The translations under genes and the position numbers were made by a program. From the NCBI GenBank assembly GCA_015066465.1, contig SVOI01000026.1, forward strand, positions 1 to 34,386: DNA of 34,386 nt, written 5' to 3'. Each line of letters opens with the position of its first letter. Position 1 is the stretch's first letter. This document shows, in pieces, positions 1 through 34,386 of this stretch. This DNA comes from Oscillospiraceae bacterium. Its GTDB lineage: Bacteria > Bacillota > Clostridia > Oscillospirales > Acutalibacteraceae. The notes beneath the pieces were generated by a model. That model was not told the DNA's origin. It searched no databases and saw nothing but the letters and a program-made list of their open reading frames with translations.

Positions 1-470
1 GAAATGATTCCTGCTATTTGTGCAAAAATTGAAGTTGAGAATGGTGAAATAAAATAGATTACCCACGCAGACATATTACCGAGTAAGATATATCTTATTC
101 TCTGCGGATTTTTCTGGAACATTGCAATCATATAAAATACAGCCGCAATTATAGGTAATATTTCTTTTGGACCGGTAAATCCAAATAAACCACCCGCAAT
201 ATAAAGCACAAAAAAGATTATTTTTTCTATAACTGGAACCTCTGTACCCTTTTTGTCGTGAATATGTGAAACTATTATTTGCACAATAGCAATTAAACAA
301 ATTATTACACCTGAATTAAATTCGTTTTTTATAAATAAAACATTTATTGCAACTGCTGCGTTTGATATTATATTTACAAAAAGCATGTGTGTTTTGTTTT
401 TCAACTGAAACATCAGAATAGTCATAGCAATTGCTAAAATTCCGAGTGCCTGGCCTATGTAATATGTCAT
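1..470 (-). CDS. YgjV-like integral membrane protein (C-terminus cut by window edge)
   Basis: An open frame reads leftward from an ATG at 470-468 to the window edge without a stop, giving about 156 residues that begin MTYYIGQALGILAIAMTIL. It is almost wholly hydrophobic, with about five membrane segments. Layout, composition and short loops (for example GFTGPKEILPIIAAVFYMIA) resemble the YgjV family of small bacterial inner-membrane proteins, whose role is unknown. The start is preceded by a weak purine-rich site (AGAAGAAC) and by a good promoter at 505-533. The C-terminus lies outside the window, so length cannot be compared with the family. Reading frame and membrane nature are certain; the family name is a resemblance call. 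Confidence 0.72.
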   Translation of the reverse strand, partial: MTYYIGQALGILAIAMTILMFQLKNKTHMLFVNIISNAAVAINVLFIKNEFNSGVIICLIAIVQIIVSHIHDKKGTEVPVIEKIIFFVLYIAGGLFGFTGPKEILPIIAAVFYMIAMFQKNPQRIRYILLGNMSAWVIYFISPFSTSIFAQIAGII

Positions 471-504
471 TTTAGTTCTTCTTTCTTTATTTTCAATGAA
501 TAGA

Positions 505-533
505 ATAATACCACATAAGTTTTATTTATTCAA
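505..533 (-). promoter_or_regulatory. Promoter of the YgjV-like gene
   Basis: On the minus strand there is a -35 TTGAAT (533-528), a 17-base spacer and a -10 TATTAT (510-505). The predicted start is about 25-30 bases before the ATG at 470. The -35 lies inside a 19-bp block repeated at 3331-3349. Confidence 0.6.
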
Positions 534-543
534 CAGTTAAATT
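525..543. repeat. 19-bp operator-like block, copy 1
   Basis: The block TTTATTCAACAGTTAAATT is identical to 3331-3349. Its core TTCAAC-A-GTTAAA is a near-perfect inverted repeat. In both copies it overlaps the -35 box of a minus-strand promoter at the same offset, as expected for a shared regulator site. Confidence 0.6.
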
Positions 544-574
544 TAAAAAGATGTGTTTGGTTCCCGAATTGCAA

Positions 575-2353
575 CTATTTTATTTCAACTGAATTTATAA
601 TTTTATAAGCAAGGTCGGTTGAAGCAACTTCTTCAGGTAAACGAACCATTAATCTGCAATCGAGCCAGTCGGCATCTTTTTTATTAAAATCAAATATATA
701 ACCATAACTAACTTCGCCAGTTTCTTCATTTGTAAATTTATTAATGCTTACAAAACCTTCAATTTCTTCTGTCTCATAAAAATAAATTTCCTCATAAACA
801 GGAATAGCTACCGCAATCATAATCAAAAGCGGAATTTGACAAACAGCTTCTTGTTTATTCCAGTAATTTATTTCCCTGAGATTCATAACCCCGCCCAATT
901 TTCGAAATTTATATTCATTTTCGGGATGAAAACCATACTTTTCTACGAGCATATCGTTAGTCATTTCATCAAATTTAAGAAGCATTATATTAAGAGATTC
1001 TTCCAAAAACACTGTTTCCCCATCAGTCGCATAGTCATCTAACATTTCCTCAGAATAACTTAATACACCTTTAAATGACTCTTTTTCACCTTTTTCATTT
1101 GTGGATGCAACTAACACCGTTTCATCCTCATTGTAATGTAGCAAACTTGCAATAAATTCACTTTGCTGTTCTTTCTTTGTTTTATCTATAAACTCTGCTG
1201 GAACTTTATAAGTGAAATCACAATTTTCTATTGTCTGTGTCTCATCCTTACCTGTAAATCCAATATTATACTTATCAAACTCTGAATACTGTTCAAATGT
1301 ATAATTAACACCTGTATCAGTGTTCTCAAGCAAATAATCAATTGTAGTTTTTACAACATACAACATTCCAAAATGTGTACCACCTGCAATAATTGCTGTA
1401 ACAAGTAAAGCAGATACAAGTGCGCTCATTACCCTCTTTTTCTTGTAAACTTTCTTTTTACTTAACATTCCAAAACTCTTTGAAAATTCTTCAAAAACTT
1501 CTAAATCTCTATAATATATAGTTGCAGACATCAAAGCACCAAACTGTGCGAGATATGTTACTGCAAAATAGCTTTCTCGTGCACCTTCTATAAACTCTAT
1601 TGCAATAGCCAAAACAATAAAGAAAGCAAGAATTATTCCGGTGGAAATATCTTTTATCGACTTCTGTTTTTTTGCTGGTTTCTTTTCAATTAACATTGTT
1701 AATAATGCCATCGCAAGAGGAATTAGACTTAGAATTAAATATAACCAATCAAATGAATTAAAAATAAGAGTTCCAACGGTAAAAATAATAAGAGAAGCAA
1801 TTATGATTAGATAAAAAATTTTAAATCTATCCTTTTCATTTACGTTTACTTTTCTTGTTATTTTAAAAATTGGTACTATTGAAGCAAAAGTTAAGTAGAA
1901 TGGAACCAATGTAAAAAATGCAATGAGAATTGTGCTTTTATCTATATTCTCAATAAATGCAGAGTAAAAAGTAATTAGCGAAAAAATCAAACCGAACATT
2001 AATATAAAATAAGTGAAAAGCTTTATTATAAAAAGTGCTGCCAATTCACCTTTAAGACGTGTTTTTATAAAGCTCTCAAATCTTGTAGTGTTCTGATTTT
2101 TTACAAATTCTTCATTTATAAATACTACACCTGTATTCTGTAAATCTGGTAAAGTAACTTCACCACTTTTTATTGCTTCTTGTGGAATACCAGTAAATAC
2201 AGAAATGTTTTTTACTTGCCTTTTGGTGAGTGTTTTTTTACCATTAAAAACTTTTTCTACATTTTTCTTTCTTATCCCAAAAAGTTTTGCCAAATCTTCT
2301 TTTTTAAGTTTCTCTTTTTCGAGTATATAATTTAATAATTCACTTTGTGTCAT
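575..2353 (-). CDS. HTH / seven-TM membrane protein with extracytoplasmic domain
   Basis: A 592-residue protein in three parts. Residues 1-65 look like an XRE/Cro-type helix-turn-helix (KKEDLAKLFGIRKKNVEKVF). Residues about 110-330 hold seven hydrophobic segments (about 112-134, 141-163, 177-198, 202-222, 238-257, 266-283, 309-330). Lysine-rich loops near 164-178, 224-235 and 298-308 fit the positive-inside rule, with the N-terminus inside. The last 260 residues are acidic and would lie outside. The layout suggests a membrane-bound regulator that senses an external signal; the ligand is unknown. Its ATG overlaps the stop of the upstream lipoprotein gene (TAATG), with an AGGGAGA ribosome site, so the two are probably translationally coupled. 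I do not recognise a named family; the function is inferred from layout. Confidence 0.75.
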   Translation of the reverse strand: MTQSELLNYILEKEKLKKEDLAKLFGIRKKNVEKVFNGKKTLTKRQVKNISVFTGIPQEAIKSGEVTLPDLQNTGVVFINEEFVKNQNTTRFESFIKTRLKGELAALFIIKLFTYFILMFGLIFSLITFYSAFIENIDKSTILIAFFTLVPFYLTFASIVPIFKITRKVNVNEKDRFKIFYLIIIASLIIFTVGTLIFNSFDWLYLILSLIPLAMALLTMLIEKKPAKKQKSIKDISTGIILAFFIVLAIAIEFIEGARESYFAVTYLAQFGALMSATIYYRDLEVFEEFSKSFGMLSKKKVYKKKRVMSALVSALLVTAIIAGGTHFGMLYVVKTTIDYLLENTDTGVNYTFEQYSEFDKYNIGFTGKDETQTIENCDFTYKVPAEFIDKTKKEQQSEFIASLLHYNEDETVLVASTNEKGEKESFKGVLSYSEEMLDDYATDGETVFLEESLNIMLLKFDEMTNDMLVEKYGFHPENEYKFRKLGGVMNLREINYWNKQEAVCQIPLLIMIAVAIPVYEEIYFYETEEIEGFVSINKFTNEETGEVSYGYIFDFNKKDADWLDCRLMVRLPEEVASTDLAYKIINSVEIK

Positions 2354-3294
2354 TATTTGTTATCTCCCTTACATTCTAAAACTTCACTTGGTAAATCAAT
2401 TATATCTGTGGCTTCTTCGCCTTGTTTTGTATGGTATTCAATTTCAATTTTTGTACCATCTTCATTAAAATACGCACTTATAACAGACTCTACATGGTCT
2501 GCAATTTCTTCTTTAAAATCGTCAATTACCAGTAACTCTTTTCCACTGAACATATCACTTATGGTTACAGACCTACTGTTTGTACTACTGACCAAATTAC
2601 CAAAACTATCTATTTGTCCGTAATAATCGGGAGATTTTTCACCAGTTTTAAAGTTATAAAAATTACCCCAGCGTGAAAGCACCCCTGTTCCACCTTGAAT
2701 CCATTTGCAAATTATATTTTCGCTTTGTAAATAAATATGTGGATATTCGCTTGTTTTCTCTTTTTCTAAAACATTTCCTTTTACATCATAAATTTCGTAT
2801 TCTTCTAAATAATCTTCAGTTGATTTTATTGAGTAGTGTTTATCCTGATACTCTAACTCTGATGCTAAAAAACTGGTAATTTCATCAAAAACACCTTTGC
2901 ATTTATAATATTTACTTTTTGTAAAATTATAGCGCACTTGTATTTCATCATCCTGATTTATGCAAAAAGCAACACCGCTATTCCAACCAGATTCTTTATC
3001 TAATGAAAAATAATAATCCTGAACATCTTTATTGTAATTTTCTATTTCAATCTCTTCTAATCTGTATCTGTCCAATTCATCACAAAATCCAGAAACAAAA
3101 TCATTTGCATTGTTAATGCGATATCTTTTATTATCAATCGATATCATGAGTTCATCAAACTCATTAAGTTCAGAAATTGGTGTCGCTGAATATAACTTTA
3201 AAACTTCTTTTAAAGTTGCTTTTTCTCCCTTTGCACAACTTACAAGCACCACAATTAAAGTTATGCTTAAAATTAAACTTATCATCCTTTTCAT
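2353..3294 (-). CDS. Putative lipoprotein, partner of the HTH membrane protein
   Basis: A 313-residue protein. The start at 3294 (MKRMISLIL) is chosen because it follows a GGGTGATTAC ribosome site and lies about 10 bases after the predicted start of the promoter at 3311-3339; a longer frame reaching 3339 would begin inside the promoter. A type II signal peptide is clear: KR, a hydrophobic stretch, then the lipobox LVSC with Cys20. The mature part is hydrophilic and rich in Glu, Lys and Tyr with no recognised domain. It would be anchored to the outer face of the membrane, the same side as the C-terminal domain of the following gene, to which it is coupled by a one-base overlap. A ligand-binding or sensory partner role is an inference. 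Confidence 0.75.
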   Translation of the reverse strand: MKRMISLILSITLIVVLVSCAKGEKATLKEVLKLYSATPISELNEFDELMISIDNKRYRINNANDFVSGFCDELDRYRLEEIEIENYNKDVQDYYFSLDKESGWNSGVAFCINQDDEIQVRYNFTKSKYYKCKGVFDEITSFLASELEYQDKHYSIKSTEDYLEEYEIYDVKGNVLEKEKTSEYPHIYLQSENIICKWIQGGTGVLSRWGNFYNFKTGEKSPDYYGQIDSFGNLVSSTNSRSVTISDMFSGKELLVIDDFKEEIADHVESVISAYFNEDGTKIEIEYHTKQGEEATDIIDLPSEVLECKGDNK

Positions 3295-3310
3295 GTAATC
3301 ACCCAAAGAA

Positions 3311-3339
3311 ATAATAGCATGCTCGTTTAATTTATTCAA
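3311..3339 (-). promoter_or_regulatory. Promoter of the lipoprotein / HTH-membrane operon
   Basis: Minus strand -35 TTGAAT (3339-3334), 17-base spacer, -10 TATTAT (3316-3311). It has the same hexamers, spacing and upstream block as the promoter at 505-533. The predicted 5' leader is only about 10 bases. Confidence 0.62.
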
Positions 3340-3349
3340 CAGTTAAATT
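3331..3349. repeat. 19-bp operator-like block, copy 2
   Basis: Exact copy of 525-543, again covering the -35 box and the bases just upstream of it. The core is the imperfect palindrome TTCAAC-A-GTTAAA. Confidence 0.6.
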
Positions 3350-3391
3350 AAATTTCAGTTACAAGTTGCAAATGGCAAGTATTTAAATATA

Positions 3392-3448
3392 AATTCACCC
3401 TATCACTTAAAGTTGATTTCTTCTCAACTAAAAATGATAGGATGAATT
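3392..3448. terminator. Nested hairpin, probable bidirectional terminator
   Basis: The outer arms AATTCACCCTATCA and TGATAGGATGAATT pair with one wobble. They enclose an inner AGTTGA/TCAACT stem. On the plus strand the hairpin is followed by AATTTTTTT. It lies 3' of the minus-strand lipase gene. A small AGGC-GAA-GCCT hairpin also sits just after that gene's stop (about 3475-3487). Confidence 0.5.
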
Positions 3449-3516
3449 AATTTTTTTCATATTAAATTATAATCAAGGCGAAGCCTCCGAAATTTTCAAC
3501 TTTCAATTTTCAATTA

Positions 3517-4953
3517 TTAATCCAACGCCTTCAAATCAAGCTCACTATTCGCCGACATAAATTGTGGGTATTGTGAGAACATATTAACGTTCGGTTGAAC
3601 TGTGCTTTCTAAAAGTGTAAAAGTAAACACGCTGAATTCTGTATTATAATCTGCCGCAACGTGTGGAGCATCTTTTACAAACCAGGTGTTATCTGGGAAA
3701 AGTGCTGGTGTTGCATCAATTACGTAGTCTGGTGAAAGATATTTTTTATTTGCCGCTAACATCTGCTCACCAGAGAGCATCTGGGTAAATGGTGCTACCA
3801 CCGCAAAGTTAGAGGTTAATTCTGTTTCTAACACGCCGTCACCATTACAATTCGCTCTTTCATAAACTGGTGCAAGAGTTCCGTTGTAGTTTGAAACAAA
3901 CGAGATTTTAACACCGCTTTCTTTTGCTTTTTTAAGGGTTTCTTCTGTGCTGAAAACGAATTTTTTAGTTTCTTCTATTTTTTCTAAAAGAACTGGGTAT
4001 TCACTCTCGTGACCACCGAAAATAGTTTTTACACCACCTTCAAAATCATCGTCAGGACAAAGCGCCCAAAAACCACAAAGAGTACCAAAACAGTTTCTTA
4101 AAACCTTATTGTTTGCCTCATCGAAGCTCTCGGTTACTATATTGTTAACCATATCTGTTACGTTATCTAAAACGCCGAGTGTATTTAATACATTTAAAAG
4201 AATAGTTAAGAAAAAATTGCCGTTGGTTGTTTTCTTTAAGAAATCAACAAGCACCTTTTTTTCAAAAACGATTCTGCCATTTAAAGCGTCACCACAAACG
4301 TAAGTACCATTTTGTGCACCTGAAAGGTAAACTGCGGAATTTATATTCTCTGTACCGTAATAATACATATAAGCAGTTGTAACCATACCGCCCATTGAAG
4401 CACAGATTATATTAACTTTTTCTTTGCCAGTTGTTCTTTTTGCATCTTCTACAAATGAATTTAATTCTGCTGCAATATCTTTAGGTTGCTTGCGCCAGTC
4501 ATAAGTGAAAAAATATGTATTTTCTGCACCATATTTTTCTACTGCAGTTTTTACAATACCCTCTTCGCCATTATCAATAAGTCTTTCAACAAGCTCAGGG
4601 TGATTTGCCATAGAGCCGTGATATTGCACCATAGAAACATCTTCAATACTGTTACCCTGATTATCACAGGCAAGCGGTGACAAAATATCGTTAGCAATAG
4701 TAAAAATACTATCTGTAAGCTTTCCCTTACTCATAAACATTGAAGAAAGAAGTGTAGAAATTATTGCTCCAGCATCTACCTGCAACGCCTTTGTGCCATC
4801 TGGGTATGTAAGCCCCGCAAAATCGATACCTCTTACAATAATTACAGGTAAACCATTGTAATTACTCTCACTTTTCTCTTCAACTGCAAATGCTGGAATG
4901 CACATTGAGAAAAGCAAGGTAAAAGCTAAAATTACAGAAAAAACTCTTTTCAT
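3517..4953 (-). CDS. Secreted alpha/beta hydrolase, LCAT/lipase-like
   Basis: A 478-residue protein. The start at 4953 follows an AAAGGG ribosome site and a promoter at 4988-5016. Residues 1-23 form a Sec signal peptide (basic KR, hydrophobic core, AFA cleavage site), so the enzyme is exported. The core has the nucleophile elbow CASMGG with Ser186 (GxSxG with the first Gly replaced by Ala). It is preceded by the TYDWRKQP strand typical of LCAT/PC-sterol acyltransferase-like lipases. Late GDG (in NCNGDGVLE) and His (in DAPHVAADY) motifs fit the acid and base of the triad. It probably hydrolyses an ester or lipid outside the cell; the substrate is unknown. It is a single-gene unit flanked on both sides by low-complexity AT-rich repeats. 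Confidence 0.75.
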   Translation of the reverse strand: MKRVFSVILAFTLLFSMCIPAFAVEEKSESNYNGLPVIIVRGIDFAGLTYPDGTKALQVDAGAIISTLLSSMFMSKGKLTDSIFTIANDILSPLACDNQGNSIEDVSMVQYHGSMANHPELVERLIDNGEEGIVKTAVEKYGAENTYFFTYDWRKQPKDIAAELNSFVEDAKRTTGKEKVNIICASMGGMVTTAYMYYYGTENINSAVYLSGAQNGTYVCGDALNGRIVFEKKVLVDFLKKTTNGNFFLTILLNVLNTLGVLDNVTDMVNNIVTESFDEANNKVLRNCFGTLCGFWALCPDDDFEGGVKTIFGGHESEYPVLLEKIEETKKFVFSTEETLKKAKESGVKISFVSNYNGTLAPVYERANCNGDGVLETELTSNFAVVAPFTQMLSGEQMLAANKKYLSPDYVIDATPALFPDNTWFVKDAPHVAADYNTEFSVFTFTLLESTVQPNVNMFSQYPQFMSANSELDLKALD

Positions 4954-4987
4954 TATTTTATCCCTTTCAAGTGGTAATATATGATTA

Positions 4988-5016
4988 ATTATAGTATTTT
5001 TATATAGAGATTGCAA
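4988..5016 (-). promoter_or_regulatory. Promoter of the lipase gene
   Basis: Minus strand -35 TTGCAA (5016-5011), 17-base spacer, -10 TATAAT (4993-4988), about 35 bases before the chosen ATG. Confidence 0.65.
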
Positions 5017-5029
5017 CTGTTTATTTTTA

Positions 5030-5104
5030 GTTGTCAGTTGTCAGTAAGTCAGTGGTCAGTAATAATTGAATTTTTAATTCTGCATTTTGCATTCTGAATT
5101 CTGC
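5030..5104. repeat. Degenerate short tandem repeats
   Basis: Two runs lie between genes: several GTCAGT units (about 5034-5060), then TTCTGCATT/TTTGCATT/CTGAATT units (about 5075-5104). No coding potential. A similar TTTTCAA-rich run lies at about 3491-3515 on the other side of the lipase gene. Confidence 0.55.
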
Positions 5105-5108
5105 ATTC

Positions 5109-5723
5109 TTAAGCGTTTACGCTTCTAAGCACCGCTTTTCCGTCTTCACAAATATCAACCTCGGTAACAGAAATATTGTCGAGGGCAAAGAAAAAGTCAC
5201 GGGTTTTAATTCCTAATGCAGTTGGAATTAAATACTCTAACATTCCGTGGTGGCTGAAAACTGCAACAGTCTGACCACACTTGTAATTCTCTTTTATGTA
5301 ATCTATTATTTTTTGTGCTCTTAAATTATTATCTTCTATTTCTTCGCAACCAAATTCATATTTTTCTGCCCCAAAAAGATTTTTTAACATTTTTGTATTT
5401 TTATAATACTTATTAAGATATTCTTCACTACATCCATAATACCCTGGTGTGCAACCACACTCTATTATTTCAGGGCAAATGTTAATTACTGGGTTATTAC
5501 CCTGCGCTTTACAGACACCAACACAGGTTTTAAAAGCACGAAGAAGAGAGCTTGAAATAAATGCATCTATTTTTTCATTCTTTAGCTTTTCACCTAAAAT
5601 ATTACATTGCTCTTCACCAAATGGTGTGAGCTCGCCATCACTTGGGTCTCTGCCCTCCCAATTATCATAATTAGTTTCAGCGTGACGGATAAAAAGTATT
5701 CTTAAAGAATCGTAGTTTTCCAT
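5109..5723 (-). CDS. Histidine phosphatase family protein (phosphoglycerate-mutase-like)
   Basis: A 204-residue protein of usual length for the histidine phosphatase clan. The N-terminal catalytic motif is RHAE (Arg13, His14, Glu16; the family norm is RHGE). A second conserved histidine lies in VAVFSHHGMLEYL near residue 165. The intervening LTPFGEEQCNILGEKL and SSLLRAFKTC segments match the usual LTxxGxxQA and SSxxRAxxTA motifs. It would remove phosphate through a phosphohistidine; the substrate cannot be told. It starts two bases after the stop of the AraC gene at 5726, and its AGGAG site lies inside that gene's last codons, so the two are probably co-transcribed. Confidence 0.88.
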   Translation of the reverse strand: MENYDSLRILFIRHAETNYDNWEGRDPSDGELTPFGEEQCNILGEKLKNEKIDAFISSSLLRAFKTCVGVCKAQGNNPVINICPEIIECGCTPGYYGCSEEYLNKYYKNTKMLKNLFGAEKYEFGCEEIEDNNLRAQKIIDYIKENYKCGQTVAVFSHHGMLEYLIPTALGIKTRDFFFALDNISVTEVDICEDGKAVLRSVNA

Positions 5724-5725
5724 AT

Positions 5726-6520
5726 TTATTCTCCTCTTTCTCTAATTTTATATTCCTTAGGTGTTACACCAATGCATTTTTTAAATACAGTTGAAAAATA
5801 AAGCGGGTCTGAAAAGCCAGATAAAACTGCAACGTTTTTTACTGAGTCAAGACCGTGGTCAAAAAGTGAAACTGCATATTTTATTCGTAAATCTCTCAAA
5901 TATTCAGAATATGTAACGCCAGTTTTTTCTTTGAAAATATGAGAAATATATTTTGAATTATAACCCAACTCTTCTGCAATAGAATTTATACTGAATTCAT
6001 TACTTTTAAAATTCTCTTCTGAAAGCTCTATAATCTTATTTACAAGCGGGTTACCCTTTTTTGTAAGTGCAGAAAATCTTGAAAATGAATAAAGTAAAAT
6101 ACTTTCTGCAGAAAGATCTATATTTTCTTTTGATGCTCTTGAAAGACTCTCTTTCCAGAAAGGAATAAGCCCATCAAAGCTCTGGAATTTTCTGTTGCTG
6201 TCTATTATTGCAAATCGCCTGAAAAGCTCAGTTGCCCTTGTGCCATCAAAATCAATATACATAAACTCGCAATTATTTATTTCTATTACCGTTACTTTTT
6301 CACCTTTAAAGCCAAAAATTAAGTCACCCACCTGAAAGCTGACTTCTTCTTTATTAATTGCCATTTTTCCGTTTCCTTTTGAAATCAGATACATTCTGTT
6401 TTCATTTAAGTTAACAGGCTTTTTCATTGTTTCAGCTTCTGTTTCAAAAATAAATTGTGAAATATATAGTGAATTAGTAATTAATGGCGTTGAAAATTTG
6501 CAAATGTTCTTATTAGTCAT
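5726..6520 (-). CDS. AraC family transcriptional regulator
   Basis: A 264-residue protein with a cupin-like N-terminal sensor half (KGNGKMAINKEEVSFQVGDLIF) and a C-terminal double HTH. The HTH has the family signature: NSIAEELGYNSKYISHIFKE, then VKNVAVLSGFSDPLYFSTVF and GVTPKEY. The start at 6520 (MTNKN) follows a GGGGG-containing ribosome site; a longer frame to 6586 would run into the MITE. The MITE end lies only about 13 bases upstream of the ATG, so the native promoter has been pushed away or replaced. It diverges from the Gfo/Idh/MocA gene at 6944, a likely target, and probably shares a transcript with the histidine phosphatase. Confidence 0.88.
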   Translation of the reverse strand: MTNKNICKFSTPLITNSLYISQFIFETEAETMKKPVNLNENRMYLISKGNGKMAINKEEVSFQVGDLIFGFKGEKVTVIEINNCEFMYIDFDGTRATELFRRFAIIDSNRKFQSFDGLIPFWKESLSRASKENIDLSAESILLYSFSRFSALTKKGNPLVNKIIELSEENFKSNEFSINSIAEELGYNSKYISHIFKEKTGVTYSEYLRDLRIKYAVSLFDHGLDSVKNVAVLSGFSDPLYFSTVFKKCIGVTPKEYKIRERGE

Positions 6521-6532
6521 GGCACAGCCCCC

Positions 6533-6807
6533 TAGGGTGAAAGGAATTATCCGAATCGTGTTTTTTATAAACGGATTTCCGTTCACTCTGCGTTAAAATA
6601 CTCGCCAATCCGTCAGGATTAGCTCCGTTTTCGCCTTGATTGACCATAAATCCGTTCTATAAAAAATCTTCGACCTAAAAGCGAAGGATTTTTATTGGAT
6701 TTTTGGTGTTGAGGGTGCAGGAAGGCTATCGCCTTGCAAGACCGAAACGCCGAAAAGGCTTAAAAATACTCGCTTTTAGGCAGGTTCGGATAACTCATTT
6801 CACCCTA
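6533..6807. mobile_element. MITE with 21-bp terminal inverted repeats and TA flanks
   Basis: The left end (6535, GGGTGAAAGGAATTATCCGAA) and the right end (inverted, ending at 6805, GGGTGAAATGAGTTATCCGAA) match at 19 of 21 positions. Each end is bordered by TA (6533-6534, 6806-6807), as expected for a target duplication of the IS630/Tc1/mariner type. The 271-bp interior has no ORF. It contains further inverted repeats: CCTAAAAGCGA/TCGCTTTTAGG (about 6676-6779) and TTTTTTATA-AACGGATTT arms (about 6561-6578 and 6643-6664). This is a non-autonomous miniature element inserted between divergent genes, nearly touching the AraC start. The family assignment rests on TA and TIR features only. Confidence 0.72.
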
Positions 6808-6886
6808 TATAAAATAGATTACACCATCAAAATAATAAAATCAATATAAAACAAACTTTTTTAAATAAAAATATAGAATTTTTCTA

Positions 6887-6915
6887 TTGTTTATTATCTT
6901 TACTAATGATAAACT
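6887..6915 (+). promoter_or_regulatory. Promoter of the Gfo/Idh/MocA gene
   Basis: -35 TTGTTT (6887-6892), 17-base spacer, -10 TAAACT (6910-6915), about 29 bases before the ATG at 6944. It lies outside the MITE. Confidence 0.45.
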
Positions 6916-6943
6916 AAAATTAATCTTAAAAAGGGGTGGTTTT

Positions 6944-8185
6944 ATGAAAAAGTTTAAAATCGGCATTATGGGTGCAGGGCGTGGTATTGATATTGCAAAG
7001 AACTTAATGCTTCTTAACTGCGAAATTGTTGCGCTCTGCGAATTTAATGAAAACCGAGCTAAAAGAGGTCTTAAAAATCTTGGAATGGACGTTCCTGTTT
7101 TTGAAAATTTTGATAACTTCTTAGAACAAGAAATGGATGCAGTTGTTCTTGCAAATTACTTTCACGAGCACACACCATTTGCTATTAAGTGCTTTAGTAA
7201 AAATATTCACGTTTTCTGTGAATGTATAAGTAACAGCACTTTAGCTGAAGGCGTTGATTTAATTCGTGCTTATGAAAAATCAAAGTCAATTTATGTGCTT
7301 GCTGAAAACTACCCACAAATGATTTTTAACAGAGAAATGAAGCGTGTTTGCGACGGTGGTACTCTCGGCAGAATTCTTTATGCAGAGGGTGAATATAACC
7401 ATCCAGCGTCACCGAGTGACAAAGAATTCACAAAAGCTTACTGTTATTTCCCAGAACACTGGCGTCACTATTTGCCAAGAACTTATTATGTAACACATTC
7501 CCTCGCTCCTATAATGTGGGCAACAGGTGCTACACCAAAAAGAGTTTCAGCAAATGCTGTTTTTGAACCTTTCACCGATAAAGCGAGTGCTCGTCAGGTT
7601 GCAGACAGAGCGGCAATAATAACTACCTTTAATGATGATGGCTCTGTTTTTAAATTTACTGGTTGCGGTGGCTTTGGTGCTCATAGTAATTCTTACAGGA
7701 TCTGTGGTACTGAAGGTCAGATTGAAAATCTTCGTGGTATGGGCGAAAAAGTAATGCTCCGCTACAACGAATGGTCAATTCCTGAAGGTAAAGATGAAGT
7801 TAATTTTTATGAACCCGAGTGGAATGATAAAGATGAAAAATTCATTAAAGAAAGCGGTCACGGCGGCGGTGACTATATAGTTGCAAGAATGTTCCTTGAC
7901 TGTATTGCTGAAAATAAAGAGCCAGAATTCCCTTACGATATTTATTCCGCTATAAATATGTCTTCTGTTGCAATTTTAGGGCATCGTTCAGTTTTAAATG
8001 GAGGCATTCCTTATGACATTCCCGATTATCACAATGAAGAAACAAGAAAAGCACTGGAAAATGATAACGACTCTCCTTTCTATTACTCAGACGGCAGAGA
8101 ACCTACAATTCCATGTTGCTCTCACCCAGATTACAGAGCAACAGATGAGCAGTTAAAGAATTATTTAGAATTTATAAAGGATTAA
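6944..8185 (+). CDS. Gfo/Idh/MocA family oxidoreductase lacking the EKP lysine
   Basis: A 413-residue protein. The start at 6944 follows an AAGGGG site. The N-terminal Rossmann domain has IGIMGAGRGIDIAKNL. The C-terminal alpha/beta half has an HWRHYLPRTYYVTHSL segment and a GHGGGDYIVARMF stretch, typical of longer family members acting on sugars or glycosides. Where the family normally has EKP, with a substrate-binding Lys, this protein reads FCECISNST, so that Lys is absent. It may have changed chemistry or be a diverged subfamily. It is a single-gene unit with a strong terminator at 8191, divergent from an AraC gene that probably regulates it. The substrate is unknown but is probably a carbohydrate, given the neighbours. 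Confidence 0.82.
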   Translation: MKKFKIGIMGAGRGIDIAKNLMLLNCEIVALCEFNENRAKRGLKNLGMDVPVFENFDNFLEQEMDAVVLANYFHEHTPFAIKCFSKNIHVFCECISNSTLAEGVDLIRAYEKSKSIYVLAENYPQMIFNREMKRVCDGGTLGRILYAEGEYNHPASPSDKEFTKAYCYFPEHWRHYLPRTYYVTHSLAPIMWATGATPKRVSANAVFEPFTDKASARQVADRAAIITTFNDDGSVFKFTGCGGFGAHSNSYRICGTEGQIENLRGMGEKVMLRYNEWSIPEGKDEVNFYEPEWNDKDEKFIKESGHGGGDYIVARMFLDCIAENKEPEFPYDIYSAINMSSVAILGHRSVLNGGIPYDIPDYHNEETRKALENDNDSPFYYSDGREPTIPCCSHPDYRATDEQLKNYLEFIKD

Positions 8186-8190
8186 AAAAA

Positions 8191-8229
8191 ATCCGATAGT
8201 TGATTTTTCTTCAACTATCGGATTTTTTG
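8191..8229. terminator. Strong bidirectional terminator
   Basis: A perfect 13-bp stem ATCCGATAGTTGA/TCAACTATCGGAT with a TTTTTCT loop, flanked by A8 on the left and T6 on the right. It serves the plus-strand oxidoreductase gene and the minus-strand toxin gene that converge here. Confidence 0.88.
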
Positions 8230-8231
8230 TT

Positions 8232-8543
8232 TTATAAATGTTCTTCTAAATCTCTTGAGCCATAAATCACTCTGATAACATCCACTGTTTTTTTCTTACT
8301 ATCTATAACGTAAAACACAAGATATTTTTTCACAGGCATTATATGTACTCCACGGCTTTTCCACGGCTCACTATCAAAACATTTAAACCTGTTTGGCATT
8401 TCGCCTAATGACAATATACTTTCTTGTAACAGCTTAATCATTCTGATTGCTGTATTTTCTTCACATAACACCTGAGAAATATATTCATATATTCCGTTTA
8501 TATCTTTTATTGCTTCAGGAGATATATTTACTTTATATTTCAT
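8232..8543 (-). CDS. RelE/ParE-family toxin
   Basis: A 103-residue protein of typical size for RelE/ParE toxins. It has the family pattern: SPEAIKDINGIYEYI in the first helix, MPNRFKCFDSEPWKSRGVHIMPVKKYLVFYVI in the sheet, and VDVIRVIYGSRDLEEHL at the C-terminus. RelE members cleave mRNA in the ribosome, while ParE members poison gyrase; the sequence alone does not decide which. Its ATG overlaps the stop of the antitoxin gene by four bases (ATGA), the usual coupled order of antitoxin then toxin. It ends at the shared terminator. Confidence 0.88.
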   Translation of the reverse strand: MKYKVNISPEAIKDINGIYEYISQVLCEENTAIRMIKLLQESILSLGEMPNRFKCFDSEPWKSRGVHIMPVKKYLVFYVIDSKKKTVDVIRVIYGSRDLEEHL

Positions 8544-8842
8544 ATCCCATATTTTTTGTTCATATCATTGAAAGCATCTTTTGCAGAAATTGCTTTTCCA
8601 TCAATGACTTCACTGTATCCTTTCTCAAGTTCTATATCAATTTCTTCTTTTGAAAGTTTACTGAAATCAAGTGGTTCTGCTGGTAACTTCATTTCAAAAG
8701 GAATTCCTCTTTGCATTACTACTTGTCTTAAAAACATTCCGACAGCATTTGACATAGGAATACCAAGTCTTTCAAGAATTTCTTCAGCTTCTTGCTTCAC
8801 TTCTGGCTCAACACGAGCAAATACATTAGATGTCCTTGCCAT
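8540..8842 (-). CDS. RelB/DinJ-family antitoxin
   Basis: A 100-residue protein. The start at 8842 (MARTSNVFARVEPEVKQEAE) lies after an AAGGGAG site and just downstream of a consensus promoter; a longer frame to 8893 would start on the promoter itself. The N-terminus is a ribbon-helix-helix DNA-binding domain (RVEPEVKQEAEEILERLGIP, then MSNAVGMFLRQVVMQRGIPF), the RelB/DinJ signature. The C-terminal tail (LEKGYSEVIDGKAISAKDAF) would wrap and neutralise the toxin. The pair probably represses its own promoter at 8865-8893 through GC-containing repeats there. Confidence 0.9.
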   Translation of the reverse strand: MARTSNVFARVEPEVKQEAEEILERLGIPMSNAVGMFLRQVVMQRGIPFEMKLPAEPLDFSKLSKEEIDIELEKGYSEVIDGKAISAKDAFNDMNKKYGI

Positions 8843-8864
8843 AAAAACACTCCCTTTCGCTATT

Positions 8865-8893
8865 ATTATACCACATTTGTTTGCGATATGCAA
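8865..8893 (-). promoter_or_regulatory. Toxin-antitoxin promoter with operator-like repeats
   Basis: Minus strand -35 TTGCAT (8893-8888), 17-base spacer, -10 TATAAT (8870-8865). The -35 region holds TTGC-ATATC-GCAA and, just upstream, two direct GCTTGC copies (about 8890-8906), which are plausible antitoxin binding sites. Confidence 0.72.
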
Positions 8894-8908
8894 GCGAAAC
8901 GCAAGCAG

Positions 8909-10183
8909 TTATAAAATATACGTACTTATACAATCATACCAATGCACATATGTTTCACCATTAACTATTAATTTTTCATTTTCTGGCAACATTTCTTCCC
9001 AGGTTTTATTATAGTGCTCATATCCCCAATCGTTTTTGTTAAATCTTCTAAAGAGTACTGTTCTACCATTTTCATCAATATATTGCTCTGATACAACAGG
9101 GTCATTGAAACAATTTAAATCCATAACACATACTGTATCATAAGTTTTTCCGTTTATTGTTACATCATATCTTCCAACAATATCAACCACTTCTGGTTTT
9201 AAATTCCCAACAACAATATTTCCTCTAACAGAAATTAAATTTTTATGTTCAATTAATATAGGATTACCACAATTATCCTCACCATAACCCCAGTTTTCTG
9301 TAAATTCATCATCATCTATAAATGTATGAACCTTTCTTACACCATCTTCAAAATGAGTTTCTGCAAGAAATCTTGAATGAGTATCTGTGAGCTGAGCTAT
9401 AAAACGGCGTTCATTTTCTTTAACCTTTTCAGTTCTGTAGTAATTATCCATGTCGTGCTCTTTTGCTAAAATTTCAACGCCTCTGATACCATAAATTTCT
9501 GCTTCACCTATAACCTTTGCTTCAAAACAACCATTCAATTCTCTTCCTGGCATATAATAAAGACCAACGGATAATTCTTCATTAAGTCTTGGTATAATCT
9601 GCCAACCCACAAGTTCCTCACATTCAACGCTGAATGGCTTCTTTTTTGTCTTTTCAATTTTATATTCAGGTAAAATTTTTGGTAACCTTTTCATAATATC
9701 ATCTCCTATAAATTTTGGTGGGTATGGATATAGCTCTTTGAATTTTTCTTTTGCATAATGCAATCTGCTTTTTACTGTACCAACAGGAATCTTTAAAGTA
9801 TTTGCGATTTCCTTTTGAGATAAATCGTAAAAATAGTATAAATATAGTATTCTTTTATCTGTTTCTGGTAACAAATCTATAGTTTCTGCAACTGCATTTT
9901 CTGTTTTCTTCTCAATTTGTAATTCAGCATCAGAAACATTTTCAAAAGAAATAGTTTCTATTTTGGATTTTCTTCTGTAATAATCTACACACTTATTATT
10001 AGCAATGCGGATAAGCCAAGCCTTAAAAAGAGCTTTATCACGAAGCGTATCAAACTTCTGTGAAGCAATAAGACAAGCTTCCTGAATAATATCCTGTGCA
10101 TCTTCCCTATTATTTACTTTATAATTTACAAATCGCTCAAGCGACTTTAAATTAAGCAAAAGCATTGTTTCAAATTCACTCAC
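8909..10183 (-). CDS. ECF sigma factor with large C-terminal extension
   Basis: A GTG start at 10183 is chosen because it follows AAAGGAG at good spacing and lies downstream of an ECF-type promoter; an upstream ATG at 10255 would overlap that promoter. The protein is 424 residues. Residues 1-160 form an ECF sigma factor: region 2 (NREDAQDIIQEACLIASQKF, ALFKAWLIRIANNKCVDYYR) and region 4 (LPETDKRILYLYYFYDLSQK, then IANTLKIPVGTVKSRLHYAK). The remaining 260 residues are an unrecognised, charged, beta-rich soluble domain. At the joint lies TAGGAG-N7-ATG (ATG 9694-9692), in frame, which could yield the C-terminal domain alone. No anti-sigma gene is seen nearby, so the extension may control the sigma domain itself. 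Confidence 0.82.
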   Translation of the reverse strand: MSEFETMLLLNLKSLERFVNYKVNNREDAQDIIQEACLIASQKFDTLRDKALFKAWLIRIANNKCVDYYRRKSKIETISFENVSDAELQIEKKTENAVAETIDLLPETDKRILYLYYFYDLSQKEIANTLKIPVGTVKSRLHYAKEKFKELYPYPPKFIGDDIMKRLPKILPEYKIEKTKKKPFSVECEELVGWQIIPRLNEELSVGLYYMPGRELNGCFEAKVIGEAEIYGIRGVEILAKEHDMDNYYRTEKVKENERRFIAQLTDTHSRFLAETHFEDGVRKVHTFIDDDEFTENWGYGEDNCGNPILIEHKNLISVRGNIVVGNLKPEVVDIVGRYDVTINGKTYDTVCVMDLNCFNDPVVSEQYIDENGRTVLFRRFNKNDWGYEHYNKTWEEMLPENEKLIVNGETYVHWYDCISTYIL

Positions 10184-10228
10184 TATATCACTCCTTTCAA
10201 AGAAACTGAAACCGATTTCACCCTTAAA

Positions 10229-10254
10229 GACGATATAAAAATCAAAAAGGTTCA
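10229..10254 (-). promoter_or_regulatory. ECF-type autoregulatory promoter
   Basis: Minus strand TGAACC (10254-10249), a 16-base T-rich spacer and CGTC (10232-10229). This matches the ECF consensus of the Bacillus SigW/SigM kind (TGAAAC-N16-CGTC). It lies about 45 bases upstream of the sigma gene's GTG, suggesting the sigma factor transcribes its own gene. Confidence 0.7.
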
Positions 10255-10274
10255 AATATTCTAAAAATTTTTAA

Positions 10275-10304
10275 GGCGATAGCTTAAAAAAGCTATCGTC
10301 TTTT
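10275..10304. terminator. Terminator of the Gfo/Idh/MocA dehydrogenase gene
   Basis: An 11-bp stem GGCGATAGCTT/AAGCTATCGTC (10275-10285, 10290-10300) with an AAAA loop. It is followed on the plus strand by TTTTG and on the minus strand by an A/T-rich tract. It lies just after the stop at 10309 on the minus strand. Confidence 0.75.
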
Positions 10305-10308
10305 GTTA

Positions 10309-11319
10309 TTAAAACTCATAATTCGGTTTTACTTTTTCCCCTGTTTTTGCTGATTCTACTATTGCAAGGCAAACTGCAACTGTTTTTGCACCTTCTCTTG
10401 CATCAGTTAAAACTTGCTTTTCGTTGAGAATTGCATCTGCAAAAACCTCAAACTCTTTAACTGCATTGTGATTATTAACTTCAATCTCGATTGTTTCTGG
10501 TTCTTTTGTTACCTGATTTTCATCAACTGTAAAGAGTGTCATTGTAGGTGAAGTGTTATCACAAATAAGAGTACCCTTTGTACCATAAATTACAGTTCTC
10601 ATTGTGTAGTCACGCTTACAGCCTGTTGAAACGAATACCTTACCCATAAGATTTTCATTGAATTTCATAACTGCAACTGTTGCATCATCATAAGTAACGT
10701 GTGGCAAGAGTCTGTGAGTACCATAAGCAAAAACTTCCTCTGGGTCGCCCGCAAGCCATCTTAATAAATCAACTGCGTGACAGCCACCGCCGATTACGCC
10801 GTGACGAAGTGGGTCGCATCTCCAAGGCTCCTGAATCAACATATAATCGTGAGCGTATTCTGATTCAACAAAATAAAGCTCACCTAAAACACCTGAGTCG
10901 ATTAATTCTTTTGCTTTTTCAAATGCTGGTGTAAAGCGACAAATCTGACCCACCATAAACTTTGCGTTTGATTCTTCTGCAACCTTAACAATTTCACTGA
11001 TATCCTCACGAGTTAATGCAAGAGGTTTTTCACAAAGCACGTGTTTACCCGCACGAAGCAAATCGCAAGAAACCTTTTTATGCTGCTGGTCTGGGATTGC
11101 AACTGTAACTACGTCGATATCTTTATTATTTACGATATCCATATAATCAGTTACCCATTTTTCTTCTGGAATGTTATATCTTTCACCAGCAAAGCGAAGA
11201 TTTTCTTCGTTACTGTCACAGATTATTGCAATTTCTGCATCTTCACAGCTTAATGCACCCTCAACGTGACACATACCGAATTTCATACCAATATTTGCTA
11301 CTTGTAATTTCTTTCCCAT
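10309..11319 (-). CDS. Gfo/Idh/MocA family dehydrogenase
   Basis: A 336-residue protein of standard length for NAD(P)-dependent sugar or inositol dehydrogenases. It has an N-terminal Rossmann fold (VANIGMKFGMCHVEGAL; the glycine motif is loose, GMKFG). The conserved EKP is in LRAGKHVLCEKPLAL, and GGGCHAVDLLRWLAG holds the usual active-site His/Asp region. The C-terminal half forms the open-faced sheet. A GAGGAG site precedes the ATG. It diverges from an AraC gene at 11445 through overlapping promoters, so AraC control is likely. It probably oxidises a sugar or cyclitol; the specific substrate cannot be read from the sequence. Unlike the protein at 6944, its EKP motif is intact. Confidence 0.9.
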   Translation of the reverse strand: MGKKLQVANIGMKFGMCHVEGALSCEDAEIAIICDSNEENLRFAGERYNIPEEKWVTDYMDIVNNKDIDVVTVAIPDQQHKKVSCDLLRAGKHVLCEKPLALTREDISEIVKVAEESNAKFMVGQICRFTPAFEKAKELIDSGVLGELYFVESEYAHDYMLIQEPWRCDPLRHGVIGGGCHAVDLLRWLAGDPEEVFAYGTHRLLPHVTYDDATVAVMKFNENLMGKVFVSTGCKRDYTMRTVIYGTKGTLICDNTSPTMTLFTVDENQVTKEPETIEIEVNNHNAVKEFEVFADAILNEKQVLTDAREGAKTVAVCLAIVESAKTGEKVKPNYEF

Positions 11320-11352
11320 AAATCTTACTCCTCATTTTGTTTTTATTTAATA

Positions 11353-11381
11353 TTGTTCTTTACTGACTATTATGCTATAAT
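11353..11381 (+). promoter_or_regulatory. Promoter of the AraC gene
   Basis: -35 TTGTTC (11353-11358), 17-base spacer, -10 TATAAT (11376-11381). It overlaps the divergent dehydrogenase promoter at 11369-11397. Confidence 0.65.
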
Positions 11382-11397
11382 CAAAACATTATTTCAA
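11369..11397 (-). promoter_or_regulatory. Promoter of the Gfo/Idh/MocA dehydrogenase gene
   Basis: Minus strand -35 TTGAAA (11397-11392), 17-base spacer, -10 CATAAT (11374-11369). It is interleaved with the AraC promoter, so polymerase can probably hold only one at a time. Confidence 0.6.
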
Positions 11398-11444
11398 GTA
11401 TTGTTTGTGTGATTTTTTCGTCATTTTGTTGGGAGAAGTACTTT

Positions 11445-12248
11445 ATGGATAATATTTATAAATACATAGGCAGACAAACCCCTGTTGTTCTTTACTGTGA
11501 AAAGGAATTTGATTTAACACCCGGCGAATGCTACGGACCTATTATCCGCAACGTATTTATTATAGAATGTTGTGTGGAGGGCTTTGGCTCAGTTATTATT
11601 AACGGGAATGAATTTGAGGTAACACCGGGGGACTGTTATATTCTTTTGCCTGGTGACACTATAATTCATACCGCTGACAGTAAAAATCCCAGAAAGGGTT
11701 ACTGGTGCGCTATTGATGGCTTTGACCTCAGGTTTATTTTTAAAGAAGCTGGTATTTCTTCCCTTTCACCATTTGCGCCAAAGGAATTATTTAGTGAGCT
11801 TTGCTCGTGTCTTAAAAGAATGGTTTCTGAATGGGGCAAAAATGATGCTGGTAAAGCTTTGCGAGAAACTGCATTGATTTACGAATTTTTAGGTGTATTA
11901 TTAAAAAACAAAAAAACAACTACAAACGATGACAGAATTGAAAGAGCTATTGGCTTAATGGAAACAAAGTATCACGAGCACTTAAATATTGACGATATTG
12001 CTCGTGAAATCGGGCTTGAAAGAAGCTATTTTTCTGTTCTTTTTAAAGAAAAGACTACCGTTTCTCCACACAAATATCTCACCTCTTTAAGAATCCGCAA
12101 GGCGTGTGACCTTATAGAAAAAGAGCATTGTAGTATTTCTGAAGCGGCAATTGCAACTGGTCTTGACCCCTCTAACTTCTCAAGAATTTTTAAAAGAGAA
12201 ATGGGTAAAGTTCCATTAAAATATTTTCAAAACAAAACAGATGGTTGA
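11445..12248 (+). CDS. AraC family transcriptional regulator
   Basis: A 267-residue protein. The start at 11445 (MDNIYKYIG) follows a GGGAGAAG site. The N-terminal half is a cupin-type sugar-sensing domain (GFGSVIINGNEFEVTPGDCY, then ILLPGDTIIH). The C-terminal half carries the two HTH motifs of AraC/XylS (NIDDIAREIGLERSYFSVLF, then SISEAAIATGLDPSNFSRIF) and VPLKYFQ at the end. It diverges from the dehydrogenase gene at 10309-11319, its likely target. Its last codons form one arm of the terminator shared with the convergent PnuC gene. Confidence 0.9.
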   Translation: MDNIYKYIGRQTPVVLYCEKEFDLTPGECYGPIIRNVFIIECCVEGFGSVIINGNEFEVTPGDCYILLPGDTIIHTADSKNPRKGYWCAIDGFDLRFIFKEAGISSLSPFAPKELFSELCSCLKRMVSEWGKNDAGKALRETALIYEFLGVLLKNKKTTTNDDRIERAIGLMETKYHEHLNIDDIAREIGLERSYFSVLFKEKTTVSPHKYLTSLRIRKACDLIEKEHCSISEAAIATGLDPSNFSRIFKREMGKVPLKYFQNKTDG

Positions 12249-12271
12249 TTACCTCTCAACCATCTGTTTTT
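12237..12271. terminator. Terminator shared by convergent genes, overlapping a coding end
   Basis: A 12-bp stem ACAGATGGTTGA (12237-12248) / TCAACCATCTGT (12256-12267), then TTTTTCT. The left arm contains the last codons of the AraC gene, and the right arm the last codons of the minus-strand PnuC gene, so one compact hairpin ends both units. Confidence 0.85.
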
Positions 12272-12920
12272 CTATTTGCTGTTCTCTATAAAATTTCTGA
12301 ACATTTATAAATGCTACAATTACACAATAAAGTGCATACACGCCATAAATCAAATATGTTGTTTCTTTCGGGTTATTTATAACCATCTGAATATTTACAA
12401 TCAATCCTGTAAAGGCAGATATTATCCAGAGATAAGTGTATTCTATATATGCTAACAACGTTAAAATTGACACCGCAAGACCCAATAAAAACGTAACAGT
12501 ATCAAATATTGCGTATTCATATTTAAAATAAGTCAGCACGCCTGCTGAAATGCCCCACGAAACAAGAAGAGCCACAAGAGAGATTATTCTCATTTTTACC
12601 GACATTTTCTTAAAAATAACGGTTTTTTTGTATGCATTCTTTTTCCAGTTAAAAAACGTTGCAAGCTGTAACGGAACACTCATAAAAAATGCGGAAGCCG
12701 CCGAAACGTAAACACCCATATATAAATACGCTGCTGTATAAATCACTGCATTTATTGCACCTATAAGTGAGCCAAGGCGATTTGCTTCTGACTGAAAGGA
12801 CATAACAAAAAGTGACACAAATAAGGGTATCATCAGGAAAAACTCTTGCTTAAAATAGATACCACTCACAAGAATTGCGAAACCCGTAAGAATGATAATA
12901 ATTTTTTTATACGTTTTCAT
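12249..12920 (-). CDS. PnuC-like nicotinamide riboside transporter
   Basis: A 223-residue polytopic membrane protein with about seven or eight hydrophobic segments. Length, spacing and motifs such as LQLATFFNWKKN, LLAYIEYTYLWIISAFTGL and a C-terminal YGVYALYCVIVAFINVQKFY resemble PnuC transporters of nicotinamide riboside, used for NAD salvage. A GAGGATG site precedes the ATG. It lies 20 bases after the FAD oxidoreductase gene and is probably the last gene of the M16-FAD-PnuC operon. A precursor supply for the many NAD-using enzymes nearby is possible but inferred. A related vitamin transporter is the main alternative. Confidence 0.68.
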   Translation of the reverse strand: MKTYKKIIIILTGFAILVSGIYFKQEFFLMIPLFVSLFVMSFQSEANRLGSLIGAINAVIYTAAYLYMGVYVSAASAFFMSVPLQLATFFNWKKNAYKKTVIFKKMSVKMRIISLVALLVSWGISAGVLTYFKYEYAIFDTVTFLLGLAVSILTLLAYIEYTYLWIISAFTGLIVNIQMVINNPKETTYLIYGVYALYCVIVAFINVQKFYREQQIEKQMVER

Positions 12921-12940
12921 ATTTTCATCCTCAGAAGCTT

Positions 12941-14212
12941 TTATAACACTGCACCGTTTTCTAAGAGCTTATTTTGTAACGACTTAACATCAACTGTATG
13001 AGCATTTTTATCAGACTTAAATGCTACTGCAACTGCAGTACCAGCCGCCTGACCAAGACACGCACATGTTGGCATTATCCTTACAGAAGCCTGTGCTTCA
13101 TGAGTTGCTGAAAGGCAACGCCCCGCAACAAGCAAATTATTATATTCTTTTGGTAAAAGTGAGCGATATGGGATTGTGTAATATTCACCATCACCAAAAA
13201 ATCTGTGACTTGTTCCTGTGCCTGATGGGTTGTGTATATCAATATCGTAATTGCAAAGGGCAATTGAATCTTCAAATTGAGTGCAATTAATGATTTCATC
13301 GGCAGTAAGAATATGAACACCTTTAAGCTTACGGCTTTCACGAATTCCTATATTAACTGCAATCGAAATAAGTGCGCTTTCGTCGAAGGCTTTTGAATGC
13401 TCCTTTAAAAATGAAACAAGCTCGTGAACCTGACGCCTTGCAATAACCTCTGCCCTACTTACATCAAACGGGTCTGTTGGGTCAAGCTTAATTACACGTG
13501 TGGAATTAAAGTGCAGAACGTCTTCTCCAACACCAAAGAAAACGAGTATATTTTCTCTTGGATTTGTAATTTCACCTTTAGCCTGTTTTTCTTTATAAAG
13601 CTCCTGTAATTTCGGTCTTTCTTCTGTAAAAAGGTCAAGGTCTACACCGCTCATTCTGAAACAAGTTGTCATTGGCTGACAAAGTCCATCACTTTCTCTG
13701 CCGAGCTGAAAGTCACACCCTGCAAGGTAGAATAAATCTCCGTCACCCGTTGCATCAACAAAAAAATCTGCTTCTACTGTAAAATGCTGACTTTTTGCAA
13801 TTATTTCTACTGCAGTTATTTTTTCACCCTGCTTTTTAACATCTGCTAAAACACTGTGAAAAAGCACATTTACCCCTGCTTCAGTGGTCATATCATCAAG
13901 TACAATTTTAAAATATTCTGAGTTAAATTCGTGGTCCTTGCAATCAGTTACATATTTGTCGTGGCGTTCTTTCATCTCTTTAAAAATACCTTCTGAAAGA
14001 TATTTTTTATTTTTTGCCGCTTCGCCCCAATATGGCTTTGTCCAATAAGGCATAAATGGGTAAACAAGGCAGTTTGAAATAGCTCCGCCAAGGCAACCCG
14101 ACTTTTCAACAATTAAAACTGTTAAGCCTTCACGTGCCACACTTACTGCCGCAGCAACGCCGGTAAGCCCGCCACCGACAACAACAAGATTATATTTCAT
14201 AACTTTTACCAT
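12941..14212 (-). CDS. FAD-dependent oxidoreductase (FAD_oxidored type)
   Basis: A 423-residue flavoprotein. The N-terminal dinucleotide motif VVGGGLTGVAAAVSVAREG is followed by VLIVEKSGCLGGAISNC. The second FAD signature DFFVDATGDGDLFYLAGCD is in the middle, and a C-terminal LLVAGRCLSATHEAQASVR stretch completes FAD binding. This is the arrangement of FAD-dependent oxidoreductases often found beside glycan-degradation genes in Firmicutes and Bacteroidetes. The substrate is unknown. Translation from 14212 uses an AAAGGG site inside the end of the preceding M16 gene, whose stop is only two bases upstream, so coupling is likely. A second in-frame ATG at residue 5 (14200) is an alternative start. 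Confidence 0.85.
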   Translation of the reverse strand: MVKVMKYNLVVVGGGLTGVAAAVSVAREGLTVLIVEKSGCLGGAISNCLVYPFMPYWTKPYWGEAAKNKKYLSEGIFKEMKERHDKYVTDCKDHEFNSEYFKIVLDDMTTEAGVNVLFHSVLADVKKQGEKITAVEIIAKSQHFTVEADFFVDATGDGDLFYLAGCDFQLGRESDGLCQPMTTCFRMSGVDLDLFTEERPKLQELYKEKQAKGEITNPRENILVFFGVGEDVLHFNSTRVIKLDPTDPFDVSRAEVIARRQVHELVSFLKEHSKAFDESALISIAVNIGIRESRKLKGVHILTADEIINCTQFEDSIALCNYDIDIHNPSGTGTSHRFFGDGEYYTIPYRSLLPKEYNNLLVAGRCLSATHEAQASVRIMPTCACLGQAAGTAVAVAFKSDKNAHTVDVKSLQNKLLENGAVL

Positions 14213-14214
14213 AA

Positions 14215-15486
14215 TTAAGCCCTTTCATCGAGTATTTTTAAAATTTTCTCAATCTCATCTGCTTTGATTTTATTTCCTTTTAGTGCAACCGTCATATTAC
14301 TTACTCTAAAAATTCCCTTTGCCGCCTGCATTACGTCTTCTTTTGTAATGTTTTTAAATCTACCATAATATTCATCAGAATAATCAAGCTTATCGGTTTT
14401 TAATATGTGATTATAATAAGCCATACTCCAGTTTAAATCTTCTGGTCTGTCCGATTCCATTTCTGCGTTGCAAATTTCAGCTTTTAAGTTTACGTCAAAA
14501 TTAAACTGACCGCTTTTAATATCATTCAATAAGCCTACTATTATTTTAAACGCTTCTTCAATTCTGTCTTTTCTGACCTCAAATTTAAAGTTTATATTAC
14601 CAACATTATCATATTGCTCAAGCGTACTCTCGTAAGAGTATATAATTGGATTATCTTCGGACAAATAGTTATGTAGTAACGCTTTATCCCCCTCAAACAA
14701 CACTGCATAAAGTAAATCTATAACGCCACCTGAATATTCAGTGCAATCTATATCAAAACCTATTTTTATATAGTGCCAGTAATTATTTCTGATATTAAGT
14801 ATACATTCTCTGTTTAAAAAGTTTTCATTTACAGTTACGGTATTCGTTTTTTTAGCTTTATTTTCTTGAAAGTTTAACTTTTCTACTCTTTTCTTTAATT
14901 CGTCAATTTCCTTTTCAGAAACATTACCTGTTGCATAAATAAAGAAGTTCCCTTTTGAAAAACATTCTTCCCTGAAAACATTTAACTTTTTAATAGAAAT
15001 ATTATCTATTATCTTACAGTAACCCAGAATGCTTTTCTCTGCTTCACTCCCTGCCCAAACAAGCTTATTAAAATAATAATCTATTGTGTTTCGTTCATCT
15101 TTTTCTCTTATTTCTGCTTTAATTCTCTTTTTCTCTTTATTCAATTCATCTTTATTAAGCTTTATTTCAGCAAATAACTCACAAAAAATCTCTGTGGCAA
15201 AATCGAACTCATAATAAGGTCCTGTTATTGAAAAATGTATAAACTCTTTATATGTACACCCCTGAACATCTAACCCGTGTAATGCCAGAAGCTCATAGAA
15301 ATTTTCATATTTATTTTTTAAATTTCTGAAAACAATGTGTTCAAATAAATGACTTATTCCATTTTCTGACTCTTTTTCAAATATGCTACCAGCTCTTATG
15401 TATAAAGACAAACAAAACGATTTAAGGGCAGAATTTGTTAAAGAATACAACTCAATTCCGTTAACGGAATACATCTGCTCTTTCAT
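14215..15486 (-). CDS. M16 (insulinase-type) zinc peptidase
   Basis: A 423-residue single-unit M16 protein. The start at 15486 (MKEQMYSVNG) lies after GGTGGAG; a longer frame to 15528 would start at the promoter. The inverted zinc motif HLFEH gives His46, Glu49 and His50. The third ligand is probably Glu125 (KAEIREKDE), at the expected distance of about 75 residues, so the site looks intact. The C-terminal half (about 230-423) matches the second M16 domain. Such enzymes usually work as pairs on peptides; no inactive partner gene is seen here. It is the first gene of an operon with the FAD oxidoreductase and PnuC genes. Its substrate is unknown. Confidence 0.85.
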   Translation of the reverse strand: MKEQMYSVNGIELYSLTNSALKSFCLSLYIRAGSIFEKESENGISHLFEHIVFRNLKNKYENFYELLALHGLDVQGCTYKEFIHFSITGPYYEFDFATEIFCELFAEIKLNKDELNKEKKRIKAEIREKDERNTIDYYFNKLVWAGSEAEKSILGYCKIIDNISIKKLNVFREECFSKGNFFIYATGNVSEKEIDELKKRVEKLNFQENKAKKTNTVTVNENFLNRECILNIRNNYWHYIKIGFDIDCTEYSGGVIDLLYAVLFEGDKALLHNYLSEDNPIIYSYESTLEQYDNVGNINFKFEVRKDRIEEAFKIIVGLLNDIKSGQFNFDVNLKAEICNAEMESDRPEDLNWSMAYYNHILKTDKLDYSDEYYGRFKNITKEDVMQAAKGIFRVSNMTVALKGNKIKADEIEKILKILDERA

Positions 15487-15518
15487 AAACTCCACCCACC
15501 TTAATAATTTTTCTTTTA

Positions 15519-15547
15519 ATTGTAGCACAACTCTTATGCCTTTTCAA
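15519..15547 (-). promoter_or_regulatory. Promoter of the M16-FAD-PnuC operon
   Basis: Minus strand -35 TTGAAA (15547-15542), 17-base spacer, -10 TACAAT (15524-15519). Confidence 0.68.
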
Positions 15548-15578
15548 TCTATTTATAATTTAACTTTCTTCTAATTGC

Positions 15579-15606
15579 TTGACTATACTTAAAAAACATT
15601 TATAAT
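15579..15606 (+). promoter_or_regulatory. Promoter of the GH95-like gene
   Basis: -35 TTGACT (15579-15584), 16-base spacer, -10 TATAAT (15601-15606). The ATG at 15622 is only 16 bases after the -10, so the 5' leader should be about 9 bases and barely holds the GGTGA ribosome site. Confidence 0.68.
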
Positions 15607-15621
15607 ATTCTTGGTGATTAA

Positions 15622-17715
15622 ATGAACACATATTTTAACGAATTTACAAGTAAACCTGAAAAGCTTCAGGGTAACGGAGCTTATGAAAAAATGCCTGCCG
15701 GTGCTCTTTGTGGTAACGGTGACCTTGGTGCTGTCTTCAGTAATGATGAAAACGACCTTATAATTCACATTTCAAAATGCGATTTCTGGAAGTTTACACC
15801 GGGAGCGCATAATGACGGTGGCATAAAAGCTGTTGGCAATATCCGTATTAAAAATATTGATTTGACAGAATACAACATCAAACAATATTGCGATGAAGGT
15901 CTTCTTAAATGTAAATTTGGTGATACTGAAATTGAATTTTTTGTAGCACCACAAAATGTTATTTATTTTGAAATAAAATCACCTGTTTCTGCTAACACTC
16001 CTGTTGTCAGTATTGAAATGCCTGACACCTGTGGTTCTGAAAATTCTCAGTTTACTGAAAATGGTACTAACTGCTACACCCGTAAATTTGAGGGTGAAAA
16101 TATTAACATTGAAACTGCGGTAACTGTTTGTTTAAAAGAAATAGAAACTAATAAATCAGATAACTACAACATTTCACGCTACTGCATTTCTGTCTGCACT
16201 AATTTTGATAGTAGCAACCACACAAAAAGGGCAATAGAAATGACTTCGGGCTGTAATTATGATGACGATAAAACAAAAACACGAGAAAAATGGCAAAAAT
16301 TCTTTGATTCTTCTAAAGTAACTCTTGAAGATAAAAAAATAGAAAAGCTTTATAATATGAGCCTTTATCTACTTGCTTGTTGTATGGGTAACACAAAGTT
16401 CCCACCAGGGCTTTTTGGTAACTTCATAACAGATGACTTCTTCCCCTGGGCTGGGGATTACCATATGAACTATAACTATGAAGCGCCATATTATTGCATT
16501 TTCTCTTCTAACCACCCCGAATTATTTGATGGTTATATGGCACCACTTCACGATATGAGTGAAAATGCAAAAAGGTTTGCTGGATTCTTTGGTTGCAGAG
16601 GTTATGCTCTGCCTGTAAGCTTTGGTCCTAAGGCACTTGACGTTTTCAGTCAGGCAGATTGTAAAGAGCACGGCGTTCTTTTCTTAGGTCAAAAAAGCCA
16701 CGCCGCTTACGCTTGCGTAATTCCTTTAATGCATTGGTTTTCAACCTATGATAAAGAATATGCCTTGGAAAATTATTATAATTTTATTTTTAACGTTGCA
16801 TTATTCTGGGAAGATTACCTCGTAAAAGAAAATGGCAAATACGTAATTAAAAAAGATGCCGCACACGAAATTCCGTTTTATCGTGGTAAAAAATTCAGAT
16901 ATACTACTCATTTTGGGCAAGTAAATACTATAAACGCTATTAACTCTCTCGGTCTTGTAAAATTATTATTCAAAGGCGTTTATAATATGGCTAAGGAATT
17001 AAATCTTAATTCTGAAAAATACGCTTTGTGGGAAGATATAAATGAGAACTTAAGTAAGTTCCCGACATTTATAAAGCATGGTAAAAAATGCTTCAGATAT
17101 TCAAAATTTGGCATTCGTTGGAGAAATGAAAACACAGTTGGTCTTCAGCATATTTACCCCGCTTCACAAATCGGTTTTAATTCAGGCGAAAAGCTTCTTA
17201 AAATTGCAAAAAATACATATTTTATAAATGATAGAAGACTTGACGATAATGGTTCTAACTCTTACTTACCTGCTGGTGCACGAATCGGCGTTGACCCTGA
17301 ATTTTTAATTGAGGGTATTCATCAGAATATAAAAGAATTCTCTCTTACAAATGGTCTTTTCCGTCACTATGGCGGTGGTATTGAAAACCTTACCACAATT
17401 CCTGCAACTATTAACGAGATGCTTATGCAAGGCTTTGAGGGAGTTATTCGTCTTTTCCCTTGCTGGAACAAAAAGAGTGATGCTTCATTTACTAATCTTC
17501 GTGCAGATGGCGCTTTTCTTGTATCTGCCGAATTAAAGAATGAAAAAATTTCTTCAATTAAGATTAAAAGTCTTAAAGGCAGACCTTGTAATGTAGATAT
17601 TGCTGATATAAAATCTGTTGTAAGGAAATCTGATGATAAAGAAATAGAGTTTAAAAGAAATGGTAATATTATTTCTTTTGAAACAGAAGAAAATGAAACG
17701 TATAATTTAATATAA
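15622..17715 (+). CDS. GH95-like glycoside hydrolase
   Basis: A 697-residue intracellular enzyme (no signal peptide). The N-terminal beta-domain begins MPAGALCGNGDLGAVFSNDE, typical of GH95/six-hairpin glycosidases. The central (alpha/alpha)6 barrel carries PPGLFGNFITDDFFPWAGDY and HMNYNYEAPYYCIF, the counterpart of the GLWNxxxxPxWxSxYHxNIN segment of alpha-L-fucosidases and alpha-L-galactosidases. The C-terminus has NEMLMQGFEGVIRLFPCW and FTNLRADGAFLVSAE, characteristic of GH95. Exact sugar specificity is uncertain, and many relatives are labelled only as glycosyl hydrolase family 95-like. It diverges from the M16 operon and ends at a terminator shared with the GH127 operon, consistent with a glycan-use cluster. 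Confidence 0.8.
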   Translation: MNTYFNEFTSKPEKLQGNGAYEKMPAGALCGNGDLGAVFSNDENDLIIHISKCDFWKFTPGAHNDGGIKAVGNIRIKNIDLTEYNIKQYCDEGLLKCKFGDTEIEFFVAPQNVIYFEIKSPVSANTPVVSIEMPDTCGSENSQFTENGTNCYTRKFEGENINIETAVTVCLKEIETNKSDNYNISRYCISVCTNFDSSNHTKRAIEMTSGCNYDDDKTKTREKWQKFFDSSKVTLEDKKIEKLYNMSLYLLACCMGNTKFPPGLFGNFITDDFFPWAGDYHMNYNYEAPYYCIFSSNHPELFDGYMAPLHDMSENAKRFAGFFGCRGYALPVSFGPKALDVFSQADCKEHGVLFLGQKSHAAYACVIPLMHWFSTYDKEYALENYYNFIFNVALFWEDYLVKENGKYVIKKDAAHEIPFYRGKKFRYTTHFGQVNTINAINSLGLVKLLFKGVYNMAKELNLNSEKYALWEDINENLSKFPTFIKHGKKCFRYSKFGIRWRNENTVGLQHIYPASQIGFNSGEKLLKIAKNTYFINDRRLDDNGSNSYLPAGARIGVDPEFLIEGIHQNIKEFSLTNGLFRHYGGGIENLTTIPATINEMLMQGFEGVIRLFPCWNKKSDASFTNLRADGAFLVSAELKNEKISSIKIKSLKGRPCNVDIADIKSVVRKSDDKEIEFKRNGNIISFETEENETYNLI

Positions 17716-17722
17716 CAAAAAG

Positions 17723-17760
17723 ACTGAAGTTACCCAAAAGGATAACTTCAGTTTTATTTT
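17723..17760. terminator. Bidirectional terminator between GH95-like and DUF2804 genes
   Basis: A 10-bp stem ACTGAAGTTA (17723-17732) / TAACTTCAGT (17743-17752). It has A5 on the left and TTTATTTT on the right, and serves both convergent units. Confidence 0.85.
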
Positions 17761-18859
17761 ACCATCTATTTTCAACGTATTCGCAAAATGTGAAAAGGTC
17801 TTTTATTATAAGCTTTGTGCCGTCATCAAGTGTAACGTCACCATTCCACACGCCATAAACCTGATGGCAATTCATTCTGCCAACTTTAAAATCAACGTCT
17901 GAATGATTATCTAAAGTGGGCACCATTGTCATATTAAATCTGCCATCCTCAGAAATAAATTTCCACGGCTCCATAAATCTGTTTTTAGGGAATTTTTCAA
18001 CATCAACCGCACCGATTTTATGAATTTTTCCGTCATAAAAAATACAGGTTTCTGTTGCATTACTTTCGTCACCGATAGCCCAGGTTATTTCAAAGCCGAA
18101 AAGGTGCTTTTCACCCTTTTCATCATATATATACTGGCTACCGCTACCCCAGTACCAGACCATTTCGTGTATGGTGTTAACTCTGCCCCAGTCAACTGAA
18201 CAGAACGCCTTATCTTTTGTAAATTCATATTCATACTCGCCGAATCTGAATTTCCCCTCACAAGGCATACAAAGCTGTTTTGTGGTCATAAAGTATTTTG
18301 TTTTATCTTCTTTAAATGGAAAAATAGTTGTTATGCTCTCGAGCCCCTCCATTATTTCCATTGTCGCAAAAACTTCAACCTCTTTACCTTTATGCTTGCC
18401 CTTAAAGCTTAAGGTTCTCTCGTTTTCTTTTGTGTTAAAATCAAATTCTGTTTTACCTATTTTATCCTTAAAGCGACCAGGGCTATCAGCCTTCACGTGA
18501 GAAACGTGCTTATTTGCACCAGCAAAATACTGAACACAATCGCAAATTACCTCGCCTGTTTTTAAGTTAAGTAGCTTTGCCGCTACGTAACCGCCGATGT
18601 TTATATTTGCAAAGCTTATGAGAATTTGCATTTCATCATCAAAAATAGTGTAAAAATCCCACTCTTTTCTGCTGATTATTCCCTTTTTAACATAATCCCT
18701 GTTATAGAGGAATACGTTCTTTCTTGCCCAGCCCTTTGCAAGTAACGTTCCATCAGGAGCTAATAAAGGCGTTTTTTCGGTGTATTCAATTTGCTTTGAC
18801 TTTTCTTCCCAGTCTTTAAACGGAGTATAAGTCCTTTTTAATTCTTCCAACGTTTTCAC
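17759..18859 (-). CDS. DUF2804 family protein
   Basis: A 366-residue soluble protein matching the DUF2804 layout: KTPLLAPDGTLLAKGWARKN near the start, EWDFYTIFDDEMQILISFAN, a middle GLESITTIFPF, and late FCSVDWGRVNTIHEMVWYWG and GFEITWAIGDESNATE segments. The biochemical role of DUF2804 is not known; the fold resembles lipocalin/hydroxyneurosporene-synthase-like beta-barrels. It is the last gene of the metallophosphoesterase-MFS-GH127 operon, 11 bases after the GH127 stop. The start is uncertain: GTG at 18859 overlaps the AAGGTG ribosome site, and TTG at 18850 would have better spacing. Confidence 0.82.
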   Translation of the reverse strand: MKTLEELKRTYTPFKDWEEKSKQIEYTEKTPLLAPDGTLLAKGWARKNVFLYNRDYVKKGIISRKEWDFYTIFDDEMQILISFANINIGGYVAAKLLNLKTGEVICDCVQYFAGANKHVSHVKADSPGRFKDKIGKTEFDFNTKENERTLSFKGKHKGKEVEVFATMEIMEGLESITTIFPFKEDKTKYFMTTKQLCMPCEGKFRFGEYEYEFTKDKAFCSVDWGRVNTIHEMVWYWGSGSQYIYDEKGEKHLFGFEITWAIGDESNATETCIFYDGKIHKIGAVDVEKFPKNRFMEPWKFISEDGRFNMTMVPTLDNHSDVDFKVGRMNCHQVYGVWNGDVTLDDGTKLIIKDLFTFCEYVENRW

Positions 18860-18870
18860 CTTTTATTTTA

Positions 18871-20682
18871 TCATTTATTAAGAATCGGCATTTCGGTCAT
18901 TCTGAGTCTTGTGCATCCATAAGGGCAAAGACTTAATGACTCTTTTTCAGAAATTGGTTCTCGTGATTTTGGTGTTTTTCTCGCAATGCTTTTATATGGG
19001 AATTTAAGTCCCCAGTTTATTTTTTGCATATTCGCTTTTATAGTTACCGGTGGATTTTCCTGTGAAAATGGTACATCGCCCACTTTATTATAAACCACCT
19101 GAAAAGCATCATCTGAAAAACCAAAATTCCATGGCGTTTCTGGTATAAACTGATAATCGCAATAAGGGAATTTTCTTTCAACACCTTTTTTGGTGTATTC
19201 TCTCATTTGCTTACTATAACTTACAGGAACTGAGAAAAGTAAGGAGCCCATTTGTAAAGCAAAAAGGTCGTTTGGTCTTTGCTTTAAATATGGAGTCGTA
19301 TTAAATTCCACTTCAATTTCTGTTTTACCAGTATTTATATTTAATTCAATATCTTTTGTTTCTTTTTCTTCGCCATTCACTTTAAGATTTTTTGCAAAAG
19401 ACGGTATACGAATTATAAATTTAAACTCTCTGTCTGCATCAATATAATAGTGCATTTTATTATTAAACGGATAATCTGTTTCGAGTTTAATTGTAACTCC
19501 GTTATCATTTAAAACAGAAGGCAACATAACTGAGTTTATTATTGTGTCACCATTATGCATAAATGCTGAGAGTGCAAATTTTGGCCACCCTTGGTTAAAG
19601 TTTGCAGTACAACAACCAAAATTTGGTTCAAGACCGAATGTATGAGCGTAAGGACCATTTGTGCTCCAAGGTGCCATAATCATAGTTTTCTGACAAGCAA
19701 CCTGATTAACCTGCTGAATATACTGATGCACCCACATATCTTCACTTAAGGTTGCAGGGAGTGCATTAAATGCTAACATTTCAAGGCGTTCAGCCCATTT
19801 ATTATCGCCAGTAGCTTTAAAAATCTCTTCATAAGAATACATCTGCTCAACAACGGCACAGCATTCTGTTCCCTTTGTAGGGTCAAGTCCCGAAAGAACC
19901 TCGTCACCAGTAAAGCCCTCAAATGCAGTACCGTTATATTTATCGAGAATTGTACGAAGCTTTTCAGCATTATCGGTGTATTCTTCATCCAACAATTCAT
20001 AAGAAACTGCTTCACTTTTAAGCATCATAGTCATATTTACTATATGAGTATTAAACTTCCAGTTATGGCTTGGCTTTTTCCATTTTTCTGTTGCAGTGTT
20101 ATAGTCAAAGCCCTGATTTTTAATTATTTTTGCGAGTTCCTTTATCCACTCTTCTTTATATTTTTCATATATAAAGTTAAGGGAAATAAAGCTTTCAAAC
20201 CATCTGTATTCGCCCCATCTGAATAATTTGATTTCGCCATTTTTAAGAAGCTCATAATAATTTTTAAGAACCTTATAAATAACCTCAGGAATTCTTTCGT
20301 CACCTGAGCAATCATAATAAACCTTGAGCGTTTTACAAATAAGCTGAATTGCCCACGTATCATATTTTGCTCTTTTTTCTTTTTCACAAGGGCAAATCCA
20401 TCCATCAGCTTGTTGTGAAGAAACAATTGCATCAATATATTTTTTTACAGTAGCAATCATTTCTTCATTTTCTAAAAGATATGCAAGTGGAATAAAGCCA
20501 TCGAGCCAATAAGGTACTCGCTCCCAGCCTTCACATTTACCACCAATCCAGGCGCTGTCACGAATATCTGGCCAGATTTTATGTAAATTACCGCTCAAGC
20601 CATCTGCTTGTATCTGTAATTGTCGTTTAAGCCATCCGTCAGGACTTATTTCTTTTGATGTATAAAAATTCCATTTGCTCAT
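18871..20682 (-). CDS. GH127-like beta-L-arabinofuranosidase (DUF1680)
   Basis: A 603-residue protein, no signal peptide, so probably cytoplasmic. The N-terminal (alpha/alpha)6 barrel includes GKCEGWERVPYWLDGFIPLA and SQQADGWICP. The metal/catalytic region shows GTECCAVVEQMYSYEEIF and FGCCTANFNQGWPKFALSAF. These correspond to the Glu and Cys residues that bind zinc and supply the Cys nucleophile in characterised GH127 enzymes. The C-terminal half is beta-sandwich. It would release L-arabinofuranose from plant or glycoprotein oligosaccharides imported by the MFS protein encoded just upstream. Its ATG overlaps the MFS stop by four bases (ATGA). Specificity beyond the clan is inferred. Confidence 0.86.
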   Translation of the reverse strand: MSKWNFYTSKEISPDGWLKRQLQIQADGLSGNLHKIWPDIRDSAWIGGKCEGWERVPYWLDGFIPLAYLLENEEMIATVKKYIDAIVSSQQADGWICPCEKEKRAKYDTWAIQLICKTLKVYYDCSGDERIPEVIYKVLKNYYELLKNGEIKLFRWGEYRWFESFISLNFIYEKYKEEWIKELAKIIKNQGFDYNTATEKWKKPSHNWKFNTHIVNMTMMLKSEAVSYELLDEEYTDNAEKLRTILDKYNGTAFEGFTGDEVLSGLDPTKGTECCAVVEQMYSYEEIFKATGDNKWAERLEMLAFNALPATLSEDMWVHQYIQQVNQVACQKTMIMAPWSTNGPYAHTFGLEPNFGCCTANFNQGWPKFALSAFMHNGDTIINSVMLPSVLNDNGVTIKLETDYPFNNKMHYYIDADREFKFIIRIPSFAKNLKVNGEEKETKDIELNINTGKTEIEVEFNTTPYLKQRPNDLFALQMGSLLFSVPVSYSKQMREYTKKGVERKFPYCDYQFIPETPWNFGFSDDAFQVVYNKVGDVPFSQENPPVTIKANMQKINWGLKFPYKSIARKTPKSREPISEKESLSLCPYGCTRLRMTEMPILNK

Positions 20683-22082
20683 GCTTTTACACCTGCTTCT
20701 TCTTTTGTTTCCTCGTTAAGATTAAAGCCTTTTTTAATAAGGAAAACTAACGGAATAACTGCTAATATACTAATAAGACCTGCCCACAAGAACATATCCT
20801 TTGCGGGAACAATTACTTCTGCATTAGCTTCATTTATTATTGTCTGTGCCGCATTTCTACACGCCATATCACCAATAACAGGGCCTATAACCATAGGAAG
20901 AAGCACTGCGAAAATCATTCTTATACCCTGAAAAAGACCAGCCTTGCCCTCAGGAATAAAATCCTTTATAGCAGCACCAAAAAGAATATTAACAAGTGCA
21001 TTACCTAAAACAACCGGCAATATACTTACAAGAATAACATAGATACCTGTGCTTGTTGAAAGAAGGAAGAAGCCTAAGGATAACACAACAACACCTATCA
21101 TAAGGCAAAGTCCCTTTTTCTCAGTTGAAAGCTTAAGAAGTGTACCAATGCACACAAGAAGAATAGCTACAACAACTACCGCAGTTATAATAACTGGTGC
21201 TTTTAAAAGATTTTCTACACCGCCGTTATCAGGAATAATAACGTATTGAACGTATGTAAGAAGATATGGGTAGAACACCTGGAATGCAACAATCGCTAAA
21301 CAGAATGACACTAATGCAAGGTAAAGCCTTGAATTCTCTTTTATTACTGATGGTCTGAAGCCATAAAAGAGGTCTGCCCAATAATTAGAGGATACTTCTC
21401 TTTGTAATGTTTTTGGTGGGTCTTTAATAAGAAATAAACCAACCACACCACACAAGGTTACAACTGCACCTAAGCCAACAAAGAAAATTTTATAGCTTAT
21501 AGTACCAGCCTGAGCAAAGCTACCAACGCCAGTTACTGCAAATGAAGAAACTGTACCAACAACAGATAAAACTGTTTCAACTAATGGTCTTTGCTTTGGC
21601 ACGGTAACGTCAGTAACCCACGCCTGAAAAGCCGCATCGTTACTTGTAGAACCCATAAAGGTCATAACAATATCCATAAGAATAACAAACCAGACAGTTG
21701 TGCCTAAAATCATTGCTTCATCTGTAAGATTAAAAAGCTCTGCTACGTTTTCTTTTGTAATAAAGCCAAACATTCCGGTTACTATACCCCAGAGAATATA
21801 GCCAACAGAAATAAACATTTTTCTGTTTTTAAGTCTGTCACTTAACGCACCCATTATAAACGTAGTTACAACTGCCGCAATAGCAGAAAGTGCCACCATT
21901 CGTGCAACTGCTGTTGTTGCTTCCATTGAACCTAAAATTGCCGCCTGAGATACATCAGAATAAATTTCGTTTGTAATAAAGGTATTGAAATACATATTTT
22001 CAGTATTCCACGCAATACCACCCATAAAGCAGAAGAGCGTTATTATAAACCAATTCTTCTTGCTTAATTTTTCTTTAAGCAT
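20679..22082 (-). CDS. MFS transporter
   Basis: A 467-residue protein with about 12 transmembrane segments. The loop 2-3 signature is MGALSDRLKNRKMFISVGYI. An amphipathic central loop (about 230-255) separates two six-helix halves. The DDAFQAW-like NDAAFQAWVTDV and a long extracellular loop (IPDNGGVENLLK) resemble sugar- or oligosaccharide-type MFS/GPH carriers. It lies between the metallophosphoesterase gene (22 bases upstream, own AAGGGG site) and the GH127 gene (four-base overlap). It most likely imports the glycoside that GH127 cleaves. The substrate is inferred from context only. Confidence 0.85.
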   Translation of the reverse strand: MLKEKLSKKNWFIITLFCFMGGIAWNTENMYFNTFITNEIYSDVSQAAILGSMEATTAVARMVALSAIAAVVTTFIMGALSDRLKNRKMFISVGYILWGIVTGMFGFITKENVAELFNLTDEAMILGTTVWFVILMDIVMTFMGSTSNDAAFQAWVTDVTVPKQRPLVETVLSVVGTVSSFAVTGVGSFAQAGTISYKIFFVGLGAVVTLCGVVGLFLIKDPPKTLQREVSSNYWADLFYGFRPSVIKENSRLYLALVSFCLAIVAFQVFYPYLLTYVQYVIIPDNGGVENLLKAPVIITAVVVVAILLVCIGTLLKLSTEKKGLCLMIGVVVLSLGFFLLSTSTGIYVILVSILPVVLGNALVNILFGAAIKDFIPEGKAGLFQGIRMIFAVLLPMVIGPVIGDMACRNAAQTIINEANAEVIVPAKDMFLWAGLISILAVIPLVFLIKKGFNLNEETKEEAGVKA

Positions 22083-22104
22083 TTTCTTTTCCCCTTTTTG
22101 TCTT

Positions 22105-23364
22105 TTATTCTGGATTTACCTGATAAGTAACATCCTCATACTGCATAGTTACCTCTTCACGAGTAAAGCCCTCTAAATCATATCTGTCAGAATATAAATT
22201 ATATTTATCTATATTAAACGTTCCGTCAGGCTTTAAGGTAATCATTGTATTACCACGCTGTGAGCCAAGCTTATCAATACCCGAATATGCAAAATAGTCA
22301 ACACTGTAGCCATAACTAAAGGTAATGCCCTTATATTTAAAAGTAGTATTATTTACATGGTCGTGACCATTATGAATTGCTTTTGTAGATTTAAGCTCAA
22401 GCATCTTTTCGAAAAGTGCATCTTCACCATAACCACAACAAACCTGTCTGCCTGTTTCGCCAATTAAGCCCTCAACGTACTCAAAATTATCAGTATCTTT
22501 ATAACCGTTTTCTTTAAATTCGTTCCAGGCATCATCCATTTCTACTAACGGAATATGGAAGAAAGCGTGTGTAGCTACAGTTTCTGCTTTTTCATCTATA
22601 TTTCTATTTTCAGAATTCATTCTGTTGATTTCATCTTCATACCACTCAACCTGATTCAAATGAATATTATCATAAGTACCTTTAATACTTTCAATAATAT
22701 TATCTTTAATATAAGCCTGAGAATCAATTAAAATCATAGCCTGAGTTATTATACCATCACTATTTTTAACCTCTATAGTATGATTTCCGTAGCCGTCAAC
22801 ATCCTTAGGACCAGCCTGGAATAAGCAATGCTCGAATTCTCCACTACCATAAAGAGCCGCAATATCTTCTCGGTCAAAATATGAATATGCCTCAGAATCG
22901 TGATTACCAAAGGTAACGTCCCAATAAACACCAAGGGTTTCCATAAGATTACCAAAAGCCTTTATTCCACTATAATTATTGAAAGTACCGGCAGTATATG
23001 GCACAGGGAACGCAACGTCACCAGTTACGATAACTAAGTCTGGCTTTTCTTTTGTCACCATAAGTGCAACTGCATTAAGTGCTTTTTCATCATATCCTTT
23101 TGAAAGAAAGCCACCGCCGATATGAACGTCAGTAATATGCATTACTTTAAAATCACCATCGGTTGTAAAATACCAGTTTCCGTTTTCATCCTTTTCAGGT
23201 ATAAGTTGATTTTCAAATTGTACCTTTTTATATGTACTGCCCTTTTCCAGAAGCTTCTGAACAGTTAAAAGATTAAGACCTGTTATAATAACTGCAATAG
23301 CTAAAACTGCAGAAATTATAATAAGTGGAACCTTGCTTGATTTTTTAGTGTTTTCTTTTGACAT
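22105..23364 (-). CDS. Membrane-anchored metallophosphoesterase
   Basis: A 419-residue protein. ATG at 23364 is preferred to the GTG at 23373, because that GTG is part of the AGAGGTG ribosome site. A basic N-terminus and one hydrophobic helix (about 11-33) form an uncleaved anchor, leaving the catalytic domain outside. All calcineurin-type motifs are present in order: MHITDVHIGGG (DxH), VIVTGDVAF (GD), TFGNHDSEAY (GNHD), ATHAFFHIPL and NGHDHVNN (GHxH). Firmicute relatives (YkuE/purple-phosphatase-like) act on phosphomonoesters or diesters; the substrate here is unknown. It is the first gene of the operon with the MFS, GH127 and DUF2804 genes, so it may dephosphorylate a substituted glycan or polymer before uptake; that is inference. 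Confidence 0.88.
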   Translation of the reverse strand: MSKENTKKSSKVPLIIISAVLAIAVIITGLNLLTVQKLLEKGSTYKKVQFENQLIPEKDENGNWYFTTDGDFKVMHITDVHIGGGFLSKGYDEKALNAVALMVTKEKPDLVIVTGDVAFPVPYTAGTFNNYSGIKAFGNLMETLGVYWDVTFGNHDSEAYSYFDREDIAALYGSGEFEHCLFQAGPKDVDGYGNHTIEVKNSDGIITQAMILIDSQAYIKDNIIESIKGTYDNIHLNQVEWYEDEINRMNSENRNIDEKAETVATHAFFHIPLVEMDDAWNEFKENGYKDTDNFEYVEGLIGETGRQVCCGYGEDALFEKMLELKSTKAIHNGHDHVNNTTFKYKGITFSYGYSVDYFAYSGIDKLGSQRGNTMITLKPDGTFNIDKYNLYSDRYDLEGFTREEVTMQYEDVTYQVNPE

Positions 23365-23393
23365 AGCCTTCACCTCTGATTATAGATATTTTA

Positions 23394-23422
23394 AGTATAT
23401 CATAAATTACTATCCATTACAA
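23394..23422 (-). promoter_or_regulatory. Promoter of the metallophosphoesterase-MFS-GH127-DUF2804 operon
   Basis: Minus strand -35 TTGTAA (23422-23417), 17-base spacer, -10 TATACT (23399-23394), about 30 bases before the ATG. Confidence 0.6.
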
Positions 23423-23436
23423 TCATAAAACAACAA

Positions 23437-23462
23437 AGATACACCCTATTGTGAGTGTATCT
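23437..23462 (-). terminator. Terminator of the redox operon
   Basis: The stem AGATACAC (23437-23444) / GTGTATCT (23455-23462) is followed on the minus strand by TTGTTGTTTT. It lies 3' of the reductase gene. Confidence 0.65.
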
Positions 23463-23488
23463 CTGCTTTTATAATTATTTATTACTTC

Positions 23489-24661
23489 TTAGTTTATTCT
23501 TACAACAAGGTCACTTTCTGGGAAGCAACAGCAAGGGTGAATAAAACCAAACTGTACGTCTGCCATACGGCGTTTATCTTCGCCTTCTGGAATATAAACC
23601 TTACCGCTTACAAGCTTGCTTCTGCAGAAGCCACATTCACCTGTGTGACATCTTGCAGGAACAACTATGCCTGCACGTTCAAAAGCACAAAGCACAGTTT
23701 CATTACTGCTCGCTTTAATAACTGTTTCGTTTCCTCTGTCAATAACTGTAATATTATATTCTTCTGCATTTTCTTCAGCCTTTTTGCCTGAAGAGAATAC
23801 TTCAAAACGGATATATTTTTTCTCTTTATTAAGCTTTGGAAGCTCTGTCTCAAGGAATTTATATAATCCACCAGGGCCACATACAAAAATACTGTAATTG
23901 CCTTCTGGAGCATACTTTTTAATTATATCTGCTCCTACAAATCCCTTTTCATAACCCTCTTCTTCACTGTGACTGAGCACGTAAACCACTTTGATTTTCT
24001 CGTTTTTCTCTGAAAGTGAATCAAGCTCTGATTTAAAAAGAATTTCCTCAGAAGTTCTGCAACCATAAAGTAAAGTAAGACTGCAGTCCTCTTCACCCTC
24101 GTCTATTGCTCTTGCAAGAGAAAGGAATGGTGTAATACCACTACCACCTGCAATAGCAACTATATTTTCGGCATCTCTTAACTTACTGTAAATCATATTG
24201 CCTTCTGGGGCGAAAGCTGTAACCTTATCGCCAACCTTCCAGTTATCTAAAATATAATCTGAAACAAAACCGTCGTTTATACGCTTAACTGTAATCTGAT
24301 ATTCACCATTTAATGCACTAATAGGTGAAGAAGCAATTGAATATGAACGAGTTACAACTGCACTGCCAATTGTAAGCTTAAACGTAAGGTACTGACCTGC
24401 TTTAAAATATGCAAGTGGTGCCACTTCACTTTTAAAATAATAGCTCTTTGCAAGACTCTTATGCTCTTCAATTCTTGTTATAACAAGTGACTGTTCTTTC
24501 GGGTGAATGCTTTTAGCTACCTTGTTTACACCAAAATCATCAGTACGGGTTGGTAAAGTTGCCTCAGCACTGTTTATAAATTGCTTTCTCTCTGTTAAAA
24601 ACTTAACTGTATTAACAGCATCTTTAAATCCGCCGTTTACAGAAAACTTATTCTTGCTCAT
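23489..24661 (-). CDS. FAD/NAD(P)/2Fe-2S oxidoreductase (ferredoxin reductase-like)
   Basis: A 390-residue three-domain electron-transfer protein. A roughly 55-residue N-terminal extension is followed by an FAD-binding barrel (TRSYSIASSPISALNGEYQI). Next is an NAD(P) domain (AGGSGITPFLSLARA, LLYGCRT, FVCGPGGLYKFLE). A C-terminal plant-type ferredoxin domain has Cys338, Cys343 and Cys346 (CHTGECGFC) and a fourth ligand within the CCC at 377-379. It would pass electrons between NAD(P)H and a partner. Its ATG is one base after the stop of the CrtI-like gene, with a perfect AAGGAGGT site inside that gene's end, so the two proteins are probably made together and interact. The acceptor is unknown. 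Confidence 0.88.
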   Translation of the reverse strand: MSKNKFSVNGGFKDAVNTVKFLTERKQFINSAEATLPTRTDDFGVNKVAKSIHPKEQSLVITRIEEHKSLAKSYYFKSEVAPLAYFKAGQYLTFKLTIGSAVVTRSYSIASSPISALNGEYQITVKRINDGFVSDYILDNWKVGDKVTAFAPEGNMIYSKLRDAENIVAIAGGSGITPFLSLARAIDEGEEDCSLTLLYGCRTSEEILFKSELDSLSEKNEKIKVVYVLSHSEEEGYEKGFVGADIIKKYAPEGNYSIFVCGPGGLYKFLETELPKLNKEKKYIRFEVFSSGKKAEENAEEYNITVIDRGNETVIKASSNETVLCAFERAGIVVPARCHTGECGFCRSKLVSGKVYIPEGEDKRRMADVQFGFIHPCCCFPESDLVVRIN

Positions 24662-24662
24662 T

Positions 24663-26204
24663 TTACTTTACCTCCTTTTCCATACTGAGTATTGCAGCCT
24701 TTGCTGCCATATCACCTGTTGTATAGCTTGGTGAGTAACCCATGTGTCTTGTAGTATAACCACCAGCAAAATAAAGACCAGGTATGCCCTTATCTATCAT
24801 ATCAAATACAATTCTTTTTACAATGCCGTCTCCTTTAGTTGCTTCATAGCCGTAAATTGTACCAGCAGGAGCATCTGTATAACGTGCATAAGTCATAGGT
24901 GTTGCAATTTCAATTTCTTCAATATAAGGTTTAATTATAATACCTGTTGCCTTTTCAAAATTATCTATCATTTTTTCTGCAAATGCTTGCTTTGTTTTGT
25001 AATAATCTTTAACAGGAACGTTACTCCACTCGTCACCTGCAAAAATAGATGTCATATAAAGAATGCTTGTGCCCTCTGGGGAACAATCTTCAATTGCTTT
25101 ATTAAGGCACACTGTTGCCTGAACATCGTTTGTTTCAATTTTCTTGCTTAATTCATAGCACTTTCTGTTATCGTTATCAGGATAAATAAAGTATGTATGA
25201 TTATTAAGACCTATTTCTTCAGCTGAACGATTAAGTCCTAAAAATACTGCAAAGCCCTTTGCACCTAATGTTTTAGCGTTAACCTCTTTTTTGAGCTTTT
25301 CAGGAATAACCTTTTCATCTATTAACTTTGTGTATGCATTATAAGGTGATGCATTACAAACAACTGCTTTTGCATTTACAACTGTTCCGTCATCAAGTGT
25401 AACGCCTGTTACTGCACCATTTTCAATATTGATTTTCTTTACAGCGGTGTTAAACCAAGCTTCACCACCATTTTCAATAAATGCTTCAAGTAATGCTGTG
25501 CTTATCTGGTGGCTTCTTCCTTTTGGAATAACCGCGCCGTCAATAATATAAGCGTGAAGCATTGTGAAATAGTGAATTACATTGAGCTCATCTGTTGGCT
25601 GACCGAGGTAGCACCAATAAGCATTGATAATATCTCTTGTTATCTGACTTGCGCCAAGAGATTTTAAAACTTCATCAACAGAGTAGTTTGCTATTTTTAA
25701 GAAATCTGTATGCTCTGAAAAAATCTCTTTAATCATAGATGGCTTAAAGTCCTCTATATCACTTACAAAATCAAGAGTTTTTTCTATACTTTCAATAATA
25801 TCAAAAATCTTTGTAACTACAGTAGCAGAGCCCTTGTCATATTCCTCAAGCTTAGCGATAAATTTTTCTTTACCTAAAGGCATTACATAGTCACATTTAT
25901 TTTTTTCATCAAGAGTAATTACTCTGAATGCTTCATCAAGAGCAACCCACTCTATTTTATCTGCCGCACCAACCTCTTTAAAAATCTTCTGCAATGGTGA
26001 CTTGCCTGTAATTGAACCAACACCGCAAAGCTCGTGAAGTGATGCTTCAAATTCAAAGCGACCTCTTACAAAGCTTGTTGCAAAACCACCTGGTAAATTA
26101 TGGCGTTCAATAAGCAATGTTTTTTTGCCCTCTTTTGCAAGACGTGCAGAAGCCACAAGTCCGCCGTTACCTGCGCCTATAACAATTGCGTCATAGTTTT
26201 TCAT
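24663..26204 (-). CDS. CrtI/phytoene-desaturase-like FAD oxidoreductase
   Basis: A 513-residue flavoprotein. The N-terminus has IVIGAGNGGLVASARLAKEG then LLIERHNLPGGFATSF, the ADP-binding motif of the CrtI/retinol-saturase/prolycopene-isomerase superfamily. The middle has DDGTVVNAKAVVCNASPYNA, and the C-terminus GIPGLYFAGGYTTRHMGYSP, which closes the FAD site. No phytoene synthase or other carotenoid gene is in the window, so carotenoid chemistry is not supported. Desaturation, saturation or isomerisation of another hydrophobic substrate is possible. It is the first gene of a two-gene operon with the iron-sulfur reductase, probably its electron donor or acceptor. Confidence 0.85.
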   Translation of the reverse strand: MKNYDAIVIGAGNGGLVASARLAKEGKKTLLIERHNLPGGFATSFVRGRFEFEASLHELCGVGSITGKSPLQKIFKEVGAADKIEWVALDEAFRVITLDEKNKCDYVMPLGKEKFIAKLEEYDKGSATVVTKIFDIIESIEKTLDFVSDIEDFKPSMIKEIFSEHTDFLKIANYSVDEVLKSLGASQITRDIINAYWCYLGQPTDELNVIHYFTMLHAYIIDGAVIPKGRSHQISTALLEAFIENGGEAWFNTAVKKINIENGAVTGVTLDDGTVVNAKAVVCNASPYNAYTKLIDEKVIPEKLKKEVNAKTLGAKGFAVFLGLNRSAEEIGLNNHTYFIYPDNDNRKCYELSKKIETNDVQATVCLNKAIEDCSPEGTSILYMTSIFAGDEWSNVPVKDYYKTKQAFAEKMIDNFEKATGIIIKPYIEEIEIATPMTYARYTDAPAGTIYGYEATKGDGIVKRIVFDMIDKGIPGLYFAGGYTTRHMGYSPSYTTGDMAAKAAILSMEKEVK

Positions 26205-26238
26205 TATGTTCCCACTTCTTTCATAATAATATAATTTT

Positions 26239-26267
26239 ATTATAGCATATAAAAAAAGAGTTTACAA
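26239..26267 (-). promoter_or_regulatory. Promoter of the CrtI-like/reductase operon
   Basis: Minus strand -35 TTGTAA (26267-26262), 17-base spacer, -10 TATAAT (26244-26239), about 35 bases before the ATG. Confidence 0.7.
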
Positions 26268-26297
26268 TTGTTTTATTACCTGTTGAATATGAATATA

Positions 26298-26337
26298 AAA
26301 AATCCGCACTGTAACAAATTGCTACAATGCGGATTTT
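26298..26337. terminator. Terminator of the XRE regulator gene
   Basis: The arms AAATCCGCA and TGCGGATTT close a hairpin with an inner GTA/TAC pairing. It is flanked by A-runs on the left and T5 on the right, so it can work both ways. It lies 3' of the minus-strand gene at 26358. Confidence 0.78.
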
Positions 26338-26357
26338 TGATTTTCAGGTAATGTTAT

Positions 26358-27449
26358 TTATCCGATATTGCTTATCAACTCTTTAAATTCCGGATTTTCT
26401 TTAAAATTCTCTGAAAGCGGATACCTTTCACCTAAAAGATATTTTACTCTACTTTGCATTTTGTCTGTTCCAATAATAGTTTTTGTTTTTTCAAAAGTTG
26501 CACCACAGACAACTGGTGATGTACTTACAGAAACATCTGGTAAACTGTCAAAAATTTTAGCAAGTCTGACTTCTTCTCTGAAGCATTTTAATGCACCCTC
26601 TTTGTCGCCTTTCAGATACTTTTTAACGCCAAGATAACCGTAGTCATAAATAATATGATTAAAGCTCTTTCCGTAATCTTCATCTGGCATAACAGCATGA
26701 AGTAAGCCGATGAAACTTTCTAAGATATTTTCATCGTAATCCGTAGGCTCTTCATACATTCTGAACAAGCTTTCACCAAGCAATCTGAGAAGTTCAGAAA
26801 CACCATTTGCGCAGGCTTGCTTTTTCTTTTCAGGATAACTGTAATAAATATACATAGCCTCAAAGTCTCTTGCGTTTTGCATCAAAGGCATATTTAATAA
26901 AACATTTTCTGCTTCTTTTATATCAACGCCACTATCCGCTATGCTACTTAATTTACTTAAATATCTGCACATCAATTTTTTTGCCCAGATTCTTATACTG
27001 TCAATTGTGCAGTGTTCCTGAATCATTTCATAAATATTCTGAACCTCTTGTTTAACTGAAATTAAGTAATCGGACTTGTTTTGTGTGCCTGTAAGACAAT
27101 TAAGATATTTCACAAGCAAATCAAAATTTCCTGGGAATTCACATACTGCATCTTTCATAAGTGATGTAACTTCTTCAAATTTATGCTCACTCCAGAGCCT
27201 TGAATACTCATTACAATAATACTGTAATTTTCTTTCCTGCTCTATTTTGTTAATTCCAAGAAGATTATCAACACTTGTTCCAAAAAATGATGCTATTGCA
27301 GGAAGCATTGTTATATCAGGATAAGTTTCATTTCTCTCCCATTTGCTGATGCTTTGATTTGTGACACCAAGAAAATTTGCAAGTGTCTCCTGTGTTATAT
27401 CTTTTTCCTTTCGCATTGATTTTATTGTTTGACCAATATTGATTGTCAA
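26358..27449 (-). CDS. XRE family transcriptional regulator with long C-terminal domain
   Basis: A 363-residue protein with a TTG start (27449) after a GGAG site. Residues 4-65 are a classic Cro/CI HTH (IKSMRKEKDITQETLANFLG, then VTNQSISKWERNETYPDITM). The remaining 295 residues are helix-rich with regularly spaced hydrophobics (EHKFEEVTSLMKDAV, KYLKGDKEGALKCFREEVRL), like the TPR-type tails of many clostridial XRE regulators that bind peptides or partners. Its promoter is at 27496-27524. No obvious target operator is seen. The function is regulatory; the signal is unknown. Confidence 0.85.
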   Translation of the reverse strand: MTINIGQTIKSMRKEKDITQETLANFLGVTNQSISKWERNETYPDITMLPAIASFFGTSVDNLLGINKIEQERKLQYYCNEYSRLWSEHKFEEVTSLMKDAVCEFPGNFDLLVKYLNCLTGTQNKSDYLISVKQEVQNIYEMIQEHCTIDSIRIWAKKLMCRYLSKLSSIADSGVDIKEAENVLLNMPLMQNARDFEAMYIYYSYPEKKKQACANGVSELLRLLGESLFRMYEEPTDYDENILESFIGLLHAVMPDEDYGKSFNHIIYDYGYLGVKKYLKGDKEGALKCFREEVRLAKIFDSLPDVSVSTSPVVCGATFEKTKTIIGTDKMQSRVKYLLGERYPLSENFKENPEFKELISNIG

Positions 27450-27495
27450 TTAAATCATCTCCATTTTTAAAATCAACAGCGCCGTTGTTATCTGT

Positions 27496-27524
27496 ATCGT
27501 ACCAACTTTTTAAGAGAAAATCAA
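27496..27524 (-). promoter_or_regulatory. Promoter of the XRE gene
   Basis: Minus strand -35 TTGATT (27524-27519), 17-base spacer, -10 TACGAT (27501-27496). The leader to the TTG start is about 40 bases. Confidence 0.5.
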
Positions 27525-27587
27525 TAACTTCTTTGGGGATATAAAATCAACTGCTGGTTGGATTGGTTGCTGTGAGGTTGAATATTT

Positions 27588-27920
27588 TTATTGTAATTGC
27601 TCATTAAAATTTGTCAAAAACATTAAACCTGCAAGAAATAAAGGTATGACAATCGTTAAAATATTGAGTCTTTTTTCATCTGAATTTTTATATTTTAACT
27701 TGACAATAGCCATCAGAATTATCGATATAACGAATAATATAGGAATACCCCATATACCTGAATATAAAAAAAACAGAAGAAAATCAAATATTTCAAATAA
27801 AAAATCATTTAGCTGAATTGGTACAATACATACTAAGTATTCTATCAGCATCAAAACTGACCAGGAAACTGTAAGCACACAAAAAATATTTTTTGTAGTA
27901 ATAAGCGGATTTTTCTTCAT
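27588..27920 (-). CDS. Small membrane protein of unknown function
   Basis: A 110-residue protein. The start at 27920 (MKKNPLITTKN) follows an AGAGGTGATT site. The same frame stays open back to 28097, but that extension contains the terminator of the next gene, so it is not coding. Three hydrophobic segments (about 10-31, 42-71, 84-103) and a short KLKYKNSDEKR cytoplasmic loop indicate an integral membrane protein. I recognise no family. It stands alone between the XRE regulator gene and an AraC operon, all on the minus strand. No confident promoter was found. Confidence 0.6.
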   Translation of the reverse strand: MKKNPLITTKNIFCVLTVSWSVLMLIEYLVCIVPIQLNDFLFEIFDFLLFFLYSGIWGIPILFVISIILMAIVKLKYKNSDEKRLNILTIVIPLFLAGLMFLTNFNEQLQ

Positions 27921-28023
27921 AATAATCACCTCTTGATTACAATATAACAAGACAATATCAGAAAGTGATGAAAATGTAATTTTTATACTGTTTTTTGTAA
28001 TAAATGGAGCAATTTTAACAAAA

Positions 28024-28056
28024 AAACAAAGCACTCCATAAGCAGATGCTTTGTTT
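28024..28056 (-). terminator. Terminator of the esterase-kinase-AraC operon
   Basis: The arms AAACAAAGCA (28024-28033) and TGCTTTGTTT (28047-28056) are followed on the minus strand by further T residues. It is about 70 bases past the AraC stop at 28128. Confidence 0.75.
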
Positions 28057-28127
28057 TTTGTATTTACAGGACGGATTGACACCCTCTGCAAATGCATTTA
28101 ATTTTTTCAATACATATAATAAAAATT

Positions 28128-28859
28128 TCAGGAATTACTTCTTGTTATCTTTATATATTCAGATGGTGTCATTTTATAAAATCTTTTAAACACAGTTATA
28201 AAATATGCTTGAGATGAAAATCCTACTTCAAAGCATATCTCTTTTTCATTAACACCTTTAAGCAATAAAATTTTAGCTTTTTCAAGCTTCTGTCTTAAAA
28301 TATATGTGCTAAGATTTTCATCCATTTCTTTTTTAAATATCTGTGATAAATAATCTGCTGAAATCCCGCAATAATCAGCAACAGATGTTACACTGATTTT
28401 TTGAGAGAGATTTTCATTTATATATTTTATGCAATTTCTTATATGTGGTGAAAACTCAGGCTGTTTTTTGTTTCTTTTTACATTCTCTGTTAACTTGATA
28501 ATTTCAACACCTAAACACATAAATATTTCATTTTTATCAGTCAGCTTATCAATTTTATTAATTACTCTGTCTGAAAATTCATAGGCTTTTGTTTCATTAA
28601 GTCCACCTTGAATAGCATATCGGGTTGCGAGCGTAATTGTACTGACTGCCATATACTTGTGCTGCATAAGTTCATCATCAGACATTCGACCCATAACGAT
28701 AATAGAATCAAGATTTTTAAGTTGTGTTATCAGGGATTCAATATCACCTTGTTGAACACAAGAAAACAATCGTATTTCAGCACTATATGGTGTATGCTTT
28801 TCATCTAAAGCATCTTTATTCTCAACAGTCTTAACGGTTACAAGTTCACCTATGTTCAT
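28128..28859 (-). CDS. AraC family transcriptional regulator (no cupin)
   Basis: A 243-residue protein. The first 140 residues are a helical, non-cupin sensor part. The C-terminal 100 are the AraC DNA-binding domain (VTSVADYCGISADYLSQIFK, then VNEKEICFEVGFSSQAYFIT and KMTPSEYIK). It resembles the short helical-type AraC regulators of Clostridia rather than sugar sensors. It is the last gene of a three-gene operon with an alpha/beta hydrolase and an APH-fold kinase, four bases after the kinase stop. It may regulate that operon or a distant target. Confidence 0.85.
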   Translation of the reverse strand: MNIGELVTVKTVENKDALDEKHTPYSAEIRLFSCVQQGDIESLITQLKNLDSIIVMGRMSDDELMQHKYMAVSTITLATRYAIQGGLNETKAYEFSDRVINKIDKLTDKNEIFMCLGVEIIKLTENVKRNKKQPEFSPHIRNCIKYINENLSQKISVTSVADYCGISADYLSQIFKKEMDENLSTYILRQKLEKAKILLLKGVNEKEICFEVGFSSQAYFITVFKRFYKMTPSEYIKITRSNS

Positions 28860-28863
28860 TAAA

Positions 28864-29805
28864 TCACATCTTTTCTTTTAGCTTTCTCATCTCTTTTTTT
28901 AGACGGTTATTGCATAAAATTTCCCAAAGTGGCATTATCAAACCGCCACCCAAACGACAATGTGCTTCGTTCATTGCTCCGTAATATGCAACTCTGAAAT
29001 CTGCATATTCGGATAATTTATATTTTTCTTTGTATGTCTCATATAAACCATAAGCATCGCCCCACATATTACGAAGCTGGAATAAATCATATTCTCTATC
29101 TGCCCACATACAGGCGCACGGGTCAATAAAAGCATTAAGCTTTAATGTTTTGGGGTCTGCCATAATATTCATTATATTGAGGTCACTGTGAATGAGTACA
29201 GGCTTTGTATTTTCTTCTGGCAAGTTGTTGAAAAGCTCAGTTGCTTCTACAAGGAGTTGTAACTTTTTCTTGCTAAATTTTCCGTTGTCTGATAATTCTC
29301 TCAATGCAGCGAGCCAAGGCTCCTGCTTTTCCTTTTTATAGTATTCGTACCAAGTATCATAAACAGGATTTCCCAAAGAACCAAATCTGTCGTTTGTTAC
29401 GTTGTGCCACTGGAGCATACCTGCAACAACATCATTAGCAAATTTCCGCTTCTGCTCTTTGCTTTTAAGCAAGAATATTGGGTTTAATACGTTCTGTCCG
29501 TCAACAAAAGTCATTGCAAGGATTGCAGTTTCTTCATCCTCATAAGTGAAAAGCACTTCTGGCATCTTTACACTTGTATTTGCAGACAAAAGTTTAAGCT
29601 GCCCCGCTTCTTCATATTGCGAACCCTGTACTCGGTAAGCTTTTACAGCAATAGTTCTTTCATCGGAAAGCACAGCCTTATAAACTCTGCCAAAGCTCCC
29701 ACCACCAATAAATTTCAACTTTTCGACATTCTTACCCAATTCTTTTGAAATAATCTCTGGTAAAATGGGTAATAAGTGTTTATCGCTATTATCAAGAATT
29801 TTCAT
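28864..29805 (-). CDS. APH/fructosamine-kinase-fold phosphotransferase
   Basis: A 313-residue kinase-like protein. The glycine loop is FIGGGSFGRVYKAV, followed by the ATP lysine in TIAVKAYRV. The catalytic loop is LIHSDLNIMNIM (HxDxxxxN) and the metal Asp is in AFIDPCACMWADREYDL. This is the aminoglycoside-phosphotransferase (APH)/fructosamine-kinase superfamily pattern with all key residues present, so it should be active on a small hydroxyl- or amine-bearing molecule. The substrate is unknown. It begins two bases after the stop of the hydrolase gene, in an operon that ends with an AraC regulator, which suggests modification of a specific imported or toxic compound. Confidence 0.82.
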   Translation of the reverse strand: MKILDNSDKHLLPILPEIISKELGKNVEKLKFIGGGSFGRVYKAVLSDERTIAVKAYRVQGSQYEEAGQLKLLSANTSVKMPEVLFTYEDEETAILAMTFVDGQNVLNPIFLLKSKEQKRKFANDVVAGMLQWHNVTNDRFGSLGNPVYDTWYEYYKKEKQEPWLAALRELSDNGKFSKKKLQLLVEATELFNNLPEENTKPVLIHSDLNIMNIMADPKTLKLNAFIDPCACMWADREYDLFQLRNMWGDAYGLYETYKEKYKLSEYADFRVAYYGAMNEAHCRLGGGLIMPLWEILCNNRLKKEMRKLKEKM

Positions 29806-29807
29806 TT

Positions 29808-30731
29808 TTATTCCTCCATTATTCTTCGCTTTACTTTGTTGTATGCTGTTTTGCTTTCAGGCAGAAATGAAAACAACTGAAAGCAATGGCACATACCTTC
29901 AAATTTATGAAGTTCTACATCTACCTTTGCATCCTTCATTTTTGCATACACTCTGTCGCTATCACTCTCATCCAATTCTGCAGTTCCGCATATCAATGTA
30001 ACCTTCGGGAAGTTTTCAAAGCTACCGAACAAGGGTGAAATATAAGGGTCGGTCCTGTCAACGTTCAGAACATATTTTGATATTCTTCTTAATAAATGAA
30101 GATTATCTTCTACTTTTTTGTGCTTCGCAATTCCATAAAATGGGTCTGTATATGCATTTGTAATTTTAGAATCACCACTTGACGTTGCATCTGCCCATAA
30201 AGAAAAGCAAACTATGTGTCTGGGTAAGGGATAGTTGTTATCTCTGAGCCAAAGGCAAGATGTCATAGCCAATGTGGCACCTGCACTGTCACCAATAAAT
30301 ATAATATCTGAATTGTTAATTCCCTCATCTAATAAGTGCAAATATATTTTCACAACATCGTGCATCTGTGACGGGAGCTGATGCTCAGGAAATCTTCCGT
30401 AGTCAACATTTATTACAGTTGCACCACAGAATGTATTGCTATATTTCTCGGCAAGCTTGCGGTAAAAATCATTCAGCTCAATTTTAAATCCGCCACCGTG
30501 AATCATCAAAATAACTTTTTCAGTTTTGCAATTACTGTTTATAATTTTTTCATACTTAACTTCTTCAATGGAATGTTTTGTGTAGGTGAAATTCTTTGAT
30601 GGCTTATATCTTGACTTTTTATCTTTTGTCAGCTTTGCCACGTTGTCAGATAATTTTGAACTATCAAATAATGGAGAATGAAAAATTATACGCAAAGTTG
30701 CCATAAAGATTTTTGATGTCATAGACTGCAT
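29808..30731 (-). CDS. Alpha/beta hydrolase, HSL-type esterase
   Basis: A 307-residue esterase. The start at 30731 (MQSMTSKIF) is favoured because GGGTGATTGT precedes it; an ATG at 30743 is the alternative. It carries the oxyanion motif MIHGGGFKIEL and the nucleophile elbow IGDSAGATLAM (GDSAG), both hallmarks of the hormone-sensitive-lipase family. The acid is probably in GTAELDESDSDR, and the base His is in GMCHCFQLF near the end. It should hydrolyse short-chain or aromatic esters in the cytoplasm. It is the first gene of the operon with the APH-fold kinase and AraC genes. Confidence 0.85.
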   Translation of the reverse strand: MQSMTSKIFMATLRIIFHSPLFDSSKLSDNVAKLTKDKKSRYKPSKNFTYTKHSIEEVKYEKIINSNCKTEKVILMIHGGGFKIELNDFYRKLAEKYSNTFCGATVINVDYGRFPEHQLPSQMHDVVKIYLHLLDEGINNSDIIFIGDSAGATLAMTSCLWLRDNNYPLPRHIVCFSLWADATSSGDSKITNAYTDPFYGIAKHKKVEDNLHLLRRISKYVLNVDRTDPYISPLFGSFENFPKVTLICGTAELDESDSDRVYAKMKDAKVDVELHKFEGMCHCFQLFSFLPESKTAYNKVKRRIMEE

Positions 30732-30756
30732 ACAATCACCCATCCTTCTATTTTAA

Positions 30757-30785
30757 ATCTTATCATAAGATTTTGGAGAATTCAA
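30757..30785 (-). promoter_or_regulatory. Promoter of the esterase-kinase-AraC operon
   Basis: Minus strand -35 TTGAAT (30785-30780), 17-base spacer, -10 TAAGAT (30762-30757). Confidence 0.55.
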
Positions 30786-30839
30786 TAATTCCGAAATTTT
30801 CATATCTGCAAATCTAAACAATCAAGGAAAAATGAAAAT

Positions 30840-30869
30840 ACCGATAATCTAAAAAAATAGAATATCGGT
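30840..30869 (-). terminator. Probable terminator of the AraC-GyrI gene
   Basis: The stem ACCGATA (30840-30846) / TATCGGT (30863-30869) is followed on the minus strand by ATTTTCATTTTT. It lies between the AraC-GyrI gene and the next promoter. Confidence 0.5.
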
Positions 30870-30932
30870 GAAAAATTTGTGATTAAATTGAAATGTATTT
30901 CTATATTTCAAAATCTCCTTGTAAATAGTAAT

Positions 30933-30961
30933 CCGCATCATAGCAATCTGCTGTGATGCGG
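30933..30961. terminator. 13-bp hairpin just after the AraC-GyrI gene
   Basis: CCGCATCATAGCA / TGCTGTGATGCGG with an ATC loop. There is no clean T-run on the minus strand, so it may be an mRNA 3' end stabiliser or processing site. The outer AATCCGCA arm resembles the terminator at 26298. Confidence 0.55.
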
Positions 30962-30971
30962 AGTTTTCATT

Positions 30972-31841
30972 TCATTTTTTTACAACAGGGACCCATATTT
31001 CACTGCGGTAATCGGGGCTTCCCATATCACCTTCAGTATAAGCTTCAATATCCATTTCGTAGGTAGGTTCATAACCTGATGTTGGGAAGAATTCCGAAAC
31101 AATCTTATGCCACATATCCTGCATAGCTTTCGGCATTGCACCTTTACATTCAAACACTGCCCAAGTTCTTGCAGGAATTGTGCTTTTTCTGAAGCCTTCG
31201 GGAATTTCAGTATTTTCATCACATTTTGCCGCTATTGAATAATCAAAAGTCTTTGCGTTTTCGGGAAGATTTCCGTAACATACACCAAAAATATAAGTGC
31301 TGTCCGTTGTTAATTCAGTTAGTGTCTTAACAGTACCATTTTTGTGAGAACGTGTCCAGAAATCGGGAATACTCTTTGCATTTTCTGAATTTTCAACAGT
31401 ATGTGCTTCTATCTTTTCAATAATATCAAAAGCCTCTTTTTCTACAATTTTGTAGTCCATTATATTGCCTCCGCTTAATGTAATTTTCACAGTAAGGCGA
31501 GAAAAAGATTTGAGTTTTGAACCATCCTTTTTAGCTTCGGACGGAGTGATTCCGTGAAACCTTGTAAAAGCTCTTGTAAAACTTTCAGGACTTTCATATC
31601 CATATTTGAATGCAACATCAATTACTCTTGAATCAGAAATGCACAGCTCATTACCGGCAAGTGTAAGCCTTCTGTTTCTGATGTAGTCTCCTAAAGTAAT
31701 CCCACACAAAATACTGAAAATTCTTTGAAAATAGAATTCCGAACAAGCTGTTTCTTTTGCAACAAGCTCCATATCAATTTCATCGGTCAGATGATTCTCA
31801 ATATAGTTTATTGCATTCTGTATGCCTGTAACCCAATCCAT
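30972..31841 (-). CDS. AraC-type regulator with GyrI-like effector domain
   Basis: A 289-residue protein. ATG at 31841 (MDWVTGIQNA) is chosen because an upstream GTG at 31850 falls inside the AGAGGTG ribosome site. Residues 1-105 are the AraC DNA-binding domain, here N-terminal (MELVAKETACSEFYFQRIFS, VIDVAFKYGYESPESFTRAF, GITPSEAKK). From about 125 on is a GyrI/BmrR-type small-molecule-binding domain (YKIVEKEAFDIIEKIEAHTV; IPARTWAVFECKGAMPKAMQ; MDIEAYTEGDMGSPDYRSEI). Such proteins sense drugs or amphipathic cations, as Rob does. It diverges from the leader-controlled kinase gene at 32320, which it could regulate. Function known at family level only. Confidence 0.88.
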   Translation of the reverse strand: MDWVTGIQNAINYIENHLTDEIDMELVAKETACSEFYFQRIFSILCGITLGDYIRNRRLTLAGNELCISDSRVIDVAFKYGYESPESFTRAFTRFHGITPSEAKKDGSKLKSFSRLTVKITLSGGNIMDYKIVEKEAFDIIEKIEAHTVENSENAKSIPDFWTRSHKNGTVKTLTELTTDSTYIFGVCYGNLPENAKTFDYSIAAKCDENTEIPEGFRKSTIPARTWAVFECKGAMPKAMQDMWHKIVSEFFPTSGYEPTYEMDIEAYTEGDMGSPDYRSEIWVPVVKK

Positions 31842-31925
31842 ATCGCTCACCTCTTTGCGTGGTTACATTATAAAGCAAAGATAATATTAATACCTGACTT
31901 TTTATGCTCAATGTTGTATGGATAT

Positions 31926-31954
31926 ATTTTAACATACTTTATATGTTGTTTCAA
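31926..31954 (-). promoter_or_regulatory. Promoter of the AraC-GyrI gene
   Basis: Minus strand -35 TTGAAA (31954-31949), 17-base spacer, -10 TAAAAT (31931-31926). The leader is about 75 bases. Confidence 0.6.
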
Positions 31955-31978
31955 TCAATGTGCTATTCATTTTAATTG

Positions 31979-32007
31979 TTGAAATATTATGATGATTATG
32001 CTACAAT
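31979..32007 (+). promoter_or_regulatory. Promoter of the attenuator-controlled kinase transcript
   Basis: -35 TTGAAA (31979-31984), 17-base spacer, -10 TACAAT (32002-32007). The transcript would start near 32014, so the leader to the GTG at 32320 is about 305 bases and begins with a translated short ORF. Confidence 0.68.
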
Positions 32008-32055
32008 ATATTTTAATAACTCTGCAAAAGCAGATGCCGAAAGGAGAACAATTGT

Positions 32056-32088
32056 ATGAAAGTTTTTTATGAGGTAATCGAATCTTAA
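32056..32088 (+). CDS. Leader peptide (10 residues) of the kinase gene
   Basis: ATG to TAA encodes MKVFYEVIES. It is preceded by a very strong AAAGGAGAA ribosome site (32040-32048) at good spacing, and lies about 40 bases after the predicted transcript start. A well-initiated short ORF ahead of folded RNA and terminators is the hallmark of ribosome-stalling leader peptides that control resistance genes. No close relative is recognised by eye, so the peptide may be a new example. That it is translated and stalls is inference. Confidence 0.55.
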   Translation: MKVFYEVIES

Positions 32089-32100
32089 ACTGAATATATA

Positions 32101-32265
32101 GTGCATACAATTTCGAGGTTTCGACCTCTTTGTTGTTGTGCCGTTTTAAAGTAACCTTTCGTGAATACTATAACTTTCGGTTGTAGCACACTTTAGGGTG
32201 TGTTATTTTTATATCTAAAATCAGCCGTAGGAAGTACCCACTAATGAATGGTTGCTTTCTACGGC
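32101..32265 (+). promoter_or_regulatory. Attenuator leader: UUCG hairpin, tandem terminators, alternative pairing
   Basis: Three structures lie in order. (1) A hairpin at 32103-32141 whose top is GAGGT-TTCG-ACCTC. (2) A terminator AGCACAC/GTGTGTT (32185-32204), then ATTTTTAT. (3) A terminator from GCCGTAG (32224) to CTACGGC (32265), with internal pairing, then ATTTTTG. The 3' arm of hairpin 1 holds TGTGC (32137-32141) and GCCGT (32140-32144). These can instead pair with GCACA (32186-32190) of terminator 1 or ACGGC (32261-32265) of terminator 2. A ribosome held at the leader peptide would cover the base of hairpin 1 and free that arm, favouring read-through. The base pairs are visible; the mechanism is inferred. 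Confidence 0.6.
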
Positions 32266-32319
32266 ATTTTTGCGCCCATTTTCAAATTTTTGTTAGCATA
32301 AATATTTGGAGGAATAACA

Positions 32320-33285
32320 GTGAATAAACATATAATAGAAAACAATTATAATTTGAAAGTATCTGATATACAACTTCTCGATAAGCATTTCGGTACTGAA
32401 CTTTATTTAATCAGCACAGATGTCGGAAAATACATAGTTAAAGTTCTGCCATTGCATATGGAAAATGTAAAAAATGAAGGTGAACTAACCGAGTATCTTT
32501 ATAATCACGGACTTAAAGTTGCAAGATTTATGAAAAGCAAAGAAGATGCTTACGTAGTAAAAACACCTGAATTTCAGTTTACCATTCAACAATTTATTGA
32601 AGGTGAATCGCTATCGGTAAATACTGCACCTGATTGGTTTATCAGCAAATCTGTGGACTTTCTTGGTCAGGCAGCATTACTTTTGAAAGACTATGAGGCT
32701 TTGCCATTACGATTTGGAAAAGACTTCTTTTCAACTAACATAGTTCGCAGAAAGATATGGCAATACAAAAAAGAACTTGCAAAAGCGAAAAAAGCAAAAG
32801 ATTTGGATATCATACCTGTTTGGGAAGAACAAATCCGGCATCTCAAGAAAATTTCAAAAATCCATATTGATACTAAAAAACTGACTTATGCCAATTCGCA
32901 CGGTGATTATCACATAGGTCAGGCAATTATACATAACAATGATTTTACAGTTGTTGATTGGAGTTCTGCTTGTAGGTTACCTATTTGCTTGGATGTAATA
33001 ACATCTTATGTATTTTCAAGCCCAACCTGTGCAGAAGGTAAAATTGATGTAGACGGACTGAAAAAATATATCTGGCAATTCACAGAAAAGTTTCCATTAA
33101 CCGAGTATGATATAAAATCAATGCCTTATGTTTTATATTTTTGGCACTGTATGTGTAATTATCGACCCGATGAACTTGCAGACATTCCTGACAGTTATAA
33201 AGCTATTGCTAAACTTATAAACAACTTTCTGAATTGGCTCTATGATAATGTTGAAGAATTGTCTAAAGAATTATTAAAGCACTAA
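32320..33285 (+). CDS. APH-fold phosphotransferase (possible resistance kinase)
   Basis: A 321-residue protein with a GTG start behind a TTTGGAGGAAT site. N-lobe: GTELYLISTDVGKYIVKVLP, with the ATP lysine in YIVKVLP. C-lobe: catalytic loop NSHGDYHIGQAII (HGDxH with Gln where Asn is usual) and VVDWSSACRLPICLDVITSY in the metal position. This fits the APH superfamily that includes aminoglycoside and macrolide kinases, homoserine kinase and others. The replaced Asn is unusual. Expression appears controlled by a translated leader and two terminators, as for inducible antibiotic-resistance genes, and a drug-sensor-type regulator gene lies divergent. A resistance role is a hypothesis; a house-keeping kinase is possible. 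Confidence 0.78.
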   Translation: MNKHIIENNYNLKVSDIQLLDKHFGTELYLISTDVGKYIVKVLPLHMENVKNEGELTEYLYNHGLKVARFMKSKEDAYVVKTPEFQFTIQQFIEGESLSVNTAPDWFISKSVDFLGQAALLLKDYEALPLRFGKDFFSTNIVRRKIWQYKKELAKAKKAKDLDIIPVWEEQIRHLKKISKIHIDTKKLTYANSHGDYHIGQAIIHNNDFTVVDWSSACRLPICLDVITSYVFSSPTCAEGKIDVDGLKKYIWQFTEKFPLTEYDIKSMPYVLYFWHCMCNYRPDELADIPDSYKAIAKLINNFLNWLYDNVEELSKELLKH

Positions 33286-33298
33286 GGGAATTATAAAA

Positions 33299-33460
33299 CC
33301 TACGACAACATCGGTCAGAAACATTGTCGCCTTGCTTCGTTATTCACTCGCAACGCTCTGTGTTTCTTCCTCTCGAAAACTTGCCTTCATCTGCCACTGG
33401 CAGCGGCAAGGGTCACACAGTTAACAGCCAACTCGTCTGCCGTAAACGGGTTGTCGTAAG
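33299..33460. mobile_element. 162-bp inverted-repeat element (MITE-like)
   Basis: The ends CCTACGACAAC (33299-33309) and GTTGTCGTAAG (33450-33460) pair as inverted repeats at 10 of 11 positions. The interior is clearly richer in G+C (about half) than its surroundings. It contains a perfect CTGCCA-C-TGGCAG hairpin and no ORF. No clear target duplication is seen. It lies between the kinase stop and the shared terminator. It looks like a dispersed non-coding repeat; the family is unknown. Confidence 0.5.
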
Positions 33461-33484
33461 ATTAAGTTCTAATTAAAAAGCCAA

Positions 33485-33518
33485 AAAAATACACACCCTA
33501 TTGGGTGTGCATTTTTTT
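33485..33518. terminator. Bidirectional terminator
   Basis: The stem CACACCC (33492-33498) / GGGTGTG (33503-33509) with a TATT loop has A7 before it and T7 after it. It serves the plus-strand kinase gene and the minus-strand four-helix-bundle gene. Confidence 0.88.
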
Positions 33519-33555
33519 GCGTCTTTGTAACGAAAATCAAACTGAATAAATATAT

Positions 33556-33912
33556 TCATTTCATATTTTCTTTAGCAGTGTTGATAGATTTTATCAACAA
33601 AACTCTAATAGTTGAACATAGTCTATTGAGATGTTTGTACTGTTCCTCATGTATAGCCTCAGTTTTGTATAACATTTCAAGCCATTTACCTGTTTCAGAG
33701 GCTTCTTTTAGTGAAATCTGAAGTTTAGCGATAAAATCTGCTCTGCCATGTGCATATTTACTTTCTGCAATATTTGCACAAATACTTGTTGCGCTTCTGC
33801 TGATTTGATTCGAAATTACAGTTTCTCCTTGTTTTTTCAAAACTTTACACATATTTAAAACATCAACAGATAATTGCATTGATAAATCGCCAAGTTTATC
33901 TTCTTTCTTCAT
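33556..33912 (-). CDS. Four-helix bundle protein (S23-type)
   Basis: A 118-residue, wholly helical protein matching the four-helix-bundle family first known as S23, from ORFs in 23S rRNA intervening sequences. Signature stretches are QISRSATSICANIAESKYAH, then GRADFIAKLQISLKEASETG and KWLEMLYK. It probably forms a homopentamer; the biological role is not established. It stands alone with a consensus promoter, about 250 bases from the terminator of an rRNA operon. That position recalls the family's rRNA link but does not prove it. Confidence 0.88.
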   Translation of the reverse strand: MKKEDKLGDLSMQLSVDVLNMCKVLKKQGETVISNQISRSATSICANIAESKYAHGRADFIAKLQISLKEASETGKWLEMLYKTEAIHEEQYKHLNRLCSTIRVLLIKSINTAKENMK

Positions 33913-33935
33913 AATCTCACTCCAATCATAAGTTA

Positions 33936-33964
33936 ATTATAGCACAATAAATTATCCTTTACAA
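33936..33964 (-). promoter_or_regulatory. Promoter of the four-helix bundle gene
   Basis: Minus strand -35 TTGTAA (33964-33959), 17-base spacer, -10 TATAAT (33941-33936). Confidence 0.72.
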
Positions 33965-33982
33965 TCCGTTTGCCGTCAGGCA

Positions 33983-34136
33983 ACTTCATTACACAGTACT
34001 TCATTGCATAGCACTTCATTTATCGCAAGATAACTTCATTCGTTTATGTCCTACATAATGAAGTTCAAGTAAACTTGAAATGAAGTTTTCTCCTGTTAGT
34101 CGAAAAATGAAGTTATGTCCTTCGGACATAAATGAA
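33983..34136. repeat. Cluster of ACTTCATT / AATGAAGT repeats
   Basis: Four ACTTCATT units start at 33983, 33998, 34013 and 34033, spaced 15, 15 and 20 bases. Three inverted units AATGAAGT start at 34057, 34079 and 34106, and a partial one at 34131. Perfect hairpins lie between them: TTCAAGT-AA-ACTTGAA (34063-34078) and TTATGTCC-TTC-GGACATAA (about 34113-34131), a UUCG-type loop. There is no ORF. The whole could fold into a branched structure. It lies between the rRNA operon terminator and the four-helix-bundle gene. Confidence 0.75.
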
Positions 34137-34166
34137 AAAATCCAAGTCTTATGACTTGGATTTTTT
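34135..34166. terminator. Terminator of the rRNA operon
   Basis: A perfect 14-bp stem AAAAAATCCAAGTC / GACTTGGATTTTTT with a TTAT loop, immediately 3' of the minus-strand tRNA gene. Confidence 0.88.
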
Positions 34167-34241
34167 GGCGCCTCAAGTAGGACTCGAACCTACGACAACT
34201 CGGTTAACAGCCGAGTGCTCTACCAACTGAGCTATTAAGGC
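34166..34241 (-). tRNA. tRNA-Asn (anticodon GTT)
   Basis: On the minus strand, 76 bases from GCCTTAATAGCTCAGTTGGT to an encoded CCA. The acceptor stem is GCCTTAA/TTGAGGC with one wobble. The anticodon arm is CTCGG-CTGTTAA-CCGAG (anticodon GTT, Asn). The T arm is GTAGG-TTCGAGT-CCTAC. All arms are complete. It follows the 5S gene by about 30 bases and sits directly before the operon terminator. Confidence 0.96.
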
Positions 34242-34248
34242 AAATATT

Positions 34249-34268
34249 GCCGGATTAGTTTATCCGGC
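34249..34268 (-). other. Hairpin in the 5S-tRNA spacer
   Basis: GCCGGAT (34249-34255) / ATCCGGC (34262-34268) with a 6-base loop, between 5S and tRNA-Asn on the minus strand. It is too early for a terminator and has no T-run, so it is more likely an RNA processing signal. Confidence 0.55.
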
Positions 34269-34271
34269 TTT

Positions 34272-34386
<115 letters not shown>

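Follow-up and report, generated by a model that had tools for sequence, protein, structure and literature searches.

The window analysed here, a stretch of 34,386 nucleotides, carries in its last 2.4 kb a gene for a kinase of the APH fold that is preceded by a promoter, a reading frame of only ten codons and two terminator-like hairpins in tandem. Why a kinase gene should have such a leader is the question that this locus raises. A first-pass annotation had read the arrangement as a ribosome-mediated attenuator, in which a ribosome stalled on the short reading frame (ORF) melts a first hairpin, P1, whose 3′ arm is then free to pair with both terminators. This reading is right in kind and wrong in one of the two pairings, and its account of how the ribosome acts is probably wrong. 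We consider it fairly probable that the leader attenuates transcription in response to translation and belongs to a new family of such elements. As an architecture, attenuation by translation is well supported, and the leader probably turns the downstream genes on when protein synthesis is blocked.

The leader and the kinase gene

The promoter, the Shine-Dalgarno (SD) sequence, the ten-codon ORF, P1 and the tandem terminators T1 and T2 were all recovered by scanning, alignment and folding. The features are as follows, with positions in the window.

31979..32007, + strand: promoter TTGAAA-17-TACAAT with extended -10 (TG), found by the scanner
32021..32034, + strand: P0, small hairpin near the RNA 5′ end (UCUGC AAAA GCAGA), from folds
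32039..32046, + strand: SD of the leader ORF, GAAAGGAG, complementary to CCUUUCG at 32155-32161
32056..32088, + strand: leader ORF, MKVFYEVIES followed by TAA (ATG at 32056, stop at 32086-32088), conserved in kinase leaders
32073..32076, + strand: GGUA, SD-like, with constant spacing to the stop codon (most other leaders have GGUG)
about 32101..32142, + strand: hairpin P1, from the own-versus-cross test and pair counts
32140..32156, + strand: antiterminator strand 1 (GCCGUUUUAAAGUAACC), partner 32250-32265 (tested as segment 32131-32157)
32155..32161, + strand: CCUUUCG, nearly invariant in alignments, complement of the leader SD
32158..32183, + strand: antiterminator strand 2, partner the 5′ half of T2
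32184..32210, + strand: T1, intrinsic terminator-like hairpin (32184-32205) with T run, from the scanner and the own-versus-cross test
32224..32271, + strand: T2, intrinsic terminator-like hairpin (32224-32265) with T run, from hairpin score, fold and the own-versus-cross test
32320..33285, + strand: APH-fold kinase, 321 aa, GTG start (Pfam PF01636, E 5.6e-13)

The terminator scanner reported T1 and missed T2, the loop of which is longer than the scanner allows. Promoter-like sites occurred in the region without excess (12 versus 11.6 in shuffles); TTGAAA recurs in 7 of 11 aligned rows of the window and its relatives, and P0-like hairpins are found in other leaders, both judged by eye. The fold of the 317-nt leader beat 100 of 100 shuffles with a z of −3.9. 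No Rfam family matched the leader region at the gathering score, in a search that was also run at E ≤ 10. In translational attenuation of the erm/cat type the switching hairpin hides the ribosome site of the main gene; here the GGAGG preceding the kinase gene (32308-32312) lies outside T2 and inside another hairpin in the fold. The UUCG loop that had been described on P1 is real in the window but is not conserved, since the bases differ in L041, L042, L044 and L045. Many leaders carry, after both T runs, the word ATGCC(C), or one like it, as a copy of the P1 3′ arm; in the window such words lie at 32206-32219 and 32267-32278.

The kinase scored 49.6 bits against PF01636 (APH phosphotransferase), for which the curated cut-off is 23.2, and its AlphaFold model had a pLDDT of 88. 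All 12 aligned rows keep D196 and D213, in HGDYHIGQ and DWSSA, which would correspond to the APH catalytic motif HxDxxxxN and the metal-binding Asp; the Asn position of the motif is, however, an invariant Gln. Among PDB folds the model was about equally like the amicoumacin kinase AmiN, homoserine kinase, NahK and APH(9)-Ia, at 11-18% identity. Since drug and metabolic kinases score alike, no substrate follows from the fold. A sequence search of the PDB with the kinase gave no match at E ≤ 1. The adjoining region 28864-31850 encodes a second APH/fructosamine-kinase-like protein, an alpha/beta hydrolase that matches a chloramphenicol hydrolase model below its cut-off, and an AraC regulator that has a GyrI-like domain. 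The gene at 33556-33912 encodes a four-helix bundle protein that belongs to the 23S rRNA intervening-sequence family, and tRNA and 5S rRNA genes lie near it at 34169-34386.

Spread of the leader and coevolution of its hairpins

A scan of genome_contigs gave 10 relatives of the kinase with identities of 69-92%. All come from metagenome-assembled Clostridia or Oscillospiraceae, and 9 of the 10 record titles name ruminant rectum, cecum or colon. The leader lies directly 5′ of the kinase gene in the window and in 9 of these relatives. In the tenth, L043, it lies 1.2 kb upstream at 2533-2819 (blastn match 89.6%), and the order within L043:2533-4954 is leader, two RsgA-matching frames of 145 and 190 residues, i.e. 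an interrupted RsgA frame, and kinase. Judged from this gene order, the kinase of the window may derive from an RsgA-kinase operon such as that in L043. At 7 of these 10 loci the region matching the window comprised leader and kinase and neither flank, from which we infer that both travel as a unit. Within the genus the leader was present in 4 of 22 genomes, the same four that have a kinase of at least 84% identity. A 51% identical kinase in G005 (L006:1-945) stands behind a different short leader, MKSLKNNRGFNK, whose stop is followed by a hairpin (by eye), and leaders can therefore be exchanged. At L057 (G097:C12:39999-40097), which precedes a 53% identical kinase, the short frame lacks a stop and continues through T1 in the direction of the kinase; the missing stop may be real or an assembly error. 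The leader gave no blastn match to plasmids and phages, its pattern was absent from viral_contigs, and the kinase had a single weak match in plasmids, covering 32%.

Beyond these relatives, searches were done with two covariance models, R1, which spans P1 to T1, and the broader R2. At E ≤ 0.01, R1 matched 17 of the 394 genomes searched in the order; R2 matched 26 of these 394 and, in the class, 15 of 391. The pattern ACCTTTYGTGAATACT was found in 9 of 391 class genomes including the window's own, versus 3 with the reversed pattern, and in the other eight genomes the leaders precede RsgA-like genes. Given seven pattern-found leaders that it had not seen, R1 matched all seven (E 2e-9 to 0.036 in 138 kb). 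The R2 searches of order and class gave 44 distinct places, of which 4 were judged non-leaders and 2 doubtful (L087 and L090). L062, L091, L104 and L106, together with L065 from the R1 search, were dropped for lacking an SD and short ORF. One genome, G108, has five leader copies (C42, C54, C12 and C92) in an assembly with 7% contamination; they precede MutS2, ABC exporters, a PF09818 ATPase and a run of GNAT, kinase and methyltransferase. The final set consisted of 47 leaders selected by SD and short ORF. The first coevolution test used 31 of these, after 8 near-identical leaders and 8 without a clean assignment of T1 or the invariant stretch had been dropped. The segment screen and the targeted antiterminator test used 21 leaders with a clear T2, the folding and mask tests 28, and the analysis of the motif before the stop codon 40 (7 near-identical leaders dropped). 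L057 was excluded from the coevolution and stop-distance tests, having no stop in its short frame.

In alignment A7, which was fitted to the model and so leans to it, 92.1% of the cells pair and 19 of 24 pairs have changed on both sides, a result reached by 0 of 500 shuffles. A test free of this bias compared the duplex energies of arms taken from the same leader (own) with those of arms taken from different leaders (cross). It gave z values of −9.1 for P1 and −8.2 for T1 (31 leaders) and −8.8 for T2 (21 leaders). By this sequence-based measure P1, T1 and T2 coevolve. When 120 segment pairs were screened the three hairpins led, and these alone survived correction for the number of pairs. The highest of the remaining pairs, the stretch before T1 with the 5′ half of T2, gave z −3.75 and p 0.0005, which did not stay significant when corrected for 120 pairs, and the linker with the 3′ half of T2 ranked lower (z −2.6). 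Between them came the 3′ and the 5′ arm of P1, each with the upstream region of the gene (z −3.3 and −2.8), pairs without apparent meaning. The 5′ arm of P1 with the segment after T2 also gave z −2.8.

A targeted, composition-controlled test was then made on the pairing of 32131-32183 with T2 in 21 leaders. The mean energies were −10.75 kcal/mol for own and −6.77 kcal/mol for cross pairs (z −6.2, p < 0.0002). Strand 1 with the 3′ half of T2 gave z −3.1 (p 0.0018; −20.3 kcal/mol in the window) and strand 2 with the 5′ half z −4.2 (p < 0.0002). This test was not blind, as the pairing was chosen after the window fold and the screen; T2 was placed by hairpin score alone. In the window GCCGU and the invariant AAAGUAACC, together 32140-32156, pair with GGUUGCUUUCUACGGC at 32250-32265. 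The proposed pairing of the 3′ end of P1 with T2 (GCCGT with ACGGC) is thereby supported, as the end of a longer helix that includes AAAGUAACC. At the level of pairing energies, these data show that 32131-32183 can pair with both halves of T2 and replace the T2 hairpin, with T1 capping the resulting long hairpin. This potential for antiterminator pairing is well supported. For T1 itself no coevolving partner or competitor was detected in the segment tests. Pairing of the SD with CCUUUCG, two elements that hardly vary, gave p values of 0.04, 0.20 and 0.08 in three runs.

The short reading frame and the ribosome

The leader ORF is conserved among homologues: in 10 kinase leaders it has ten codons, and seven of its first eight residues are the same. 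In the 47 assembled leaders its length is 9-15 codons, a feature used in assembling them. Counted back from the stop codon, all 40 leaders examined have G at −13, while 37 have G at −12, 36 have U at −11 and 31 have G at −10. The ORFs had been picked by SD, start and stop, and the GG motif played no part in the choice. The codon at the −13 motif encodes eight different amino acids, and 32 of 32 non-ATG codons there end in G, compared with 24% GAG among the Glu codons and 29% AAG among the Lys codons in the window's genes. Since the amino acid varies where base −13 is kept, much of the conservation of the ORF appears to lie in its bases rather than in the peptide. GGUGAU is complementary to the 3′ end of 16S rRNA, and its spacing from the stop would fit a ribosome whose P site holds the last codon. 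The distance to the start of P1, measured from the first stop-codon base in 37 of 38 leaders, has a median of 13 bases and a range of 3 to 23. Stop-codon read-through or frameshifting through the leader was considered and rejected from the reading frames of a few leaders, inspected by eye.

Folding of the free RNA with realistic 5′ ends predicted, for 24 of 28 leaders, at least 5 expected pairs by which the SD-start region would hold the strand that lies between CCUUUCG and T1. The window adopted another register, with the SD pairing to CUUUCGG at 32174-32180 and CCUUUCG to bases of the start codon, not to the SD. On these predictions the start region is the likely lock of the antiterminator strand. 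When the window's leader was covered from SD to stop, T2 fell from 0.99 to means of 0.39-0.48 (5′ ends 32010-32020, range 0.16-0.83), and in the 28-leader test to 0.65; covering the start alone or the last codon alone did not lower it. Across the family the predicted thermodynamic switch is weak. The SD-to-stop mask lowered T2 by at least 0.3 in only 3 of 28 leaders (the window, L074 and L086), a mask for an initiating ribosome likewise in only 3 (L040, L074 and L108), and a mask at the last codon in none of the 28. Earlier folds had started 58-60 bases before the leader start codon and included promoter bases. Switching of the window under the initiation mask was seen in a fold from 31998, before the likely RNA start, and was gone with realistic 5′ ends. 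In the longer folds T1 was near 0 in 8 of 28 leaders, 4 of which paired the 5′ arm of T1 with the added bases; with shorter 5′ ends T1 averaged 0.65 and was near 0 in L058, L061, L074 and L076.

The attenuator would work as follows. In an unstressed cell the ribosome would complete the ten codons and depart, the start region would re-pair with the antiterminator strand, T2 would form and transcription would end before the kinase gene. Ribosomes arrested on the stretch from SD to stop, for example by a ribosome-targeting drug, would leave the strand free. It would then capture T2, and RNA polymerase would continue into the kinase gene, the product of which, to judge by the company of the gene, would protect the ribosome or inactivate such a drug. 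Counting against this scheme are the small number of leaders that respond to the masks, the register adopted in the window, the separate leader of the 51% identical kinase in G005 and the missing stop in L057.

The switch might instead sense ribosomes held at the leader stop codon, by slow termination, by slow recycling or in a queue of two, with SD-like motifs bracketing the ORF, the ribosome at the stop having its front near P1 and a second one able to stand at the start. SD-like motifs inside genes may hold ribosomes, and RsgA and MutS2, which recur under the leader, act on ribosomes. The constancy of G at −13 despite eight amino acids and the uniform G-ending codons would suit a ribosome positioned in this way, as would the response of T2 in the window to joint covering of SD through stop and not to covering of the start or last codon alone. 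However, no leader responded to the last-codon mask, and GGU also complements ACC of AACCUUUCG, so that an RNA-RNA role of the motif is possible. We regard sensing at the stop codon as unlikely.

A riboswitch or a protein-dependent antiterminator, in which the nearly invariant AACCUUUCGUGAAUACU binds a small molecule or a protein and the ORF is incidental, seems very unlikely. It would fit the very high conservation of the AACCUUUCGUGAAUACU stretch in genomes from several of the class's families, and also the weakness of the thermodynamic switch when ribosome masks are applied. On the other hand, an SD and short ORF accompany this stretch in all 47 leaders (assembled by that feature) at a fixed motif-to-stop distance, the Rfam search gave no match at the gathering score, and pairing with the start region and with T2 partly explains the conservation of AACCUUUCGUGAAUACU.

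It is highly improbable that the leader works as originally proposed, by a ribosome stalled in the ORF that melts P1 and frees its 3′ arm for T1 and T2. The complementary words exist in the window, and the pairing with T2 belongs to the supported antiterminator. Masking 32056-32105 halved P1 and lowered T2 from 0.99 to about 0.70, but shorter masks spared P1: those ending at 32098 left 6.6-9.5 of about 9 expected P1 pairs, and P1 mostly lies level with or past the leading edge of a ribosome that occupies the last codon, which makes its melting doubtful. The words proposed for T1 (TGTGC with GCACA) are mismatched, as judged by eye, in 4 of 9 aligned orthologues (L040, L044, L045 and L048). The 3′ arm of P1 with the 5′ arm of T1 gave −7.25 kcal/mol for own and −7.68 kcal/mol for cross pairs (p 0.93, and 0.96 in a second test) and was predicted at 0.04 or less in the folds of 28 leaders. 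A P1-T1 antiterminator was therefore rejected, as these segments do not coevolve and pair no better than random partners. Finally, attenuation by starvation for an amino acid, e.g. a branched-chain one, is hardly credible: counted from the stop, codon four is Val in 34 of 40 leaders and codon three Ile or Val in 25, and some peptides have short Val runs, but base −13 is kept where the amino acid is not, and the identified downstream genes are not biosynthetic.

Genes under the leader and known attenuators

An RsgA-family gene comes first after the leader at 19 places, stands behind an RNHCP-like gene (by eye) at 2 (L084 and L089) and occurs later in the same gene run at 4 (L043, G140, G304 and G108:C92); RsgA was confirmed by profile at 25 of these 25 places. 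All 16 checked genomes with the leader directly before RsgA have at least one further RsgA above the family cut-off, and the leader-linked RsgA is therefore an extra copy. The window's own genome, which is 81% complete, has one RsgA, away from the leader. An RNHCP domain continues the RsgA frame in L077 and L088 and lies beside a leader-linked RsgA at L110:1565-1954 (Pfam).

Other genes under the leader encode APH kinases (the window group, L057, L060 and L102), MutS2 (L051), ABC exporters (L066 and L068), GNATs (L067 and L108), methyltransferases (L058, and L050 with 78% identity to one in G108), a PF09818 ATPase (L069, with a degenerate leader) and a CAAX-protease-like protein (L086). This tally leaves aside L019, L063, L064, L085 and L105. 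Several types occur together in runs. In G108:C12 the leader is followed by a GNAT, a kinase 44% identical to that of the window and a methyltransferase, and in G304 by an APH, RsgA, RNHCP and a GNAT; the G304 APH had no BLASTP match to the window kinase. G108:C92 has two ABC exporters, an APH, a weak AAA_18 match and RsgA, and in G530 a kinase of 33% identity to the window's is fused to a GNAT. As far as gene annotation goes, this company is what drug inactivation and ribosome protection would lead one to expect. The initial description is right in that an attenuator-like leader, its short ORF conserved, stands before an APH-fold kinase; likely drug-modification genes keep it company.

We put forward, as a tentative and broader proposal, that such leaders form a class of ribosome-sensing attenuators in several families of gut Clostridia, in which the ORF's own SD and start serve as the anti-antiterminator and the SD-like motif near the stop positions the ribosome. 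The class may control an unrecognised set of inducible resistance or rescue genes, its core being an extra RsgA (some with RNHCP) together with APH kinases, acetyltransferases, methyltransferases, exporters or MutS2. If so, the leader would be a handle for finding uncharacterised inducible resistance genes in gut bacteria, and the extra RsgA copies would be resistance or rescue factors, as HflXr is for HflX. It would also point to a kinase family with members down to 33% identity under the same leader. The fixed distance from GG to the stop codon makes it possible to test how a ribosome takes up its position on such a short ORF. Among the matches listed in literature searches on RsgA leaders, paralogs and uORFs and on antibiotic attenuation, no description of this leader was recognised from titles and abstract openings, most subscription papers lying outside the scope.

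Three hallmarks of attenuators with an upstream ORF (uORF) are present at the level of sequence and prediction: a short ORF with an SD between promoter and terminator, a terminator before the main gene, and a potential pairing that would exclude T2. According to the excerpt available of the paper on vmlR of Bacillus subtilis (PMC9226507), a drug-stalled ribosome on the uORF blocks an anti-antiterminator there, and the present leader appears to follow the same logic of uORF, candidate anti-antiterminator, antiterminator and terminator. As described in that excerpt, vmlR has a three-codon uORF (MIN), one terminator hairpin and an ABC-F gene, whereas the present leader has ten codons, two terminators and RsgA, APH and GNAT genes, a comparison by description and not by sequence. 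The leader likewise resembles cplR of Clostridioides difficile, which in the excerpted text shows uORF-dependent premature termination in Clostridia, with a figure legend that aligns uORF and anti-SD elements (PMC10201436). Unlike the present leader, cplR is described in these parts of the paper with the uORF MRI, a terminator that hides the SD of the main gene, and an ABC-F gene.

The hflXr/rli80 switch of Listeria monocytogenes, in the sections available of PMC6310831, also combines a short uORF (14 aa) with an anti-antiterminator, an antiterminator and a terminator, and it precedes a homologue of a ribosome GTPase. It differs in having a peptide with an RLR motif and HflX, where the present family has RsgA (PMC6310831, same sections). 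The RLR motif was found in none of the 47 leader peptides. In the excerpt of PMC4191407 the bmrB leader of bmrCD in Bacillus subtilis similarly provides ribosome-mediated attenuation before an ABC exporter, but it is a leader of 53 residues that contains the terminator, whereas the present ORF has ten codons and its terminators lie outside. By analogy with these systems, as the excerpts present them, the leader appears to share the logic of the vmlR, cplR, hflXr and bmrCD attenuators, placed here before an unexpected regulon.
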